This document shows, one piece after another, positions 1 through 64,000 of a stretch of 64,000 nt of DNA. The position numbers and the translations under genes are program-made. The stretch spans positions 1,860,001 to 1,924,000 of the forward strand of contig NZ_CP051130.1 in NCBI RefSeq assembly GCF_013378055.1, given 5' to 3'. The notes below the pieces were generated by a model. That model saw nothing but the letters and a program-made list of their open reading frames with translations, searched no databases and had not been told where the DNA came from. Position 1 is the first letter of the stretch; each line of letters starts with the position of its first letter. The DNA is from Parasphingopyxis sp. CP4. Its GTDB lineage: Bacteria; Pseudomonadota; Alphaproteobacteria; Sphingomonadales; Sphingomonadaceae.

Positions 1-1
1 G

Positions 2-802
2 GAAGAACGCCTTGGCGTGGTCCTGATCGAGCGACGCGCGCCGAATGCGGAACTAACGCCGATCGGACGCGAATTGGTCGAGCGGTCACGCAAGATTCTC
101 GTCGAGGTCCGCGAACTGCGCGCCCTCGCCACGCGCGCTGGTGAGCGGCTCGCCGGCACGCTGCGCTTTGGTGTCAGCCCGACCCTGGGACCCTATCTGA
201 TGCCATCAATTGTCGCGGCCCTGCATCAGCAGCAGCCGGACCTGCGCCTCTATATTCGCGAAGGCATTCCTGATGACCAGGCAATGGAGCTATCGCGCGG
301 CGCGATCGACATGCTGCTTGGCCCGCTCCCGATTGATGGGCCAGCGCTGAACGTCGAGCCGCTCTTCAGCGAGAAACTCTTCGTGGTGGCCGCGGCCGAC
401 CATCCCCTATCCGCAATGGACCGGGTGAAGCGGTCAGACATCAACGGCGAGACTGTCCTCAGCCTTGATCGGCGCCACAATTACCACCGCCATGTCGTCT
501 CTATCTGCGCCGACCTAAATCTTGAACTGCTCCGCGATTATGAGGGCACAAGTCTCGATAGCTTGCGCCAGATGACGGGCTCGGGCCTTGGCCTTTCGAT
601 CCTCCCGGAATTCTATATCCAGTCCGAGGTCGGCGGGAAGGCCGGTGTGAAGGTGCTGGACATTGAAGACTGGTCGGCCAGCCGCGCGATCGCCGCCAGC
701 TGGCGCGATGGTGCAGCCTATGCACCGGCCTATCGCGCGATCGCCGAGCATATCCAATCCGAGGCGCGCGCGTTGCTCGCCGAGGAATCGGTACTCGATT
801 GA
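2..802 (+). CDS. LysR-family regulator, OxyR-like (5' end outside window)
   Basis: Partial gene; the frame is open to the left edge, and the visible 266 residues begin inside the winged-helix DNA-binding domain (EERLGVVLIERR), followed by the LysR effector domain. Layout resembles OxyR, the peroxide-responsive activator: the segment TSLDSLRQMTGSGLGLSILP matches the OxyR stretch after its redox cysteines. At the place of the OxyR GHCLRD motif (first redox Cys) this protein reads RHNYHR, so the first cysteine is Asn (codon 479-481), while a Cys nine residues later (506-508) keeps the place of the second. It is therefore an OxyR-like LysR protein that probably does not sense peroxide by the classic disulfide. 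Effector and targets unknown. Confidence 0.85.
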   Translation, partial: EERLGVVLIERRAPNAELTPIGRELVERSRKILVEVRELRALATRAGERLAGTLRFGVSPTLGPYLMPSIVAALHQQQPDLRLYIREGIPDDQAMELSRGAIDMLLGPLPIDGPALNVEPLFSEKLFVVAAADHPLSAMDRVKRSDINGETVLSLDRRHNYHRHVVSICADLNLELLRDYEGTSLDSLRQMTGSGLGLSILPEFYIQSEVGGKAGVKVLDIEDWSASRAIAASWRDGAAYAPAYRAIAEHIQSEARALLAEESVLD

Positions 803-923
803 TCGCACCAGCCTATCGGCACGGTTATGCGCAATCTATGAACCACCACTGTCATCGCTCCAGGGGCGCTATTATCTCGTCTCTCTTGTCCCGACCCGGC
901 TTCACCATGCAGGAACCCCGCAT

Positions 924-1904
924 TTGTTTCTGATCTTTCTCGGCATAGTTGGTGGCCTTGCGCTTCTTGTTCTCGGCGGGGAAACGCTTGTCCGCGGCGC
1001 CGTCGCATTGGCGGAACGAGCGGGTGTCGCGCCGCTATTGGTCGGTATTGTCGTGCTGGGCTTCGGCACGTCCATGCCCGAACTTGTCACCAGCATCGAA
1101 GCATCGCTCGCTGGCGCTCCCGGGATTGCCTGGGGCAATATCGTCGGTTCAAATATCGCCAATACGCTGCTGATCCTTGGCACGGCTGCCCTCCTGACGC
1201 CGTTTGCGGTCACCGGTCGGGCCGTATCGCGGGATACAGGTGTGGCGCTGGGCGCGGCAGCGCTGCTCGTCATGCTCGCCTATCTCGATCTCGTCGGCAT
1301 CCTGACGGGCTTGTTGCTCCTGGCGCTGCTCGCCACCTATATCGTCATGGCCTATCTCCACGAGCGCGGAAGCGCGGAGGATCATGGCGCCGCTTATGAC
1401 CGGACGGTTGCCTATGAGACGGCCGACCCGCGTCTCCATGGTGTATTCAATGGATGGGGCCAGCCCCTCCTGTTCACGATAGTGGGCCTTGCAGCAATCG
1501 TCATGGGTGGTCGCCTCCTCGTGCTTGGCGCAATCGACCTTGCCCGCATTGCCGGGCTCAGCGAGGGCGTAATCGGGCTGACCATCGTTGCCATTGGGAC
1601 ATCATTGCCCGAGCTGGTGACATCCGTAATCGCTGCCATACGGCGCGAGGGCGAGATCGCCTTTGGCAATGTGATCGGATCCAATATCTACAATATTCTG
1701 GGTATTGGCGGGGTTACGGCCATTGCGGCCAATGGCGGCATGCCAGCGGAGTTCGTCACGCAGGACCTGCCCTTGCTGCTGGGCCTGGCAATGGCCCTGA
1801 TGCTCATGCTCTGGTTCAGCCGCCATCTTGGTCGCGTCATGGGTGGCCTGATGGTAATTGCCTATTTCGGCTATATCGGATCGCTGTTAATCGCCAATCT
1901 ATGA
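924..1904 (+). CDS. Sodium/calcium antiporter, CaCA family (YrbG-like)
   Basis: Inner-membrane cation/Ca2+ exchanger of about 326 residues. Two inverted repeats each carry the ion-binding alpha motif: GTSMPELVTSIEASLAG with GNIVGSNIANT in the first half, and GTSLPELVTSVIAAI with GNVIGSNIYNI in the second. The hydrophobic profile is that of a roughly ten-helix protein. I chose the TTG at 924 because AGGA lies 9 nt upstream and the protein then begins directly with the first helix. A longer open frame reaches back to 663 but would overlap the LysR gene and add non-homologous residues. No partner gene is adjacent. Confidence 0.85.
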   Translation: MFLIFLGIVGGLALLVLGGETLVRGAVALAERAGVAPLLVGIVVLGFGTSMPELVTSIEASLAGAPGIAWGNIVGSNIANTLLILGTAALLTPFAVTGRAVSRDTGVALGAAALLVMLAYLDLVGILTGLLLLALLATYIVMAYLHERGSAEDHGAAYDRTVAYETADPRLHGVFNGWGQPLLFTIVGLAAIVMGGRLLVLGAIDLARIAGLSEGVIGLTIVAIGTSLPELVTSVIAAIRREGEIAFGNVIGSNIYNILGIGGVTAIAANGGMPAEFVTQDLPLLLGLAMALMLMLWFSRHLGRVMGGLMVIAYFGYIGSLLIANL

Positions 1905-1928
1905 CCATGATTGATCGACTTCAGCGCT

Positions 1929-3509
1929 TCAATCTGCGGTTTCCGGACTGGCAGCGCCATCAAGTTCGAGCGTTTCGATGATCCAGCGTGCGGCCTCTGC
2001 GGGGCTCGCCTTATCGTCATCACGGTCGACCATGTAATTGGCCTCGCGCATGGTTTCGACATCAATGGCTTCGATCAGCGGTTCGAGCACGGCAATGAAG
2101 CGCGCATCGTCGACGCGATCCGGCGCGACCAGCAACACCGCATCATAATTGGGCACCGCACCGCGCGGATCAGCAAGCACGAAAAGGTTGCTTGCCGCGA
2201 TCCGGCCATCGGATGAGAAAGCGGTAATCACATCCGCCCGGCCGCTTTCCACGGCGCGATACATAAATGTCGGCTGATAGGATTGGGTGCCGCCAAAGGC
2301 GAAGCCGTATGCATCGCGGATAGTCGCCCATTCGGGGCGGTTCAGAAACTCAACATCGGTGCCCATGGTAAAGTCCGGCGCAACCCGGGCGAGATCGTCC
2401 ATCGTTTCAAGCGCATGGCGCTGCGCGGTTTCCTGCGTAACGGCGAAGGCATAGGTATTTTCAAAACCCATCCGGCCGAGCACCATCGCATCGCGGGTAT
2501 CGGACACCCATTGGCTGAGCTCGGCGAGCATCTCATCACGCGGCGGATTATCTTCGCGCTCCATCATATTGGTCCAAAGCGTCCCGGTATAATCGACATA
2601 GACATCGACATCGCCGCTCGCGAGCGCCTCAAAAGCCACCGCTGAGCCGAGCCCTTCCCGATAGCGGACCGAGTAACCGGCCTCGGACAGGCGGTTCCCA
2701 ATCAGCCGGGCGAGAATATATTGTTCGCTAAAGCCCTTGGCCCCGATCGTGATGGTATCAGCCCGCGATCCGCCCATGGTGAGCGGTGCGAGGGCAAGGC
2801 CAACGCCGGCCGCCAATGCAATCAGTCCGCCGCGTATCCGCCATTTACTGCGCTGGGCAATCCCGGCCTCAATCAAGCCGAGCAGCGCATCTGCGGTGAG
2901 CGCGAGCGCCGCCGCCGCCAGGCAACCGACCAGCACCAGCGTCCAATTCTGGGTCTGGAGACCGGCAAAGATCATATCGCCCAGGCTCGATTGGCCGACC
3001 GTGGTTGAGAGCGTTGCCGCACCGACCGTCCATACGGTCGCCGTCCGGATGCCAGCCATCACAACTGGTGCGGCGAGCGGCGCTTCAACGAGGCGCAATT
3101 TCTGACGCGGTGTCATCCCGACACCATCGGCCGCCTCGATGATCGCCGGATCGATCCCAACTATCCCGGTTACCGCGTTGCGCAGGATCGGCAGCACCGC
3201 ATAGAGCCCAAGCGCCAGCAAAGCGGGCAGGAAGCCCAATGCGGGAAGCACGACACCAATTGGGGCGAACAGTGAGTTGAGCGCCAGTAGCAACGGATAG
3301 AAGAGCGCAAGCAGAGCCAGCCCCGGGATCGTCTGAACAAGACTTGCGCCGCCCAAAGCGATGCGCCGCAGTCGATCATTACGCGATGCGCCGACGGCAA
3401 GTGGAAGTGCGACCGCAAGGCCAAGGAGCAAAGCCGACGCCGATAACAACACATGGTCGGCCAAGAGCGCGGGCACTTGCGACAAGGCTTCGGAGAGGCG
3501 CGGATTCAT
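1929..3509 (-). CDS. Osmoprotectant ABC importer, fused permease and substrate-binding protein (OpuF-type)
   Basis: 526 residues combining two parts that are usually separate. Residues about 1-215 are an OpuCB/ProW-like permease with about six helices and an EAA loop (EAADGVGMTPRQKLRL). After a linking helix, residues from about 252 form an OpuCC/ProX-like glycine-betaine/choline binding domain beginning ITIGAKGFSEQYILARLIG. Its ATPase is encoded immediately upstream (ATGA overlap at 3506-3509). This matches the two-component architecture described for OpuF-type importers. The substrate is probably a quaternary ammonium osmolyte, which the sequence alone does not prove. The permease would sit in the inner membrane with the binding domain on the periplasmic face. 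Confidence 0.88.
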   Translation of the reverse strand: MNPRLSEALSQVPALLADHVLLSASALLLGLAVALPLAVGASRNDRLRRIALGGASLVQTIPGLALLALFYPLLLALNSLFAPIGVVLPALGFLPALLALGLYAVLPILRNAVTGIVGIDPAIIEAADGVGMTPRQKLRLVEAPLAAPVVMAGIRTATVWTVGAATLSTTVGQSSLGDMIFAGLQTQNWTLVLVGCLAAAALALTADALLGLIEAGIAQRSKWRIRGGLIALAAGVGLALAPLTMGGSRADTITIGAKGFSEQYILARLIGNRLSEAGYSVRYREGLGSAVAFEALASGDVDVYVDYTGTLWTNMMEREDNPPRDEMLAELSQWVSDTRDAMVLGRMGFENTYAFAVTQETAQRHALETMDDLARVAPDFTMGTDVEFLNRPEWATIRDAYGFAFGGTQSYQPTFMYRAVESGRADVITAFSSDGRIAASNLFVLADPRGAVPNYDAVLLVAPDRVDDARFIAVLEPLIEAIDVETMREANYMVDRDDDKASPAEAARWIIETLELDGAASPETAD

Positions 3510-4282
3510 CTACGCACCTCCAACTGCCGAAGCTTCGCCATCTGGCCTTTCGGAACCGCGATCAGCGCGCTTGCTTCCTCACCGCCCTCACCTGCCAGCA
3601 AGGCTTCTGGCGTGCCATCGGCCACCACGCGCCCTTCGCTCATCACCAATATGCGATCGGCGACCAGCAGCGCTTCTGCCATGTCATGCGTCACCATGAT
3701 GGTGGTGAGGCCAAGCCGGTCATGCAGATCGCGATAAGCGTTGCCGAGCTGGTCCCGGGTCACCGGATCGAGCGCGCCAAAGGGTTCGTCCATCAGCATC
3801 AGACCCGGCTCGCCGGCCAATGCCCGCGCGACCCCGACCCGCTGCTGCTGTCCGCCCGATAGCTCGCTGGGCAAGCGATCGGAAACCTCCGACGGCAATC
3901 CGACAAGATCGAGCAATTCGGGCACCTGATCGACGCTATTGGCCTCGCTAAGCCGCGGAATGATCATGATATTTTCCGCGATGCTCATATGCGGAAACAG
4001 ACCAATATTCTGAAAGACATAGCCAATATGACGGCGCAGATCGGCGGGCGACTTCTCGTCAATGGCCTCATCGCCGACCATGACCGTGCCAGTGCTCGGA
4101 TCGACCAGCCGGTTGATCATCTTGAGCAGGGTCGATTTGCCTGAGCCGGATTCGCCGACCAATGCGACAAACGAACCGCCTTCAACCTCCAGATCAAGCG
4201 TGGCGACGGCAAAACTTGCCTCGTCGTCGAAACTCTTGGCTAAGCCGTTAAAGCGAACTGCGGGGCCGTTCTTCCTGTCCAT
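3506..4282 (-). CDS. Osmoprotectant ABC importer, ATP-binding protein (OpuCA/ProV-like)
   Basis: 258-residue ABC ATPase that would power the fused permease/binding protein it overlaps by 4 bp. Walker A is GESGSGKST, the signature is LSGGQQQRVGVARAL, Walker B is LMLMDEPFGALD and the switch histidine is in MVTHDM. The length ends shortly after the nucleotide-binding domain, so there is no C-terminal CBS pair of the kind ProV and OpuCA use to sense ionic strength. Any osmotic control would have to act otherwise. The family assignment follows from the partner protein; ATPases of this class are alike across importers. Confidence 0.88.
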   Translation of the reverse strand: MDRKNGPAVRFNGLAKSFDDEASFAVATLDLEVEGGSFVALVGESGSGKSTLLKMINRLVDPSTGTVMVGDEAIDEKSPADLRRHIGYVFQNIGLFPHMSIAENIMIIPRLSEANSVDQVPELLDLVGLPSEVSDRLPSELSGGQQQRVGVARALAGEPGLMLMDEPFGALDPVTRDQLGNAYRDLHDRLGLTTIMVTHDMAEALLVADRILVMSEGRVVADGTPEALLAGEGGEEASALIAVPKGQMAKLRQLEVRR

Positions 4283-4317
4283 CGCGCGCGACCATCGCGG
4301 CGCGTGGCGAGACGGTC

Positions 4318-4338
4318 AAGGCCAGTGTCACCGGCCTT
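4318..4338 (-). terminator. Hairpin just after the serine-hydrolase-like gene
   Basis: A 9-bp stem (AAGGCC plus three further pairs, one a G-T) with a 3-nt loop lies directly after the stop codon at 4341. There is no clear T-tract on the minus strand, so it may be a weak or Rho-assisted terminator, or an mRNA 3'-end hairpin, before the ABC operon. Confidence 0.3.
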
Positions 4339-4340
4339 CG

Positions 4341-5396
4341 TCAATTGTCTCGCAGCAGAGTAACAAGTGGCCGCACAATCTGCATGATCGAGCCCGGTTC
4401 ACCGCTACGGCTCAGCATCACATAAGCCTGGTCGCTAAATTCTTCGTCGGAGAAGCTGAACAGCTCAAACCCGCGATCCGATCCGTCGAGCCCCGCGCGC
4501 GGACTGAGAAACAGCTCGGTATTGCGCGGTTCGAGCACACCGCTCTGCGTAACATGCACATAGAAGCGGCGCAGGTCGCCAAGGGTCGAGAACATCCCCC
4601 CACTGCCCATGACGAGCCAGGAGGTCGGCCCCCAATTGGGCGGGATATTGGGCAGGCCGTGCTGGGCCCCGCCGCCGGCGGCAAAGTCGGTCATGGCTAG
4701 ATCGCGTGTTTCGCCATAGCTGCCCGTCCGCGCCATCCCGGCCGGATCGAAGAAATTTTCGCGCAGGAATGCGCCATAGCTCTGGCCACTGACCCGCTCG
4801 ACAATGGCGGCCAGCATGCCAAAGGCCCAATGCGAATGCGCCTCGCCTTCGCCGGGCGCGAACAACATGGGTATCTCAAGCGTCCGCCGTTCAAACTCTT
4901 CACGATCGATCCAGGCGAGATCGGCATCCCAGTCGCTCTCATTGGCCGGAAAGTCCGGCAATCCCGATTGGCCGTTGAGCATATGGCGGATCGTCATGCC
5001 GGATCGATCGTCGGGAACATTTTCGAGATAATCGCCGAGCCTATCCTCCTGGCTGAGCAGACCGCGCTGCTCGAGCAGATAGATTGCCGCAATCGTGAAA
5101 TCGATCGGGCGGGAACCGATACCGAATGCCGTATCAAGGGTGATGGGAGTTTCGGGATCGCTATGCGCAAGCCCATAGGCCTTTTCGACCAAAGTCTCGC
5201 CATCGATCGCAATGAAAACGACTCCTGCATAGCCATTTTCCGCCATCACGGCATCGATCTGGCTTTCCAGCGTATCGACGGCGAGCGTGATGGGCGGCGG
5301 CTCGTCGGTTGCTTCACTCTGGGCCATAACGGCCGACGGCAGCATCAGGAGCGGGATCAACAGGGCCCGACTGAGCCAGGCATGAGGGCGGCGCAT
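4341..5396 (-). CDS. Exported beta-lactamase-fold (serine hydrolase-like) protein, active-site motifs lost
   Basis: 351 residues with an N-terminal signal peptide ending near MAQ (residue 26). The fold is the class C beta-lactamase/PBP4-like family: MTIRHMLNGQSGLPDF matches the family's ITIRHLLTHTSGLPDY. The catalytic motifs are altered. The family SxxK reads S95-R-P-I98, losing the lysine, and the YxN reads H187-S-H189, losing the tyrosine. It is probably a catalytically dead or re-purposed periplasmic protein that may bind rather than cleave. The gene stands alone, divergent from an SDR gene, with a palindrome just upstream of its ribosome-binding site. The intact paralogue-like protein at 18421-19494 provides an internal contrast. 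Confidence 0.82.
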   Translation of the reverse strand: MRRPHAWLSRALLIPLLMLPSAVMAQSEATDEPPPITLAVDTLESQIDAVMAENGYAGVVFIAIDGETLVEKAYGLAHSDPETPITLDTAFGIGSRPIDFTIAAIYLLEQRGLLSQEDRLGDYLENVPDDRSGMTIRHMLNGQSGLPDFPANESDWDADLAWIDREEFERRTLEIPMLFAPGEGEAHSHWAFGMLAAIVERVSGQSYGAFLRENFFDPAGMARTGSYGETRDLAMTDFAAGGGAQHGLPNIPPNWGPTSWLVMGSGGMFSTLGDLRRFYVHVTQSGVLEPRNTELFLSPRAGLDGSDRGFELFSFSDEEFSDQAYVMLSRSGEPGSIMQIVRPLVTLLRDN

Positions 5397-5410
5397 ATGC
5401 AGTCCTTTGG

Positions 5411-5436
5411 ATCATTATGACAATGGTCGTAATGAT
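5411..5436. promoter_or_regulatory. Candidate operator palindrome
   Basis: Inverted repeat with 11-bp arms, ATCATTATGAC and GTCGTAATGAT, separated by 4 bp, with one mismatch. It lies 15 bp upstream of the start of the minus-strand serine-hydrolase-like gene and in the divergent region shared with the SDR gene. Size and symmetry resemble operators of dimeric TetR-type repressors. No regulator gene is adjacent. Confidence 0.45.
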
Positions 5437-5561
5437 AATCTGCTGACGCCGCGCAGCAAGAGGCGATTATCGTCGTTGGTCGAACGATATTGCCATTCCC
5501 GTTTGCGTTTGAATCAGTCTATGACAGGCCAAACAGAAAAAATCGGAGCAGGGATAGCCTT

Positions 5562-6356
5562 ATGTCAGACAAAACCATCTTCATTACCGGGGCAGCGTCC
5601 GGAATCGGTCGCGCTGTGGCGCGCTATTTCGGTGAGCGCGGATATTTTGTCGGGCTGGCAGATATCAACGATGCCGGGATGGAAGAAACCGCCTCGACGA
5701 TGGACCAGGGTCGCTTCTCGATCCATCATCTCGATGTGACGAACCGCGCAGAATGGAAGGCCGCGATCGCCGCCTTTGGCGAGCGGACAGGCGGGCGGAT
5801 GGATGTCTTGTTCAACAATGCCGGTATCGGTGTTGGCGGGCCGCTCCAGGAAATGAGCGACGAAGATATCGACCGGACGATCGCGATCAACTTTACCGGG
5901 GTTATCGATGGCACCCGCGCGGCATTCGATATGCTGCGCGATACCCCTGACAGCTGCATCCTCAACACCAGCTCGGCCGCCGGTATATACGGCGCCGCTG
6001 GCCTGGTTGTGTATAGCGGCACCAAGTTCGCTGTCCGCGCGCTGACCGAGGGGCTGGATATCGAATTTGCACCCTATGGCATCCGCTCGCGCTCGCTCAT
6101 GCCGAGCTTTATCGAAACGCCGATCCTCGATGGCCCACTCACTGGTGGAAATTCTTCGGTCCGCGAGATGATCGCGGAATCGGGCATGGAGATCACGCCG
6201 GTCGAAGAAGTGGCCGTCGCCGCCTGGCATGCCGTGCATGAGGAGAAGATCCACACCACGGTGGGCAAGACCGCCAAGCGGCTGGCCTTTGCGGCTCGCT
6301 GGACACCGAACCGGCTCCGCAAGAGCCTCGGCATGGCGCGCACGATCGAAGATTAG
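5562..6356 (+). CDS. Short-chain dehydrogenase/reductase
   Basis: 264-residue classical SDR. The cofactor motif is TGAASGIGRAVA at residues 9-20, NNAG is at 85-88, the catalytic serine is in the NTSSAAGIYG region (S137 or S138), and the active site is Y151-S-G-T-K155. Asp34 after the second strand (GLADIND) suggests NAD(H) preference. I start at 5562 because GGAG lies about 15 nt upstream and the motif then sits at the usual distance from the N-terminus; an in-frame upstream start at 5490 adds unrelated residues. The substrate cannot be predicted. It is divergent from the serine-hydrolase-like gene across the palindrome at 5411-5436. Confidence 0.9.
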   Translation: MSDKTIFITGAASGIGRAVARYFGERGYFVGLADINDAGMEETASTMDQGRFSIHHLDVTNRAEWKAAIAAFGERTGGRMDVLFNNAGIGVGGPLQEMSDEDIDRTIAINFTGVIDGTRAAFDMLRDTPDSCILNTSSAAGIYGAAGLVVYSGTKFAVRALTEGLDIEFAPYGIRSRSLMPSFIETPILDGPLTGGNSSVREMIAESGMEITPVEEVAVAAWHAVHEEKIHTTVGKTAKRLAFAARWTPNRLRKSLGMARTIED

Positions 6357-6368
6357 GGTGAAAGGCGG

Positions 6369-6659
6369 CTAGCCCGCAAAACCGTCCATTGCTGTGGCCA
6401 TGGCTATGTCCTTTTCGGACAGGCCATCGGCATCATGGGTGGTGAGCGTGACATCGACCTTATTGTAAACATTGAACCATTCAGGATGGTGATCCATCTG
6501 CTCGGCGAGCAGGGCCGCGCGCGTCATAAAGGCATAGGCTTCGCTGAAATTGGCAAATTCGAACCGCCGGGAAATTGCATCCCGCTTTGGATCATGTTCC
6601 CAACCCGCGAGGCCCACCAGGGCGGTCTCGCGCTCGCTATCGCTCAATCGTGCGACCAT
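6369..6659 (-). CDS. phhB: 4a-hydroxytetrahydrobiopterin (pterin-4a-carbinolamine) dehydratase
   Basis: 96 residues, the full usual length. The family core is visible as [20 protein letters not shown] with the conserved HHPEW, followed by [10 protein letters not shown]. The enzyme dehydrates the 4a-carbinolamine made by pterin-dependent hydroxylases; in bacteria without such a hydroxylase it may serve molybdopterin or folate metabolism. No phenylalanine hydroxylase is in the window. It is convergent with the SDR gene and divergent from the zincin-like gene. Confidence 0.93.
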
Positions 6660-6714
6660 GCTTATCGTCCTTCCGATCTTCCCATGCAGGCTTCAGCGCC
6701 TTATCTGCCTCAAT

Positions 6715-7125
6715 ATGCGGTTCGACGAAAGCTTTATGGCCACCCCGCCCAGCGCCGATGCGATGGAAGCAATGGCGCGTCAATCCCTCGAGGGGCTGCC
6801 GCTCGCCTTTCGCGAGAAGATGGGCAATGTCGTGCTGCGGGTTGAGGAATATGCCGATCCAGACTCGCTCAAGGCTGTCGGCCTGACGCATCCGATGCAA
6901 CTATCCGGCCTGTATTCGGGCCGACCGATCGGCGACAAAAGCGTATCGGATTTCGGGACTTTGCCCGATGTCATCCATCTCTATCGCCAGCCGATCCTGG
7001 CCGAAGCCGCACAGCGCGGCATTAGCATCCAACGCCTCGTCCATCATGTGCTGATCCATGAAGTGGGCCATCATTTCGGCCTCAGCGATGCGGACATGCA
7101 TGCTTTAGAGGATGAACCAAGTTGA
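6715..7125 (+). CDS. Metallopeptidase-family (zincin-like) protein
   Basis: About 136 residues. Near the C-terminus is the zinc site HEVGHHFGLSDADM, an HExxH followed by a third ligand Asp, typical of the small minigluzincin-like family (PF06262) found next to various genes in alphaproteobacteria. The core LRVEEYADPDSLKAVG and IHLYRQPIL also fit. The start is taken at the ATG 6715; an in-frame ATG at 6736 is equally possible, and neither has a strong ribosome site. Its stop overlaps the TTG start of ccmA (TTGA, 7122-7125), so it is translationally coupled to cytochrome c maturation genes. The substrate is unknown; many members have no demonstrated proteolysis. Confidence 0.82.
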   Translation: MRFDESFMATPPSADAMEAMARQSLEGLPLAFREKMGNVVLRVEEYADPDSLKAVGLTHPMQLSGLYSGRPIGDKSVSDFGTLPDVIHLYRQPILAEAAQRGISIQRLVHHVLIHEVGHHFGLSDADMHALEDEPS

Positions 7126-7706
7126 GCGCTGCGCTCACCCTTACCGGATTGAGCTGTATCCGCGGAGACCGCGTCCTGTTCACCGGGCTCGATCTTTCGC
7201 TTGAACCCGGCGGTGCAGCACTTGTCACCGGCCCCAATGGCGCGGGCAAGACCAGCCTGTTGCGCCTGATCGCCGGGCTACTCAGTGCGCATTCTGGCGA
7301 AGTGTCGATGTCCGGGTCCATGGCCTTTCTTGCCGAACAAAGCGCCCTTGATCGCGAATTGCCGCTCAAACAGGCGCTTGGCTATTGGGCGCAGCTCGAT
7401 CGGCGCGAACCGGCTGAGATCGATGCGGCATTGGACGCAATGGCGCTCGAATTGATCGCTGATGTGCCGGTTCGCATGCTGTCGACCGGCCAACTCAAGC
7501 GCGCTGCACTGGCTCGCATCATCTTGAGCGGCGCGGATATCTGGTTGCTCGACGAACCGGTTAACGGTCTCGACACAGACTCCCGCGCACGGCTGGAATC
7601 AGCGATTGCCAATCATCGCGCTCGCGGCGGGATTGCCCTGGTCGCGACCCATCAACCAGTCGACCTGCCCGACGCCGTACCGGTGACGATTGGAGAGGCG
7701 GCATGA
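7122..7706 (+). CDS. ccmA: Heme exporter ATP-binding protein CcmA
   Basis: 194 residues, an ABC ATPase of the cytochrome c maturation system I (CcmABCD), which releases heme from CcmE. Walker A is TGPNGAGKTSLLRL, the signature is the CcmA-like LSTGQLKRAALARI, and Walker B is IWLLDEPVNGLD. It begins with TTG inside the preceding gene's stop and overlaps ccmB by 4 bp. The ccmC, ccmD, ccmE and ccmF genes do not follow, so the rest of the pathway must be elsewhere. Confidence 0.93.
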   Translation: MSAALTLTGLSCIRGDRVLFTGLDLSLEPGGAALVTGPNGAGKTSLLRLIAGLLSAHSGEVSMSGSMAFLAEQSALDRELPLKQALGYWAQLDRREPAEIDAALDAMALELIADVPVRMLSTGQLKRAALARIILSGADIWLLDEPVNGLDTDSRARLESAIANHRARGGIALVATHQPVDLPDAVPVTIGEAA

Positions 7707-8350
7707 GCGCCGTCTTCACCATCATGCGCCGCGATCTCGCGCGCAGTTTTGCAGGCGGCGGCTGGCTGCTGCCATTAGTCTTCTTCCTGCTTGTCGCCAC
7801 CCTCTTCCCGTTCGCGATCGGGCCGGACCCGACAATCCTCGGCCGGATTGGCGGCGGCGTGCTCTGGACCGCCGCTCTGCTGGCCGCTCTGTTGCCGATC
7901 GATCGGCTGATTGCGCCAGACCGGGACGCCGGTGTGCTCGATCAATATGCGGTGCGCGGGATTAGCGAGGAACTGGTCGCGATCGGCAAGATCGTCGCCC
8001 ATTGGATCAGCTTCGGGCCACCACTGATGATCGCCGCACTCCCTGCGTCTGCGCTGCTGGCGATGGATGCCGAAACGCTGTGGCAGGTTGAACTTGGCCT
8101 CGCGATTGGCAGCCTTGGGTTTGCCGCGCTCGCGGTGACGGTCAGTGCATTAGTCGCCGGACTCCCGTCCGGTGGTGCGCTCGCGGGACTATTGATGCTG
8201 CCACTGGCCGTCCCGATCCTGATCTTCGGAGCGGGTGCATTGGATGAATTTCAGCAAGGTGCATTCCCATTGCTCGGTGCGTCGGCATTGATATTGCTCG
8301 CAGCAGCGCCCTTTGCGACCGGCGCAGCGATCCGCGCGATGCGGGATTAG
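7703..8350 (+). CDS. ccmB: Heme exporter permease CcmB
   Basis: 215-residue inner-membrane protein with about six hydrophobic segments and the CcmB N-terminus (IMRRDLARSFAGGGWLLPL). The middle motif DRDAGVLDQYAVRGISEEL matches the family. It pairs with CcmA in the heme-handling ABC complex needed for c-type cytochromes, consistent with the aa3 cytochrome c oxidase operon that follows on the other strand. Its 3' end overlaps the convergent small secreted-protein gene by 4 bp. Confidence 0.92.
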   Translation: MSAVFTIMRRDLARSFAGGGWLLPLVFFLLVATLFPFAIGPDPTILGRIGGGVLWTAALLAALLPIDRLIAPDRDAGVLDQYAVRGISEELVAIGKIVAHWISFGPPLMIAALPASALLAMDAETLWQVELGLAIGSLGFAALAVTVSALVAGLPSGGALAGLLMLPLAVPILIFGAGALDEFQQGAFPLLGASALILLAAAPFATGAAIRAMRD

Positions 8351-8667
8351 TCTGCCGCGTCTCGCGTTTCGTCAATCTCGGCTTTGGCAAAAATCACGGC
8401 CAGCAAGCCGTCAGTATCATAGTCGAGCGGACCATATTCGCGAACCACCCGGTGCGTGGCACTGCCGCCTGTGATCGCCTCCGTACGATAACCAAGGGCC
8501 GCATGATCGGGCGTACGATCATAGAGCAAGCTGCTGATATCATAGCCGATTTCTGGCGTATAGGCCGGCGTGCGGTAAAAATTCCCGATGTCATAGGGCA
8601 AGCTTTCCGCAGATGCGGGTGCAGCCAGGGCAGCGACAGCCAAAAGCGAAACGACTCGGATAACCAT
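8347..8667 (-). CDS. Small exported protein of unknown function
   Basis: 106 residues. A clear signal peptide (VSLLAVAALAAPASA) ends near residue 20; the mature part is Tyr/Asp-rich (PYDIGNFYRTPAYTPEIGYD) without a domain I recognise. It lies 78 bp downstream of the methyltransferase gene at the end of the long minus-strand oxidase/thrC unit and could be co-transcribed with it. The signal peptide, RBS-sized gap and codon use support it as a real gene; the function is not predictable. Confidence 0.65.
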   Translation of the reverse strand: MVIRVVSLLAVAALAAPASAESLPYDIGNFYRTPAYTPEIGYDISSLLYDRTPDHAALGYRTEAITGGSATHRVVREYGPLDYDTDGLLAVIFAKAEIDETRDAAD

Positions 8668-8745
8668 CGGTTAACCATAAACTGAGTCAGACTTTTGTGG
8701 AGTCTCGCACGCGGATACCGGCGCAAAATGCGGCGCCCTGCCAGT

Positions 8746-9609
8746 TTAGCGAGACCAGCGCGCGAAAATCGCCGTCGGCAGCATCAGGCCGCGCGCTTCC
8801 TCGCGCACCGCCATCTCGCCATAATCCACACTCCCGCCGAGATGGGCGAGCGATTGTGAGACGAGTTCACCAATCGACAGAGCGGACATCCGCACTGCAT
8901 AAACTGTGAGCACCAGAAAGCGGCTATTCTCATCCAGCAGCTTAGCGCAATCTGCGATCAACCCGGGCAGTCCCTCTTCGAGCTGCCAGAGTTCCTTCTT
9001 GGGACCCCTGCCCCATTTGGGCGGGTCCAGCATGATCCCGTCATAGCGCCGCTCACGCCGCACTTCGCGGGCGGTGAACTTGGCGGCATCGTCGACCAGC
9101 CAGCGGATCGGTTTATCGCGCATGCCGGAAAGTTCGGCATTGGCCTTGCCGGCTTCGACCGATTTCTTGGAGGCATCAACATGGGTGACCTTGGCCCCGC
9201 GCGCGGCCAGAGCAAGACTGCCGACACCCGTATAGCCGAACAGGTTTAGGGCTTCGTTGCCCGGTTCGATCTGCTCTCGCATCCAGCCCCAGTGCGACGC
9301 CATGTCTGGAAAGAAGCCCAAATGCCGGAACGGTGTGCATTGCGCCTGAAACTGCACCTCTTCCCAGCCGAGCTGCCAGCCTTCGTCCGGCACATTGCGA
9401 TTGAGATGCCAACGTCCGCCGCCATCTTCATCCGATGCGGGTATAAACTCGCCATCCGCACGCCAATTATCCGATGCTGGCGCCCACATGGCCTGCGGTT
9501 CGGGACGAATGAAACGGAAGCGACCATAGCGCTCCAGCTTTCGACCATGGCCAGAGTCCACGAGCCCGTAATCGGCCCAAGGCTCCGCGGTCAAGGTAGT
9601 AAGGCTCAT
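8746..9609 (-). CDS. Class I SAM-dependent methyltransferase (RlmI-like)
   Basis: 287 residues. The SAM-binding loop is NLFGYTGVGSLALAARGAKV, followed by an acidic strand end (VTHVDASKKSVEAG), and the catalytic-type motif is LDPPKWGRGPKKELW. The arrangement resembles the catalytic half of the 23S rRNA m5C methyltransferase RlmI, but the N-terminal PUA domain is replaced by a short beta-rich segment (GHGRKLERYGRFRFIRPEPQ). Nucleic-acid methylation is the likely role; the position modified is unknown. It overlaps thrC by 4 bp, so both are translated from the same message. Confidence 0.85.
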   Translation of the reverse strand: MSLTTLTAEPWADYGLVDSGHGRKLERYGRFRFIRPEPQAMWAPASDNWRADGEFIPASDEDGGGRWHLNRNVPDEGWQLGWEEVQFQAQCTPFRHLGFFPDMASHWGWMREQIEPGNEALNLFGYTGVGSLALAARGAKVTHVDASKKSVEAGKANAELSGMRDKPIRWLVDDAAKFTAREVRRERRYDGIMLDPPKWGRGPKKELWQLEEGLPGLIADCAKLLDENSRFLVLTVYAVRMSALSIGELVSQSLAHLGGSVDYGEMAVREEARGLMLPTAIFARWSR

Positions 9610-11003
9610 CTTTCCGTCGCGCGTTCGGCGATATAGGCTTCGATCGCCTGCAACTCACCGGGCAATGTCTCATAGCGTTCTTCGCGCTCGAAAAGCCCGG
9701 AAACGCGTGGCGGCAGAACCGGACGCTGCCCGGTTGCCCGCTCAACAGCATCCCGGAACTTGGCGGGATGGGCAGTCGCCAGGGTGACGATCGGAATATC
9801 GGGTGCGAGATCTGAAGACAGTGCAGCAGACAGGCCGATTGCAGTATGCGGATCGATGACTTCGCCCATCTCTTCGGACGCCCGGCGCATCGCGAGCGCC
9901 ATCGCGTCATTGTCGATCCGCGCCGAAGAAAAGAGCTGGCCGATCCGTGTATGTGCGCGATCATCAAGGCGGAGCGAACGGCTTTCATCGAAGCTGCGCA
10001 TCACCGACGCCATCATATCGCCGTCGCGGTCATACATGTCGAACAGCAGTCGTTCGAAATTGGAACTCACCTGGATATCCATGGACGGCGCTGCCGTGGG
10101 TGTCAGCTCGCCCACAGAATAATCGCCAGCGACCATTGCCCGGTGCAGGATATCGTTGATGTTGGTCGCAACAATCAGCCGCGCAACGGGAAGCCCCATC
10201 TGCGCAGCGACATAGCCAGCAAAGACATCACCAAAATTGCCAGTCGGTACGGAGAAGGCCACGGATCGCTCTGGCGCGCCAAGCCGAACGGCCGAATAAA
10301 AATAATAGACTATCTGGGCCGCGAGCCGCGCCCAGTTGATTGAATTGACCGCCGACAGGGTGAAACGGCCGGCAAATTGCGCATCACCGAACATCGCTTT
10401 GACGAGCCGCTGGGCGTCGTCAAAATTTCCCTCAATCGCGATATTGTGGACGTTGGGCGCCAACACCGTCGTCATCTGGCGGCGCTGCACCTCGGAGACA
10501 CGCCCCTTGGGATGCAGCATGAAGATATCGACCTTTTCGCGCCCCGCGAGCGCATCGATGGCTGCCGAACCCGTATCCCCGGAAGTCGCTCCAACCACCG
10601 TCAGATGGCTGTCCTTGCCGGTCAGGAAGCGTTCGAACAAAAGGCCCAGCAGTTGGAGCGCTACGTCTTTGAACGCCAAGGTTGGACCATGAAACAGTTC
10701 GAGCAACCAATTCTGCTCATCGAGTTGCTTGAGCGGCGTGACGGCTGTGTGGGAGAACCGGCCATAGGCGGCCTCGCACAAATCTCTCAGCTCCGTTTCG
10801 CTCAGCGCATTACCGACAAAGGGCCCCAGTACGCGGACCGCAGTTTCGGCATAGGAAAGTCCAGCGAGCGCGGCGATTTCCTCGGTCGAAAATCGCGGCC
10901 AGCTTTCGGGCACATAGAGCCCGCCATCCGATGCCAGGCCTGCCAGCGTTGCGCCTTCAAAATCGAGCGCCGGTGCGCTCCCTCGGGTGCTAATATAGTG
11001 CAT
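9606..11003 (-). CDS. thrC: Threonine synthase
   Basis: 465 residues, full length for the bacterial ThrC type. It begins MHYISTRGSAPALDFEGATL; the PLP lysine is in HGPTLAFKDVALQLLG and the glycine-rich phosphate loop is VGATSGDTGSAAID. It converts O-phosphohomoserine to threonine. It sits 11 bp downstream of a small secreted-protein gene at the end of the cytochrome oxidase unit, and its stop overlaps the methyltransferase start. The SURF1-thrC neighbourhood is familiar in alphaproteobacteria. Confidence 0.95.
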   Translation of the reverse strand: MHYISTRGSAPALDFEGATLAGLASDGGLYVPESWPRFSTEEIAALAGLSYAETAVRVLGPFVGNALSETELRDLCEAAYGRFSHTAVTPLKQLDEQNWLLELFHGPTLAFKDVALQLLGLLFERFLTGKDSHLTVVGATSGDTGSAAIDALAGREKVDIFMLHPKGRVSEVQRRQMTTVLAPNVHNIAIEGNFDDAQRLVKAMFGDAQFAGRFTLSAVNSINWARLAAQIVYYFYSAVRLGAPERSVAFSVPTGNFGDVFAGYVAAQMGLPVARLIVATNINDILHRAMVAGDYSVGELTPTAAPSMDIQVSSNFERLLFDMYDRDGDMMASVMRSFDESRSLRLDDRAHTRIGQLFSSARIDNDAMALAMRRASEEMGEVIDPHTAIGLSAALSSDLAPDIPIVTLATAHPAKFRDAVERATGQRPVLPPRVSGLFEREERYETLPGELQAIEAYIAERATER

Positions 11004-11014
11004 GGGGATCGGCC

Positions 11015-11335
11015 TTAGTCAGGCGCTCCGCTCGCGGCAATATCGGATTGGCTCCTAGCGATCTCGGCAGCCGGGGATTCCCACAGCGATTCATTGCCAA
11101 ATCCGGTTACCGGATCGTCGATCATCACGATCGCATCGATCGAATCGACCGCGTAATCGCCATTGTACCAGCCAAGTTCCGCCGGACGCCTCCTATCTCG
11201 GGGGCCATCGGGCTGACCGGGCGGCGGCTGGGCCCCATTTCCGGGGCCTGGCCCTGGCGGTGGTAGCGGAGTCTGAGCGGCAAGCGGCGTCGCGATCAGT
11301 GCGACAGCCAGCGCGGCGAAGCCCGCATAGCTCAC
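11015..11335 (-). CDS. Small exported Pro/Gly-rich protein coupled to SURF1
   Basis: 106 residues beginning with GTG. A signal peptide ends near LAAQ (residue 21), followed by a Pro/Gly-rich linker (PLPPPGPGPGNGAQPPPGQ) and a mature acidic segment (DYAVDSIDAIVMIDDPVTGF). No recognised domain. The start codon overlaps the SURF1 stop (GTGA), so it is translationally coupled to oxidase assembly genes. A periplasmic role linked to the oxidase is an inference from position only. Confidence 0.65.
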   Translation of the reverse strand: MSYAGFAALAVALIATPLAAQTPLPPPGPGPGNGAQPPPGQPDGPRDRRRPAELGWYNGDYAVDSIDAIVMIDDPVTGFGNESLWESPAAEIARSQSDIAASGAPD

Positions 11336-11919
11336 AATATCTCCTCAAGCTCGGCACGGCGGCGGCGCACGGCGAGGACGAAGATGACCAGGGCTGCTGC
11401 TGCGAAGAAGAACCATTGGATCGCATACAGCAGATGATTGTTCGGGATATTTTCAGCCGAAGGCCGTGCAACCGCTTCCAATCCTGGAGCCGGATCTTCG
11501 GACACCAGACGCAGCCCATATTCGGCATCAAGGGCGATGATCCCGGTCACTTCGCCACCCATCCAATCGTCCGGTGATGTTGGCGATCGCGACCAGCCCA
11601 TCACGGCCTGCATGCCTGGCCCCTCGCCGCCACCGGTTCGGCATGCGGCGATATGCTGCCATCCTGTCTCGCCATCACGATTGCTGCCGGCCAGCGCTCG
11701 CCAGCTCATCGGTTCGACACAAAAGCCTGTGGCGCGCCGATAGAGCAATTCAGTGTCGGGTGTGTCCGGCCAAGCGACCGTCGGCTGATCGGCGGCGGCC
11801 AGATAGGTGTCTACCAGGGCTTCTTTTTCGCCCATCCGCTGCAACTGCCAAACCCCAAGGCCAATCATCGTCGCCACGGCAGCCGCAACAAAGATGGTTG
11901 GAAGGATCGGGAACTTCAT
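11332..11919 (-). CDS. SURF1-family cytochrome oxidase assembly protein
   Basis: 195 residues with the family's two membrane anchors: an N-terminal helix leading into LGVWQLQRMGEKEAL, and a C-terminal helix introduced by NNHLLYAIQWFFFA. SURF1/Shy1 proteins help insert heme a into cytochrome oxidase subunit I. The protein is shorter than the usual 230-250 residues, mainly in the periplasmic domain. It overlaps DUF983 upstream and the Pro-rich gene downstream by 4 bp each. Confidence 0.9.
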   Translation of the reverse strand: MKFPILPTIFVAAAVATMIGLGVWQLQRMGEKEALVDTYLAAADQPTVAWPDTPDTELLYRRATGFCVEPMSWRALAGSNRDGETGWQHIAACRTGGGEGPGMQAVMGWSRSPTSPDDWMGGEVTGIIALDAEYGLRLVSEDPAPGLEAVARPSAENIPNNHLLYAIQWFFFAAAALVIFVLAVRRRRAELEEIL

Positions 11920-12302
11920 TCTGCATCTCCGGGACCGTCATCCTGTTTCAGCTGCCCCTCATGCGCGGCATTGCGATATTCAAGCGACAGCAGGACGCCC
12001 TTCGCCACGCGCAGACCATATACCACGGCAGCAGCAGTAAACGGCACCCACAATAGTATATGCACCCAGAATGGCGGCCGGATCGTCAATTCCACTGCCA
12101 TGGCCAGCGCAACAACGAGCGCGCCGATAATGAGCGTCAAGAAAGCGGCTGGGCCATCGCCGACATTGAAGCTCGAATAATCGAGGCCGCACGCGCCACA
12201 CCGGTCTGCAAAATGCACTGGCCCGTCAAACAGCCTATTCTCGCCGCAACGCGGACACGAACCCGAAATGCCGGATTGCAGGGGGGTGGGTTCGCTCACC
12301 AT
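11916..12302 (-). CDS. DUF983 membrane protein with zinc ribbon
   Basis: 128 residues. The N-terminus carries two CxxC pairs (CPRCGENRLF and CGACGLDY), a zinc-ribbon-like knuckle, followed by two hydrophobic helices. DUF983 proteins are regularly encoded between ctaE and SURF1 in alphaproteobacterial oxidase operons, as here, and are assumed to assist oxidase assembly; their molecular role is not established. It starts 18 bp after ctaE and overlaps SURF1. Confidence 0.88.
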   Translation of the reverse strand: MVSEPTPLQSGISGSCPRCGENRLFDGPVHFADRCGACGLDYSSFNVGDGPAAFLTLIIGALVVALAMAVELTIRPPFWVHILLWVPFTAAAVVYGLRVAKGVLLSLEYRNAAHEGQLKQDDGPGDAE

Positions 12303-12320
12303 GCGAACCCGACCGGGTGC

Positions 12321-13202
12321 TTAATGGATGACCCCACCTGCACCGCCCCAGACATAGACTGCGACGAAGAGGAACAACCATACGACATCGACAAAATGCC
12401 AGTACCAGGCTGCGGCTTCGAAGCCGAAATGCTGTTTAGGCGTGAAATCACCCTGATAAACACGCAGCAGGCAGACGGCGAGGAAGATGGTGCCGATGAT
12501 GACATGGAAGCCATGGAAACCAGTCGCCATGTAGAATGTCGCGCCGTAGATATTGCCCGAGAAATCAAACGCGGCATGGCCATATTCATAAGCCTGTACC
12601 GCGCTGAACAAGATGCCGAGAATGATCGTCAGCCACAGGCCCGCCTTCAGGCCCTGGCGATCGCCATTCAACAATGCGTGGTGTGCCCAAGTCACGGTAG
12701 TGCCCGAGCATAGCAGGATCAGCGTGTTGAGCAGCGGGAAGGTGAACGGATCGAAGACTTCGATGCCTTCGGGCGGCCAGGTGCTGCCGAGAACTTCCGC
12801 CGGGAACAGCGCGCCATTGAAGAAGGCCCAGAACCAACCGACGAAGAACATCACTTCGGACGCGATGAACAGGATCATGCCATAGCGCAGGTGCAGCTGG
12901 ACCACCGGCGTATGATCGCCGCCATTGGCTTCGCGGATCACATCGACCCACCAGCTGAACATCGTGAACAGCACACCGATCAGACCGGCAAAGAATATCC
13001 AGCCGGCATTCATCAGGAATCCGGAGAGGAAACTGAGGTTGCCGAGCGACGAGATCGCCCCGGCCGGGTCCATGCCCTCGGCGGGCTGATGCATCCACAT
13101 GATACCGCCAGCGGCCATGACAAGCGCGCTCAATGCGCCAATCAACGGCCAAATACTGGGATTTACCAGGTGATAGTCATGTTGCGGGGCGGCTCCAGCC
13201 AT
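12321..13202 (-). CDS. ctaE: Cytochrome c oxidase subunit III
   Basis: About 293 residues, seven predicted helices. Family motifs include the DYHLVNPSIWPL N-terminus and SEVMFFVGWFWAFFNGALFP, and the C-terminal AAWYWHFVDVVWLFLFVAVY. It is a core subunit of the aa3 oxidase in the inner membrane. I prefer the ATG at 13202 over the TTG at 13211, because AGGG lies about 10 nt before the ATG and only 2 nt before the TTG. It lies in the oxidase operon after ctaG. Confidence 0.95.
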   Translation of the reverse strand: MAGAAPQHDYHLVNPSIWPLIGALSALVMAAGGIMWMHQPAEGMDPAGAISSLGNLSFLSGFLMNAGWIFFAGLIGVLFTMFSWWVDVIREANGGDHTPVVQLHLRYGMILFIASEVMFFVGWFWAFFNGALFPAEVLGSTWPPEGIEVFDPFTFPLLNTLILLCSGTTVTWAHHALLNGDRQGLKAGLWLTIILGILFSAVQAYEYGHAAFDFSGNIYGATFYMATGFHGFHVIIGTIFLAVCLLRVYQGDFTPKQHFGFEAAAWYWHFVDVVWLFLFVAVYVWGGAGGVIH

Positions 13203-13247
13203 TGCGCTCAATTCCCTTTAGAAAGCGTGTGAATCGGGTTTCTAGCC

Positions 13248-13799
13248 CTAGGACGTCTCGTCGTCCACGGGGTAGAAGGTATAAGACAGTGTAATCTCCT
13301 CGACATCCCCAATATCGGGATCGTCAAGAATTGCCGGATCGACAAAATAGGTCACCGGCATGCGAATATCTTGCCCGGGCTCGAGCGTTTGACGCTCAAA
13401 GCAGAAGCATTGAATCTTGTTGAAATAGCGACCGGCTTCGAGTGGCGTCACATTAAATGTCGCCGTACCCGTCAAAGGCCGGGTGCCGAGATTTTCAGCC
13501 CGGTAAAATGCCAGTGACCGCTCGCCGATCTGGACAGTTTCGGTGTTCCGCTCCGGGGCAAAATTCCATGGCAGGTCCCGCGAAATATTCGAATCGAAAC
13601 GCACCCGGATCATTTGGCCGGTGGCCGCCATATCGGTCGACATGGCTTCAACCCTCTGGGTCGTGCCGCCGAACCCCGTAACCTGACAGAAGATCCGGTA
13701 CAGCGGGACCGAAGCAAAGCCGAGCGCGACCATGCCGGCGACCAGCAGAACCGCCAAGACGGCACTGCGCCGGTTCTTCTGCTGGAGCGCCAGATTCAC
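13248..13799 (-). CDS. ctaG: Cytochrome c oxidase assembly protein CtaG (Cox11)
   Basis: 183 residues: a short cytosolic N-terminus, one membrane anchor (residues about 12-32) and a periplasmic copper-binding beta domain. The anchor is followed by VPLYRIFCQVTGFGG, and the copper site is the CFCF motif in KIQCFCFERQTLEPG. Cox11 delivers copper to the CuB site of subunit I. It overlaps the preceding 43-residue gene by 4 bp. Confidence 0.95.
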   Translation of the reverse strand: MNLALQQKNRRSAVLAVLLVAGMVALGFASVPLYRIFCQVTGFGGTTQRVEAMSTDMAATGQMIRVRFDSNISRDLPWNFAPERNTETVQIGERSLAFYRAENLGTRPLTGTATFNVTPLEAGRYFNKIQCFCFERQTLEPGQDIRMPVTYFVDPAILDDPDIGDVEEITLSYTFYPVDDETS

Positions 13800-13927
13800 G
13801 ATGCCACCACCAATTTGGTGATCGTGATCAGGTAAAAGAGGATCGCGAGACCGCCAAGGATCAGCGCGGTAACCAGCGCCCGGCTTTTCTGGCGCTTGCG
13901 AATGATATCTTGTTCTTCAGGGGTCAT
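13796..13927 (-). CDS. 43-residue single-helix oxidase-operon protein (CoxF-like)
   Basis: Short gene overlapping ctaB upstream and ctaG downstream by 4 bp each. The product has a charged cytosolic head ([18 protein letters not shown]) and one membrane helix ([17 protein letters not shown]). Small single-span proteins of this type (CoxF/DUF-like) sit between ctaB and ctaG in many alphaproteobacterial oxidase operons. A longer open frame extends upstream to 14506 but only mirrors ctaB in another phase. The role is probably oxidase assembly, inferred from position. Confidence 0.82.
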
Positions 13928-14874
13928 GCAGCCGCTCCCATAGCCAGGATTGCCGGCACCCATGCATCCACAACGAGCGCACCGAACAGGGCGAAAAGAT
14001 AGAGGATCGAAAAGAGGAAGAGCCGCTTTTCCGGAACCATATGCGCGGTCTTGGTCGATGGATTGCGCCACACTGAAATAGCCAGAAGCAGGAAAATCGC
14101 GCTGAGGCCGGTCGCCGTCAGCCCGTAAATCGCGCCGGCCAGTCCAAGCGGCCAGGGTGCAATGGCAACCGCTGCCATCGGCAAGGTATAGACCAGCATC
14201 TGACGCCGGGTGGAGCGGGTGCCCGCCACGACTGTCATCATCGGTACGCCAGCGCGCGCATAATCGGCATTCACATAGAGTGACAGGGCCCAGAAATGCG
14301 GCGGCGTCCACAGGAAGATAAGGGCGAACAGCAGGATCGGCATCATCGTGATCTCGCCGGTTGCAGCGGCCCAGCCGATCAGTGGCGGAAACGCGCCAGC
14401 GGCGCCGCCAATCACGATATTTTGCGGCGTGCGGCGTTTCAGCCAGATTGTGTAGATGCAGACATAGAAGAGGATTGCAGCGGCCAGTGTCGCAGCAGCC
14501 AGCCAATTGGCCGCCATGCCCATCAGGATAACCGAAAAGACACCCAAGCCTACCCCGAAATGCAGCGCGGTTTCCCGGTCCATGCGGCCAGCGGGCAGCG
14601 GTCGATCGGAGGTCCGCTGCATCACGGCATCGATATCGGCTTCATACCATTGGTTGAGGGTCGCTGCCGCACCATGCGCCAGGGCGATAGCCAGGATCGC
14701 GCTGAATGCGAGGATCGGATGTAACTGGGTCGGCGCTGCCAGCATGCCGGCGAGCCCCGTAAACACCACCAGCTTCATCACGCCGGGTTTGGTCAGCGCG
14801 TAGAAATCGCGCCAATCGGCGATTATCGGGCTCGTCGCAGACGAAACCGGATTAGAGGCGGTGTTAGTGTTCAT
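13924..14874 (-). CDS. ctaB: Heme o synthase (protoheme IX farnesyltransferase)
   Basis: 316 residues, a UbiA-superfamily membrane prenyltransferase with about nine helices. The first Asp-rich motif is [20 protein letters not shown]; also typical are [17 protein letters not shown] and [14 protein letters not shown]. It attaches a farnesyl group to heme b, giving heme o, the precursor of heme a used by the oxidase encoded on either side. The heme a synthase gene ctaA is not in the window. Confidence 0.96.
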
Positions 14875-14922
14875 TCATTCCATCCGGGTCCGCCACCCGG
14901 CGAAGCGGGCGGCGGCCTGGTC

Positions 14923-17660
<2,738 letters not shown>

Positions 17661-17726
17661 TTCATCCCCGTTGGATCCGCTCTGATGGCGGTCGATAGAG
17701 CTCACGCCATAGTGAAACTTGGGCGC

Positions 17727-17755
17727 CTTATAGTGCCGAGTTTTCATAGCCTCAA
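17727..17755 (-). promoter_or_regulatory. Candidate promoter of the cytochrome oxidase operon
   Basis: On the minus strand TTGAGG (17755-17750) and TATAAG (17732-17727) are 17 bp apart, a good housekeeping-type match. This would give a 5' leader of about 60 nt before ctaC. Confidence 0.5.
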
Positions 17756-17781
17756 CCTTCACTTTCGGGAAAATGTGCGGG

Positions 17782-17810
17782 TTGAAGCCAAGTTTGCAGC
17801 CGCCTATGTC
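17782..17810 (+). promoter_or_regulatory. Candidate promoter of the pyrE operon
   Basis: TTGAAG (17782-17787) and TATGTC (17805-17810), spaced by 17 bp, lie 27 bp before the pyrE start. The -10 match is modest. It does not overlap the divergent ctaC promoter candidate. Confidence 0.33.
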
Positions 17811-17836
17811 GCCCCGGGCAAACGACAAGGGAACGC

Positions 17837-18424
17837 ATGATGACCGACGACGACATACTTTCTGAGTTTCGCGCGGCACAGGCGCTTCTTGAGGGCCACT
17901 TCATCCTGTCGTCCGGAAAGCGCAGCGCGCGCTATCTGCAATGCGCGCGCGTGTTGATGGATCCGATGCGCGCATCGCGTCTGGCATCAACCCTCGCATC
18001 GCGCTTGCCGCGAGAAATCCGCAGTGAGATTGATGTGGTTGTTTCACCGGCCATGGGTGGCGTGATTATCGGCCATGAGATGGGCCGCGCACTGGGCCTC
18101 GATGCCCTGTTCCTGGAACGTCCCGAAGGCACGTTCGAATTGCGCCGGGGTTTCGCCATCGAACCTGGCCAGAAGGTTCTCATGGTCGAAGATGTCGTCA
18201 CCACCGGACTCTCGTCGCGCGAAGCCATCAAGGCGGTCGCCGATGCCGGCGGCGAGGTCATCGCCGAAGCCGCTCTGGTCGACCGGTCCGGCGGAGAGGT
18301 CGATCTCGGAGTCCCGTTCATTCCGCTGATTTCTCTCGATTTTCCGGTCTATGATCCTGATGACCTACCGGACGAACTGGCCGCTATTCCCGCCATAAAA
18401 CCGGGCAGCCGTGAGAAGGCATGA
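17837..18424 (+). CDS. pyrE: Orotate phosphoribosyltransferase
   Basis: 195 residues. The PRPP-binding motif is VLMVEDVVTTGLSSREAIKA, and the N-terminal LLEGHFILSSGKRSARYLQC, with SGKRS and the orotate-binding region, is typical of the family. It catalyses orotate + PRPP to OMP in pyrimidine synthesis. It heads a plus-strand unit in which the next three genes overlap by 4 bp each. It starts with ATG ATG; the first is used. Confidence 0.95.
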   Translation: MMTDDDILSEFRAAQALLEGHFILSSGKRSARYLQCARVLMDPMRASRLASTLASRLPREIRSEIDVVVSPAMGGVIIGHEMGRALGLDALFLERPEGTFELRRGFAIEPGQKVLMVEDVVTTGLSSREAIKAVADAGGEVIAEAALVDRSGGEVDLGVPFIPLISLDFPVYDPDDLPDELAAIPAIKPGSREKA

Positions 18425-19494
18425 CCCGCATCCTGGTCGCCTTGCTCGGGTTGATCGGCCTGGCGACGCCCGCCCTGTCTCAGGGGTTGGACACAAGGCG
18501 GATTGACGGACTCGCCGAACTGGCCGGATTTAATGGCCTGATCCTGATCTCGCAGGGCGATACGATCATCTACGCCGGCGCGCATGGTGAGGTCCGACCC
18601 GGCAGCGGCGAGCGTCATCGGCTCGATAGCCGCTGGCGCTGGGCATCGATCACCAAGCAGATCGTAGCCACGCTGGCGATGCGCGAAGTTGCCGCTGGGC
18701 GTCTCGATATCGATACGCCAATCGCCGAATATTGGCCCGACTTTCCCAATGCCAATCGCGACACGCTGACAGCGCGGCACCTGCTTCAACATATGTCGGG
18801 GCTGCCGGATCCCGAGAGCACCCAAGTTGAGCCAGGCTCTGTGCCAGAATTTTATTCGATCGATGGAACGCTGGATATATCACCCAGCGGATTTTGCGCC
18901 GGACCCAACCGAACCACGCCCGGCTCGACCTATAGCTACACCAATTGCGACTATGTGGTTCTGGGCGGCGTGATTGAACGGGTGAGCGGGCAATCGCTCG
19001 ACCAGCTGGCCGCCGACCTGTTTCCCGCAAACCACGCCTTTTATCCGCAAGGCCAACCAACGATTTCAGGCTATCATCACGATCAGCCCGAGCCGCCCGT
19101 CAATTTCGCCAGCTACGGCGGAGCCGGCAGCATGAACGGTACGATCCATGATCTGTGGCGCTTTGATCGCGCCTTGATGCGCGGTGAACTTTTACCAGCC
19201 AATCTGCGCGATGAGATGTGGACCGGCGATCCGGCAATCGGCTATGTCGCGCTTGGCCAATGGGTTTTTCCGGCTCCGCTGGCTGGCTGCCGGGAACCGC
19301 AACGGCTTGTCGAACGTCCCGGTGCCATTATCGGCGTGCAGGGGCGCAACTATCTATTGCCGGAGCTGGACATGGCCATAATCCTCTTCACCAATCGCAG
19401 CGAAGGCGAATTCCCGCTTGGCCATATCGCGCATGAACAGGCGTTTGGATTTGATGTCGTGTCGGCTGCGGTCTGTCGAGGACAGTCCGAATGA
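18421..19494 (+). CDS. Exported serine hydrolase (beta-lactamase/PBP4-like fold)
   Basis: 357 residues with a signal peptide ending near LSQG (residue 20). Active-site motifs are intact: S76-I-T-K79 and Y173-T-N175, with the family helix [15 protein letters not shown]. It is probably a periplasmic esterase or peptidase; the substrate is unknown. It is wedged between pyrE and pdxJ with 4-bp overlaps on both sides, although its activity has no evident link to those pathways. The protein at 4341-5396 shares the fold but lacks these residues. Confidence 0.88.
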
Positions 19495-20222
19495 CCACGC
19501 AGCCGCTTCGCCTTGGTGTGAATATCGATCATGTCGCGACTATCCGGAACGCGCGCGGTGGTGATCATCCCGATCCTGTGCGCGCCGCGGAACAGGCGGC
19601 CCGGGCTGGCGCCGACGGCATCACCGCGCATTTACGTGAAGATCGCCGCCACATCACCGATGGCGATATCGAGCGATTAAGCGACGCGCTGACCATTCCG
19701 CTCAATCTGGAAATGGCGGCGACCGATGAGATGCTGGAAATTGCGCTGCGCCACACCCCGCACGCCGCCTGCATCGTCCCGGAGAAACGCGAAGAGCGCA
19801 CCACCGAAGGCGGTCTGGATGCGGCCGGCGGTCATAATCACCTTGCGCCCTTCGTTACCGAACTCAGAAACGCCAACATCCGGGTCAGCCTGTTTATCGA
19901 GCCGGATCCTGCACAGGTCGAAGCCGCGATCCATCTGCGCGCACCGGTCGTGGAATTTCATACCGGGCGCTACGCGCATCTCGAAGGCGAGGAGCGGACC
20001 GAAGAGCTGCGCCGGATCGCCGATGCCGCGGCACTGGCGGCGAAGAATGGCATCGAACCGCATGCCGGCCATGGGCTGACTTTTGACAATGTCGGCCCGA
20101 TTGCGGCGATCCCGCAGCTCGCCGAACTCAATATCGGCCATTTCCTGATGGGCGAAGCAATCTTCACCGGACTGGAGAGCAGTGTGAGCCGTATGCGTGA
20201 ATTGATGGATTTGGCGCGATGA
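19491..20222 (+). CDS. pdxJ: Pyridoxine 5'-phosphate synthase
   Basis: 243 residues, a TIM barrel of full length. It begins [19 protein letters not shown], the diagnostic PdxJ N-terminus, and carries HLREDRRHI and [13 protein letters not shown], the catalytic His and loop. It condenses 1-deoxyxylulose 5-phosphate with 3-amino-2-oxopropyl phosphate to make pyridoxine phosphate. It is followed by acpS with a 4-bp overlap, the classic pdxJ-acpS pair. Confidence 0.97.
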
Positions 20223-20620
20223 TTGTCGGCATCGGATCAGATCTCTGCAATATCGAGCGGATTCAGAATTCGCTCGACCGTTTTGGTGAACGCTTTGAAA
20301 TGCGCGTATTCACTGAGATCGAACGCGCCAAGGCGCAGCGCCGACCCTTCACCATTGCCGGCACTTATGCCAAACGCTTCGCCGCCAAAGAGGCCTATTC
20401 CAAGGCGGTGGGCACCGGTTTCCGTCAGGGTGTGTTCATGAAGGATATTGGTGTAGTGAATGCCAGATCGGGTGCACCGACACTGGAACTGGCGGGCGGC
20501 GCAAAAAAGCGGCTTGACGCGCTGACCCCACCCGGCCACCGGCTGGAAGTGCATTTAACGATGACCGACGATCATCCCTGGGCGCAGGCATTTGTCATCC
20601 TCTACGCCCGCCCTGAATAG
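20219..20620 (+). CDS. acpS: Holo-[acyl-carrier-protein] synthase
   Basis: 133 residues. [15 protein letters not shown] holds the metal-binding Asp, and [18 protein letters not shown] the KxxxxK/E element of 4'-phosphopantetheinyl transferases. It transfers phosphopantetheine from CoA to ACP, activating fatty-acid synthesis. The pdxJ-acpS-lepB order is common in proteobacteria. Confidence 0.96.
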
Positions 20621-20637
20621 AAAAGACGAAAAAGCGA

Positions 20638-21555
20638 GTGAGTGAATTGGATCAAGAACGCGCAAGCGACAGCGAAGAACAATTGGCTGCGGCCCTGAAG
20701 GCCAGCGAGGATTGCGCGGCTGTCGCAGAGGATGCGGATGAGAAAAAGCCAACCGATTGGTGGGGTGAGATCAAGGGCATCTTCTGGCTGGTACTGGCGG
20801 TGCTCGCTTTTCACAGCTTCGTCGCCAAGCCTTTCTATATTCCGTCAGAATCGATGATGCCGGGGCTCATCAAGGGCGATCGCCTGGTCGTCACCAAATA
20901 TCCCTATGGCTGGTCCTATGTATCGCCGTCCTTCCATGTCCTGCCCTTTATCGAAGGGCGGCTGTTCGGCCGCATGCCGGAACGTGGCGACGTCGTCATT
21001 GCCGTGCCGCGCGGTGCCAGGGCCGATTATATCAAGCGCGTCATCGGCCTGCCGGGCGATACGCTCGAAGTCCGTGGCGGTATTGTCTATCTGAACGGCA
21101 CAGCCTTGCGGCGCGAAGAGCGCGAGCCGGCGATGATCCCGATCGACGAAAATGTCCCCTGCACCGATTTCCCGGCGCTCGCGATCACCGGGGAAGACGG
21201 CCTGCGCTATTGCCGCATGCCGGTGCACCGCGAATATACGCCCGAGGGCCGTTTTTATGACACGATCGATCTTGGCCCCTCGCCAAGCGATTTCTACGGG
21301 CCAGTCACAATCCCCGAAGGCCATGTCTTCCTGATGGGCGATAATCGCGATCAGTCGGCCGATAGCCGCGCGTCTCTGATGGGGGGCGGGCTGGGCGGTC
21401 CGGTACCTGTTGAGAGTATCGGCGGGCGCGCTGAATTCATCACCTTCTCGCTCGACGGGACGTCCGAATGGTACAACCCGATCAGCTGGTTCACTGCGAT
21501 GCGCAGTGGCCGCGCGGGCACCGGACTTCATCCCGGTGAGGATAGCAGCGAGTGA
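20638..21555 (+). CDS. lepB: Signal peptidase I
   Basis: 305 residues with a GTG start. A cytosolic acidic head is followed by one membrane helix (about 48-62) and the periplasmic S26 domain. The catalytic Ser72 is in IPSESMMPGL and Lys133 in ADYIKRVIGLPGD; MGDNRDQSADSR is the conserved box D/E. It removes signal peptides from exported preproteins at the inner membrane. It lies 17 bp after acpS and overlaps the next gene by 4 bp. Confidence 0.96.
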   Translation: MSELDQERASDSEEQLAAALKASEDCAAVAEDADEKKPTDWWGEIKGIFWLVLAVLAFHSFVAKPFYIPSESMMPGLIKGDRLVVTKYPYGWSYVSPSFHVLPFIEGRLFGRMPERGDVVIAVPRGARADYIKRVIGLPGDTLEVRGGIVYLNGTALRREEREPAMIPIDENVPCTDFPALAITGEDGLRYCRMPVHREYTPEGRFYDTIDLGPSPSDFYGPVTIPEGHVFLMGDNRDQSADSRASLMGGGLGGPVPVESIGGRAEFITFSLDGTSEWYNPISWFTAMRSGRAGTGLHPGEDSSE

Positions 21556-22670
21556 GTCAGCGGGACGATAGTCCCGGGCCGTATGACGGCAAGGCGGGCC
21601 CGGCTGAGGTTCGCGACCCGATAATTCGGCAAGAGCTGAAGCGCGCCATTGCCTGGGCAATGGTAGCGATCGCGGTACTCCTAATCTGGCAACTGGCCCA
21701 GGCGATCCTGTTGATCGTTGCCGGCCTGGTCTTTGCGTCCCTGCTCGATGGCGGCTCCAAGCTGCTCCGGCCCATCATCCCCCGTCACCGCACCATCCGA
21801 TTGTTGATTGTCGTGTTGATGATTGTCGGCGGTCTTGCCGGGATCGGCTGGCTGGCGGGTATCGAAATCGCCAACCAGGCGGAAGAATTGCGCGACACAT
21901 TGAGCGAACAATTTGGGCGACTGCTCGCGATGCTCGACGAGCTCGGCATGACCCCGGGCGGCACAGAGATCACGCAAATCCTGCGCGATGTTCTGGGGTC
22001 GGTTGGAAGCCTGACCTCCGCCCTCACCTCGGCTGTCAGCGGGGTTGCGACGCTATTCCTTATCATGGTGATCGGCCTGTTCATCGCTGTCGACCCGAAC
22101 ATCTATGATCGCGGTGTGCAGTGGATGCTGCCGCGCGGCACCCGGCCGGAGTTTCGCAAAACAACAGCCCGGATGGCCAAGACACTGCAACGCCTTTTGG
22201 CCGGACGTGTGCTCGGCATGATCTTCGAAGGCTTCATCACCTGGCTGCTGCTGACGATCGTCGGTGTGCCGATGGCGTTACTGTTGGGGATCCTGGCCGG
22301 GCTCCTCGCCTTCATCCCGAACATCGGCGCCTTTATCACCGGCGTGTTGATGGTGGCAGTCGGCCTGAGTGCCAGCCCCGAACTCGGCCTCTATGCCTTT
22401 ATCATCTATCTCGTGGTGCAGACCTTTGACGGTTATGTCGTGATCCCGTTGGTCGCCAAGCAGACGGTAGATTTGCCGCCAGCTCTCACTTTGTCGGCGC
22501 AGATCCTTTTCGCCGCGCTGTTCGGGATCATTGGCCTCGCGCTCGCTGATCCGATCGTGGCCATGGCCAAAGCCGCGCTCGAGCGCCGGTCTGAGCATAA
22601 TGACGAAGAGGATGAAGAAGCACAGCGGCGCGCCGCCGAAGCGGGCGCAACACCAACCGATCCTGGTTAG
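21552..22670 (+). CDS. AI-2E family transporter (YdiK/TqsA-like permease)
   Basis: 372 residues, GTG start. The profile shows about eight helices with a long central amphipathic segment, and the C-terminal GVPMALLLGILAGLLAFIPNIGAFI is the family hallmark (PF01594). Members export small molecules, Na+/Li+ with H+, or quorum signals; the ligand here is unknown. The tail is Glu/Asp/Ala-rich. Last gene of the pyrE unit, convergent with the FKBP gene with a 6-bp gap. Confidence 0.88.
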   Translation: MSQRDDSPGPYDGKAGPAEVRDPIIRQELKRAIAWAMVAIAVLLIWQLAQAILLIVAGLVFASLLDGGSKLLRPIIPRHRTIRLLIVVLMIVGGLAGIGWLAGIEIANQAEELRDTLSEQFGRLLAMLDELGMTPGGTEITQILRDVLGSVGSLTSALTSAVSGVATLFLIMVIGLFIAVDPNIYDRGVQWMLPRGTRPEFRKTTARMAKTLQRLLAGRVLGMIFEGFITWLLLTIVGVPMALLLGILAGLLAFIPNIGAFITGVLMVAVGLSASPELGLYAFIIYLVVQTFDGYVVIPLVAKQTVDLPPALTLSAQILFAALFGIIGLALADPIVAMAKAALERRSEHNDEEDEEAQRRAAEAGATPTDPG

Positions 22671-22676
22671 CGAGCC

Positions 22677-23300
22677 TTATTGACCCGGTGCGGGCGGCAA
22701 AGCACCCGGCGGTGGTGCGGCCCCTGGCGGTGGTCCACCCGGGCCACCTTGCAAGCCCATTTGCTGCATCTGGATCTGCATCATCTGCTCGCGAGTGATG
22801 AAATCGATCAGGTCGACATCGAAGACCATCACGGAATCCGCCGTGATCGGACTGCCCGGTGGCGGGTTTTCACCATAGCCGAGTTCAGGCGGCAGCCAGA
22901 AACGATAGCGCGCGCCGCGGGTCATCAATTGAATGCCTTCCGACCAGCCGGGCACGACCTGATCGAGCGGCAAGCCTTGCTGCTCGCCGGAGTCAAACAC
23001 TGTGCCGTCAATAAGCCGGCCTTCATAATTGACGATCACCCCAGCGCCCTGACCCGGGCTACCCGCATCGTCGCCGGTTTCGAGCACCTGATATTGGAGA
23101 CCGCTATCTGTCGTTACGACGCCAGCTTGGCCGCCATTCCAGGCGAGGAAATCTTCGGATGTACCGTTCATCGCAATCGTCCGCGCAGTTGCGTGCCAGG
23201 CAAATGCCCCCGCCGCGAGCAGCAGGACAATGATCCCCAGCCATAATTTGCTGAGTGTGCCTTTCTGAATGGGGCGAAGCGGAACGGCGGTAACAGTCAT
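22677..23300 (-). CDS. FKBP-type peptidyl-prolyl cis-trans isomerase
   Basis: 207 residues: an N-terminal membrane anchor (about 17-37), then an FKBP domain (GVIVNYEGRLIDGTVFDSG, LPLDQVVPGWSEGIQLMTRG, YRFWLPPELGYGE). The domain would face the periplasm and fold exported proteins. The C-terminal 35 residues are low complexity: Met/Gln-rich, then Pro/Gly-rich (GGPGGPPPGAAPPPGALPP). It is preceded by a terminator hairpin ending the Sel1/panC message. Confidence 0.92.
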   Translation of the reverse strand: MTVTAVPLRPIQKGTLSKLWLGIIVLLLAAGAFAWHATARTIAMNGTSEDFLAWNGGQAGVVTTDSGLQYQVLETGDDAGSPGQGAGVIVNYEGRLIDGTVFDSGEQQGLPLDQVVPGWSEGIQLMTRGARYRFWLPPELGYGENPPPGSPITADSVMVFDVDLIDFITREQMMQIQMQQMGLQGGPGGPPPGAAPPPGALPPAPGQ

Positions 23301-23345
23301 GGCGGTTTCCCAATTATCTGCGCGGCGGCAATCTGCGCGTCAGGC

Positions 23346-23377
23346 AAAAATAATGGGCCACCCCTATGGAGCGGCCC
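23346..23377 (-). terminator. Rho-independent terminator after the Sel1-repeat gene
   Basis: On the minus strand a 10-bp stem (23377-23368 with 23364-23355, two G-T pairs), a 3-nt loop and then ATTATTTTTG. It separates the Sel1 gene from the FKBP gene. Confidence 0.6.
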
Positions 23378-23446
23378 CGGAAAAATCCAGCCGTAAATTA
23401 TCGATCGACAGATCAAACCAGGCGAGGGTCGCCCGGATTTGGCAGA

Positions 23447-23743
23447 TTAGGCAGCTTGCCGATCAAGCGAAGAGAGCCAGGCGCGGGCCTGTTTCTGGGC
23501 TTCGGCAATTTCGCGAGCGGTCATTTCGTCGGATATTTCTGCGCGACAGCGCTGGGCCTTTTCATGTCCGCGAACTGCGGCAAGGTTGAACCATTTATGG
23601 GCTTCGATGAGATCGATATCGAGCCCGTCCGTCCCGGCGGAGTAAGCAATGCCAAGATCGAAATAGGCGTTCTCGTCTCCAGCAGCTGCATCTCTCAAGC
23701 GGCTCTCGATCAGAAAATTCGCGGTTGCGGCACTGTGCGCCAT
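23447..23743 (-). CDS. Short Sel1/TPR-repeat protein
   Basis: 98 residues, apparently cytosolic. It contains a Sel1-like repeat (AYFDLGIAYSAGTDGLDIDL then IEAHKWFNLAAVRGHEKAQ) and a helical C-terminus. Sel1 repeats mediate protein-protein contacts, so it is probably an adaptor. It lies 119 bp after panC on the same strand. Its start region can fold into an 8-bp hairpin with the ribosome-binding GGGG in the loop. Confidence 0.85.
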   Translation of the reverse strand: MAHSAATANFLIESRLRDAAAGDENAYFDLGIAYSAGTDGLDIDLIEAHKWFNLAAVRGHEKAQRCRAEISDEMTAREIAEAQKQARAWLSSLDRQAA

Positions 23744-23744
23744 G

Positions 23745-23782
23745 TCCCTGTTCCCCTTTTTGACTGTCGTCGAAAACAGGGA
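23745..23782 (-). promoter_or_regulatory. Hairpin at the start of the Sel1 gene
   Basis: In the message, UCCCUGUU pairs perfectly with AACAGGGA, which ends one base before the AUG at 23743; the 22-nt loop ends in AAAAAGGGG, the likely ribosome-binding site. It could modulate initiation. No ligand motif recognised. Confidence 0.35.
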
Positions 23783-23862
23783 TGGCGGGTTATGGATAAT
23801 AAAAGGTTAACGCGATTAACGGTTTTTTCGTCACGACGGTCAGCTCAGCTACCATGATCTCT

Positions 23863-24708
23863 CTAGGCTGGATTCACGGCAATATTGTCAATCAGCCGAG
23901 TCTGGCCGATCCGCGCCGCTGCGAGCAGCCTGGCGGGTCGCTCCAGTCGGTCAACCGGGTCAAGCGTGTCCGCGTCGCGCAGCTCGACATAGTCGACCAA
24001 GGCAAAGCCTGCATCGATCAGCGATGCTTGGGCCGCGCCTAGTGTTTCGCCGACAGCCGCACCGCCGATGATCGCATCTGCGGCCGAACGAAGGGCATTG
24101 CGCAGTGCGACGGCGCGCCCCCGCTCGTCAGCCGTCAGGTACATATTGCGCGATGACATGGCGAGGCCGTCCGTCTCGCGCATGGTCGGCACGCCAATTA
24201 TCTCGATCTGAAAATCAAGATCACGCGCCATACGGCGGATCAGAGCGAGTTGCTGGTAATCCTTCTCACCGAACAGCGCATAATCCGGCAGGATCTGGTT
24301 GAAGAGTTTGGCAACGACAGTCGCAACGCCATCGAAATGCCCGGGCCGAGCCGCCCCGCACAGACCCTCACTGACACCGGTAACCGCAATCGAGGTCGAG
24401 AAGCCGTCTGGATAGACTTCATCCGGTGTCGGTGCCCAAACCAGATCGCAACCCGCCGCCTCGAGCTTCGCTGCATCCTCTTCCTCGGTGCGCGGATAGG
24501 AATCGAAATCTTCACCCTCGCCAAACTGGGTCGGATTGACGAAGATCGACGCAACCACATGATCGGCAACCTCGCAGGCCCGCTCAACCAGCGAGATATG
24601 TCCGGCGTGGAGCGCGCCCATTGTCGGAACCAATGCTATCGTGCCGCCATTCGACCGCAGTTCGCCAATCGCCGCGCGAATTTCGGTTAAGCGTCTCTTT
24701 AATTGCAC
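23863..24708 (-). CDS. panC: Pantothenate synthetase
   Basis: 281 residues with a GTG start. The HxGH motif is in PTMGALHAGHISLV and the KMSKS-like loop in GLAMSSRNMYL; FGEKDYQQL completes the site. It joins pantoate and beta-alanine with ATP for CoA synthesis. The GTG at 24708 has GGAGG about 10 nt upstream, and the protein then starts as in homologues; an in-frame ATG at 24768 adds unrelated residues. It is divergent from mipZ, a conserved arrangement in alphaproteobacteria. Confidence 0.95.
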   Translation of the reverse strand: MQLKRRLTEIRAAIGELRSNGGTIALVPTMGALHAGHISLVERACEVADHVVASIFVNPTQFGEGEDFDSYPRTEEEDAAKLEAAGCDLVWAPTPDEVYPDGFSTSIAVTGVSEGLCGAARPGHFDGVATVVAKLFNQILPDYALFGEKDYQQLALIRRMARDLDFQIEIIGVPTMRETDGLAMSSRNMYLTADERGRAVALRNALRSAADAIIGGAAVGETLGAAQASLIDAGFALVDYVELRDADTLDPVDRLERPARLLAAARIGQTRLIDNIAVNPA

Positions 24709-24798
24709 CGGTTTCGGTCCTCCGATAAAGCAAGGGTCGCTTGTGCGGGGCCGGGGGGCCCGAATCAAGCTTGATCATTTTCTCGGGGACCAGGCACT

Positions 24799-25590
24799 TT
24801 GTCCAACTGCCACATGATCGTATTCGCCAATGAAAAAGGCGGCACAGGCAAGTCTACGACCGCCGTGCATACAGCCGTTGCGCTGGCAGCTGCCGGGCGG
24901 GAGGTCGCGGTATTGGATCTCGATACGCGCCAACGGACAACGACTCGTTACCTCGAAAACCGCGAATCCAGCGCGAACCGGCTCGATTGCGCCCTGCCTA
25001 CGCCGCGCTTCATGGTGCATGAAGCGGATAATCTGGTCGGTTTTGAACGCAGCATCGAAGCGCTTGCCGAGGATAGCGAGTTTCTGATCATCGACACGCC
25101 GGGTCGTGACGACCCATTGGCACGCATTTCTGCTGCTCGCGCCGATACGCTGGTGACACCGATCAATGACAGCTTTGTCGATCTCGACCTGATCGGTGAA
25201 GTCGATCCGGAAGATTATACGGTGCGTAAACCCAGCTTCTATGCAGAACTGGTTTGGGAGGCCCGCAAGGCAAAGGCGCAGACGGGGGGCGAGGTCGACT
25301 GGGTCGTCCTGCGCAATCGGCTCCAGCATATCGGTGCGCGGAATATGCTCCGCGTGGCAGACGCACTGCGCGACCTTTCCCGCCGGGTCGGTTTCCGGGT
25401 TATTCCTGGGCTTTCCGAGCGGGTTATCTATCGCGAGCTATTCCCAAGCGGATTGACGCTGCTTGATATTGATCATTTTGAATCCGTTGGCATGAGCCAT
25501 GTCGCCGCGCGGCAGGAGCTCCGCGAAATGGTCGCGGCGCTGCAGCTTCCCGAAAAGGGGGTTACGCAAGAGATGTTTGAGACGGTATAG
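24799..25590 (+). CDS. mipZ: Division-plane positioning ATPase MipZ
   Basis: 263 residues. Deviant Walker A FANEKGGTGKSTTAVH; also LDLDTRQRTTTRYLENR, NDSFVDLDLIGEVDPEDY, WVVLRNRL and RVIYRELFPSGLTLLD, all diagnostic of MipZ among ParA-like ATPases. In alphaproteobacteria MipZ forms a bipolar gradient with ParB and inhibits FtsZ away from midcell. The start is TTG at 24799; an ATG at 24814 (MIVFANEK) is an alternative. It is followed 7 bp later by a J-domain gene. Confidence 0.95.
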   Translation: MSNCHMIVFANEKGGTGKSTTAVHTAVALAAAGREVAVLDLDTRQRTTTRYLENRESSANRLDCALPTPRFMVHEADNLVGFERSIEALAEDSEFLIIDTPGRDDPLARISAARADTLVTPINDSFVDLDLIGEVDPEDYTVRKPSFYAELVWEARKAKAQTGGEVDWVVLRNRLQHIGARNMLRVADALRDLSRRVGFRVIPGLSERVIYRELFPSGLTLLDIDHFESVGMSHVAARQELREMVAALQLPEKGVTQEMFETV

Positions 25591-25597
25591 AGAGACC

Positions 25598-26014
25598 ATG
25601 CATTTCCTGCTGCTCGCATTTGGCGCGATCGCGATCTGGGCCTGGTGGACCGGGCGATTGCAGCGCAGCGACAGTGGTGATTGGGCGGCAATTGCGGCGG
25701 TTATCCTCGGATTCAAGCTGTTTACAACCGGTCAGGGGCTCCTCGCACTAATCTGTTTTTCTGGCGTTGCCGCATGGGCGGCCTATCGATCACAACAATT
25801 TCGGCGCGCAATGATGCCGGTCGCTGAAGCGCGAGAGCTTCTGGGGGTCGGCGAAGATGCCGATAAGGCGACAATTCGCGCTGCGCATCGTCGCTTGATC
25901 GCAAAAGTTCATCCGGATGCCGGCGGATCGGCCGAATTGGCCCGCCGGGTCAATGCGGCCCGTGAAATCCTTCTTTCAGAGGTGCGCAATCAGATCCCTG
26001 ACAGTAGCGAATAA
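25598..26014 (+). CDS. Membrane-anchored J-domain protein
   Basis: 138 residues. Two hydrophobic segments (about 1-16 and 28-55) are followed by a C-terminal J domain: ARELLGVGEDADKATIRAAH, then RLIAKVHPDAGGS with HPD intact. Such DjlA/TIM14-like proteins recruit DnaK to the membrane. It starts 7 bp after mipZ and is probably co-transcribed; a functional tie to division positioning is not shown. Confidence 0.88.
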   Translation: MHFLLLAFGAIAIWAWWTGRLQRSDSGDWAAIAAVILGFKLFTTGQGLLALICFSGVAAWAAYRSQQFRRAMMPVAEARELLGVGEDADKATIRAAHRRLIAKVHPDAGGSAELARRVNAAREILLSEVRNQIPDSSE

Positions 26015-26092
26015 TCCGTTTTCGCCTTGCGCGGTGCAGGGGCATCGGCAAAGGCGCAAAGCTTCTAAGCTATTCCGCAAATTGGAGCCTTA

Positions 26093-27475
26093 ATGACCCA
26101 TCAGTTCGATCCCACAACACTTCGCGAATATGACATTCGCGGTATCGTCGGCGAGACATTGAGTGAGGATGACGCACGCGCGATCGGACGTAGCTTTGGC
26201 ACGATGATCCGGCGTGCCGGGGGCAGTCGCGTGGTTGTGGGTTATGATGGCAGGACCAGTTCTCCGATACTGGAAGAAGCGTTGGTCGAAGGATTGAATG
26301 CCGCCGGTGTCGATGCGGTCCGGATCGGGCTCGGGCCCACACCGATGCTCTATTATGCCGAAGCCGTGTTAGAAGTTGATGGCGGCATAGAAATAACCGG
26401 CAGTCACAACCCCGCCAATTATAATGGCTTCAAGATGGTCTTTCAGCATGGACCGTTTTTTGGAAGCGATATCCAGGCGCTGGGAGCGATGGCGCTCGCG
26501 GGAGACTGGGAAAGCGGTTCCGGTACGAGCGAAACGGTCGATATCGCTGACGCCTATGTTGATCGCCTCGTGGCGAGCCATGCGGGCGGCGAGTTTCGGA
26601 TCGGCTGGGATGCGGGCAATGGTGCGGCCGGCGAGATTGTCGAACGGCTTGTCGCTCGGCTTCCGGGCGAACATTTCACGCTTTTCACCGATATCGATGG
26701 GTCTTTCCCTAATCATCATCCCGATCCAACAGAAGAAGCCAATCTCGCAGATCTCAAGCAGCTCGTCGCGGAGAAGAATCTCGATTTCGGAGTGGCTTTT
26801 GACGGGGATGGAGACCGGATCGGTGCGATCGATGGCACAGGCCGCGTAATCTGGGGCGACCAACTGCTCGCGATATTGGCGGAACCTGTCCTGTTAAAGG
26901 ACCCGGGCGCAACGATTATCGCGGATGTGAAGGCCAGCCAGGCGCTGTATGACCGGATCGCGGAACTGGGCGGCAATCCGCTGATGTGGAAAACCGGCCA
27001 TTCGCTGATTAAGTCCAAAATGAAGGAAACAGACTGTCCGCTGGCCGGCGAGATGAGTGGCCATGTCTTCTTTGCGCAGGATTATTACGGCTTTGATGAT
27101 GCGCTATATGCCGCCGTCCAACTGATTTCCTCGGCCCATATTCTTGACCAGAGTGTCACCCAATTGCGCGATGCCATTCCAGATATGATCAATACGCCCG
27201 AGATGCGGTTCCAGGTGGATGAGAGCCGCAAATTCGCCGTGATCGATGAGGTGCTGGAGCGCCTGCGCACGGAAGGCGCGAACGTCAACGATACGGACGG
27301 CGCCCGGGTTAACACCGAGGATGGCTGGTGGCTGTTGCGCGCGTCCAATACGCAGGACGTACTGGTTGCCCGCGCCGAGGCTAAGAGCGAAGCCGGTCTC
27401 GAACGGCTGATGGCGCAGATTGACAGTCAGCTTGCCGCCTCCGGCCTCGAACGCGGACCGCAAGCCGGGCATTGA
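26093..27475 (+). CDS. pgmG: Phosphomannomutase/phosphoglucomutase
   Basis: 460 residues, alpha-D-phosphohexomutase family. The phosphoserine loop is [16 protein letters not shown], the metal loop [13 protein letters not shown], the sugar-specificity loop GEMSGHVFF and the phosphate-binding end [15 protein letters not shown]. Close to the bifunctional PgmG of Sphingomonas, which makes mannose-1-P and glucose-1-P for exopolysaccharide. GGAG lies upstream of the ATG. The DUF1801 gene begins at its stop. Confidence 0.93.
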
Positions 27476-27879
27476 TGGTCGAGCCGGCCTTCCAGTCGGA
27501 CGCGGTCGAGAATCGGTTCGCTGCCTATGCCGAGCCAATGCGCGATCGGCTGCTTGCACTGCGCGCCCTGATCTTCGAAACGGCAGCCGCCACCGACGGT
27601 GTGGGCGCAATTGAAGAAACACTCAAATGGAATGAGCCTGCCTATATAGCCAAAACCGGGACCACGATCCGGATCAACGCGCATAAAAAGTCCGAGACCG
27701 AGTACGCCCTCTATGTGCATTGCCAGACCGATCTGCTCGACCGCTATCGCGCGCTCTATTCGGAAGAACTCGAGTTCGACGGGAATCGGGCGATCCTTTT
27801 TGATGGCGCCGCCCGATTACCAACCGATCCACTGCGCCACTGTATCGCAATGGCCCTGCTCTATCATCAGAAAGCTTAA
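27475..27879 (+). CDS. DUF1801 (YdhG-like) protein
   Basis: 134 residues, soluble. The family pattern is visible in IEETLKWNEPAYIAKTGTTI and INAHKKSETEYALYVHCQTD. Members are small alpha/beta proteins of unknown function related to YdhG/YjhG. It is coupled to pgmG through a TGATG overlap; a TTG one codon earlier could also serve. It is followed by the intergenic stretch with the candidate small RNA. Confidence 0.85.
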   Translation: MVEPAFQSDAVENRFAAYAEPMRDRLLALRALIFETAAATDGVGAIEETLKWNEPAYIAKTGTTIRINAHKKSETEYALYVHCQTDLLDRYRALYSEELEFDGNRAILFDGAARLPTDPLRHCIAMALLYHQKA

Positions 27880-27916
27880 GGCTGCATTTTTTGCAACGCA
27901 CAATATGATTTCGCAC

Positions 27917-27945
27917 TTGCAGCAAAACAGAGGCGAGGCTATCAA
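27917..27945 (+). promoter_or_regulatory. Candidate promoter of the intergenic small RNA
   Basis: TTGCAG (27917-27922) and TATCAA (27940-27945) at exactly 17-bp spacing, located between the DUF1801 stop and a terminator. Match to consensus is moderate. Confidence 0.3.
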
Positions 27946-27950
27946 GGTCC

Positions 27951-28014
27951 TGCCTTTTAAGGCATCCTCTCCTATACTTAGGGGCTGCCCGCTTGCGAGC
28001 AGCCCCATTTTTTT
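27951..28014 (+). ncRNA. Candidate small RNA, about 65 nt
   Basis: The 171-bp gap between convergent genes holds a promoter-like pair, a 6-bp stem-loop (TGCCTT/AAGGCA, 27951-27964), an unpaired C/U-rich TCCTCTCCT (27965-27973) that resembles an anti-Shine-Dalgarno seed, and a strong terminator. This layout is that of trans-acting alphaproteobacterial sRNAs. The same elements could simply be the 3' end of the pgmG-DUF1801 message, or an sRNA released from it. Confidence 0.35.
27981..28014 (+). terminator. Rho-independent terminator
   Basis: An 8-bp perfect stem GGGGCTGC/GCAGCCCC (27981-27988 with 27999-28006), a 10-nt loop and then ATTTTTTT. It ends plus-strand transcripts from pgmG-DUF1801 or the candidate small RNA. 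Confidence 0.85.
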
Positions 28015-28050
28015 GGATTGGCCTGGTGCGGCGCAACATAATTGCTCCGC

Positions 28051-29049
28051 CTAATCGTCTTCGTCCTCACGACCGGCCATTGCGAGCGCACGTGCCTTGA
28101 TCTGGCGAGTCTCGCACCAATGCACGAGCGCATCTTCGCGGCCATGGGTGACCCAAACCTCTTTCGGGCGCAGCTCCTCAAGCGTGCTGGTCAACTCATC
28201 CCAATCGGCATGATCCGATAGAATAAGCGGAAGCTCGACATTGCGTTGGCGGGCCCGCTGGCGAATGCGCATCCAGCCAGATGCCATCGCCGTGATCGGA
28301 TCCGGCAGCCGCCGCGACCAACGATCGTTTAACGCGCTGGGTGGTGCGATCACGATCGCACCGCGCATATCCTCCTTGGATGCATCGGTCGCCGGACGCA
28401 GCTCTCCGAGAGCTACACCATGGTCTTCATAGAGATCGCACAGCCGTTGGAGCGCGCCATGAATATAGAGCGGTTCACTATGCCCCGCGGCGCGCAACTC
28501 GGTGATCACCCGCTGCGCCTTGCCCAACGCATAGGCGCCGACCAGCACACAGCGATCGGGATTGGCGGCATGAGCATCGCGGATCTTGGCAATCTCGTCC
28601 GCCGTGTCGGGATGGCAAAATACGGGCAGTCCAAAAGTCGCCTCGGTGATGAAGATGTCGCAAGGTACCGGTTCGAAGGGCGGGCATGTCGGATCGGGAC
28701 GGCGCTTATAATCGCCCGATATGACGACGGTTTCTCCGGCATATTCAAGGACAATCTGGGCTGAACCGAGCACATGCCCGGCCGGGACAAAGCGCGCGCT
28801 GACCTCTCCGAACATAACCGGCTCACCATAGGTGACAGGGTTTGCGGATTGCGGGCCGTAGCGCACCTCCATGATCGCGAGCGTTTCGGTGGTCGCCCAG
28901 ACCGCACCATGGCCGCCGCGCGCATGATCGGCATGGCCATGGGTGACCAGAGCCCTGTCCTTCGGCCGGGACGGGTCAATCCAGATATCCGCGACCGGCA
29001 CATAAATGCCTTCAGGGCGCGGATCGATCCAATGTCCAAGACGGGCCAT
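28051..29049 (-). CDS. Ligase-associated DNA exonuclease (MBL/beta-CASP-like)
   Basis: 332 residues, metallo-beta-lactamase fold related to mRNA 3'-end processing and SNM1-type nucleases. Metal motifs are VTHGHADHARGG, ISGDYKRRPDPTCPPFE and LSDHADWDEL. This family is normally encoded with an ATP-dependent DNA ligase, an Lhr-type helicase and PdeM as a DNA-damage-response set; here the helicase and PdeM are 1.6 and 7.5 kb away and the ligase is absent. The ATG at 29049 (MARLGHWIDPRPEGIYV) fits homologues; longer frames overlap the divergent HD gene. Confidence 0.88.
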   Translation of the reverse strand: MARLGHWIDPRPEGIYVPVADIWIDPSRPKDRALVTHGHADHARGGHGAVWATTETLAIMEVRYGPQSANPVTYGEPVMFGEVSARFVPAGHVLGSAQIVLEYAGETVVISGDYKRRPDPTCPPFEPVPCDIFITEATFGLPVFCHPDTADEIAKIRDAHAANPDRCVLVGAYALGKAQRVITELRAAGHSEPLYIHGALQRLCDLYEDHGVALGELRPATDASKEDMRGAIVIAPPSALNDRWSRRLPDPITAMASGWMRIRQRARQRNVELPLILSDHADWDELTSTLEELRPKEVWVTHGREDALVHWCETRQIKARALAMAGREDEDD

Positions 29050-29089
29050 TTCAACTATATAGTCAATCATAACGGAGTAGACACAGACA

Positions 29090-29629
29090 ATGACCGAATA
29101 TCCAAACTCCCCCGCCCTGCTGCTTGAAGCAGCGCGCTTTTCTGCAGAGCGCCACCGCAACCAGCGCCGCAAAGATGCGGACGCGACGCCCTATATCAAC
29201 CACCCCCTATCTGTGGCCGCATTGCTGGCTGAACATGGCGTAGTCGATGGCGAAGTGCTGGCCGCCGCGCTCCTTCACGACACGGTCGAGGATACCGAAA
29301 CGAGTTTTGAAGAACTTGAGATCAAATTCGGCGCGCGGGTGACCGCGATCGTCGCCGAAGTGACCGATGACAAGGCACTCCCCAAGGCCGAACGCAAACG
29401 GCTGCAAGTCGCGCATGCGCCACACAAATCGCCGGACGCGCGCTTGGTGAAGATTGCTGACAAGACCAGCAATCTCACCGATATTGTGCATTCGGCGCCG
29501 GGCTGGCCACTCGAACGCAAACAGGATTATTTCGATTGGGCGAAAGACGTTGTCGACCTCATGCGCGGGATCAATGCTGAACTCGAAGCGGCCTTCGACG
29601 CGATCTATGCGAAGCGGCCGACCGAATAA
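29090..29629 (+). CDS. Stand-alone HD-domain ppGpp hydrolase-like protein (MESH1/SpoT type)
   Basis: 179 residues with only the HD hydrolase part of RelA/SpoT. Metal ligands are H38 in YINHPL, H63-D64 in ALLHDTVEDT and the Asp in LVKIADKTSNLTDI. The ED pair after HD, needed for pyrophosphohydrolysis, is present. There is no synthetase, TGS or ACT domain. It would lower (p)ppGpp or hydrolyse a related nucleotide. It is divergent from the exonuclease gene with about 40 bp between starts and convergent with the sulfotransferase. Confidence 0.88.
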   Translation: MTEYPNSPALLLEAARFSAERHRNQRRKDADATPYINHPLSVAALLAEHGVVDGEVLAAALLHDTVEDTETSFEELEIKFGARVTAIVAEVTDDKALPKAERKRLQVAHAPHKSPDARLVKIADKTSNLTDIVHSAPGWPLERKQDYFDWAKDVVDLMRGINAELEAAFDAIYAKRPTE

Positions 29630-29635
29630 GGCGCG

Positions 29636-30544
29636 TTATCCGCGCGCCCTAAGCGCCGCATCGAGCGCTGCATAGTCGGCAAAGCCCAGTGCAGGCTCGA
29701 TCCGCTCGGCCCAGATCGCATCCATGGCGTCGGCGATCTCGACCGGCAGCTCTTTCTTGTGCCCGCCAACCCCACCCTTTCTGACTTTTGCTGAGTCACT
29801 GCCGCTCGGCAGGTTGCACCGGCGTTCCGACAATCGCCGGTTCATCGCATCGTCGAAATGATCCTTATGCTCGAGCATATAGGCAAGCGATGATCGCTCC
29901 AGGGTGAGGGCAAGAAGATCGTCGGAAAGCGCGATACCGCAAAAATCGGCAACCCCGCGAACATGGTCTTCGGGTGTTTCGATCATATGCTCATAGGTGA
30001 CGAGCATGACATTCGGATTATCGATCTGTTCCCACCAGCTGAGCAGATGATCCCAATAGCCGCCGCCTTCGGGCCCACCGATCTTCCAGCCTTCGAAGAA
30101 ATGCTCGATCGGCACGGTGCCGGGCTCGATGAACCAGCCTTCCATGAAACGAAACATCGAGACGAAGGCGTCTTTCGGGTTGCGCAGCGATACGATGTAG
30201 CGCGCGCCCTTGGGGATGGCGGTGTAGGAGAGATGGCTCTTGAAGCCGCGCGGTTCGGCGCGTTGCTCGGCATTGATGTCGATTTCCAGGCCGATCGTTG
30301 GTTCGATCCATGGCACGACGCGCGAAATATCGTCAAAATCCATGTCGCCACCGGTGCGCAGCTGGTGAAAGGTCTGCTGGAGCCAGGTCGTCCCGCATTT
30401 TCCATAGGGGGAGATGATCACATCGCTTGGCCGCGGCTGATAGGATTCAATGGCCCTGGCCACTTGTTCCGGCACGAACATCTTGCCCATCAATTCGCCA
30501 AATTCAGGCGCACTTTGCGCCCGCCGTGGTGTGCCATCCGTCAT
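29636..30544 (-). CDS. PAPS-dependent sulfotransferase
   Basis: 302 residues (PF00685 fold). The 5'-phosphosulfate loop is SPYGKCGTTWLQQ (residues 45-57) and the 3'-phosphate motif is in IVSLRNPKDAFVSMFRF; the C-terminal RKGGVGGHKKELP matches the family's RKGxxGxWK element with His replacing Trp. It transfers sulfate from PAPS to an alcohol or amine; the acceptor is unknown. It stands alone on the minus strand inside the repair-gene region, with AGGGGG before the ATG. Confidence 0.88.
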   Translation of the reverse strand: MTDGTPRRAQSAPEFGELMGKMFVPEQVARAIESYQPRPSDVIISPYGKCGTTWLQQTFHQLRTGGDMDFDDISRVVPWIEPTIGLEIDINAEQRAEPRGFKSHLSYTAIPKGARYIVSLRNPKDAFVSMFRFMEGWFIEPGTVPIEHFFEGWKIGGPEGGGYWDHLLSWWEQIDNPNVMLVTYEHMIETPEDHVRGVADFCGIALSDDLLALTLERSSLAYMLEHKDHFDDAMNRRLSERRCNLPSGSDSAKVRKGGVGGHKKELPVEIADAMDAIWAERIEPALGFADYAALDAALRARG

Positions 30545-30648
30545 CTATGTCCCCCTTGTGCTGGATCGCTGTATCGGTGCGGACCTGCCGAAAGGCAAGC
30601 GGCGCTCTAGAGTCTCGCAACTCTCGATCAATCGTCTAGACTGGGACC

Positions 30649-33072
30649 GTGTCCTCCCCCCTGCCCTCACCCATCCTGAGCTGGTTCGATGAACGCGGTT
30701 GGCAACCGCGCCGCCACCAGCTCGACATGCTCCATGCCGCGCGAGCGGGAAAACATGCCCTGCTCGTCGCGCCGACCGGAGCAGGCAAAACTTTAGCTGG
30801 CTTCCTCCCCAGCCTTGCGGATCTGGTGGACAATCCCAGCGACGGATTGCACACCCTCTATGTCTCTCCGCTCAAGGCATTGGCGGTTGATGTGCAGCGC
30901 AACCTGCTTGGACCGATCGACGAGATGGGCCTCGACATCCGGGTCGAGACACGCACCGGGGACACACCCCATAATCGCAAGGTGCGGCAGCGGCAGCGGC
31001 CCCCGCATATGCTGCTCACCACCCCGGAATCGCTGAGCTTGCTGGTGTCTTACGCGGATAGCGCGTCGCTATTTGCAGACTTGAAAACCGTGATCGTCGA
31101 TGAGGTGCATGCCTTTGCCACCCAGAAACGGGGCGATCTCCTCAACCTGTCCATGTCCCGCCTGCAAAGCCTTGCGCCGGGTCTGCGCCGTGTCGCGCTA
31201 TCGGCAACTGTCGCCGATCCGCATGGCTATGCGGAATGGCTGGCACCGAATGGCGATACGGGTTCGGTCGAAAAGGTGATCGGCGAAGACGGTGCCGAAG
31301 CCGAGATTGAGATCCTGCTGCCCGAAGATCGCGTGCCCTGGTCTGGTCATTCGGGAGCCTATGCGACCGAACAGGTGATGGACATCATCGCCCAGCACAA
31401 GACGACGCTCGTTTTCTGTAACACGCGCGGCTTGGCGGAACTCATTTTCCAGCAGCTATGGAAAGCCAATGGCGGCGAGCTCCCGATCGGCATCCATCAT
31501 GGCTCGCTCTCGCGCGAGGCGCGCCGCAAGGTGGAAGCGGCCATGGCGCGCGGCGAGCTGCGCGGACTCGTCGCGACCGCCAGCCTCGATCTGGGAGTTG
31601 ATTGGGGCGATGTCGATTGTGTTGTGCAGATGGGTGCGCCCAAGGGTGCCTCGCGATTGCTGCAGCGGATTGGCCGCTCCAACCACCGGCTTGACGAACC
31701 GTCCAAGGCGATCCTCGTTCCCGGTAATCGCTTTGAATATCTCGAGGCCCGAGCCGCGCTTGATGCGGTAAGCGAGCGGGAGCTGGATACCGAGAGCTTC
31801 CGTCCCGGCAGCCTTGATGTGCTGGCCCAGCATCTGATGGCCTGTGCCTGCGCTGCACCGTTCGAGGAAGGCGACATGCTCGCCGAAATCCGGTCGGCAG
31901 CTCCCTATCGCAACTTGCGGTCAGCCGATTTCAGCCGTGAGCTCGAATATATCGCCAATGGCGGATACGCCCTGCGCGCCTATGACCGTTACAAGCGGCT
32001 GGTGAGCATGGTCGATGATGACGGACAAACAATCTGGCGCGTCAGCCACCCCAAATTCGAAAAGCAGCATCGCCTCAATGCCGGCATCATCGTCGATGCG
32101 CCGATCCTGGACGTGCGCTTCAAAAATGGCCGCAAGCTCGGCACGGTCGAGGAGATGTTTGCTGCCTCGCTATCGGTCGGCGACACATTCTTTTTTGCCG
32201 GCCTCAGCCTGGAAGTGCTGTCGATGAAGGATACGGACCTGTTCGTGCGCGCCTCCACACGACCAGCGCGGATACCGACCTATGGCGGCACCCGCATGGC
32301 GCTGTCGACCAATCTCGCCGATCGGGTGCGCGGGTTTCTGAACAACCCGGCGGAATGGGAAGCCTTTCCCGAAGATGTTGAAGAATGGCTCCGTGTCCAG
32401 TCCGAACGCTCTGTCCTGCCCAAGCCGGGCGAGCTCTTGATCGAGACATTCCCGCATGAGGATCGCCACTTCATGGTCGCCTATAGTTTCGAAGGCTGGA
32501 ATGCCCATCAATCGCTCGGCATGCTGGTGACCCGGCGGATGGAGAGTGCTGGCCTGAAACCGATCGGCTTTGTTGCCAATGATTACAGCTTCGCGACCTA
32601 TTCACTCGAGCGCGTGCGCGACCCAGTGCCTTTATTCTCTACCGATATACTGGAGGATGAATTTGTCGACTGGGTCCAGAACAGCCATCTTCTCAAGCGC
32701 GCCTTCCGCGATGTGGCCGTGATTGGCGGGCTGGTCGAACGCCAGCATCCCGGCAAGCGCAAAACCGGCAAGCAGGTCACTTTCTCGACCGATCTCATCT
32801 ATGACGTGTTGCGGCGATACGAACCCGATCATCTGTTGCTTCAGGCGGCCTGGGCGGATGCGCGGACCAAGCTCACCGATGTCGGTCGCCTCGCCAGCCT
32901 GCTCGAACGCGCAGCCGAGACAATGGTGCATGTCGATCTCCCGCGCGTTTCGCCCCTCGCGGTTCCCGTATTGGTGCTGATCGGACGCGAACATGTGGCC
33001 CAGGGTAGCGTTGATGACGCCCTGCTCATTGAAGCGGAAGCGCTGGCTGATATCGCAATGAAATCGGACTAG
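30649..33072 (+). CDS. Ligase-associated DEXH-box helicase (Lhr-type)
   Basis: 807 residues with a GTG start. Superfamily 2 motifs: Walker A APTGAGKTLAGFLPSL (about 40-55), DEVH near residue 151, SATV, LDLGVDWGDVDC, and the arginine-finger motif QRIGRSNHR; the Lhr-core winged-helix and DUF1998-less C-terminal parts follow. The length fits the ligase-associated subtype rather than the about 1,500-residue Lhr. It translocates on ssDNA and unwinds duplexes in the damage-response set with PdeM and the MBL exonuclease. It is divergent from the sulfotransferase. Confidence 0.93.
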   Translation: MSSPLPSPILSWFDERGWQPRRHQLDMLHAARAGKHALLVAPTGAGKTLAGFLPSLADLVDNPSDGLHTLYVSPLKALAVDVQRNLLGPIDEMGLDIRVETRTGDTPHNRKVRQRQRPPHMLLTTPESLSLLVSYADSASLFADLKTVIVDEVHAFATQKRGDLLNLSMSRLQSLAPGLRRVALSATVADPHGYAEWLAPNGDTGSVEKVIGEDGAEAEIEILLPEDRVPWSGHSGAYATEQVMDIIAQHKTTLVFCNTRGLAELIFQQLWKANGGELPIGIHHGSLSREARRKVEAAMARGELRGLVATASLDLGVDWGDVDCVVQMGAPKGASRLLQRIGRSNHRLDEPSKAILVPGNRFEYLEARAALDAVSERELDTESFRPGSLDVLAQHLMACACAAPFEEGDMLAEIRSAAPYRNLRSADFSRELEYIANGGYALRAYDRYKRLVSMVDDDGQTIWRVSHPKFEKQHRLNAGIIVDAPILDVRFKNGRKLGTVEEMFAASLSVGDTFFFAGLSLEVLSMKDTDLFVRASTRPARIPTYGGTRMALSTNLADRVRGFLNNPAEWEAFPEDVEEWLRVQSERSVLPKPGELLIETFPHEDRHFMVAYSFEGWNAHQSLGMLVTRRMESAGLKPIGFVANDYSFATYSLERVRDPVPLFSTDILEDEFVDWVQNSHLLKRAFRDVAVIGGLVERQHPGKRKTGKQVTFSTDLIYDVLRRYEPDHLLLQAAWADARTKLTDVGRLASLLERAAETMVHVDLPRVSPLAVPVLVLIGREHVAQGSVDDALLIEAEALADIAMKSD

Positions 33073-33100
33073 TTACTCCGATTCGATCTAATTTAATGCC

Positions 33101-33149
33101 ATTTATCGACGGTATTGCGACATTTGTCGTTACGAATCGGTTTATCGAC
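33101..33149. repeat. Three spaced copies of an ATTTATCGAC-like element
   Basis: ATTTATCGAC at 33101, ATTTGTCGTT at 33122 and GTTTATCGAC at 33140 are 21 and 18 bp apart, near two helical turns, upstream of the small secreted-protein gene. A 7-bp hairpin CGCCCGT-CGAA-ACGGGCG follows at 33160-33177. Possibly a multi-site operator. Confidence 0.3.
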
Positions 33150-33260
33150 ACAGATGTACCGCCCGTCGAAACGGGCGCGACACAGCTGTATTGTAATCAT
33201 AATACACCCTGACCCGCCTGATTCGGAGCGGGCGATAATAATCGGTTCAGGAGTGTACCC

Positions 33261-33665
33261 ATGTTTAGTAAAATCAGTGCCAAATCCCGCCTTGTGATTG
33301 CCGCCTTTGCGCTACCGGCGGCCAGCATGGCGGCCTATGTAGCGCCAGCCCATGCACAGGCCGAAGCGGTCAATGCACAACAGATGGCCGAAGGCCTTGT
33401 CGCCGCCCTCAACGGTGGCAGCGGCGATCGCAGCCGTTGGGCCCGCGATCACATGCTGTCCGACGGTGGCTTCCGCCAGCGATTGACCCAGTTGAACCGG
33501 ATTGCCCGGCGTACCGGCGACTTGACCCTGGTTGAGGTCGCCGAGCTGGACAGCGGCATGGTCTTGCAGGTCCGCAACGGTAGCGGACGCACCCACGCAA
33601 TCAGTGTTCTCATGGATGGACGTCGACCCGACAAAGTTCTCGGCGTCGGTATGCGCGGCCTCTAG
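33261..33665 (+). CDS. Small exported protein of unknown function
   Basis: 134 residues. A signal peptide ends at the AHAQA site near residue 33. The mature protein has a helical basic half (GDRSRWARDHMLSDGGFRQR) and a beta-rich half (LVEVAELDSGMVLQVRNGSG). I do not recognise a domain. A good ribosome site (AGGAG, 33249-33253) precedes the ATG, and its 188-bp upstream region holds spaced repeats, so it is probably regulated on its own. Confidence 0.75.
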   Translation: MFSKISAKSRLVIAAFALPAASMAAYVAPAHAQAEAVNAQQMAEGLVAALNGGSGDRSRWARDHMLSDGGFRQRLTQLNRIARRTGDLTLVEVAELDSGMVLQVRNGSGRTHAISVLMDGRRPDKVLGVGMRGL

Positions 33666-33784
33666 CGACCGCCAGTCACCCGGTCGCCCTCCTGCGACCC
33701 GGGCCAGCCGTTCGGTGCCAGCGAATATTTCTTCGCTAGCGCCGAGCGGCTGGTTAGCTTTGCCCGCGACAGCTGGGCAAAAAA

Positions 33785-33828
33785 CCGCTAGCTCCGCTCA
33801 TCAGTGCAAATTTGAGGGGAGCTAGTGG
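33785..33828 (+). promoter_or_regulatory. Hairpin masking the dipeptidase ribosome site and start codon
   Basis: CCGCTAGCTCC (33785-33795) can pair with GGAGCTAGTGG (33818-33828) over 11 bp, ten Watson-Crick and one G-U, with a 22-nt loop. The 3' arm covers the Shine-Dalgarno GAGGGGAG and the GTG start at 33825. This is the geometry of a translational switch such as an RNA thermometer or a site for a protein or sRNA. Confidence 0.45.
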
Positions 33829-35048
33829 TGCGGACATTCGGATTGAGACTGGGTGCAGCGGCTTGGGCAATTATAGCATCATCGACAGCAGCATGTGCGC
33901 AGGATCCAGCGCCAGAAGCAGTGGATGGCGCTACAGTTCACGAACAGTTGCTGACCCTCGATACGCATCTCGATACGCCGCTCCATATGATGCGCCCCGG
34001 CTGGAGCATGGCCGACCGCCATGATTATGAAACCGACAATAGCCAGGTCGATATTCCGCGCATGATCGAAGGCGGATTGGACGGTGGATTCTTTGTTATC
34101 TGGACGCCGCAAGGTCCGTTGACCGACGAAGGCTATGCGCGCGCCGCCGGTATGGCTGCATCACGCCAGCAGATTATCCTGGCGATGCTCGCAGCAAACT
34201 CCGACCAGGTTGAACGCGCGCGCACCGCGGATGATGCCGCGCGGATCGCGGCGACGGGTCGCCGCTTCGTCTATCAAAGTATCGAAAATAGCTATCCGCT
34301 GGGCGAAGATGTCAGCGGGCTCGAGCAATTCTACAATAATGGCGTTCGCATGGTGGGCCCTGTCCATTCTGCGACGAACCAATTTTCTGACAGTGCTACC
34401 GGCGAGGAACTGTGGGGCGGCCTGAGCCCGTTAGGCCGCGCGCTGATTACTGAGATGAATCGCCTCGGCATCATTCCCGATGGGTCCCATGCCTCGGACG
34501 CAGCCTTTGATCAGATGATCGAGCTTTCAGCAACGCCAATCATCCTCTCGCATTCCGGTCCCAAGGTCGCGCATGATCATCCTCGCAACCTCGATGACGA
34601 GCGGATCCGGCGCCTGGCCGCGTCAGGCGGCGTGATTGCGGTCAACAGCATCTATCTTGCGCCGCGCAGCAATGCTCCAGAATGGCAGGCAATCAGCCGC
34701 CGTTTCATGGAAATGTTCTCCGAATCCGCCGAGGTTCAACAAGCCTATGTCCGCGATCTACGCGCGCTCGAGGCTGTCACACCGCGCGAAGATGCTGATT
34801 TCGAAATGTTCATGGCCAGCCTCATGCATCTGATCGAGGTTGCCGGTGTCGACCATGTCGCTTTTGGTGCAGACTGGGACGGTGGCGGCGGTGTCGAGAA
34901 TATGCGTGACATCACGGCTCTGCCGCAAATCACGGCCCGCCTGCTGGCCGCTGGGCACACCATGTCCGAACTCAACAAGATGTGGAGTGGCAATGTGCTG
35001 CGACTGTTGCGGGCCGCCGAAGCGCATGCTGCTGGCCACGGCAGCTAA
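33825..35048 (+). CDS. Membrane dipeptidase, peptidase family M19 (renal dipeptidase-like)
   Basis: 407 residues, GTG start, signal peptide ending near ACAQ (residue 25). Zinc-site elements are LDTHLDTPLH (HxD), the glutamate in VYQSIENSYPLGED, ILSHSGPKVAHDHPRN and FGADWDGGG. The family cleaves L,D- or D,L-dipeptides and some beta-lactams; here it is probably periplasmic, in peptide scavenging or wall turnover. A second GTG at 33828 could also start it. The start region is sequestered in an 11-bp hairpin. Confidence 0.92.
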   Translation: MVRTFGLRLGAAAWAIIASSTAACAQDPAPEAVDGATVHEQLLTLDTHLDTPLHMMRPGWSMADRHDYETDNSQVDIPRMIEGGLDGGFFVIWTPQGPLTDEGYARAAGMAASRQQIILAMLAANSDQVERARTADDAARIAATGRRFVYQSIENSYPLGEDVSGLEQFYNNGVRMVGPVHSATNQFSDSATGEELWGGLSPLGRALITEMNRLGIIPDGSHASDAAFDQMIELSATPIILSHSGPKVAHDHPRNLDDERIRRLAASGGVIAVNSIYLAPRSNAPEWQAISRRFMEMFSESAEVQQAYVRDLRALEAVTPREDADFEMFMASLMHLIEVAGVDHVAFGADWDGGGGVENMRDITALPQITARLLAAGHTMSELNKMWSGNVLRLLRAAEAHAAGHGS

Positions 35049-35078
35049 GCGCAATTTGCGCCGCATGATCGGCAGCGG

Positions 35079-36485
35079 ATGAGCGAAACGGATACCGAAG
35101 AAGACACGGCCAGCTGGCGCGAAACGCTGGCGGGCGGTCGCTGGCCGAGCTTCACGCTCATCATGTTCGGTATCTGGCTGATGGCCGCTGACGCGCTTGT
35201 CACCACCACGATCATGCCAAGCGTCGGCCGGGACCTCGACGGCTATGCCTGGTTCGGCTGGGCGACGTCAGGCTATCTGGTCGGTGTCGTCGCCGCTGCA
35301 TCCTGCGCTGGTTGGCTTTCTGACCGGATCGGGTTGCGACCTGCAATGATCGGTTCGGGCCTGTTGCTCGCCATTGGCTGTCTCGTCAGCGCAGCCGGCC
35401 CCGACATGCCGACCTTTGTCGCGGGACGGATGATCCAGGGCGTTGGCGCGGGTTGGGTCGCGGGCTTTTGCTATGTCACCATCAATCTGGTGTTCGAAGC
35501 GCGTTACCTGGTGCGCGTGTTTGCAGCCGCGACTAGCATCTGGGGTGTGGCGACGTTTCTCGGGCCGCTCGTTGGTGGTTTGTTCGCCGATGCCGGAAAC
35601 TGGCGCGGCGTCTTCTGGCTGTTCGCCGGACAGGCCGTGCTCTTCGCGATCGCGGCGGCGCGGCTCGTGCCGGCAAGCGAACGCAAACCTGGCGAAGGCG
35701 GCTTACCCCTCCTCCAGATCACGCTCATCGTGCTTGGGGTAAGCGGGTTATCGAGCGCCGGCGTTATCGATTCCGGCACGGTCCAGTTAATTCTTATCCC
35801 GGTAAGCATTGTTCTGCTCGCCGTCGCAGTAATTTATGACCGGACAGCCCGCGCCCGGCTATTGCCGCGCACGGCCACGCGTTTTGGCACGTTGATCGGG
35901 GCGGCCTATGCGACCTATTTCCTGTTGCTGGCGGGCGAAGTCGGGTTCGCCATCTATGCACCGGCGATCCTGCAATTCACGCACGGACTAACGGCCACCC
36001 AAGCCGGCTATGTCGTCGCGGTCGAGGCGCTCGCCTGGACCATCGCTGCGCTAGCGGTAGCGGGATCGGGTGAAAGGTGGAGACGGCGCTGGATTGTGAT
36101 TGGCGCGGCCTGTGTGCCGCTATCGCTGACCCTGTTGAGCTTTGTGCTCGCTGGACCGATGCTGTTCCTTGTGATTATCGGCGGCGCGCTGCTCGGTGCC
36201 GGTTTTGGCTTGGCATACAGTTTTATCAGCCGTGCTGTTATGGCTTCGCTCGACGAAGATGAGCGGGCGACCGGTTCGGCCGGCATTGGCGCAGTACGCG
36301 ATGCAGGCGCTGCGACGGGCGCGGCCATTGCCGGGATCGCCGCGAACCTTGTCGGCTTTGCCGATGGACTAACGGCTGAAAGCGTCGCGCTGACCGGCTT
36401 CTGGGTCTGCGCGATCGGTATCCCGCTGGCGCTACTGGGTCTTGTCACCGCCATGCGCCTGACCCGCATCCAGGCCCTTGATTAG
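35079..36485 (+). CDS. Major facilitator superfamily transporter
   Basis: 468 residues with about 12-14 helices. The MFS signature between helices 2 and 3 is GWLSDRIGLRPAMIG, and motif C-like GVATFLGPLVGGLFAD points to the drug:H+ antiporter (DHA) group. N-terminus is acidic. The substrate is unknown; efflux is likely. It is 30 bp downstream of the dipeptidase gene and 26 bp upstream of pdeM, so the three may share a message. Confidence 0.88.
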   Translation: MSETDTEEDTASWRETLAGGRWPSFTLIMFGIWLMAADALVTTTIMPSVGRDLDGYAWFGWATSGYLVGVVAAASCAGWLSDRIGLRPAMIGSGLLLAIGCLVSAAGPDMPTFVAGRMIQGVGAGWVAGFCYVTINLVFEARYLVRVFAAATSIWGVATFLGPLVGGLFADAGNWRGVFWLFAGQAVLFAIAAARLVPASERKPGEGGLPLLQITLIVLGVSGLSSAGVIDSGTVQLILIPVSIVLLAVAVIYDRTARARLLPRTATRFGTLIGAAYATYFLLLAGEVGFAIYAPAILQFTHGLTATQAGYVVAVEALAWTIAALAVAGSGERWRRRWIVIGAACVPLSLTLLSFVLAGPMLFLVIIGGALLGAGFGLAYSFISRAVMASLDEDERATGSAGIGAVRDAGAATGAAIAGIAANLVGFADGLTAESVALTGFWVCAIGIPLALLGLVTAMRLTRIQALD

Positions 36486-36511
36486 GTAAGCCCAGCGCGG
36501 CACACAGGGCC

Positions 36512-37174
36512 ATGGTTCGCTTTTCGTTCTCCGGTCATGATCTGGTCGCGCTGCCCCAGGCGGCGCTCTTCTGGCCGGCGCGCAAGGCATTGCTGGTCGC
36601 CGACCTCCATTTCGAAAAGGCGAGCTGGTTTGCGCGGTTCGGACAGATGCTGCCACCCTATGACAGCGAAGCTACACTCGCCGATCTTGAGGCGCTCGTC
36701 GCCGCTACCGATGCGCGTGAACTCTGGTGTCTCGGCGATAGTTTCCACGACAGCGCGGGCAGCGAGCGCATGTCTCCCAAGGCGCGCGATACATTGGCAT
36801 CGCTCACCGACCGTATCGACTGGACCTGGATCACCGGCAATCACGATGAAGCGATCAATGCCGATCACGGTGGCACGGTGATCGAGGAAGCCGAGGTCGA
36901 TGGGCTGCTGCTGCGTCATGAGGCCGATCCAAGAGAGACGCGACCCGAACTCTCCGGACATTTCCATCCCAAGCTGCGCATCCGTCTTCGCGGCAAGGGT
37001 GTATCGCGCCGCTGTTTCGTAGCGACGGAACGCAAGCTGATCCTGCCCGCATTTGGCGCGCTGACCGGCGGTCTGGATGCTGGCCATCCGGAGATCATCC
37101 GGGCTGTCGGACCAGATGCGCAGGCGCTCGTACCGGTTCAGGATCGGTTGTTGCGCTTCCCGCTGGCTGCTTAG
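36512..37174 (+). CDS. pdeM: Ligase-associated DNA damage response endonuclease PdeM
   Basis: 220 residues, calcineurin-like metallophosphoesterase. Motifs in order: VADLHFEKASWF (D31, H33), CLGDSFHD, ITGNHDEAI, LLRHEADP and SGHFHPKLRI. PdeM is the nuclease member of the set that includes the Lhr-type helicase at 30649 and the MBL exonuclease at 28051. Here it has been separated from the helicase by three unrelated genes. Convergent with msrA. Confidence 0.9.
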   Translation: MVRFSFSGHDLVALPQAALFWPARKALLVADLHFEKASWFARFGQMLPPYDSEATLADLEALVAATDARELWCLGDSFHDSAGSERMSPKARDTLASLTDRIDWTWITGNHDEAINADHGGTVIEEAEVDGLLLRHEADPRETRPELSGHFHPKLRIRLRGKGVSRRCFVATERKLILPAFGALTGGLDAGHPEIIRAVGPDAQALVPVQDRLLRFPLAA

Positions 37175-37218
37175 TTCGTCAGGCCTTCGCTGCGCTCAGG
37201 CGCCTTTCTGACAGATAA

Positions 37219-37911
37219 TCAAGCCGCTGGCGTGCTCGTGAACATTTGCGGGAAGGTTGCCTGGAGATCTTCCACCTTCTCGACGTCATGGGCGAGAATA
37301 TAGGGGTGGCGCGGGTTCCGGTTCATGAAGTCCTGATGATAATCTTCGGCATCGTAGAAACGCCCGCTTTCAAGCCGGGTGGCAATCGGGCGGGAAAAGC
37401 GTCCGGAATCGTTCAGCAAAGCGATATAGCGCCGCGAAACACTGCGCTGGGCAGCATTTTGCGGGAAGATCGCTGAGCGATAGTCTGAGCCAACATCGGG
37501 GCCCTGGCGATCGACCTGGGTCGGATCATGGGCAACCGAGAAATAGATGCGAAGCAGTTCGCCATAGGTGACGATATTCGGATCATAAACGATGCGGACC
37601 GCCTCGGCATGGCCTGTCCGGCCGGTTCCGACCTGTTCATAGGTGGCCGTCTCCGCGCTGCCGCCAGCATAGCCGGATCGGACGCTGCGGACGCCCCGCA
37701 CATGCTGGAACACGGCTTCCATGCCCCAGAAACATCCACCCGCAAACACGGCGACCTGGGCTTCCTCGGTCGCGATCACATTGGTGCGCGGGCCAGGGAT
37801 AGGGACAGCCGCTTCAACGGATTGATGCGTGGTGGGCAGGGATAATGCGGCGATCGCAGCAATCGCTGCGCCCGTGCCGAGTGCAAAGGTGACAAGCTTT
37901 TTCACAATCAT
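37219..37911 (-). CDS. msrA: Exported peptide-methionine (S)-S-oxide reductase
   Basis: 230 residues. An N-terminal signal/anchor (about 1-34) precedes the MsrA domain; the catalytic Cys60 is in AGGCFWGMEAVF, with YAGGSAETATYEQVGTGRTG and the recycling-region residues typical of the family. It reduces the S epimer of methionine sulfoxide in proteins. It lies 5 bp downstream of an exported MsrB, together a periplasmic oxidative repair pair. A matching thiol donor is not encoded nearby. Confidence 0.93.
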   Translation of the reverse strand: MIVKKLVTFALGTGAAIAAIAALSLPTTHQSVEAAVPIPGPRTNVIATEEAQVAVFAGGCFWGMEAVFQHVRGVRSVRSGYAGGSAETATYEQVGTGRTGHAEAVRIVYDPNIVTYGELLRIYFSVAHDPTQVDRQGPDVGSDYRSAIFPQNAAQRSVSRRYIALLNDSGRFSRPIATRLESGRFYDAEDYHQDFMNRNPRHPYILAHDVEKVEDLQATFPQMFTSTPAA

Positions 37912-37916
37912 CGAAA

Positions 37917-38411
37917 CTAACTCCTAGCCGGCACGAAATCCATCGCGACGCCATTTATACAGTAACGCAGGCCGGTCGGGCGGGGCCCATCGCGGAACAC
38001 ATGACCGAGATGCCCGCCGCAATCCGCGCAATGGACTTCGGTTCGCACCATTCCGAGGCTGCGATCGGTGCTGGTGCCGATTGCGCCATCAAGCGGCCGG
38101 TAGAAACTCGGCCAGCCAGTCCGACTGTCAAATTTTGTGGCGGAGCTGAACAGGCGGTTTTCGCAACCAGCGCACGTAAAAGTCCCGCGCCGGCTCTCAT
38201 CGTCGAGCGGGCTCGTAAAGGGCCGTTCGGTGCCATGGCCCCGCAAGATGCGGAACTCTTCCGGCGTCAGTCGCTCGCGCCATTGCGCTTCGGTATAGCG
38301 GACGGGAAAATCGCCGCTATTGGTCGCATCGGCCCGGCCGCTGCAGCCGATAAGGCTGGCAAGCATGCCGACAGCGCCGCCGCTCAGGATCGTTCGTCGA
38401 TCAATCGTCAT
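37917..38411 (-). CDS. msrB: Exported peptide-methionine (R)-S-oxide reductase, Tat/lipoprotein signal
   Basis: 164 residues. The N-terminus has a twin-arginine stretch (DRRTILSGG, R5-R6) and a lipobox LIGC ending at C23, so it is probably a Tat-exported lipoprotein. The MsrB domain has zinc cysteines C80, C83, C128 and C131 and catalytic C151 in RYCING. It reduces the R epimer of methionine sulfoxide. The ATG at 38411 has GAGGTGAA upstream; an in-frame extension to 38498 is rejected since it buries the signal sequence. Confidence 0.93.
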   Translation of the reverse strand: MTIDRRTILSGGAVGMLASLIGCSGRADATNSGDFPVRYTEAQWRERLTPEEFRILRGHGTERPFTSPLDDESRRGTFTCAGCENRLFSSATKFDSRTGWPSFYRPLDGAIGTSTDRSLGMVRTEVHCADCGGHLGHVFRDGPRPTGLRYCINGVAMDFVPARS

Positions 38412-38608
38412 AGGCTTCACCTCTTTACTGCACCCGAGTTTCCGCTGGGCTGGCTTAACCGGCACTGAAACCCGGGCGTACACGCCCCATGCCTTCATTC
38501 GGCGACAGGCCTGGTTTCGTTACACCATGCCGTCAATACTCATTGCATTTAGGCGGTGAACCGGCTTTTGTGCAGTGCAATGCGACACGGAAAATCTTCA
38601 TAAGCGCG

Positions 38609-39463
38609 ATGAGCAATATCGATTTCCAACGAATCGGCCTGGTCGGCGCGGGCTTGATCGGCGGCTCAATTGCGGCCCGGCTCGCCTATGCGCTGCCGGA
38701 TTGTGCGCTGCTGGTGCACGATGCGAGCCCGGGCAATGCAGCCTATGTGGCCGAACGGCACCCCAATGCGAGCATCTCCACCGGGATTGCTGCGCTCGGC
38801 GATTGCGACGCGATTTTCGTGGCGACGCCGGTGGCAACCATCGGCGATCAGCTAGTCGCCCTGTTGGGACTTCCCGAGAGTAACGCTGTGATCATCGATA
38901 CCGGTTCAGCCAAACGTGCGGTTATTGATCACGTCGCCGCGGCCGATGTTGACGCTACCCGCTTTGTGCCCGGCCATCCGCTCGCCGGCGGCATTTCCGC
39001 AGGTCCCGGACGATCGAGCAGCGACATTGTCACCATGCGGCCATTCGTCCTGACGCCAACCGAGAGCACCGGGGCCGAAGCCCTGGACGTTGCGAAAGCC
39101 CTGCTCAACCAATTGGGCGCGAAGACGGTTGAGATGACGCCGGACGCCCATGATCGGTTGCTCGCTCTCGGATCGCATCTGCCGCATCTGATCGCCTATG
39201 CGCTCGCGGGAATCGCAACCGACGAACCCGCGGACCTGCTGCCGGCCTCCTATCGCGGGATCGCAGCCTTCGCCGGTTCGGACACCCAAATGTGGGCCGA
39301 TATCTTCCGCGCCAATCGCGAAGAAATGCAGGCGGCGCTCACGGAATTCAAAAAACGGCTTGATCTGATCGCCGCCATGGCCGACGAGCCTGTGCCCGGA
39401 AATTTGCTCGAGACGCTGTCTGACGCAAAAGCCCGGATCGATGCGCTGGAGAATGAGGAATGA
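38609..39463 (+). CDS. tyrA: Prephenate/arogenate dehydrogenase
   Basis: 284 residues. The Rossmann motif is IGLVGAGLIGGSIAARLAYA, followed by FVATPV, DTGSAKRAV and the catalytic-site GHPLAGGISAGPG; SHLPHLIAYAL is the dimer-helix signature. It oxidatively decarboxylates prephenate or arogenate on the way to tyrosine. I start at 38609 (MSNIDFQRI), since upstream in-frame residues are unrelated. Its stop overlaps pheA by 4 bp; tyrB follows. Confidence 0.92.
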   Translation: MSNIDFQRIGLVGAGLIGGSIAARLAYALPDCALLVHDASPGNAAYVAERHPNASISTGIAALGDCDAIFVATPVATIGDQLVALLGLPESNAVIIDTGSAKRAVIDHVAAADVDATRFVPGHPLAGGISAGPGRSSSDIVTMRPFVLTPTESTGAEALDVAKALLNQLGAKTVEMTPDAHDRLLALGSHLPHLIAYALAGIATDEPADLLPASYRGIAAFAGSDTQMWADIFRANREEMQAALTEFKKRLDLIAAMADEPVPGNLLETLSDAKARIDALENEE

Positions 39464-40353
39464 CTGCAGACACTATCGCCTATCTGGGTTCGCCCGGCAC
39501 CTATAGCTATCAGGCGGCTATCAGCATGTTTCCTGATGCGGACTATGTTGGCCTGCGTACTTTTGGCGAGATAATGGAAACAGTCGAGGCTGGCGCGCAC
39601 AAAACCGCTGTCATTCCGATCGAAAATTCGACCAGCGGCCGCATCCCGGATGTTCACCGGTTGATGCTTTCCACCGAGATGGCGATTGTCCAGGAACATA
39701 TGCAGCGGATCGAACATTGCCTGATCCAGGCGCATTCGGGGCCGCAGCCGGTGTCTGAGCCAGGCAGCATCACCCGTATTCTCAGCCATCGTCAGGGCTT
39801 CCTGCAAAGCTCCGGCTTTATTGAAGCGCATTGCCGCGATGCCGAGCAGGTCGAAACCGTCGACACCGCTTCGGCCGTCAAACAGGTTGCCGAGCTGGGC
39901 GACCCAAATGTTGCCGCGATCGGATCATCGGTTGCCGCGCAGGTTTTTGGTGGCGTCGTTATCGAACGCGACATTGCCGATCAGAAAAATAATTACACCC
40001 GCTTCCTGGCGCTCGAGAAACCGTCGCTCGACCCGGATTATGCCGATGCGAACATCACCACGCTCATCTTCCAGATCGATCACCAGCCGGGCGCACTCAT
40101 CGAAGCGCTGGCCGTGTTCCGCGATGCCGGGATCAACATCACCACGCTTGAAACCTACACGATCTCCGAAGAGACGGCGCTGCCGACCTTCTACATCGAT
40201 ATTGGCGGTGGGCTCGAAGATGATGCGGTGCAGGCAGCCCTGCGCGCGCTCGAAGAAAAGGCGCGCTATGTGAAGCTGCTCGGCAGCTACACCGCGAGCG
40301 AAGTCCGCAACGCCAATTCCGGTTTCCTCCCCGTCAAATCGGTAAAGCCCTGA
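39460..40353 (+). CDS. pheA: Prephenate dehydratase
   Basis: 297 residues: the catalytic domain (LGSPGTYSYQAA, IPIENSTSGRIPDVH, and the TRF motif in NNYTRFLALE) followed by an ACT domain (PGALIEALAVFRDAGINITT) that binds phenylalanine for feedback control. No chorismate mutase domain. It makes phenylpyruvate from prephenate. The ACT motif reads LETYT instead of ESRP, which is normal in alphaproteobacteria. Coupled to tyrA. Confidence 0.95.
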   Translation: MTADTIAYLGSPGTYSYQAAISMFPDADYVGLRTFGEIMETVEAGAHKTAVIPIENSTSGRIPDVHRLMLSTEMAIVQEHMQRIEHCLIQAHSGPQPVSEPGSITRILSHRQGFLQSSGFIEAHCRDAEQVETVDTASAVKQVAELGDPNVAAIGSSVAAQVFGGVVIERDIADQKNNYTRFLALEKPSLDPDYADANITTLIFQIDHQPGALIEALAVFRDAGINITTLETYTISEETALPTFYIDIGGGLEDDAVQAALRALEEKARYVKLLGSYTASEVRNANSGFLPVKSVKP

Positions 40354-40362
40354 GGATCTCCC

Positions 40363-41541
40363 ATGTTCGATACAGCAGTTGCCCGTCCGATCGATCAGAT
40401 CATCGCCATCAGCCGCGCCTATCAGGAAGATCCGCGCGACGATAAAGTCGATTTCGGGATCGGCGTCTATAAGGACGAAACCGGCCTGACGCCGATCATG
40501 CGCTCGGTGAAAGCCGCCGAACAACGGCTGATCGATACGCAGAAAACCAAGACCTATGTCGGGGTTGGCGGTGACCAGAAATTTGTTGAGCTGTTCGCCA
40601 ACCAGGTCTTGCCTGATCATGCCTATGGTACTGATATCATCGGTATTCAGTCGATCGGTGGCTCCGGCGCGGTCCGGGTACTCGCTGAGCTCGCCCATAG
40701 CCTGAACCCAGACGCCTGTTTCTGGATCCCCGATCCAAGCTGGCCCAATCACAAGGCGATTATCGGCGCTGTCGGCGCGAAGATGGCGAACTATCCCTAT
40801 GCGAAGTTCACCGCTGAGCCTGATGTCGACGCGATATTGACCGCGCTGGACGGTGCATCGCCCGGAGATGTCGTCGTCATCCATGGCGGGTGCCACAATC
40901 CGACCGGCATTGATCCATCGATTGAAGAGCTGGGCCGACTGACCGACGGTATTGGCGAACGCGGCCTCATTCCTTTTGTGGACGCGGCCTATCTGGGCTT
41001 TGGCGATGGCTGGGAAGAGGATTCTGCGCGTGTCGCAGCCGTTGCAGACCGCGCGCCCGAAATGCTGCTTGCACTTAGTTGCTCAAAGAATTTCGGCATC
41101 TATCGCGAGCGGACCGGCGCCGCGCTGCTGGTCGGCAAGGGACATGCCAATCTCGCGGCAGCCAATTCCAACCTGCTTGCGCTCGCCCGGGCGAACTACT
41201 CCATGCCGCCCGATCATGGCGCCGCAATCGTCCGCACGATCTTCGAAGATCCCGAACTCAAGGCCGATTGGCTCGCCGAGCTGACAGAGATTCGCGAGAT
41301 CATCAACAAGAGCCGCTCCGCATTGGCACTCGCGCTGGCGCGCGCCAAGCAGGATCGCGACTGGACCTATATCGACACGGGTCGGGGCATGTTTTCGCTG
41401 ATCGATGTCACGCCGGAAGCCGCAGAAAAGCTGCGTGAAGATCATGGCGTCTATATCATTCCCGATGGCCGGATGAATATTGCCGGGATCGATTTGAACA
41501 AGATTGACGAGATTGCCGCCAAACTCGTCACAGCGGTATAG
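40363..41541 (+). CDS. tyrB: Aromatic amino acid aminotransferase (TyrB/AspC family)
   Basis: 392 residues, class I aminotransferase. The PLP lysine is in ALSCSKNFGIYRERTG; VIHGGCHNPTGIDPS and FVDAAYLGFGDG are the aspartate/aromatic subgroup markers. It would transaminate phenylpyruvate and hydroxyphenylpyruvate made by its neighbours tyrA and pheA; aspartate activity is also possible. The gap to pheA is 9 bp. Confidence 0.92.
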   Translation: MFDTAVARPIDQIIAISRAYQEDPRDDKVDFGIGVYKDETGLTPIMRSVKAAEQRLIDTQKTKTYVGVGGDQKFVELFANQVLPDHAYGTDIIGIQSIGGSGAVRVLAELAHSLNPDACFWIPDPSWPNHKAIIGAVGAKMANYPYAKFTAEPDVDAILTALDGASPGDVVVIHGGCHNPTGIDPSIEELGRLTDGIGERGLIPFVDAAYLGFGDGWEEDSARVAAVADRAPEMLLALSCSKNFGIYRERTGAALLVGKGHANLAAANSNLLALARANYSMPPDHGAAIVRTIFEDPELKADWLAELTEIREIINKSRSALALALARAKQDRDWTYIDTGRGMFSLIDVTPEAAEKLREDHGVYIIPDGRMNIAGIDLNKIDEIAAKLVTAV

Positions 41542-41550
41542 GAGCGCATC

Positions 41551-42282
41551 ATGGCATCGCTTCCCAATGTTCCGAACCTGTTTCTCGATAGCGAGAAGCG
41601 CGAATTTGACGAAGCCGTCGCCGACATCGCGTCGGGCGAGGCCAGCGTGTTCGCACTGCGCTGTCACAATCTTCCGGCGAGCGCGGAGCTGACTGAGACA
41701 CTCGCGACCGCCTTCCTGTTCACCAATGCGATCCTGATGGCTCGATCCCAGCGCAAGATCGTCAAGCTCGTAACGCTCGACGTTGACGATGAGTCGCTGC
41801 GCTACAGCTATGCGAACAGCTTCCGCGCCCTGTTCGACAGCGAATTTTCGAGCCTCGATAATGTCGAGCGCTGGCACAGTTATCTCGAGGAACGCCAGCA
41901 TATTGCGGTTGGCGCGCTCGAAGACACCCAAAAGGCGATTGAATTTTTCCGCCATGCCGGGATCAGCCGGTCAGCAAGCGCGCTCCATCGCGCGGATGTC
42001 TATATGGGCATGGAAAAAACCGCAGCGAGCGAGAGTGCCGGCGGGCAATATTCGTTCGATGATGCCAATATCTACGCGCCCAAGCTGGTCGGTGCGAACA
42101 GCCGCACCGCGATAGCACTGAAGAGTGTATTCTTGGCCGATGGCGTGAAAGTCCGCACTGGACGCCGGGGCCAGAATGTCGTGATCGAGCTCGATTGCGC
42201 GCATGCGAATGACGGGATCCGCGAATGGCTTGCCCATATCGAACGCATCCTGGCGCTCGATTTCTATCGGCTGGGTGTCTGA
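41551..42282 (+). CDS. Unrecognised protein following tyrB
   Basis: 243 residues, soluble, no signal peptide. The N-terminal half is helical (LTETLATAFLFTNAILMARS), the middle has RYSYANSFRALFDSEFSSLD, and the C-terminal half looks beta-rich around TAIALKSVFLADGVKVRTG. I do not recognise a family. It begins 9 bp after tyrB with a good distance from its stop, so it is part of the aromatic amino-acid message. Codon use matches its neighbours. Confidence 0.8.
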   Translation: MASLPNVPNLFLDSEKREFDEAVADIASGEASVFALRCHNLPASAELTETLATAFLFTNAILMARSQRKIVKLVTLDVDDESLRYSYANSFRALFDSEFSSLDNVERWHSYLEERQHIAVGALEDTQKAIEFFRHAGISRSASALHRADVYMGMEKTAASESAGGQYSFDDANIYAPKLVGANSRTAIALKSVFLADGVKVRTGRRGQNVVIELDCAHANDGIREWLAHIERILALDFYRLGV

Positions 42283-42291
42283 GGCTTGCTG

Positions 42292-44067
42292 CTAGGCCAG
42301 CGTCGCACGGATCAGGCCGCGCACCGCGTTGCCGATCAGAAAGCCGCCAGCAAGATCTGCGCGTGTCAGGTCCTGTTCGACCGCCCTGCCTTCTGCGATC
42401 AGTGTCTCGCGCAAAATTCCGGGTAGCAACCCGCGGCTAAGCGGCGGGGTGACCAGCTTCCCGTCGCGCTCGACGAACAGGTTGGTGAAGCAGCCCTCGG
42501 TGAGGAAGCCCTCATCATCCTCGAGCAGCGTTTCAAACGTCTCGCCACCAACACAGGCATCCGCATACACAGTGCGCGCGGTCGTCTTGTGGTTGAGCCG
42601 GAAATCTTCGGCCACCGCGTTACGCGGCGCGATTGCCACTGGGACAGGCTCTTTCGGCGGGTCGGCAATCGGTCGGATCTCGATCGCCAGCCGCCCTTGC
42701 ACAGAAGCCAGCATGCGAACCTTCGAGGCTTCCTTGACCCGAAATGTCGCGGCTTGCAGCTCGTTACGCGCGGCGTGGCGATCAAAGGCAAAACCAAGCG
42801 CCCGCGCACTTGCGCGCATCCGGGCGAGATGCTGTTCGAGATGCGCGACACCCTCCACCGGGTCAAAGCGCATCGTCTCGATGAGGTCAAAACGGGGTTG
42901 TCCTTCAGTCACAAAGGCCCCCTTGGCCAGGCATTCGCGCCATTCATCCTCCGCCACGCTATCCGCGACAATGCCCGATCCCAATCCCAGCGTCGCGCTC
43001 GATGCGCCATTCTCCAGCACGAGCGTCCTGATGGCAACATTGAACGCCGCATCGCCGCTCGGATCAATCCAGCCGATCGACCCTGTATATGCTCCGCGCG
43101 GCCCGGCCTCGAGTTCGGATATGATTTCCATCGCGCGAATCTTCGGCGCACCGGTTATCGATCCGCAGGGATAGATGGCCCGGACAAGATCAATGGCAGA
43201 GCGGCCCGGATTCAGTTTCGCGTGCACTGTTGATGTCATCTGGTGCACCGTCGGATAGGTTTCAACATGGAAGAGCGATGGAACATCGACACTGCCCGGT
43301 GCGGCTTCCCTGCTGAGATCATTGCGCAACAGATCGACGATCATCAGATTTTCCGCGCGTTGCTTCGGATCCGATTTGAGTGTCTCACGCACCGCCGCAT
43401 CTTGTGCGGGATCGTCGTGGCGCTCCGCGGTGCCCTTCATGGGGCGTGCGGTGATTTCACCATCAGCAAGCGAAAAGAATAGCTCGGGTGAGAGGGATAG
43501 CAGCCAGTGCGCGCCGGTCCACACAATTCCACCATAACCGGCGAGCGATCCGGATCGCAGCTGCGCATAGACAGCCATCGGACTGCCCACGAGCTTTGCA
43601 TCACAGGCGAAGGTCAGGTTCGTCTGATAGATATCGCCGGCCGCGATATAGCGCTGCGCGCGTTCGAAAATCTTCTCATATCCGCTTTGCGTGATCCGCG
43701 GTTCCGGACGACCAGCCCAGGCACCAGCTGGATCTGGAATCCGTTCGGCAACGCTGTCCGGGGCAATCCGTTCAACCCCCTTGAACAATCCGAACCAGAG
43801 CAATGGCGGGGCGGCATCGGGCATGCCTCGGCGCAATGGCGCGAGCTTGTCCTCGATCGCCAATCCCGCTTCATAGGCCAAATAGCCGGCTGCATGCAGG
43901 CCGCTGGTTTGGGCCGATTCCAACCTCTCAAGCGCTGGTTCAATCTCGTCATATGAGCGCGCTTCGACGGTTTCGACGGGGCGGGTAAACAGCCGTGCAT
44001 CGGCGCCGTCCCGGCGGGCATCGTCGAGCAGCACAAAGGGCGCATCGGTGGAAATCAACTCGCTCAC
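42292..44067 (-). CDS. pabB: Aminodeoxychorismate synthase component I fused to aminodeoxychorismate lyase
   Basis: About 591 residues. Residues 1 to about 385 are PabB: ARPMKGTAERHDDP carries the lysine that distinguishes PabB from TrpE, and IYPCGSITGAPKIRAMEI is the chorismate-binding motif. The C-terminal about 200 residues are a class IV PLP aminotransferase (PabC-like), with ERDGKLVTPPLSRGLLPG. Together they convert chorismate to p-aminobenzoate for folate; the PabA glutaminase is not in the window. The start GTG at 44067 has GGGG 5 nt upstream; an ATG at 44109 is the alternative. Confidence 0.92.
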   Translation of the reverse strand: MSELISTDAPFVLLDDARRDGADARLFTRPVETVEARSYDEIEPALERLESAQTSGLHAAGYLAYEAGLAIEDKLAPLRRGMPDAAPPLLWFGLFKGVERIAPDSVAERIPDPAGAWAGRPEPRITQSGYEKIFERAQRYIAAGDIYQTNLTFACDAKLVGSPMAVYAQLRSGSLAGYGGIVWTGAHWLLSLSPELFFSLADGEITARPMKGTAERHDDPAQDAAVRETLKSDPKQRAENLMIVDLLRNDLSREAAPGSVDVPSLFHVETYPTVHQMTSTVHAKLNPGRSAIDLVRAIYPCGSITGAPKIRAMEIISELEAGPRGAYTGSIGWIDPSGDAAFNVAIRTLVLENGASSATLGLGSGIVADSVAEDEWRECLAKGAFVTEGQPRFDLIETMRFDPVEGVAHLEQHLARMRASARALGFAFDRHAARNELQAATFRVKEASKVRMLASVQGRLAIEIRPIADPPKEPVPVAIAPRNAVAEDFRLNHKTTARTVYADACVGGETFETLLEDDEGFLTEGCFTNLFVERDGKLVTPPLSRGLLPGILRETLIAEGRAVEQDLTRADLAGGFLIGNAVRGLIRATLA

Positions 44068-44139
44068 CCCTGCCCCATGCCAAGCATTGACGCGGATCGC
44101 CAGTTGCATGCGCTTCCGACAATTGCCATGTCACCGGCC

Positions 44140-44805
44140 ATGACTGATGAAGCCCCCCTCAAAGCAGCGATTATTCCCGTAACGCCGCTCCAGCAGAATA
44201 GCACGCTTATCTGGTGCACCAAGACAATGCGCGGAGCCTTTACCGATCCAGGTGGCGATCTCGACAAGCTGAAAGCGGCTGCAAAGCAGATGGGCGTCAC
44301 GATCGAAAAATTGCTGGTGACCCATGGGCATCTCGATCATTGCGGGCAAACCAAGATCCTCGCTGACGAGCTGGGCGTTCCAATCGAAGGTCCGCATGAA
44401 GCCGATCGGTTCTGGATTTCGCGTCTCGAGGATGATGGCAAGAAATGGGGCTTTGCCGGCAAGGTGTTCGAGCCCGATCGCTGGCTCGACAATGGCGACC
44501 AAGTCACGGTCGGCGAGCTAACGCTCGACGTCTATCACTGCCCCGGCCACACGCCCGGCCATATCGTTTTTCATCATCCCGAATCGAAATTCGCGATTGT
44601 CGGCGACGTGCTGTTCCAGGGATCAATCGGGCGCACCGATTTCCCGATGAGCAATCATCAGGACCTAATCGATGCGATTACCCAGAAGCTGTGGCCGCTG
44701 GGTAATGAGACCGCATTCGTCCCGGGCCATGGCCCGATGTCCACATTTGGCCGCGAACGTCAGACCAATGGCTTCGTTGCCGATCGTATTTTGGCAAACG
44801 CCTGA
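44140..44805 (+). CDS. MBL-fold hydrolase (glyoxalase II-like)
   Basis: 221 residues. Zinc motif THGHLDHCGQ, then CPGHTPGHIVFHHPES, VGDVLFQGSIGRTDFP and FVPGHGPMS, the YcbL/type II glyoxalase pattern without the long C-terminal substrate domain of GloB. It probably hydrolyses thioesters. In-frame ATGs at 44128 and 44140 are both possible; neither has a strong ribosome site. Divergent from the PabB-PabC gene and convergent with the MAPEG gene. Confidence 0.88.
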   Translation: MTDEAPLKAAIIPVTPLQQNSTLIWCTKTMRGAFTDPGGDLDKLKAAAKQMGVTIEKLLVTHGHLDHCGQTKILADELGVPIEGPHEADRFWISRLEDDGKKWGFAGKVFEPDRWLDNGDQVTVGELTLDVYHCPGHTPGHIVFHHPESKFAIVGDVLFQGSIGRTDFPMSNHQDLIDAITQKLWPLGNETAFVPGHGPMSTFGRERQTNGFVADRILANA

Positions 44806-44811
44806 GCCAGC

Positions 44812-45240
44812 TTAGCCGGCGCTTGACGTAGGCACTGTCTCCATGCCGACAAAAGATGTGCCCGAATAGGCGATGACGAGCGCGTAGATCGCCAGGCCGA
44901 GCAGCACGAGCAGTGTCGATATCGTGCCGAAGGCCCTGAGCTTGCCGATGCCGTCCATCCCGAATCCATGGGCAATACGGCCGAGAATGTAGATAATGGC
45001 CGCGCCCCAGAGCCAGATATTGCTGCCCCAGGCTAGTTCGACCAGGCCGAGCAGGATCAGGAAAAACGGCGTATATTCAACGAAATTCGCATGGGCGCGC
45101 ATCCGACGGATAACCGCTTCATTGCCGCCGTCGCCGACCGAAACTTTTTCTGACGTGCGGACACGACCGACGCGCACAGCGAGCCATATGTTCAGCAGCG
45201 CGGCGGCTGCGGCGATAATGAGTGTGATTTCAAGCTTCAT
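44812..45240 (-). CDS. MAPEG-family membrane protein
   Basis: 142 residues with four helices. The family motif is RMRAHANFVEYTPFFLILLG between helices 1 and 2. MAPEG proteins include membrane glutathione transferases/peroxidases; catalytic function here is unproven. It ends 7 bp from the convergent MBL gene and is divergent from rpmF, a neighbourhood common in sphingomonads. Confidence 0.88.
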   Translation of the reverse strand: MKLEITLIIAAAAALLNIWLAVRVGRVRTSEKVSVGDGGNEAVIRRMRAHANFVEYTPFFLILLGLVELAWGSNIWLWGAAIIYILGRIAHGFGMDGIGKLRAFGTISTLLVLLGLAIYALVIAYSGTSFVGMETVPTSSAG

Positions 45241-45301
45241 GGCGATCCCCGTCCATTGTCATTCTTGTATGGTTGTCGCCCCTCGCATGCAGCCGGAAAG
45301 G

Positions 45302-45329
45302 TTGCAAGCGCGGTCAAATCCGCTATATG
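45302..45329 (+). promoter_or_regulatory. Candidate promoter of the rpmF-plsX-fabH unit
   Basis: TTGCAA (45302-45307) and TATATG (45324-45329) with 16-bp spacing. This leaves a leader of about 115 nt before rpmF, in which I see no recognised riboswitch. Confidence 0.4.
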
Positions 45330-45450
45330 CGCCCGACTTCACCGCTAAACGGGATTGAGATCGTGCGGCAGCCTTGATGGCCGCCGGAGAAACTCGTAAT
45401 GCCGTTGGCGAAACAGTATTTTGGTATTTGCAAGCAATTAAGGTGCCGAC

Positions 45451-45630
45451 ATGGCCGTTCCGAAGAGAAAAGTATCGCCCTCCCGCCGTGGCAATCGCCG
45501 CGCACATGACGCGCTGAAAGCCGAAGCATTCGGCGAATGCCCGAATTGCGGTGAGCTGAAGCGCCCGCACCATATGTGCCAGGCATGTGGCCATTATAAC
45601 GGCCGCGAAATTCTGCCGATTGACGCTTAG
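45451..45630 (+). CDS. rpmF: 50S ribosomal protein L32
   Basis: 59 residues, beginning [20 protein letters not shown], the standard L32 N-terminus. The four-cysteine zinc site CPNCGEL...CQACG is complete. It binds the 50S subunit. It precedes plsX by 21 bp, the widespread rpmF-plsX-fabH order that ties lipid initiation to ribosome synthesis. Confidence 0.97.
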
Positions 45631-45651
45631 GCGAGGGCCGGAGCAGATCGA

Positions 45652-46698
45652 ATGAACCAGGCGCCCCGTATCGCCATCGATGCGATGGGCGGCGATGTGG
45701 GTCCGGAAGTGATGGTGGGAGGCGCAGCCGCTTCCCGCGCTGATTTCCCTGATCTGCATTTCCTGTTTTTTGGCGATGAAGCGGCGATCCGCACCGAGAT
45801 CGCGAAACATAAAAATCTTTCTGACAATGTCGACGTTATCCATACCGATGGCGTGATTGCGGGCGAGGACAAGCCGAGCCAAGCGCTTCGGCGTTCCAAA
45901 GATTCGTCCATGGGCCTCGCCATCGCCGCGGTAAAACAGGGCGATGCAGAAGCCGCCCTGTCCGCTGGCAATACCGGCGCGCTGATGGCCATCGCCAAAG
46001 TTGCCCTGCGCACAATGGAAGGTATCGAACGGCCCGCTATTTCCGCTTTGCTGCCAACGTTGGGCAAGACCGATGTGGTGATGCTCGATCTCGGCGCCAA
46101 TGCAGAGTGTGACGCCGAAAATCTTGTCCAGTTCGCGGTTATGGGCGCGGCCTATGCACGCACCGTGCTCGATATCGAGCGGCCGCGAACCGCGCTGCTC
46201 AATATCGGTACGGAAGAGCTCAAGGGCACCGGTATCCTGCAAGAGGCCTCGGCTCAGCTGCGCGCTGCCGAAGCATTGCCGCTTGAGTTTACCGGGTTCA
46301 TTGAAGGCGATCGCCTGTCGCGCGGTCATGTCGATGTGATTGTAACCGATGGGTTTTCCGGCAATATCGCGCTCAAGACCATCGAAGGCACGGCACGGTT
46401 CGTGGCCGACCTAATCCGGCAAGCTTTTACCAGCTCGCTACGGTCAAAATTCGGATTCCTGCTGTCACGCCCCGCTGCGCATTTGCTACGCCGGACGCTG
46501 GATCCCAACAATCATAATGGCGGGGTGTTCCTCGGCCTGAACGGACTTGTCGTGAAGAGCCATGGCGGAGCCGATGCCAATGGCGTGCGCAATGCGATCG
46601 GCGTCGCGGCAAAAATGGCGATGGCCGATATCACACGAAAGATTTCCACCGATCTTGAGAATTTTCCGAAGCAAGCGATCAAGGACGCAGCTGAATGA
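45652..46698 (+). CDS. plsX: Phosphate acyltransferase
   Basis: 348 residues. It begins [34 protein letters not shown] and [17 protein letters not shown] are the family blocks. It converts acyl-ACP to acyl-phosphate for PlsY at the inner membrane, starting phospholipid synthesis. Its stop overlaps fabH by 4 bp. Confidence 0.96.
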
Positions 46699-47654
46699 CC
46701 ATGAAATCGGCGATCCTCGGGACAGGCTCTTGCCTGCCCGCACGGCGCGTCAGCAATGATGAGCTGGCGGAAACGGTCGACACGTCTGACGAATGGATTA
46801 TCGAGCGGACCGGCATCCATAGCCGCCATATCGCCGATGACAGCGAGACAACAGCCAGCCTTGGAACGATCGCCGCGGAACGGGCTCTGGAGGCAGCCGG
46901 GCTCGACGCCGCCGATATCGACCTGATTGTACTGGCGACATCCACGCCCAATCAAACCTTCCCTGCCTCCGCCACGATCATCCAGACGAATCTCGGTATT
47001 GCCGACTGCGTCGCGTTTGACGTTCAGGCCGTTTGTTCCGGTTTTCTTTATGCGGTGACAGTGGCGGATAATATGATTCGGGGTGGTAGCGCGCACAAGG
47101 CATTGGTGATCGGATCGGAAACGTTCAGCCGGATCCTCGACTGGGAAGACCGCGGCACCTGTGTCCTGTTTGGCGACGGTGCCGGTGCAATCGTGCTGGG
47201 TGGCGAAGACGGAGAACGCGGCATATTGGCGTCGCGCCTCCATGCCGACGGCCGGCACAATCAGCTCCTCTATGTCGATGGCGGTCCGTCAACGACTGGC
47301 ACCGTTGGCAAGCTGCGCATGAAGGGCCGCGAGGTATTCCGCCATGCAGTCGTCAATCTCGCCAATGTCTTGCATGAGACGCTTGATGCAGCCGGGCTCG
47401 CTGCAGAGGATGTCGACTGGGTCGTTCCGCATCAGGCGAATCGGCGAATTCTTGATGCAACAGCCAAGAAATTGGGTCTTCCGGCAGAAAAAATTGTGAT
47501 CACTGTGGACCAACATGCCAACACATCTGCGGCATCGGTACCGCTTGCACTTGATACCGCGATTCGTGACGGACGCATCAAACGCGGGGATATATTGGCG
47601 TTGGAGGCCATGGGTGGGGGCTTTACCTGGGGCGCATCAATCGTCCGATACTGA
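46695..47654 (+). CDS. fabH: 3-oxoacyl-ACP synthase III
   Basis: 319 residues, thiolase fold. The catalytic triad is Cys in [10 protein letters not shown], His in [13 protein letters not shown] and Asn in [15 protein letters not shown]. It condenses acetyl-CoA with malonyl-ACP to start fatty-acid elongation. It is translationally coupled to plsX. The [14 protein letters not shown]-terminus is typical, so the gene is complete. Confidence 0.97.
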
Positions 47655-47677
47655 TACAAATCAATTGCCTATGGGAT

Positions 47678-47706
47678 TTGCCCGATGGGCCCGTGTGCGG
47701 TATAAA
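47678..47706 (+). promoter_or_regulatory. Candidate promoter of ihfA
   Basis: TTGCCC (47678-47683) and TATAAA (47701-47706) with 17-bp spacing, 33 bp before ihfA. The -35 overlaps a GCCC-GAT-GGGC palindrome (47680-47690) that could be a regulatory site. Confidence 0.5.
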
Positions 47707-47739
47707 TTGTTTCATAAATAAGTCTTTGGGGGGGTTGTG

Positions 47740-48039
47740 ATGAGCGATGCAGGAACATTGACGCGTGCGGACCTTGCAGATTCAGTACATGAGACACTTG
47801 GATTGTCCCGTGCAGATTCTGCGCAATTGGTGGAATCCGTGCTCGACCATATGTCTGATGCACTCACCGATGGTGAGAATGTGAAGATTTCCGGTTTTGG
47901 CAGTTTTGTCCTGCGGGACAAGGGAGAGCGCATCGGACGTAATCCCAAGACCGGTATCGAAGTGCCAATCGCACCGCGCCGGGTGCTGACCTTCCGGGCC
48001 AGCCAATCGATGCGTGAAACCATCTCGCAAGGCAGCTGA
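47740..48039 (+). CDS. ihfA: Integration host factor alpha subunit
   Basis: 99 residues, HU/IHF fold. [20 protein letters not shown] and [20 protein letters not shown] include the DNA-intercalating proline arm. With IhfB it bends DNA at specific sites. The ATG at 47740 follows a G-rich ribosome site; a GTG one codon earlier is possible. It is separated from fabH by 85 bp containing a promoter and is followed by merR. Confidence 0.95.
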
Positions 48040-48050
48040 ATCGGAGAGCG

Positions 48051-48404
48051 ATGTCCAAAGACGCTGACGCCTTTCGCACAATCGGTGAGCTTTCGGACGA
48101 ACTGGACGTCGCCCAGCATATCCTGCGCTACTGGGAAACCCGCTTTCCTCAACTCCAGCCGCTAAAGCGAGCGGGAAACCGCCGCTATTACCGGCCAGAA
48201 GACGTTGCGCTGGTAAAGCGCATACACGGCTTACTCAACGAAGATGGATACACAATTCGTGGCGTTCAGAAGGTGCTGGCCGGCAAGCGGGCAGAACGTG
48301 CGCCCACCACGGCCAGCCCAAACCAGTCCGAAACCGGTGTCACGGCCGATATGGTGAGCAAACTCAAATCGGCACGCGCCAATTTGGCCAAAGCGCTGAG
48401 CTAG
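48051..48404 (+). CDS. MerR-family transcriptional regulator
   Basis: 117 residues. N-terminal MerR winged helix: FRTIGELSDELDVAQHILRY, WETRFPQLQPLKRAGNRRYY and the second wing helix. The C-terminal part is short and lacks effector-binding cysteines, so it is not a metal sensor. This ihfA-merR pair is conserved in alphaproteobacteria; its targets are generally not known. It overlaps the 3' end of lysS (convergent) by 4 bp. Confidence 0.92.
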   Translation: MSKDADAFRTIGELSDELDVAQHILRYWETRFPQLQPLKRAGNRRYYRPEDVALVKRIHGLLNEDGYTIRGVQKVLAGKRAERAPTTASPNQSETGVTADMVSKLKSARANLAKALS

Positions 48405-49981
48405 TCGGCCAAAACCAGCGCTTCAGCGATCAATTTGCGCACATTGTCGATACCGTAAAGCGCAGCAAAGCTGCCCATGCGCGGCCCCTGGCTCGTGCCG
48501 AGCAAGGTTTCGTACAGTGCCTTGAACCAGTCACGTAACGGTTCAAATTCGTGTCGTTTGCCGATTTCGAACACGGCGTTTTGGATAGTTTCGGCATCCG
48601 CATCTGCAGGCATATCGGCCAGCGCGCTATCGAGATCCCGCAAGGCGGCCGCCTCGCGTTCATCTGGTGCACGGCGTTGCAATGTATCGGCGACGAAATC
48701 CCGGAAATAGGCAAGCGCATGGCCGATCAGCGCATCGAGTGCCGGATCTGTTTCCGGGCTGGCATCGGGCGCATAGCGCTGGACAAAGCCCCAGATCAGA
48801 TCCGTGTCATCGGTGCTCGCCACGCCAACCAGATTGAGAAGCAGGGCAAAACTGATCGGCATATGCGGCGCCGGCGGGTTGCCATTGTGCACATGATGCA
48901 CAGGGTTTGGCAGACGCTGTTCGATCGGCTGGTCCGGGTAAGCGCTGAGAAAACGATGATATTCGTCCACTGCCTTCGGAATGACCCCGAAGCTCAGCTG
49001 CTTGGCCTTTTTCGGATCGCGATAGATGTAAAAGCTCAGCGATTCCTGCGGCGCATAGGTCAGCCATTCATCGATGCTGACACCATTGCCCTTGGTCTTT
49101 GATATCTTCTGGCCATTCTCATCAAGGAACAGCTCATAGTTGAAGCCTTCGGGTGGCTTGGCGCCCAGCACGCGGGTGATCTTTGAGCTCTGCGTCACCG
49201 AATCGATGAGATCCTTGCCCGCCATTTCGTAATCGACACCCAGCGCCGTCCAGCGCAGCGCCCAATCGACCTTCCATTGGAGCTTGGCCTGACCGCCAAG
49301 AATGCAATGCTCAATCGCTTCATCGGTTGCCGGATCCACAAAGCGGACGATGCCCCCACTCGGATCGACGACTTCGACAGGGACCTGCAACACTTTACCG
49401 CTGACCGGGGATATCGGCAGCACGGGCGAATAGGTCGCGCGCCGCTCCTCACCCAGCGTTGGCAGCATCACATCCATGATCTTGTCATAACGCGTCAGCA
49501 CGAGCGTCAGCGCTTCGTCAAAGCGCCCCGACTGATAGCAATCGGATGACGCCAGGAACTCATAGTCAAAGCCAAAGCGATCCAGGAACTGGCGCAGCAT
49601 CGCATTGTTGTGCGCGGCAAAACTTTCATGCTCCGTATCGAACGGATTGGGTACGCGGCACAGCGGTTCATCCAGATGTTCGGCCAGCATGCCCTGGTTC
49701 GGCAGATTCTCGGCGACCTTGCGCATCCCGTCCATATCGTCGGAAAAGGCGATAAGCTTGGTCGGATAATCGCTCAGCTCGCTAAATGCATGGCGCACCA
49801 TCTCCGTCCGCGCGACTTCCTGAAAAGTCCCCAGATGCGGCAGGCCGCTCGGCCCATAGCCGGTTTCGAACAGGATCGGCGAGCCATCCGGCTTGCCGTC
49901 CGGATAGCGTTTCAACAGCTTGCGCGCTTCCTCATAGGGCCAAGCTTTGGATATCAATGCAGCGTCGCGCAGCGCGTTCAT
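48401..49981 (-). CDS. lysS: Lysine--tRNA ligase, class I
   Basis: 526 residues, the archaeal-type class I LysRS (LysK) found in many alphaproteobacteria, not the class II enzyme of most bacteria. The Rossmann HIGH motif reads PHLGT in GYGPSGLPHLGTFQEV, and the KMSKS loop reads KISKTKGNG. It charges tRNA-Lys in the cytosol. It is single-gene and divergent from the helicase gene by 39 bp. Confidence 0.95.
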   Translation of the reverse strand: MNALRDAALISKAWPYEEARKLLKRYPDGKPDGSPILFETGYGPSGLPHLGTFQEVARTEMVRHAFSELSDYPTKLIAFSDDMDGMRKVAENLPNQGMLAEHLDEPLCRVPNPFDTEHESFAAHNNAMLRQFLDRFGFDYEFLASSDCYQSGRFDEALTLVLTRYDKIMDVMLPTLGEERRATYSPVLPISPVSGKVLQVPVEVVDPSGGIVRFVDPATDEAIEHCILGGQAKLQWKVDWALRWTALGVDYEMAGKDLIDSVTQSSKITRVLGAKPPEGFNYELFLDENGQKISKTKGNGVSIDEWLTYAPQESLSFYIYRDPKKAKQLSFGVIPKAVDEYHRFLSAYPDQPIEQRLPNPVHHVHNGNPPAPHMPISFALLLNLVGVASTDDTDLIWGFVQRYAPDASPETDPALDALIGHALAYFRDFVADTLQRRAPDEREAAALRDLDSALADMPADADAETIQNAVFEIGKRHEFEPLRDWFKALYETLLGTSQGPRMGSFAALYGIDNVRKLIAEALVLAD

Positions 49982-50020
49982 GTTGCTCTTTCGTTCTCAT
50001 TGGGCGATTGGGATAGGCCC

Positions 50021-52756
50021 GTGGCTGAATCAGACGTCCCTCTACCCTATCGCGCGCTCCATGCCACCCATGGCGGCATTTGGATAGCCTCGTCCGATGG
50101 CGAGATTCGCGAAAGCGGACGCGGCGAAGCCATTGCCGCAGCCGCCGAAACGCCGATGATCGTCCTCAACGCCCCGATGACGGGTCAAAGGCTTGGTTAC
50201 TCCGAACTATCCGGCCTCGATCTTCTTGAACTCTTTGCCTTTGTCCATCCCGCCCGTTTCACTGTGCCAACGCCGACCGGCATTGCGCGCACCCTTGGCC
50301 TGCCTGTTCCCGAGGACGATGAGGATGCTGCAATGCTGCTCCTCGACGCAGCGAAGCATTTACTCGACACGCTGAGCTGGAAAGACTGGGGAGAGCGTGA
50401 AGGCGCCTGGACATCGGCGCAGAGCCTGTTCCGCTTGCGCTGGCCCTGGGCAGCCGCAGTGGCGGAGCGGATCGAGAAACCGAAACAGGCCGAGCGCTGG
50501 CTTTTCTCCCGCCTGCCCGAATGGGAGGACCAGCCGCCCCGACCGGCGCCGCAAACTCTAACCATGGACGAGCATCAAACCGTCGATCGGCTGGAAACAC
50601 TGGTCGGCGAAGATGCCGAACGCCGCGAAGGCCAGCGCGACTATGCCCGCGCGGCGGCCCAGTCATTCAACCCACGCCCCGCACCCGGAAAGCCCAATAT
50701 GCTGATCGCCGAAGCCGGCACCGGGATTGGCAAAACGCTCGGTTATCTGGCGCCGGCTTCGTTATGGGCCGAGCAGGCGGACGGCGCGGTCTGGCTCTCC
50801 ACCTATACCAAGGCACTGCAGCGCCAGCTCGATCGCGAGACCGAGCGGATATTCCCCGATCCTGTCGAACGGCGCGAAAAGGTCGTGGTCCGCAAGGGGC
50901 GCGAAAATTATCTCTGCCTGCTCAACCTTGAAGATGCGCTGCAAGGTGGGTTCGCCGGGCGGGCTGCGATCCTGGCTCAGCTCGTCGCGCGCTGGGCCGC
51001 ATACAGCAAGGATGGCGATATGGTCGGCGGTGATTTGCCGGGCTGGCTGACAACACTTTTCCGCCGGGCCGGTGCCACCGCGCTGACCGACCGGCGCGGT
51101 GAGTGCGTCTTTGCTGGCTGCCCGCATTACCGCAAATGTTTCATCGAACGCTCGTCGCGCGCCGCAGAAAATGCCGATCTTGTCATCGCCAACCACGCGC
51201 TGGTGATGATCATGGCGGAGCGGCGACGCGAGGATTCAGCCGCGCTCACCCGCATCGTCTTTGATGAGGGCCATCACCTGTTCGACGCCGCGGACTCGAC
51301 CTTTTCTGCGGCACTGACTGGTCAAGAAGCGATCGAGCTAAGGCGCTGGATCATCGGGCCGGAGGGCAAGCATCGCGGCAGGCGGCGGGGCCTCTCCGCC
51401 CGGTTGATGGATGTAGCCTCCTATGATGAGGCCGGCGGCGAAGCGATCGAGGCCGCCAATGCCGCCGCTGCCGCCTTGCCGGGCGATAGCTGGCTGGGCC
51501 GAATTGCCGAGGGCATTCCCTTGGGGCCGATCGAGAAGCTGCTCGCTGCTGTTCGCGCGACGGTCTATTCACGGGCGAGCGCTCAGGATGCGGGCTATGG
51601 GCTTGAGACCGAGGCCGCGGAGCTCGACGGCGCGCTGATCGCCGCCGTCGGCGCGGCCAGCGAGGCGCTGGAAAGCCTGCACCGACCGCTCGCTATTCTG
51701 CGCCAACGCCTGGAAGCGGTTCTCGAGGATGCTCCCGATTGGCTCGACAGCCAGGCCCGAGCGCGGATCGAAGGCGCGATGATGGGGCTCACGCTGCGCG
51801 GCCAGATGATCGCCTCCTGGATTGCCTTGCTTGCCCGGCTAGGTGGACCGGCAGATCCCGATTTTGTCGATTGGCTCGCGATCGATCGCTATGAAGGCCG
51901 CGAATATGATATCGGCCTCCATCGCCACTGGCTGGACCCGACCAAGCCACTGGCCGACACCGTCATCAAGCCCGCCCATGGGCTGATCGTCACCTCAGCC
52001 ACGTTGAAAGGCGGAGAGGATTGGGATGCCGCCGAGACGCGCGCGGGCGCTCAGCATCTCGATTTTGCACCCGATCGTTTCGATGCGCCGAGCCCGTTCG
52101 ACTATGGCGCCAATAGCGAGGTGCTCATCGTTACGGACGTCAAAAAAGGCGACCTTGCCGCCCTTGCGGGTGCCTATGCCAAGTTGATCGAGGCGGCCAA
52201 TGGTGGGACGCTCGGTCTGTTTACGGCTATCGCGCGCCTGAAAGCCGTCCATGCCCGGATCGCGGATCGGCTGGCGCGCAACGGATTGCCGCTCTTCAGC
52301 CAGCATGTGGATCCGATTGATACCGGAACGCTGATCGACATATTCCGCGACGATCCGCACGCCTCGCTCTTGGGCACAGACGCGCTGCGCGACGGGGTTG
52401 ATGTGCCCGGCCACTCGCTGAGACTCGTTCTCCTGGAAACCGTGCCCTGGCCGCGGCCGACCGTGCTCCATGCGGCGCGCAAGCTGGCCAATGGCGGAAA
52501 CGCCTATGTCGACCGGGTTGTCCGTGCGCGCCTTGCCCAGGCCTTTGGGCGGTTGATCCGACGCACGGATGATAAGGGCATGTTCGTATTGCTGTCGGCC
52601 GCCACCCCGTCTCGCCTCCTGACCGCCTTTCCCGAAGGGACACCAGTTGCACGCGTCCCGCTCGACGAAGCCGTTGCCCGCGTGGCCGCGCGACTTTCTT
52701 CTGTCACGGATTTCGGGCAACAGGTGACAAAGCCCAAACCCGTGGAGACTAAATGA
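50021..52756 (+). CDS. ATP-dependent DNA helicase, DinG/XPD-like with Fe-S cluster
   Basis: 911 residues with a GTG start. Walker A EAGTGIGKTLGYLAP is near residue 230 and DEGH near 414. Between them are four cysteines (about 297, 361, 366, 372; ECVFAGCPHYRKC) that fit the [4Fe-4S] cluster of XPD-type helicases; RLIRRTDDKG is motif VI. It is a 5'-3' helicase for repair or R-loop removal. The N-terminal about 170 residues (HATHGGIWIASSDGEI) are lineage-specific. The frame is open to 49610 inside lysS, but homology begins after 50021. It overlaps sixA by 4 bp. Confidence 0.92.
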   Translation: MAESDVPLPYRALHATHGGIWIASSDGEIRESGRGEAIAAAAETPMIVLNAPMTGQRLGYSELSGLDLLELFAFVHPARFTVPTPTGIARTLGLPVPEDDEDAAMLLLDAAKHLLDTLSWKDWGEREGAWTSAQSLFRLRWPWAAAVAERIEKPKQAERWLFSRLPEWEDQPPRPAPQTLTMDEHQTVDRLETLVGEDAERREGQRDYARAAAQSFNPRPAPGKPNMLIAEAGTGIGKTLGYLAPASLWAEQADGAVWLSTYTKALQRQLDRETERIFPDPVERREKVVVRKGRENYLCLLNLEDALQGGFAGRAAILAQLVARWAAYSKDGDMVGGDLPGWLTTLFRRAGATALTDRRGECVFAGCPHYRKCFIERSSRAAENADLVIANHALVMIMAERRREDSAALTRIVFDEGHHLFDAADSTFSAALTGQEAIELRRWIIGPEGKHRGRRRGLSARLMDVASYDEAGGEAIEAANAAAAALPGDSWLGRIAEGIPLGPIEKLLAAVRATVYSRASAQDAGYGLETEAAELDGALIAAVGAASEALESLHRPLAILRQRLEAVLEDAPDWLDSQARARIEGAMMGLTLRGQMIASWIALLARLGGPADPDFVDWLAIDRYEGREYDIGLHRHWLDPTKPLADTVIKPAHGLIVTSATLKGGEDWDAAETRAGAQHLDFAPDRFDAPSPFDYGANSEVLIVTDVKKGDLAALAGAYAKLIEAANGGTLGLFTAIARLKAVHARIADRLARNGLPLFSQHVDPIDTGTLIDIFRDDPHASLLGTDALRDGVDVPGHSLRLVLLETVPWPRPTVLHAARKLANGGNAYVDRVVRARLAQAFGRLIRRTDDKGMFVLLSAATPSRLLTAFPEGTPVARVPLDEAVARVAARLSSVTDFGQQVTKPKPVETK

Positions 52757-53298
52757 AGCGCCTGATCCTGCTGCGTCACGCCAAATCGAGCTGGGATGAC
52801 CCGGTTAAGCGCGATTTTGACCGCCCACTCAATGCCAAGGGCAAGCGGGCGGCGCAGCTGATGGGCGAGCATATGCAAGAGGAAGGCGTGATGTTCGATG
52901 CCGTCATCGCCTCACCGGCCGTCCGCGTCGTTGAAACCCTGGAAAGCGTGGCCAAGGGCTATGGCGAGAAGATCGAGCCTGAATGGGATCGCCGCGCCTA
53001 TCTGGCCTCCAACATGACACTGCTCGACATTGTCCATGAGGCGTCCGATGAACATGACGCAATCATCCTGGCGGGCCATAATTCCGGGCTTGAGGACCTG
53101 GTCCTTCTGCTCGTGCCGGACAGCAAGGGCGATGCGGCCCGCGCTGCGGTCGAGGAGAAATTCCCGACCTGTGCGCTCGCTGAGATGGAGTTCGACGTCG
53201 ATGGTTGGGAAGATCTAGCGCCAGGCACCGGCAGATTGCTCCGCTATGTGCGACCGCGTGATCTTGATTCAGAGCTCGGCCCGGACGATCCCAAGTAG
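52753..53298 (+). CDS. Histidine phosphatase-family protein (SixA-like)
   Basis: 181 residues. RHAKSSWDDP contains the catalytic RHG-type His, with the second His in ILAGHNSGLEDLVLLL. SixA removes phosphate from histidine on phosphotransfer proteins; other members act on small phosphates, so the specific substrate is uncertain. It overlaps the helicase gene and is convergent with the DUF885 gene; a hairpin follows. Confidence 0.9.
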   Translation: MKRLILLRHAKSSWDDPVKRDFDRPLNAKGKRAAQLMGEHMQEEGVMFDAVIASPAVRVVETLESVAKGYGEKIEPEWDRRAYLASNMTLLDIVHEASDEHDAIILAGHNSGLEDLVLLLVPDSKGDAARAAVEEKFPTCALAEMEFDVDGWEDLAPGTGRLLRYVRPRDLDSELGPDDPK

Positions 53299-53300
53299 AA

Positions 53301-53328
53301 AGGGCGTCCCGGCCACCCGGAACGCCCT
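53301..53328. terminator. Bidirectional terminator hairpin
   Basis: A 12-bp stem, AGGGCGTCCCGG with CCGGAACGCCCT, one mismatch, 4-nt loop, between the convergent sixA-like and DUF885 genes. No strong T-tract follows on either strand. Confidence 0.5.
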
Positions 53329-53350
53329 CTCCATTATATCGGTAATGAAC

Positions 53351-55225
53351 CTAGTCGGCTGATCCATGCACGGCCATCAAGTCGACACCGCTTGGACGTT
53401 CGCCGCCATTGGCTTCGATCCAATCATAGATCTTGTTCTGAAGCACAGCCATCGGCAGCGCGCCGGTATCGAGCACCTGTTCGTGGAACGCGCGAATATC
53501 GAACGCATCGCCAAGTGCGGCTTCGGCCTGGGCACGCAGTGCCTGGATCGTCAGTGCGCCGACCTTGTATGCCAGTGCCTGGCTCGGGATCGCGATATAG
53601 CGTTCGACTTCCGATGTTGCCTCGACATTGGTCATGCCTGAATTGGCAAGCATATATTCGATCGCCTGTTCCCGCGTCCAACCCTTGGAATGCAGGCCAG
53701 TGTCGACAACCAGCCGCATTGCGCGGAGCATCTCGTCGTTGAGATGGCCAAAGCGCTGATAGGGATCGGTGAAGAGACCCAGTTCCGGTCCAAGGGTTTC
53801 GGAATAGAGCGCCCAACCTTCAACAAAGGCCGTGTTGCCACCAAAGCGCATGAAGTTCGGTAGATCTTCATTTTCCTGGGCAAGGCTGATCTGGAAGTGA
53901 TGTCCCGGCGCACCTTCGTGGAGATACAGGGTTTCCATTCCCGGTGTCAGGCGTTCTTCGAGATTATAGGCATTGTAATAGAAGATGCCCGGACGGGATC
54001 CATCGGGCGTACCACCGCGATAGGATCCACCGGCTGCTGTCGCTTCGCGGAACGGCTCAACCGCACGAATTTCCAGCGGGCTGGTCGGCAAGGTTTGGAA
54101 CAGCTCATTGATGCGCGTATCGACGCGTTCGCCAATCCGGTAATATTCCTCACCCAGCCATTCACGGGTTTCCGGTTTGAACTGCGGATCGGTGCGGATG
54201 TGCTCGAAGAATTCTGCAAGCGTGCCTTCAAAGCCGACTTCATCGCGAACTGCTTCGAACCCACGCGTAATGCGCGCGACTTCGGCAAGGCCGAGATTGT
54301 GAATATAGTCCGGCGTCAGATCGAGCGTCGTCGTATCACGGACCATCTGGGCATAGAGCTGATCGCCGCCCTGCATATGGCTCAGGCCAACCCCTTCGCG
54401 CGCAAGCGGCAGATATTCGTCGCGCAGGAAATCACGCATCCGCGTGTAGCTATCGAGAATATCCTGGGTTGCCTGGCGATAGGCGGCTTCAAGCCGGGTC
54501 TGATCTTCCGCCGAAAAATCTTCCGGGAAGTTTTGTGCCGGGGTGAAGTAAGGACTTTCGTCCACGCCCTGGGCGAGCTGCCCGTCAAGCTGTTCGATCA
54601 CCCGGCCGATCGTCATCTGGCTTTCAAAAACGCCCGATTCCATCCCTTCGCGGAACCGTGCAATGGCGCGATCACTGATTGCGATGAAATCCCGGTGACG
54701 GCTGAGATTATTCTCATAATCCTCGACCGTACCGAACGGCACAGGGCCGTTGGTGGTCGCGATGGTCGGATAGAAAGTGTGGAATCCGGAGAAGTGATTG
54801 ACGGGACGAACCAGTGTCAGCGCCAGCAACTCCGGCGAGAAATCGCGGATCTGCTCTTCGCGACCGCGTTCGAAAATATCATAGGCAATCTGGTTGGTTT
54901 GGGTGAGCGCGTCGCGATCGATTTCACGAAGGGCGGCAAGTTCGCTCTGCGCCGCACCGAGTTCGCCAGCAATATATTCATCGGTCAGGAAATCACCGAG
55001 GCGATCAGCATAGCGCATGTCCCCGCGGAACAAGGCGGCGATCGGGTTGCGGCGGAGATTGTCCTCATCGCTGGCCGCAAAGAGGGCACGTAGGCGCTGA
55101 TCTTCTGTCATTTCAGCATCGGCGGCCTCAGTGGCACCATGATGATCGGCCTGAGCCGGTACAGCCGCAAAGGCGGTCGAAGCGAGAAGGGCTATGCTCA
55201 AATAGCGAAAGGGTGTGCGGTTCAT
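53351..55225 (-). CDS. Exported DUF885 metallopeptidase-like protein
   Basis: 624 residues with a signal peptide (ALLASTAFAAVPAQA). Near residue 434 is HEGAPGHHFQ followed by EGWALYSETLG, the DUF885 zincin pattern in which the two His and the Glu would bind zinc. The rest is helical, as in M2/M3-like peptidases. Probably a periplasmic peptidase; the substrate is unknown. AGGAG precedes the ATG. Single gene. Confidence 0.9.
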   Translation of the reverse strand: MNRTPFRYLSIALLASTAFAAVPAQADHHGATEAADAEMTEDQRLRALFAASDEDNLRRNPIAALFRGDMRYADRLGDFLTDEYIAGELGAAQSELAALREIDRDALTQTNQIAYDIFERGREEQIRDFSPELLALTLVRPVNHFSGFHTFYPTIATTNGPVPFGTVEDYENNLSRHRDFIAISDRAIARFREGMESGVFESQMTIGRVIEQLDGQLAQGVDESPYFTPAQNFPEDFSAEDQTRLEAAYRQATQDILDSYTRMRDFLRDEYLPLAREGVGLSHMQGGDQLYAQMVRDTTTLDLTPDYIHNLGLAEVARITRGFEAVRDEVGFEGTLAEFFEHIRTDPQFKPETREWLGEEYYRIGERVDTRINELFQTLPTSPLEIRAVEPFREATAAGGSYRGGTPDGSRPGIFYYNAYNLEERLTPGMETLYLHEGAPGHHFQISLAQENEDLPNFMRFGGNTAFVEGWALYSETLGPELGLFTDPYQRFGHLNDEMLRAMRLVVDTGLHSKGWTREQAIEYMLANSGMTNVEATSEVERYIAIPSQALAYKVGALTIQALRAQAEAALGDAFDIRAFHEQVLDTGALPMAVLQNKIYDWIEANGGERPSGVDLMAVHGSAD

Positions 55226-55583
55226 TATGTCATGCTCCTGGAAGTCGATGTGTGTTGCCTAGGCAATACAGTTCAGAATGTCTAGAGGATTTACTGTTGC
55301 GCGCCCTAGCAGCTGTTGCGGGGCGCTTCAGATTGGTTGTCCGGGGTCGTCGCCATACGATCTGTTGCCGCTATGGCGCTGCCCGGCTGATGTTGCAGAG
55401 CAGCCGCCGTTACCGCGACGAAAAGGACGATCGAGAGTACGAATACGGCCTGTCTCATAGATGATAGATCCCCAGTTATTCGAACGGAGATGGAGCAACA
55501 GCGCCGCCCGCGCCACGATCAATCCACCAATCACCGGTGCCCATCGGCGAACGACAGGCAGAATTCTGCGGTTGGCAGGTCGA
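55226..55583. other. Gap between DUF885 and hydroxylase genes
   Basis: About 358 bp without a long gene. It holds the 50-residue exported peptide described separately and, upstream of it, 125 bp that would carry its promoter and the 3' end of the hydroxylase message. An open plus-strand frame here enters the hydroxylase gene and looks spurious. Confidence 0.5.
55306..55458 (-). CDS. 50-residue exported peptide
   Basis: Short open frame beginning ATG AGA CAG. The product MRQAVFVLSIVLFVAVTAAA is a strong signal/anchor, followed by a hydrophilic tail (ATDRMATTPDNQSEAPRNSC) ending in cysteine. GGGGATC lies about 8 nt before the ATG. No domain recognised. Either a secreted microprotein or a small membrane protein; it may have been missed by length filters. 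Confirmation would need expression or conservation. Confidence 0.45.
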   Translation of the reverse strand: MRQAVFVLSIVLFVAVTAAALQHQPGSAIAATDRMATTPDNQSEAPRNSC

Positions 55584-56264
55584 TTATCCGTACTGGCTGG
55601 GCGCACCCTGGATCCAGGGCATCTCGCGGAACCATTTGGTGATGATATATTTGACGCCCTTGCGAACCTTCATCCCTTGGTGGAGCGCCCATTCATTGGG
55701 ATCGCCCTCATAGGTCAAATTGTTCCAGCATAGGAGTTTACCCTTCTCGGCATGGAACATCTTGCCGAGCCGCTTGAACCGCGTCGCACCGCCGACCTGG
55801 GTGTCATTGAGGAAAACCATCGCCGTCCAGATCCGCTGGCCGCCCTGATCCTTCTCGGTCTTCCAATAATCCTGGTCATGGTAGAACCAGTCATTATGCG
55901 GCTTGAACTGCTGGCCAACTTCATAACGCTGGCCTTGAATCGTTTCGCCATTGACCTCTGGAATACCCATAAATTGCGTGATCTTCTTTTCGATCCGATC
56001 GATCGCCGGTTCCTGTCGATTGAAATCGGTGCTGGAGCTGGTGCGAAACTCGGTATCGTCGGTGCTCGAGAGGAGTGTTGACGGCCGCGCATCGCGATCG
56101 ATCTTCTCGACCAGCAACTGGCATTCTTCATCGGACAGGAAATTGCGACAAGTATAAATATCGATATTGCGCGTCGGCACCCGCTGGATATCCGGATGAT
56201 TCTCAATATGCGCGATAATCTCGCGGTTCCGCTCGGCCAATATGGACTTGTCGGTGATGCTCAT
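55584..56264 (-). CDS. 2-oxoglutarate/Fe(II) oxygenase, prolyl 4-hydroxylase family
   Basis: 226 residues, double-stranded beta-helix. Iron ligands are H and D of FKPHNDWFYH (about residue 122-124) and the distal His of WALHQGMKVR (about 195); the 2-oxoglutarate lysine is in KGVKYIITKW. YEVGQQFKPHNDW and GGATRF match P4H proteins. It would hydroxylate prolyl or similar residues, or a small molecule; no collagen-like substrate is visible nearby. Cytosolic, as no signal peptide is present. Confidence 0.9.
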   Translation of the reverse strand: MSITDKSILAERNREIIAHIENHPDIQRVPTRNIDIYTCRNFLSDEECQLLVEKIDRDARPSTLLSSTDDTEFRTSSSTDFNRQEPAIDRIEKKITQFMGIPEVNGETIQGQRYEVGQQFKPHNDWFYHDQDYWKTEKDQGGQRIWTAMVFLNDTQVGGATRFKRLGKMFHAEKGKLLCWNNLTYEGDPNEWALHQGMKVRKGVKYIITKWFREMPWIQGAPSQYG

Positions 56265-56323
56265 GGTCGTTGCGCTATCAAATCACGCGATTCGTTCCTA
56301 GTCCGTTTGATTGCGCGCTCCAG

Positions 56324-57598
56324 CTATTCGATCGGCCGACCGCGCACCATGACATAATCGACATCGTTCAAAGCAGAGATGTCAGCCTGCGGATCGCCAC
56401 GCACGGCGATCAGATCGGCAGAATAACCAGGTGCCAGGCGCCCGATCTCTTCTTCCATGCCAAGCACTTCTGCCGCTCCAATCGTCGCCGAGCGCAAGAC
56501 TTCGGTTGGCGTCATGCCGACCAGATCGACATACATGGCAAATTCTTCGGCATTGCGACCATGCTCAAACACTCCAGCATCGGTGCCGAAGACAACCCGG
56601 ACACCCCGCGCATGGGCATTGCGCGCTGCCTGGCCGACGACCGATAATGTTTCGCGAACCTTCACTTCGACTTGCGGCGTAAAGACCCCGGTACCCAGCC
56701 GTTCGCGGATTCCGGTATAGGCCATCAGCGTCGGCACAAAGGCGGTTCCGTTCACGCGCATCGCCTCAAGCGCAGCATCATCGGCAAAGGTTCCATGTTC
56801 GATCGTATCGACGCCGGCACGTGCAGCCGCCTCGATCCCACGCGGGCCATGGGCGTGCGCCGCGACATGCATGCCAAGCCCATGCGCGGTCGTTACAATC
56901 GCGCGCATCTCTTCATCGGTGAAATGCTGGTCGAGGCCGCGCGCCTGCTGGCTCAGCACCCCGCCGGTTGCGGTGATTTTGATGAAATCGCTTCCGCGCC
57001 GCCCTGCCTCACGGACCCGCGCGGCGCATTCGACTGCGCCTGTGCAGGTGTTATGGCCATCGAGCACGGCGAGGACATCTTCACGGAACCCCGACACATC
57101 GCCATGGCCGCCAATGATCGACAGGCCGCGACCCGATGTCAGGATGCGCGGACCCGGCAATCGTCCCTCGGCGGTGGCCCGGCGCAACGCATGGCCGACA
57201 TCGCTGCCGATGCCCGGAACACGGACGGTGGTGAACCCTGCGCGCGCCGTGATCGCCATATTAGTCACGGCAAGTACGGCACTCCATTCTTGGGTCTCCA
57301 CCGTCTGGTCACGATAATCCGTGCCGGGATTGCCGCCCAAATGCGAATGCATCTCGATCAAACCTGGGAGAACGGTGTGCCCGGAAAGATCGACCAGTTC
57401 CGTGCCTTCATCGGCGGGCGTATGACCATCATCGATACTGACCACACGGCCTTCGCGGACGGTGATCGTAGAAGGACCGCGCGCAGCTGATCCAGCTTCG
57501 GTAATCACGCTTCCGGCATGGATGAAGGTGGTGCCGTCTTGTGCCGGAGCGGCAGTGGCAGCGCACAACAGAGCAGCGATCGAAAATAGACGTAGCAT
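56324..57598 (-). CDS. Exported amidohydrolase-family protein
   Basis: 424 residues, signal peptide LFSIAALLCAATAAPAQ. The metal-dependent amidohydrolase (TIM barrel) pattern is HSHLGG after the N-terminal beta-sandwich, HAHGPRG for the ring His, and FGTDAGVFEHG with the catalytic Asp. Close to the imidazolonepropionase/prolidase-like secreted group (Sgx9260-type Xaa-Pro or Xaa-Arg dipeptidases). Choice of ATG at 57598: AAAGGGGA lies 6 nt upstream; the ATG at 57616 precedes that ribosome site. Confidence 0.9.
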   Translation of the reverse strand: MLRLFSIAALLCAATAAPAQDGTTFIHAGSVITEAGSAARGPSTITVREGRVVSIDDGHTPADEGTELVDLSGHTVLPGLIEMHSHLGGNPGTDYRDQTVETQEWSAVLAVTNMAITARAGFTTVRVPGIGSDVGHALRRATAEGRLPGPRILTSGRGLSIIGGHGDVSGFREDVLAVLDGHNTCTGAVECAARVREAGRRGSDFIKITATGGVLSQQARGLDQHFTDEEMRAIVTTAHGLGMHVAAHAHGPRGIEAAARAGVDTIEHGTFADDAALEAMRVNGTAFVPTLMAYTGIRERLGTGVFTPQVEVKVRETLSVVGQAARNAHARGVRVVFGTDAGVFEHGRNAEEFAMYVDLVGMTPTEVLRSATIGAAEVLGMEEEIGRLAPGYSADLIAVRGDPQADISALNDVDYVMVRGRPIE

Positions 57599-57654
57599 GG
57601 CGTATCCCCTTTCCATCCATGCTGCGGATTTGGTGCGTCTGTGGCAAGCCCAAA

Positions 57655-57689
57655 GAGAAACGGCCCGAAGCGGGGTGCTTCGAGCCGTT
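57655..57689 (-). terminator. Rho-independent terminator of the RcnB-like gene
   Basis: On the minus strand a 13-bp stem with one mismatch (57689-57677 with 57671-57659), 5-nt loop and then TTTCTCTTT, 24 bp after the RcnB-like stop codon. Confidence 0.65.
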
Positions 57690-57712
57690 CTCAGTTAGGA
57701 TGGATCGGCGAC

Positions 57713-58738
57713 CTAGTAGAAGAAGTCGTGGATCACATCGACGACATAGCCGTCTCTGGTGTCGATCAGCAGGACATCGTCATAGTAACGGATCCAGCGA
57801 TAGGTCCCATAGGCCGCAGGCAAGCGGTAGCGCCATGGATCATCCAGCCAGTAGCGCGATCCGAAGAAGGCAGCGCCGATATAGAGGCCGATGTCGAACC
57901 GCCGATAGCGATATCCCCGATACGGCGCATAGTAGCGACCAAGCCGATAGAGGTTACGGTTATAGTTGCGATAATGCCGCCAATTGTAGCGACGATCCGA
58001 ACGCCATGCCCTGCGGTTCCAGCGCCGATCATAGCGCCGTTCTGCCCGGCGACGATCATAGCGACGATCCTGGCGCCGTTCATAGCGACGATCCGCACGA
58101 CGATCCTGGCGGCGTTCGTAGCGGCGATCTGCACGCCGGTCCTGACGCCGATCAATGCGGCGATCCGCGCGCCGATCCTGGCGGCGATCGACCTGGCGAT
58201 TGGGTCGGTTGGCGCGGCGCTCGGTCCGATTTACGCGATTGCCCTGGGCGTTCCCGCGATTGGCGCGACGCTCGGTCCGATTTACCCGATTGCCCTGGGC
58301 GTTCCCGCGATTGGCGCGACGCTCGGTCCGATTTACCCGATTGCCCTGGGCGTTCCCGCGATTGGCGCGACGCTCGGTTCGGTTCGCGCGATTTCCTTGG
58401 CGATTCGCGCGATTACCTTGGCGGTTCGCACGATTGGCGCGACGCTCCGTCCGATTGGCGCGATTGGCTTGACGGTTCGCACGATTGGCTCGGCGTTCCG
58501 CCCGGTTGGCGCGATTGGCTTGGCGGTTCGCACGATTGGCGCGACGCTCTGTTCGGTTAGCGCGGTTGCCTTGCCGATTGGCCCGGCGTTCGCCACGCTG
58601 CAGCATCGCTACTTCAATCGCAGGTGCATTGGCATTGGCAAGTGCGCCTTCCCTAAAATTCTGTGCTTGTGCCGGAACGGTGAGAGCCGGTATTCCCGCA
58701 CTCGCCGCCAGCAACAAAGCGACCAGCTTGATACGCAT
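57713..58738 (-). CDS. Exported Arg/Asn-repeat protein with C-terminal RcnB-like domain
   Basis: 341 residues. A signal peptide (to about 26, TVPAQAQ) is followed by residues 50-180 built from NRANR/TERRAN/QGNR repeats, then 184-245 of DRR-type repeats (RRQDRRADRRYERR), an Arg/Tyr segment (246-282), and an RcnB-type end (YRLPAAYGTYRWIRYYDDVL, then IDTRDGYVVDVI). RcnB is a periplasmic modulator of nickel/cobalt export; here the basic tract is greatly extended. It is very basic and probably disordered, perhaps binding nucleic acid, LPS or polyanions. A terminator follows. Confidence 0.85.
   Translation of the reverse strand: MRIKLVALLLAASAGIPALTVPAQAQNFREGALANANAPAIEVAMLQRGERRANRQGNRANRTERRANRANRQANRANRAERRANRANRQANRANRTERRANRANRQGNRANRQGNRANRTERRANRGNAQGNRVNRTERRANRGNAQGNRVNRTERRANRGNAQGNRVNRTERRANRPNRQVDRRQDRRADRRIDRRQDRRADRRYERRQDRRADRRYERRQDRRYDRRRAERRYDRRWNRRAWRSDRRYNWRHYRNYNRNLYRLGRYYAPYRGYRYRRFDIGLYIGAAFFGSRYWLDDPWRYRLPAAYGTYRWIRYYDDVLLIDTRDGYVVDVIHDFFY
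58208..58360 (-). repeat. Tandem 51-bp coding repeat (3 copies)
   Basis: Three near-identical 51-bp units encode RGNAQGNRVNRTERRAN at residues 127-143, 144-160 and 161-177 of the RcnB-like protein. Shorter, more diverged repeats of the same theme extend to residue 50. In-frame unit length keeps the reading frame when copy number changes. Confidence 0.9.
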
Positions 58739-58884
58739 AAGTTACGTCCTTCCATCTCTGGCGGCACGGGACTGGCCACCTCATGAAAGCCTTGTACGGA
58801 CATCGCTATGAGACGAGCCTGAACCCTTGAGTCAGGAAACAGCAAGATTTCATTAACGACAGCTCAAACGGGCTAGCTCAGCAA

Positions 58885-59463
58885 TTAATCCGAAACGATA
58901 CGCCCAGGATCATCGGTTTCGCTATCGTCTGGCGGCGTGAGCGCATCGACATTTGCGGCCGCATCTTCAGGATCAATTCCCGGTGGCGGTGCGGCTGCCA
59001 ACCGCTCTTCTCCCCGCGACACACGCGCGGCCAGCCGGATCGCTTCGCGCATACGTGGATAGGTTCCACAGCGACAGATATTGGTGATGGCCTCGTCAAT
59101 CTCATCATCGCTGGGATTGGAATTACTGTCGATCAATGCAGCCACCGCCATGATCACACCGGACTGACAATAGCCGCATTGCGGCACCATATTCTCGATC
59201 CATGCCTGCTGGACGGGATGGTCTCGGGCTCGGGACAGCGCCTCGATCGTCGTGATGAACGCGCCTTCCGCATCAGCAATGGTGAGCTGGCAGGACCGGA
59301 CGGCCCGACCATCAAGATTGACCGTGCACGCTCCGCATACGCCGATCCCGCAGCCATATTTGGTTCCGGTCAAGTTTGAGGCATCGCGGAGCGCCCAAAG
59401 CAGAGGCGTGCGTGGATCCATACGATAATGCACGGGCTGGCCGTTGACGGTCATGCGGGTCAT
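58885..59463 (-). CDS. [2Fe-2S] subunit of a molybdenum hydroxylase (IorA/CoxS-like), orphan
   Basis: 192 residues. The plant-type cluster cysteines are C38, C43, C46 and C58 (YGCGIGVCGACTVNL), and the second cluster uses C96, C99, C130 and C132 (QCGYCQSG, ICRCGTYPR). All eight ligands are present. Such subunits transfer electrons from a molybdopterin-binding large subunit (xanthine dehydrogenase/isoquinoline oxidoreductase family); no large subunit is adjacent. The C-terminus has an Ala/Pro/Asp-rich tail of about 40 residues beyond the domain. Confidence 0.9.
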   Translation of the reverse strand: MTRMTVNGQPVHYRMDPRTPLLWALRDASNLTGTKYGCGIGVCGACTVNLDGRAVRSCQLTIADAEGAFITTIEALSRARDHPVQQAWIENMVPQCGYCQSGVIMAVAALIDSNSNPSDDEIDEAITNICRCGTYPRMREAIRLAARVSRGEERLAAAPPPGIDPEDAAANVDALTPPDDSETDDPGRIVSD

Positions 59464-59534
59464 GGAACGACTCTAGCGCGGATTGATCACAATGTTAGGG
59501 GGCGATTGAGCCGCCCCGTGGAATAGTCGCGGCG

Positions 59535-60299
59535 TTACTCCCGCCAGCTGGTGTCGATCTTGTCGATCTGGCGCACCCAGGCATCGAATTCCGCCCGACC
59601 CGGTTCGGCCGAAGCCTGGGTCTGGAACAGATCGCGCTGGTGCACATCGACCACCTCCTGCGATACGACGACCGGATCGCCGGCAGTCATCGTGGCAACC
59701 TGGATCTCGCAGGCCCGCTGCAGCGCCCAATATTGGATCAGCGCCAGCGGCAGGCTGCGCGCGATCAGGACCGGACCATGGTTCTTGAGCATCAGGATCC
59801 GGTTGTCGCCGAGATTTTCGAGCAGCCGCTCACCTTCCTCTTCGCGCACCGTGACGCCTTCGAAGTCATGATAGGAAATCCGGCCAATAAAGTTGCAGGC
59901 ATAGAAGTTCACCGGCTGAAGCCCACCCTCCATTGAGCAGACCGCCATGGTCGCCGTGGTATGGGTGTGGATGATGCAATGGGCATCCTTCAAATGCTTG
60001 TGGAACAGGCTGTGCTGGACGAAGCCCGCCTTGTTGACCGGAAACTCGCTGCCATCGAGCTTGTTGCCCTCGATATCGATCTTGACGAGATTGGAGGCCT
60101 TCACCTCTGAAAAATGCAGCCCATAGGGGTTGATCAGAAAGGCCCCGTCTTCATTGGGCACTTTAACCGTGATGTGGTTGAAGATGGCTTCGTCCCAGCC
60201 CATCATGGCGAAGATTCGATAGCAGGCGGCCAGCTCCTGCCGTGCCTCCCATTCTTCCTTGGTCATCTCATCATTGGACGGGGCGATTGTCGTGGCCAT
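59535..60299 (-). CDS. Class II aldolase/adducin-family protein
   Basis: 254 residues. Metal ligands are [18 protein letters not shown] and the later His in [11 protein letters not shown]; the fold is that of L-fuculose-phosphate aldolase and adducin head. It lacks clear substrate-specific loops, so it could be an aldolase, a decarboxylase or a non-catalytic member. ATG at 60299 is preceded by GGAG at 6 nt, better than the ATG at 60311. It lies 71 bp upstream of the [2Fe-2S] gene on the same strand. Confidence 0.88.
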
Positions 60300-60383
60300 C
60301 ACTATCTCCATAAATTCCGGGGATTTCTCGTATTTTCGCTGAATGCGGCGATAATGTCGAGAGGGTCAAAACGCGCTTTTTGC

Positions 60384-60412
60384 TTGAAATTTGAGCAATC
60401 GGTTGCTAGCTG
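60384..60412 (+). promoter_or_regulatory. Candidate rpsU promoter
   Basis: TTGAAA (60384-60389) with a weak -10 TAGCTG (60407-60412) at 17-bp spacing, about 120 nt before rpsU. Confidence 0.22.
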
Positions 60413-60533
60413 GCCTCCCGAAGCGCTGCAGAACGCGAGTTCGCGGCGCAATCTTTATTGTGATATCAGACAAATATCCGCCGGCATCATGCGCCCGCGG
60501 GACAATATGGTTCGATTGGAGTCAGACGGGTTT

Positions 60534-60737
60534 ATGCAAGTTTCAGTTCGCGACAATAATGTTGATCAGGCGCTCCGCGCGCTCAAGAAGAAGCTGCAGC
60601 GCGAAGGTGTGTATCGCGAAATGAAGCTGCGCCGGCATTATGAAAAGCCGTCCGAAAAGCGCGCCCGGGAGCGTGCCGCTGCAATTCGCCGCGCCCGTAA
60701 GCTGGAGCGCAAGCGGATGGAACGCGACGGAATTTAG
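60534..60737 (+). CDS. rpsU: 30S ribosomal protein S21
   Basis: 67 residues, very basic. [20 protein letters not shown] and [20 protein letters not shown] are the S21 signature. It binds the 30S subunit near the anti-Shine-Dalgarno. It starts at the ATG 60534; the frame extends far upstream but homology begins here. A strong terminator follows at once, so the gene is monocistronic. Confidence 0.97.
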
Positions 60738-60762
60738 ATCTTCCGATACAATCGAAACCGAA

Positions 60763-60788
60763 AAGGCTGCCTCAGGGCGGCCTTTTTT
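60763..60788 (+). terminator. Rho-independent terminator of rpsU
   Basis: Stem AAGGCTGCC/GGCGGCCTT (60763-60771 with 60776-60784; one G-T), TCAG loop and a TTTTTT run. It lies 25 bp after the rpsU stop. Confidence 0.9.
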
Positions 60789-60803
60789 GTGCCCGCCATG
60801 CGC

Positions 60804-62870
60804 CTATTCGCTGGGTCGGACCCAGGCATTCTCCCGATAGCGATCAAACCAATCGAGAATCGCGGAGACGCGCGCCGCGCTCTGCGATGGCCGGCTGGCA
60901 TAGCCGCCATGGCTGGCGCCCGGAATGACGATGAACGCGCTCGGCACGCCTTCAAGGAGCAGCGCCGAATAATATTGCGCAGCCTCGCTCACCGGCGTGC
61001 GATAATCATTCTCGCCGACCAACACCAAAGTCGGCGTCTCGACATTGTTCATCAACGACAGCGGCGAGCGTGACCAATAGGCCATCGGATCGTCCCAGGG
61101 ATCGGCAGAAAACCAGTAGCGGTTCACAAAGGCCGGGAGGTCAGAACTGAGCGTCAGGCTGGTCCAGTTGATCACCGGCTTCTGGGTCGCCGCTGCGCGG
61201 AAGCGATTCGTCTGGCCAACTATCCAGCTGGTCAGCACGCCGCCGCCCGATCCGCCGGTAACGAACAAGCCGTCGGGATCACCAATGCCCTCGGCAATCA
61301 CATGATCGATGACGCTCATCAGGTCGTGATAATCATCGCCAGGATAGGCATTCTCGATAAGATTGGCGAACTCGGCACCATAGCTGGTCGAGCCGCGTGG
61401 ATTGGGCGAAATGACGACATAGCCACCCGCTGCATAGAGCTGGTTATCGGTCGCAAAATGCGGGCCGTAGGCCGCATAAGGCCCGCCATGGATCTCCATG
61501 ATCACCGGATAGCGCTGACCTGCGACATAGTCCGGCGGGAGCGTAACCCAGGCTTCGATCATCCGGCCATCATGTGAGGACGGGACTTCGATCCGCCGCA
61601 CTTCTCCCATCCTGCGATGGTTCATCAGATCGCTATTGAGATCGGTGATACGCCGGAGATCGCCCCGACGGACAAGCACAAGATCGGCCGGCCGGGTCGG
61701 CTGTTCGTCGGTCGCGACAATCAAGCCATTATCGGCAAGGCTGAAGCTGCCACCCGAATAAGGTCGATCCATCGACCGACCGCCAAGCTCATTGGCCATC
61801 ACATTGATCGTGCCGTCGAGCGTGACGCGTGCGATCACCGTCGACCCGCGATCATCATAGCTGATGTAGAGACTGCGCCCGTGGCTCGCCCATTCAAAAC
61901 CGTCGACATTGCGATCGAGCGAAACGGTCAGCGAGCGCCGGTTCGATCCATCACGGTTCATGACGTAGAGCTCGCTATTGTGATAGCCGAGTAGCTGATC
62001 GTCGAACCCGAGATAGGCGATATAGCGGCCATCGGGCGAAACGTCCGGCGCAAAATCCGGGCCGTTGCGATCGGTGAGCTGGGTCAGCCCGCCACCATTG
62101 ATCGACAGCGCGTAGATTTCGCTTTCCTGGCGATCGATCTGCCAATCTTCCTGCCGGTTCACCGCTGTTACGATTTGCGATCCATCAGGGACCCAGCTGA
62201 TCGCATTGCCCGCCCCCTGTGGCCCGCCATGATGGAAGTTGCCGCTGCTGATCTGGCGCGGCGTCCCACCTTCCGCAGGCACGACAAAGATGTGAGAGTA
62301 ACCCGGCTGGAGATAACCAGCGCCATCCGTCCGATAGATCAGGCTGGTTTCCTGCGAGAGAGGGTCGGCCCATTCAGCCCCTTCAGGCTGAGCGGGTGCT
62401 TCACCGAGCGTATCCGTCTGCCCCGGCACCAGCATCGTATAGGCAATATGCTCGCCATCCGGAGACCAGCTCAGCCCACCTGGCGTATTAGGCAGGGTCG
62501 TGATCCGCACCGTTGCGCCGCTATCCATCCAGCGCACGAACAGTTGCGCGCGGCCATCCTCGGCGGTTGAGAGATAAGCGAGCTTCGATCCATCGGGCGA
62601 CCAGCGCGGCGCCATATGCGCGCCCGGCCCGGTAATCAGCGGCCGATTCTCACGCGTGGCGGTGTTGACGATCCAGATCGAGGGAACGAACCGATCGACC
62701 ATGATATCGCCCGACATGCGAACATAGGCGACTTGGCGACCATCAGGGCTGATCTGCGGATCGGATGCATATTCCAGCGCAAACAGATCGGCACCGCTGA
62801 AACGCGAAGACGATTGTGCCGCTGCAGATGTCGCCAGCACCAGGCCCAATAGTATCGCAACACACCGCAT
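60804..62870 (-). CDS. Exported S9-family peptidase (prolyl oligopeptidase/DPP IV-like)
   Basis: 688 residues with a signal peptide (VAILLGLVLATSAAAQ). The N-terminal half is a beta-propeller of WSPDG repeats (PRWSPDGSKLAYLS, GLSWSPDGEHIAYT); the C-terminal half is alpha/beta hydrolase, with the nucleophile in GGSGGGV (about Ser539), Asp in GENDYRTPVS and His in GASHGGY. It trims short peptides in the periplasm. ATG at 62870 has GGGGG 6 nt upstream; the ATG at 62876 abuts that ribosome site. Confidence 0.93.
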   Translation of the reverse strand: MRCVAILLGLVLATSAAAQSSSRFSGADLFALEYASDPQISPDGRQVAYVRMSGDIMVDRFVPSIWIVNTATRENRPLITGPGAHMAPRWSPDGSKLAYLSTAEDGRAQLFVRWMDSGATVRITTLPNTPGGLSWSPDGEHIAYTMLVPGQTDTLGEAPAQPEGAEWADPLSQETSLIYRTDGAGYLQPGYSHIFVVPAEGGTPRQISSGNFHHGGPQGAGNAISWVPDGSQIVTAVNRQEDWQIDRQESEIYALSINGGGLTQLTDRNGPDFAPDVSPDGRYIAYLGFDDQLLGYHNSELYVMNRDGSNRRSLTVSLDRNVDGFEWASHGRSLYISYDDRGSTVIARVTLDGTINVMANELGGRSMDRPYSGGSFSLADNGLIVATDEQPTRPADLVLVRRGDLRRITDLNSDLMNHRRMGEVRRIEVPSSHDGRMIEAWVTLPPDYVAGQRYPVIMEIHGGPYAAYGPHFATDNQLYAAGGYVVISPNPRGSTSYGAEFANLIENAYPGDDYHDLMSVIDHVIAEGIGDPDGLFVTGGSGGGVLTSWIVGQTNRFRAAATQKPVINWTSLTLSSDLPAFVNRYWFSADPWDDPMAYWSRSPLSLMNNVETPTLVLVGENDYRTPVSEAAQYYSALLLEGVPSAFIVIPGASHGGYASRPSQSAARVSAILDWFDRYRENAWVRPSE

Positions 62871-62920
62871 TATCATCCCCCTTGTTCTGGCCCTGGCATA
62901 ATCGAAGACCGTGCCCCCGG

Positions 62921-64000
62921 CTATCCGCCTTTACGAAACGGCGTCATCTCGCCCAGAAATTCGATTTCCCGATCCACCGCCTGGCGTTCGGCCGCGACAA
63001 AGTCTGCCACCGCACGATGGAAACCCGGATCCGGAAAGAAATGGGCCGACCAGGTTTTGACCGGCCGATAACCGCGCGCCAATTTGTGCGAACCCTGGGC
63101 TCCCGCCTCCACGCGCTGCAACCCCCGCGCGATCGCCGCATCAATCGCCTGATAATAGCAGAGCTCAAAATGAAGGAACGGGACGTCGGCAAGACAGCCC
63201 CAATAGCGACCATAGAGCGTGTCCGCGCCGATCAGGTTGAGCGCGCCGGCGATCGGTGCGCCGTCGCGGCGCGCGAGGATCAACAGCGTCTGATCGCCCA
63301 TGCGTTCTCCGAGCAGCGAGAAAAATTCGCGTGTCAGATAGGGATGGCCCCATTTGCGCATGCCGGTGTCCTGGTAGAAATCCCAGAAGATGTCCCAATG
63401 ATCTTCGCTGAGCTCCGCGCCAGTCAGATGTTCGATCTCCAGCCCTTCGACCGCACGGCGCCGTTCCTTGCGGATCGCCTTGCGCTTGCGTGAGGCTAGC
63501 GCTGAGAGAAACGCGTCGAAATCCTCATAGCCATCATTTTCCCAATGAAACTGGGTGCCTTCACGGACCAGCCAGCCAGCATTTTCAAACCAGACGAGTT
63601 CATCTTCCGAGACGAACGTCGCATGGGCCGATGACATGCCATTGTCGCGCGTAATCGCTTCAAGCGCAGCGATCAGCGCCGGTATGCGTCCCGTGTCGCG
63701 CACCAGCAAGCGCCGTCCGGGAACCGGGGTAAACGGCACCGCGACCTGAAGCTTGGGATAATAGCTGCCCCCAGCCCGTTCCCACGCATCGGCCCAGGAA
63801 TGATCAAACACATATTCGCCCTGGCTATGGCTTTTCGCATAGGCGGGCGCGACTGCGTCCAGCATTCCGTCGGGTCCGGTGATCGACACCGGCACCGGCT
63901 GCCAGCCTGTCTGAGGTGACACGCTGCCCGATTCTTCGAGAATCGAGAGGAAGGCGTGACTGAGAAACGGATTGTCCGATCCAGCGCACGCATCCCATTG
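62921..64000 (-). CDS. FemAB-like/GNAT acyltransferase (DUF482), 5' end outside window
   Basis: At least 359 residues; the frame stays open to the right edge (upstream residues WDACAGSDNPFLSHAFLS match the family's N-terminus), so the gene begins beyond 64000. Features of PF04339: FDHSWADAWERAGGSYYPKL, RKRKAIRKERR, and GNAT-like GALNLIGADTLYGRYWGC. Members resemble peptidoglycan branch-forming FemAB proteins and GNAT enzymes; activity is unverified. It is transcribed toward the S9 peptidase with a 50-bp gap. Confidence 0.92.
   Translation of the reverse strand, partial: QWDACAGSDNPFLSHAFLSILEESGSVSPQTGWQPVPVSITGPDGMLDAVAPAYAKSHSQGEYVFDHSWADAWERAGGSYYPKLQVAVPFTPVPGRRLLVRDTGRIPALIAALEAITRDNGMSSAHATFVSEDELVWFENAGWLVREGTQFHWENDGYEDFDAFLSALASRKRKAIRKERRRAVEGLEIEHLTGAELSEDHWDIFWDFYQDTGMRKWGHPYLTREFFSLLGERMGDQTLLILARRDGAPIAGALNLIGADTLYGRYWGCLADVPFLHFELCYYQAIDAAIARGLQRVEAGAQGSHKLARGYRPVKTWSAHFFPDPGFHRAVADFVAAERQAVDREIEFLGEMTPFRKGG

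What the first reader, a model, noticed from the sequence alone, without database searches (positions are those of the whole stretch)
28051..37174. Ligase-associated DNA-damage-response set dispersed and without its ligase
Three members of the set (MBL exonuclease 28051-29049, Lhr-type helicase 30649-33072, PdeM 36512-37174) lie within 9 kb, but on both strands and interleaved with a ppGpp-hydrolase-like gene, a sulfotransferase, a secreted protein, a dipeptidase and an MFS transporter. In the usual arrangement the exonuclease, an ATP-dependent DNA ligase, the helicase and PdeM are contiguous. No ligase is in this window. Either the ligase is elsewhere, or the set works with another ligase here. 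The intervening genes may have been inserted into an ancestral cluster.
Basis: partly seen in the sequence, partly recalled or inferred. Interest (0 to 1): 0.62.

Follow-up and report, generated by a model that had tools for sequence, protein, structure and literature searches.

The report
Scattered DNA-repair gene set, complete
The bacterium does have the missing ligase, about 34 kilobases further along the chromosome, and comparing relatives shows that this four-gene DNA-repair set behaves as two pairs, a helicase with an endonuclease and an exonuclease with a ligase, the second of which can be lost as a pair even when its two genes lie far apart.

Summary
The three genes are real, and each passes its family cut-off. 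But the ligase is not missing: one TIGR04120 ligase (766.6 bits) lies 33.9 kb past PdeM, 7.1 kb beyond the window. The genus is Parasphingopyxis. Dispersal is ordinary: 16 of 67 alphaproteobacterial genomes with all four genes hold them within 8 kb. One relative, G026, has a compact set, so an opened ancestral cluster is plausible.

The better result is modularity. In 241 genomes helicase and PdeM co-occur in 91 of 91; exonuclease and ligase in 68 of 70, or 70 of 70 counting divergent ligase homologues; 22 have only helicase and PdeM. In Parasphingopyxis, exonuclease and ligase lie 42 kb apart, yet both were lost, in two lineages, while helicase and PdeM stayed under purifying selection.

Unexpected lead: 4 of 71 ligase ORFs lack the KxDGxR motif beside exonucleases that keep HxHxDH. 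Decay is not excluded. Nothing was tested at the bench.

The parts
28051..29049 (-). Ligase-associated MBL-fold exonuclease (TIGR04122); likely start at 29049 (MARLGHWI..)
   Evidence: 470.4 bits vs cut-off 325; HGHADH motif
29090..29629 (+). HD-domain SpoT/RelA-hydrolase-like protein; among the congeners' stretches examined, found only in G005
   Evidence: HD_4 67.2 bits; presence
29636..30544 (-). Sulfotransferase, intervening gene
   Evidence: PF00685 135.3 bits
30649..33072 (+). Lhr-Core type helicase (TIGR04121)
   Evidence: 1063.7 bits vs cut-off 850; APTGAGKT and DEVH motifs
33261..33665 (+). Small protein with a signal-peptide-like start (by eye), intervening gene
   Evidence: no family match
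33825..35048 (+). M19 dipeptidase, intervening gene
   Evidence: PF01244 287 bits
35079..36485 (+). MFS transporter, intervening gene
   Evidence: PF07690 112.2 bits
36512..37174 (+). PdeM / MPE endonuclease (TIGR04123)
   Evidence: 226.5 bits vs cut-off 150; PDB 6nvo/6nvp 'Nuclease MPE' E 2.2e-26. The fourth member, the ligase, lies outside the window at G000:C1:1931099-1932682 (+), 7.1 kb past window base 64000

Best explanation
This is a complete four-gene ligase-associated DNA-damage set (Lhr-Core helicase, PdeM/MPE endonuclease, MBL exonuclease, LigB-type ATP ligase) in a Parasphingopyxis chromosome, opened up by intervening genes, with the ligase about 34 kb away. It works as two modules. 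Module 1, helicase plus PdeM, is the core; inferred role: the helicase moves along single-stranded DNA and PdeM cuts it. Module 2, exonuclease plus ligase, is an add-on that trims the ends and, where the ligase is intact, seals them, acting as one unit. Shown here by sequence: the family assignments, the ligase's place, the co-occurrence, and two-site co-loss with module 1 retained. Inferred: the biochemical steps (from literature on relatives), and that exonuclease and ligase are functionally, perhaps physically, coupled.
For: Ligase present: TIGR04120, 766.6 bits, one copy; KWDGIR motif. Co-occurrence in 241 genomes at least 95% complete: helicase-PdeM 91/91; exonuclease-ligase 68/70 by the E-limited searches, and the two exceptions G108 and G146 hold a divergent ligase homologue next to the exonuclease (TIGR04120 289.7 and 105 bits, under the cut-off of 400), so 70/70 by homology; 22 genomes have helicase+PdeM only, 1 (G237) has exonuclease+ligase only. 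Six families hold both full-set and helicase+PdeM-only genomes. In the 60 relatives searched at E <= 0.001, 8 genomes have helicase+PdeM but no exonuclease or ligase over the cut-off. Unlinked test: in Parasphingopyxis G002, G004 and G008 both genes are missing, each site bridged on one contig with flanks in order, and the same three organisms have neither gene anywhere at E <= 1e-60. The tree's well-supported branches force at least two changes. Of the 47 block genes other than exonuclease and its neighbour DUF1801, the ligase is the only one lost in G002 and G008 and one of four lost in G004; rough chance 0.0018, post hoc. Helicase and PdeM stay constrained without their partners: G002-G008 dN 0.041 and 0.087 at pS 0.52 and 0.49. 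Published exonuclease-ligase fusions (PMC10140301, passages) point the same way.
Against: Only two independent unlinked co-losses are shown, so coupling rests on few events; most co-occurrence elsewhere could reflect linkage (64 of 67 pairs within 10 kb). I looked below the E limit only in the two exonuclease-without-ligase genomes, not in the 22 helicase+PdeM-only genomes of the class sample, so divergent partners there are not excluded. The DUF1801 gene next to the exonuclease is also missing in all three congeners, and G004 lost three further genes of the block, one beside the exonuclease and one beside the ligase. In 4 of 70 exonuclease genomes the ligase homologue lacks KxDGxR, so 'trim and seal' cannot be the whole story there. 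The Dry Valley fusion genes are not in the four-gene arrangement (PMC10140301). No shared LexA-type box was found (1 match in the window, 1.30 expected; 1 in the flank, 0.45 expected). No expression or biochemical data exist here.
Confidence: 0.8

Rival explanations
1. Plain genome rearrangement with no functional meaning: the four genes drifted apart, and the joint loss of exonuclease and ligase in Parasphingopyxis is coincidence.
For: Gene order in this set is fluid across the class (16 of 67 within 8 kb); only two loss events; the figure 0.0018 was computed post hoc and treats genes as equally losable.
Against: The ligase is the only gene outside the exonuclease deletion lost in G002 and G008 among 47 tested, and it is lost again in G004; exonuclease and a ligase homologue go together in 70 of 70 exonuclease-bearing genomes of the class sample.
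Confidence: 0.15
2. The set uses a different ligase in this organism.
For: No ligase of the family is in the window.
Against: The family's own ligase is on the same chromosome with an intact KWDGIR motif.
Confidence: 0.02
3. Exonuclease and ligase are consecutive steps of one pathway but do not touch; once either is lost the other is useless and decays.
For: Explains the co-loss equally well; in this genus the two genes sit 42 kb apart. The ligase homologues without KxDGxR may be such decay in progress: their exonucleases have long branches too.
Against: Published exonuclease-ligase fusions (PMC10140301, passages), adjacency within 0.5 kb in 55 of 67, and full-length ligase homologues kept beside the exonuclease after losing KxDGxR suggest closer contact.
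Confidence: 0.35

Closest known systems
LigB / Lhr-Core / MPE / Exo nucleic-acid repair cluster of Pseudomonas putida (Ejaz and Shuman 2018; Ejaz, Goldgur and Shuman 2019; the 2018 paper is not held, the 2019 one was not tried; known from passages in PMC10140301, PMC8301817 and PMC7437997)
   Same: All four protein families are present with their motifs; PdeM's only PDB sequence relatives at E <= 0.001 are the two 'Nuclease MPE' entries (that these are the P. putida protein is recalled).
   Different: Here the genes are spread over about 45 kb on both strands, with intervening genes and the ligase 34 kb from the rest.
bLhr-MPE gene pair (PMC8301817: MPE near bLhr in 276 of 319 genomes; passages)
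   Same: Helicase and PdeM are the constant pair.
   Different: Here they are about 3.4 kb apart, and the accessory exonuclease-ligase pair is also present.
Exonuclease-ligase fusion proteins (Opitutus terrae and Dry Valley metagenomes; PMC10140301, passages)
   Same: Same two partners.
   Different: Here they are separate genes 42 kb apart.

Membership tests
Ligase-associated DNA damage response set (TIGR04120-04123) | Exonuclease passes TIGR04122 cut-off | tested here: met
   470.4 vs 325 bits
Ligase-associated DNA damage response set (TIGR04120-04123) | Helicase passes TIGR04121 cut-off | tested here: met
   1063.7 vs 850 bits
Ligase-associated DNA damage response set (TIGR04120-04123) | PdeM passes TIGR04123 cut-off | tested here: met
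   226.5 vs 150 bits
Ligase-associated DNA damage response set (TIGR04120-04123) | Ligase passes TIGR04120 cut-off, same genome | tested here: met
   766.6 vs 400 bits, outside the window
Ligase-associated DNA damage response set (TIGR04120-04123) | Genes contiguous | tested here: not met
   Span 44.6 kb in G000; contiguity is not general in the class: 16 of 67 genomes within 8 kb
Ligase-associated DNA damage response set (TIGR04120-04123) | Catalytic motifs intact (motifs recalled) | tested here: met
   HGHADH; APTGAGKT and DEVH; DLH, GNHD, GHFHP; KWDGIR
Ligase-associated DNA damage response set (TIGR04120-04123) | Induced by or protective against DNA damage | not testable with these tools
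   No expression data; a search for a LexA-type box (pattern recalled) was not above chance
Anti-phage defence system | Members match PADLOC models | tested here: not met
   Exonuclease, PdeM and ligase: no match. The helicase matches 67 models, best DpdJ 261.6 bits over part of it; I read these as the shared helicase core

The most novel reading that the evidence does not exclude
The ligase of this set has a second job that needs no ligation: it is a DNA-binding partner or platform for the exonuclease. In genomes of four alphaproteobacterial families (G289, G108, G146, G087) the ligase homologue directly beside the exonuclease lacks KxDGxR (it reads LWTGAR, QGQGQR, LPSGSY and KLAGIR) yet remains an uninterrupted ORF of 486-588 aa, while its exonuclease keeps HxHxDH and 29-31 of 31 highly conserved polar columns. 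The exonuclease-ligase pair would then be a two-subunit nuclease in which sealing is optional, which would explain why the two genes come and go together even when unlinked.
Probability: 0.3. Interest if true: 0.72.

Novelty: new member of a known kind. Interest (0 to 1): 0.45.

Why it matters
The function of this widespread repair set is unresolved: PMC10140301 (passage) says that its precise role and the damage it targets are not known. That it divides into a core pair and an accessory pair makes the question testable. Parasphingopyxis offers close relatives with nearly the same gene order in this block that differ in whether the exonuclease and ligase are present. The ligase homologues without KxDGxR suggest an assay (does a catalytically dead ligase stimulate or load the exonuclease?) that does not assume ligation is the point.

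Tried and rejected
Shared SOS control: GTTCN7GTTC (pattern recalled as the alphaproteobacterial LexA box) gives one match in the window, inside the PdeM coding start (1.30 expected), and one in the 19-kb flank (0.45 expected), so no support.

Compensation by another ATP ligase: of the three congeners without the set's ligase, G004 shows one other ATP-ligase match (848-aa frame, LigD-like by length, my reading); G002 and G008 show none at E <= 0.001. No replacement pattern.

Ligase remnant in G008: a 34% tblastn hit came from the reverse strand of a neighbouring phosphoesterase gene, not from the ligase; rejected.

Exonuclease without ligase (G108, G146): first counted as exceptions (raw figure 68 of 70). 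The neighbouring gene proved to be a divergent ligase homologue that the E limit I had set had not let through. This correction favours my reading; I made no such second look in the 22 helicase+PdeM-only genomes of the class sample.

Independence of the four ligase homologues without KxDGxR: the exonuclease tree needs three changes, but well-supported branches force only one, so repeated origin is not shown. Their exonuclease branches are long (0.91-1.18; median 0.28), so relaxed constraint or early decay of both genes is not excluded. Identity to the intact ligases has dropped in all three parts of the protein, and G087 still has the lysine.

Rows treated specially: in the helicase count G098 and G293 (449-453 bits, frames of 1452-1478 aa, Lhr-HTH type by length) were left out and G161 (fragment, 783.6 bits, under the cut-off) was counted. 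In the 60 relatives G001 and G003 are fragmentary and appear as partial sets. Of 80 named loci, 50 went into the genome-wide searches: all 15 with no exonuclease in the locus (two of these cut short upstream), and 35 chosen isolates with one; 30 were left out, so those 50 are not a random sample. In some searches the genes are mechanical ORF picks.
Full report
WHAT IS THERE. The genes between them are as described. PdeM's only PDB sequence relatives at E <= 0.001 are the two 'Nuclease MPE' entries 6nvo and 6nvp. The helicase's best are the ATP-dependent DNA helicases 5v9x and 7lhl (I recall these as bacterial Lhr structures). The exonuclease's best are ribonuclease TTHA0252 and CPSF73-type nucleases.

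THE LIGASE. The window lies in a 2.96-Mb one-contig genome, at G000:C1:1860001-1924000. A single TIGR04120 ligase (766.6 bits, cut-off 400) is on the same contig. The protein from its first Met runs from 1931099 to 1932682, 33.9 kb past PdeM and 7.1 kb past the window. It carries KWDGIR. So the set is complete, with one copy of each over its cut-off.

WHO IT IS. The nearest named helicases (82-89% identity) belong to Parasphingopyxis; those of Sphingomonas and its kin follow at 72-76%, and one MAG named only as Sphingomonadales at 79%.

IS THE DISPERSAL UNUSUAL? No. In a class sample of 241 genomes (at least 95% complete), 67 hold all four by the E-limited searches: 16 within 8 kb, 26 within 15 kb, 32 split over contigs, some perhaps by assembly breaks. 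The steadiest neighbours are exonuclease-ligase (within 10 kb in 64 of 67) and helicase-PdeM (46 of 67). This genome is one of three of the 67 whose exonuclease and ligase are more than 10 kb apart or on different contigs. Nearer home this is common: among 47 hand-picked sphingomonad genomes with both genes, the two are within 0.5 kb in 4, 0.5-10 kb in 8, 10-100 kb in 5, over 100 kb in 6 and on different contigs in 24. Congener G006 has the same layout as G000, with the ligase 34.8 kb past PdeM. Yet relative G026 has a tight set of two divergent pairs, PdeM-helicase and exonuclease-ligase, with gaps of 80, 65 and 15 bp, and G014, G021, G019 and G046 look like opened versions of it. A compact ancestor, later opened by insertions and by a move of the ligase, is the simplest reading; I did not reconstruct ancestral order formally.

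TWO MODULES. Joint presence in the 241 genomes: all four 67; helicase+PdeM only 22; exonuclease+helicase+PdeM 2; exonuclease+ligase only 1; none 149. Helicase and PdeM co-occur in 91 of 91, including 21 of 67 four-gene genomes in which they are over 100 kb apart or on different contigs. The two apparent exonuclease-without-ligase genomes, G108 and G146, carry a divergent ligase homologue directly next to the exonuclease in compact clusters, so exonuclease and a ligase homologue go together in 70 of 70. I did not look below the E limit in the 22 helicase+PdeM-only genomes. In the 60 relatives, searched at E <= 0.001, 8 genomes have helicase and PdeM with no exonuclease or ligase over the cut-off; their only sub-threshold matches are a 46.7-bit one in G002 (exonuclease search) and the other ATP ligase of G004. 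Six families contain both full sets and helicase+PdeM-only genomes. G260 holds two exonuclease-ligase pairs but one helicase and one PdeM, as if the pair had been copied as a unit, though 5% contamination is given for that genome.

A NATURAL EXPERIMENT. Adjacent genes can be lost together by one deletion, so co-occurrence alone does not prove coupling. Parasphingopyxis removes that doubt in part: exonuclease and ligase are 42 kb apart, with helicase and PdeM between them. In G002, G004 and G008 the block is otherwise largely in the same order, but exonuclease and ligase are both gone. In G002 about 71 bp remain between the aligned ends of the ligase's neighbours. Both sites lie on a single contig in each, so assembly gaps do not explain the absences, and searches of the same three organisms' genomes find neither gene at E <= 1e-60. 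On a tree of six concatenated proteins, well-supported branches force at least two changes: G002 and G008 form one clade, G004 lies outside the clade that holds them and G000; the five outgroup genomes have both genes. Of 49 G000 genes in the block with a G006 counterpart, G002 and G008 lack three (DUF1801, exonuclease, ligase) and G004 lacks those three plus three more. Setting aside exonuclease and its neighbour DUF1801, the chance that the ligase is hit in both lineages is about (1/47)x(4/47) = 0.0018; this is post hoc, rests on mechanical ORF picks, and treats genes as equally losable. Helicase and PdeM remain intact, with motifs kept, and evolve under purifying selection in these lineages: G002 versus G008, helicase dN 0.041 at pS 0.52, PdeM dN 0.087 at pS 0.49; three full-set pairs (G000-G006, G000-G005, G005-G006) give 0.051-0.083 and 0.064-0.095 at pS 0.42-0.61.

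HOW IT PROBABLY WORKS. From passages: Lhr-Core is a 3'-to-5' single-strand translocase, found next to the manganese-dependent MPE in many genomes (PMC7437997; PMC8301817). The titles of Ejaz and Shuman 2018 and Ejaz et al. 2019, seen in reference lists, speak of a helicase, a manganese-dependent DNA nuclease and a single-strand DNA endonuclease. LigB-type ligases from metagenomes sealed nicked DNA, and exonuclease-ligase fusions exist, though the Dry Valley ones are not in the four-gene arrangement (PMC10140301). My inference: helicase and PdeM make or process single-strand gaps and can hand over to the general repair machinery; where present, exonuclease and ligase act together to trim and seal. 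In this genome the pairs work from separate loci. None of these steps was tested here.

AN UNEXPECTED LEAD. I examined 70 ligase ORFs of the class sample (67 search-positive genomes besides G000, a second copy in G260, and G108 and G146) and G000's own, 71 in all; 67 carry KxDGxR (66 of the 70, and G000). Four do not: G289 LWTGAR, G108 QGQGQR, G146 LPSGSY, G087 KLAGIR. That KxDG holds the lysine that takes up the nucleotide is recalled. They come from four families (group codes f132, f56, f94, f35). In each the homologue is an uninterrupted ORF of 486-588 aa beside the exonuclease, and each exonuclease keeps HxHxDH and 29-31 of 31 highly conserved polar columns; of the 14 H, D and E columns among these G108 has lost one. 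Columns conserved in intact ligases are kept best in the N-terminal region in three of the four (21-24 of 28), less in the middle (19-31 of 43) and least in the C-terminal region (19-25 of 49); G146 is eroded throughout. I take the N-terminal region to be the DNA-binding domain (PF04675). This suggests that the ligase protein matters to the exonuclease beyond sealing, but decay in progress is not excluded: the exonuclease branches are long too, and independent origin is not forced by the tree. The window's own ligase is not of this kind.

LITERATURE. Searches for the set's names, for Lhr-Core with MPE, LigB with Lhr helicase, 'cisplatin damage response', inactive ligase with Lhr, and 'pseudoligase' gave listings, and I read passages of five papers. 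None of what I saw describes two-module loss or ligase homologues without KxDGxR in this set. I read no paper whole. The two key biochemical papers were not seen (for the 2018 one, not held; the 2019 one not tried), so I cannot say that they do not mention either point.

Noticed in passing
L134:10973-12433 (+), L135:5810-7303 (-), L137 (G087), L138 (G289): Ligase homologues without KxDGxR beside exonucleases that keep HxHxDH, in four alphaproteobacterial families.
   Followed up: partly
L002:6223-7047 (-): A YaeI-like calcineurin-type phosphoesterase (97 bits, under the YaeI cut-off of 188) divergent from the ligase in this genome; also in G008, not found at that place in G002, G004 or G006.
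   Followed up: partly
window 29090-29629 (+): The HD-domain SpoT-like gene divergent from the exonuclease is found only in G000 and G005 among the Parasphingopyxis stretches examined.
   Followed up: partly
window 27472-27879 (+): A DUF1801 gene beside the exonuclease is missing in the three congeners that lost the exonuclease, but also in G007 and G009, which keep the exonuclease.
   Followed up: partly
G260 (C2 and C49; L158 and L153): Two copies of the exonuclease-ligase pair in one genome with a single helicase and PdeM; 5% contamination is given for it.
   Followed up: no
G237:C12 (L136): The only one of 241 sampled genomes with exonuclease+ligase but no helicase or PdeM at the limits used.
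   Followed up: no
window 37219-38498 (-): Adjacent genes that look like methionine sulfoxide reductases A and B follow PdeM on the opposite strand (read by eye, not tested).
   Followed up: no
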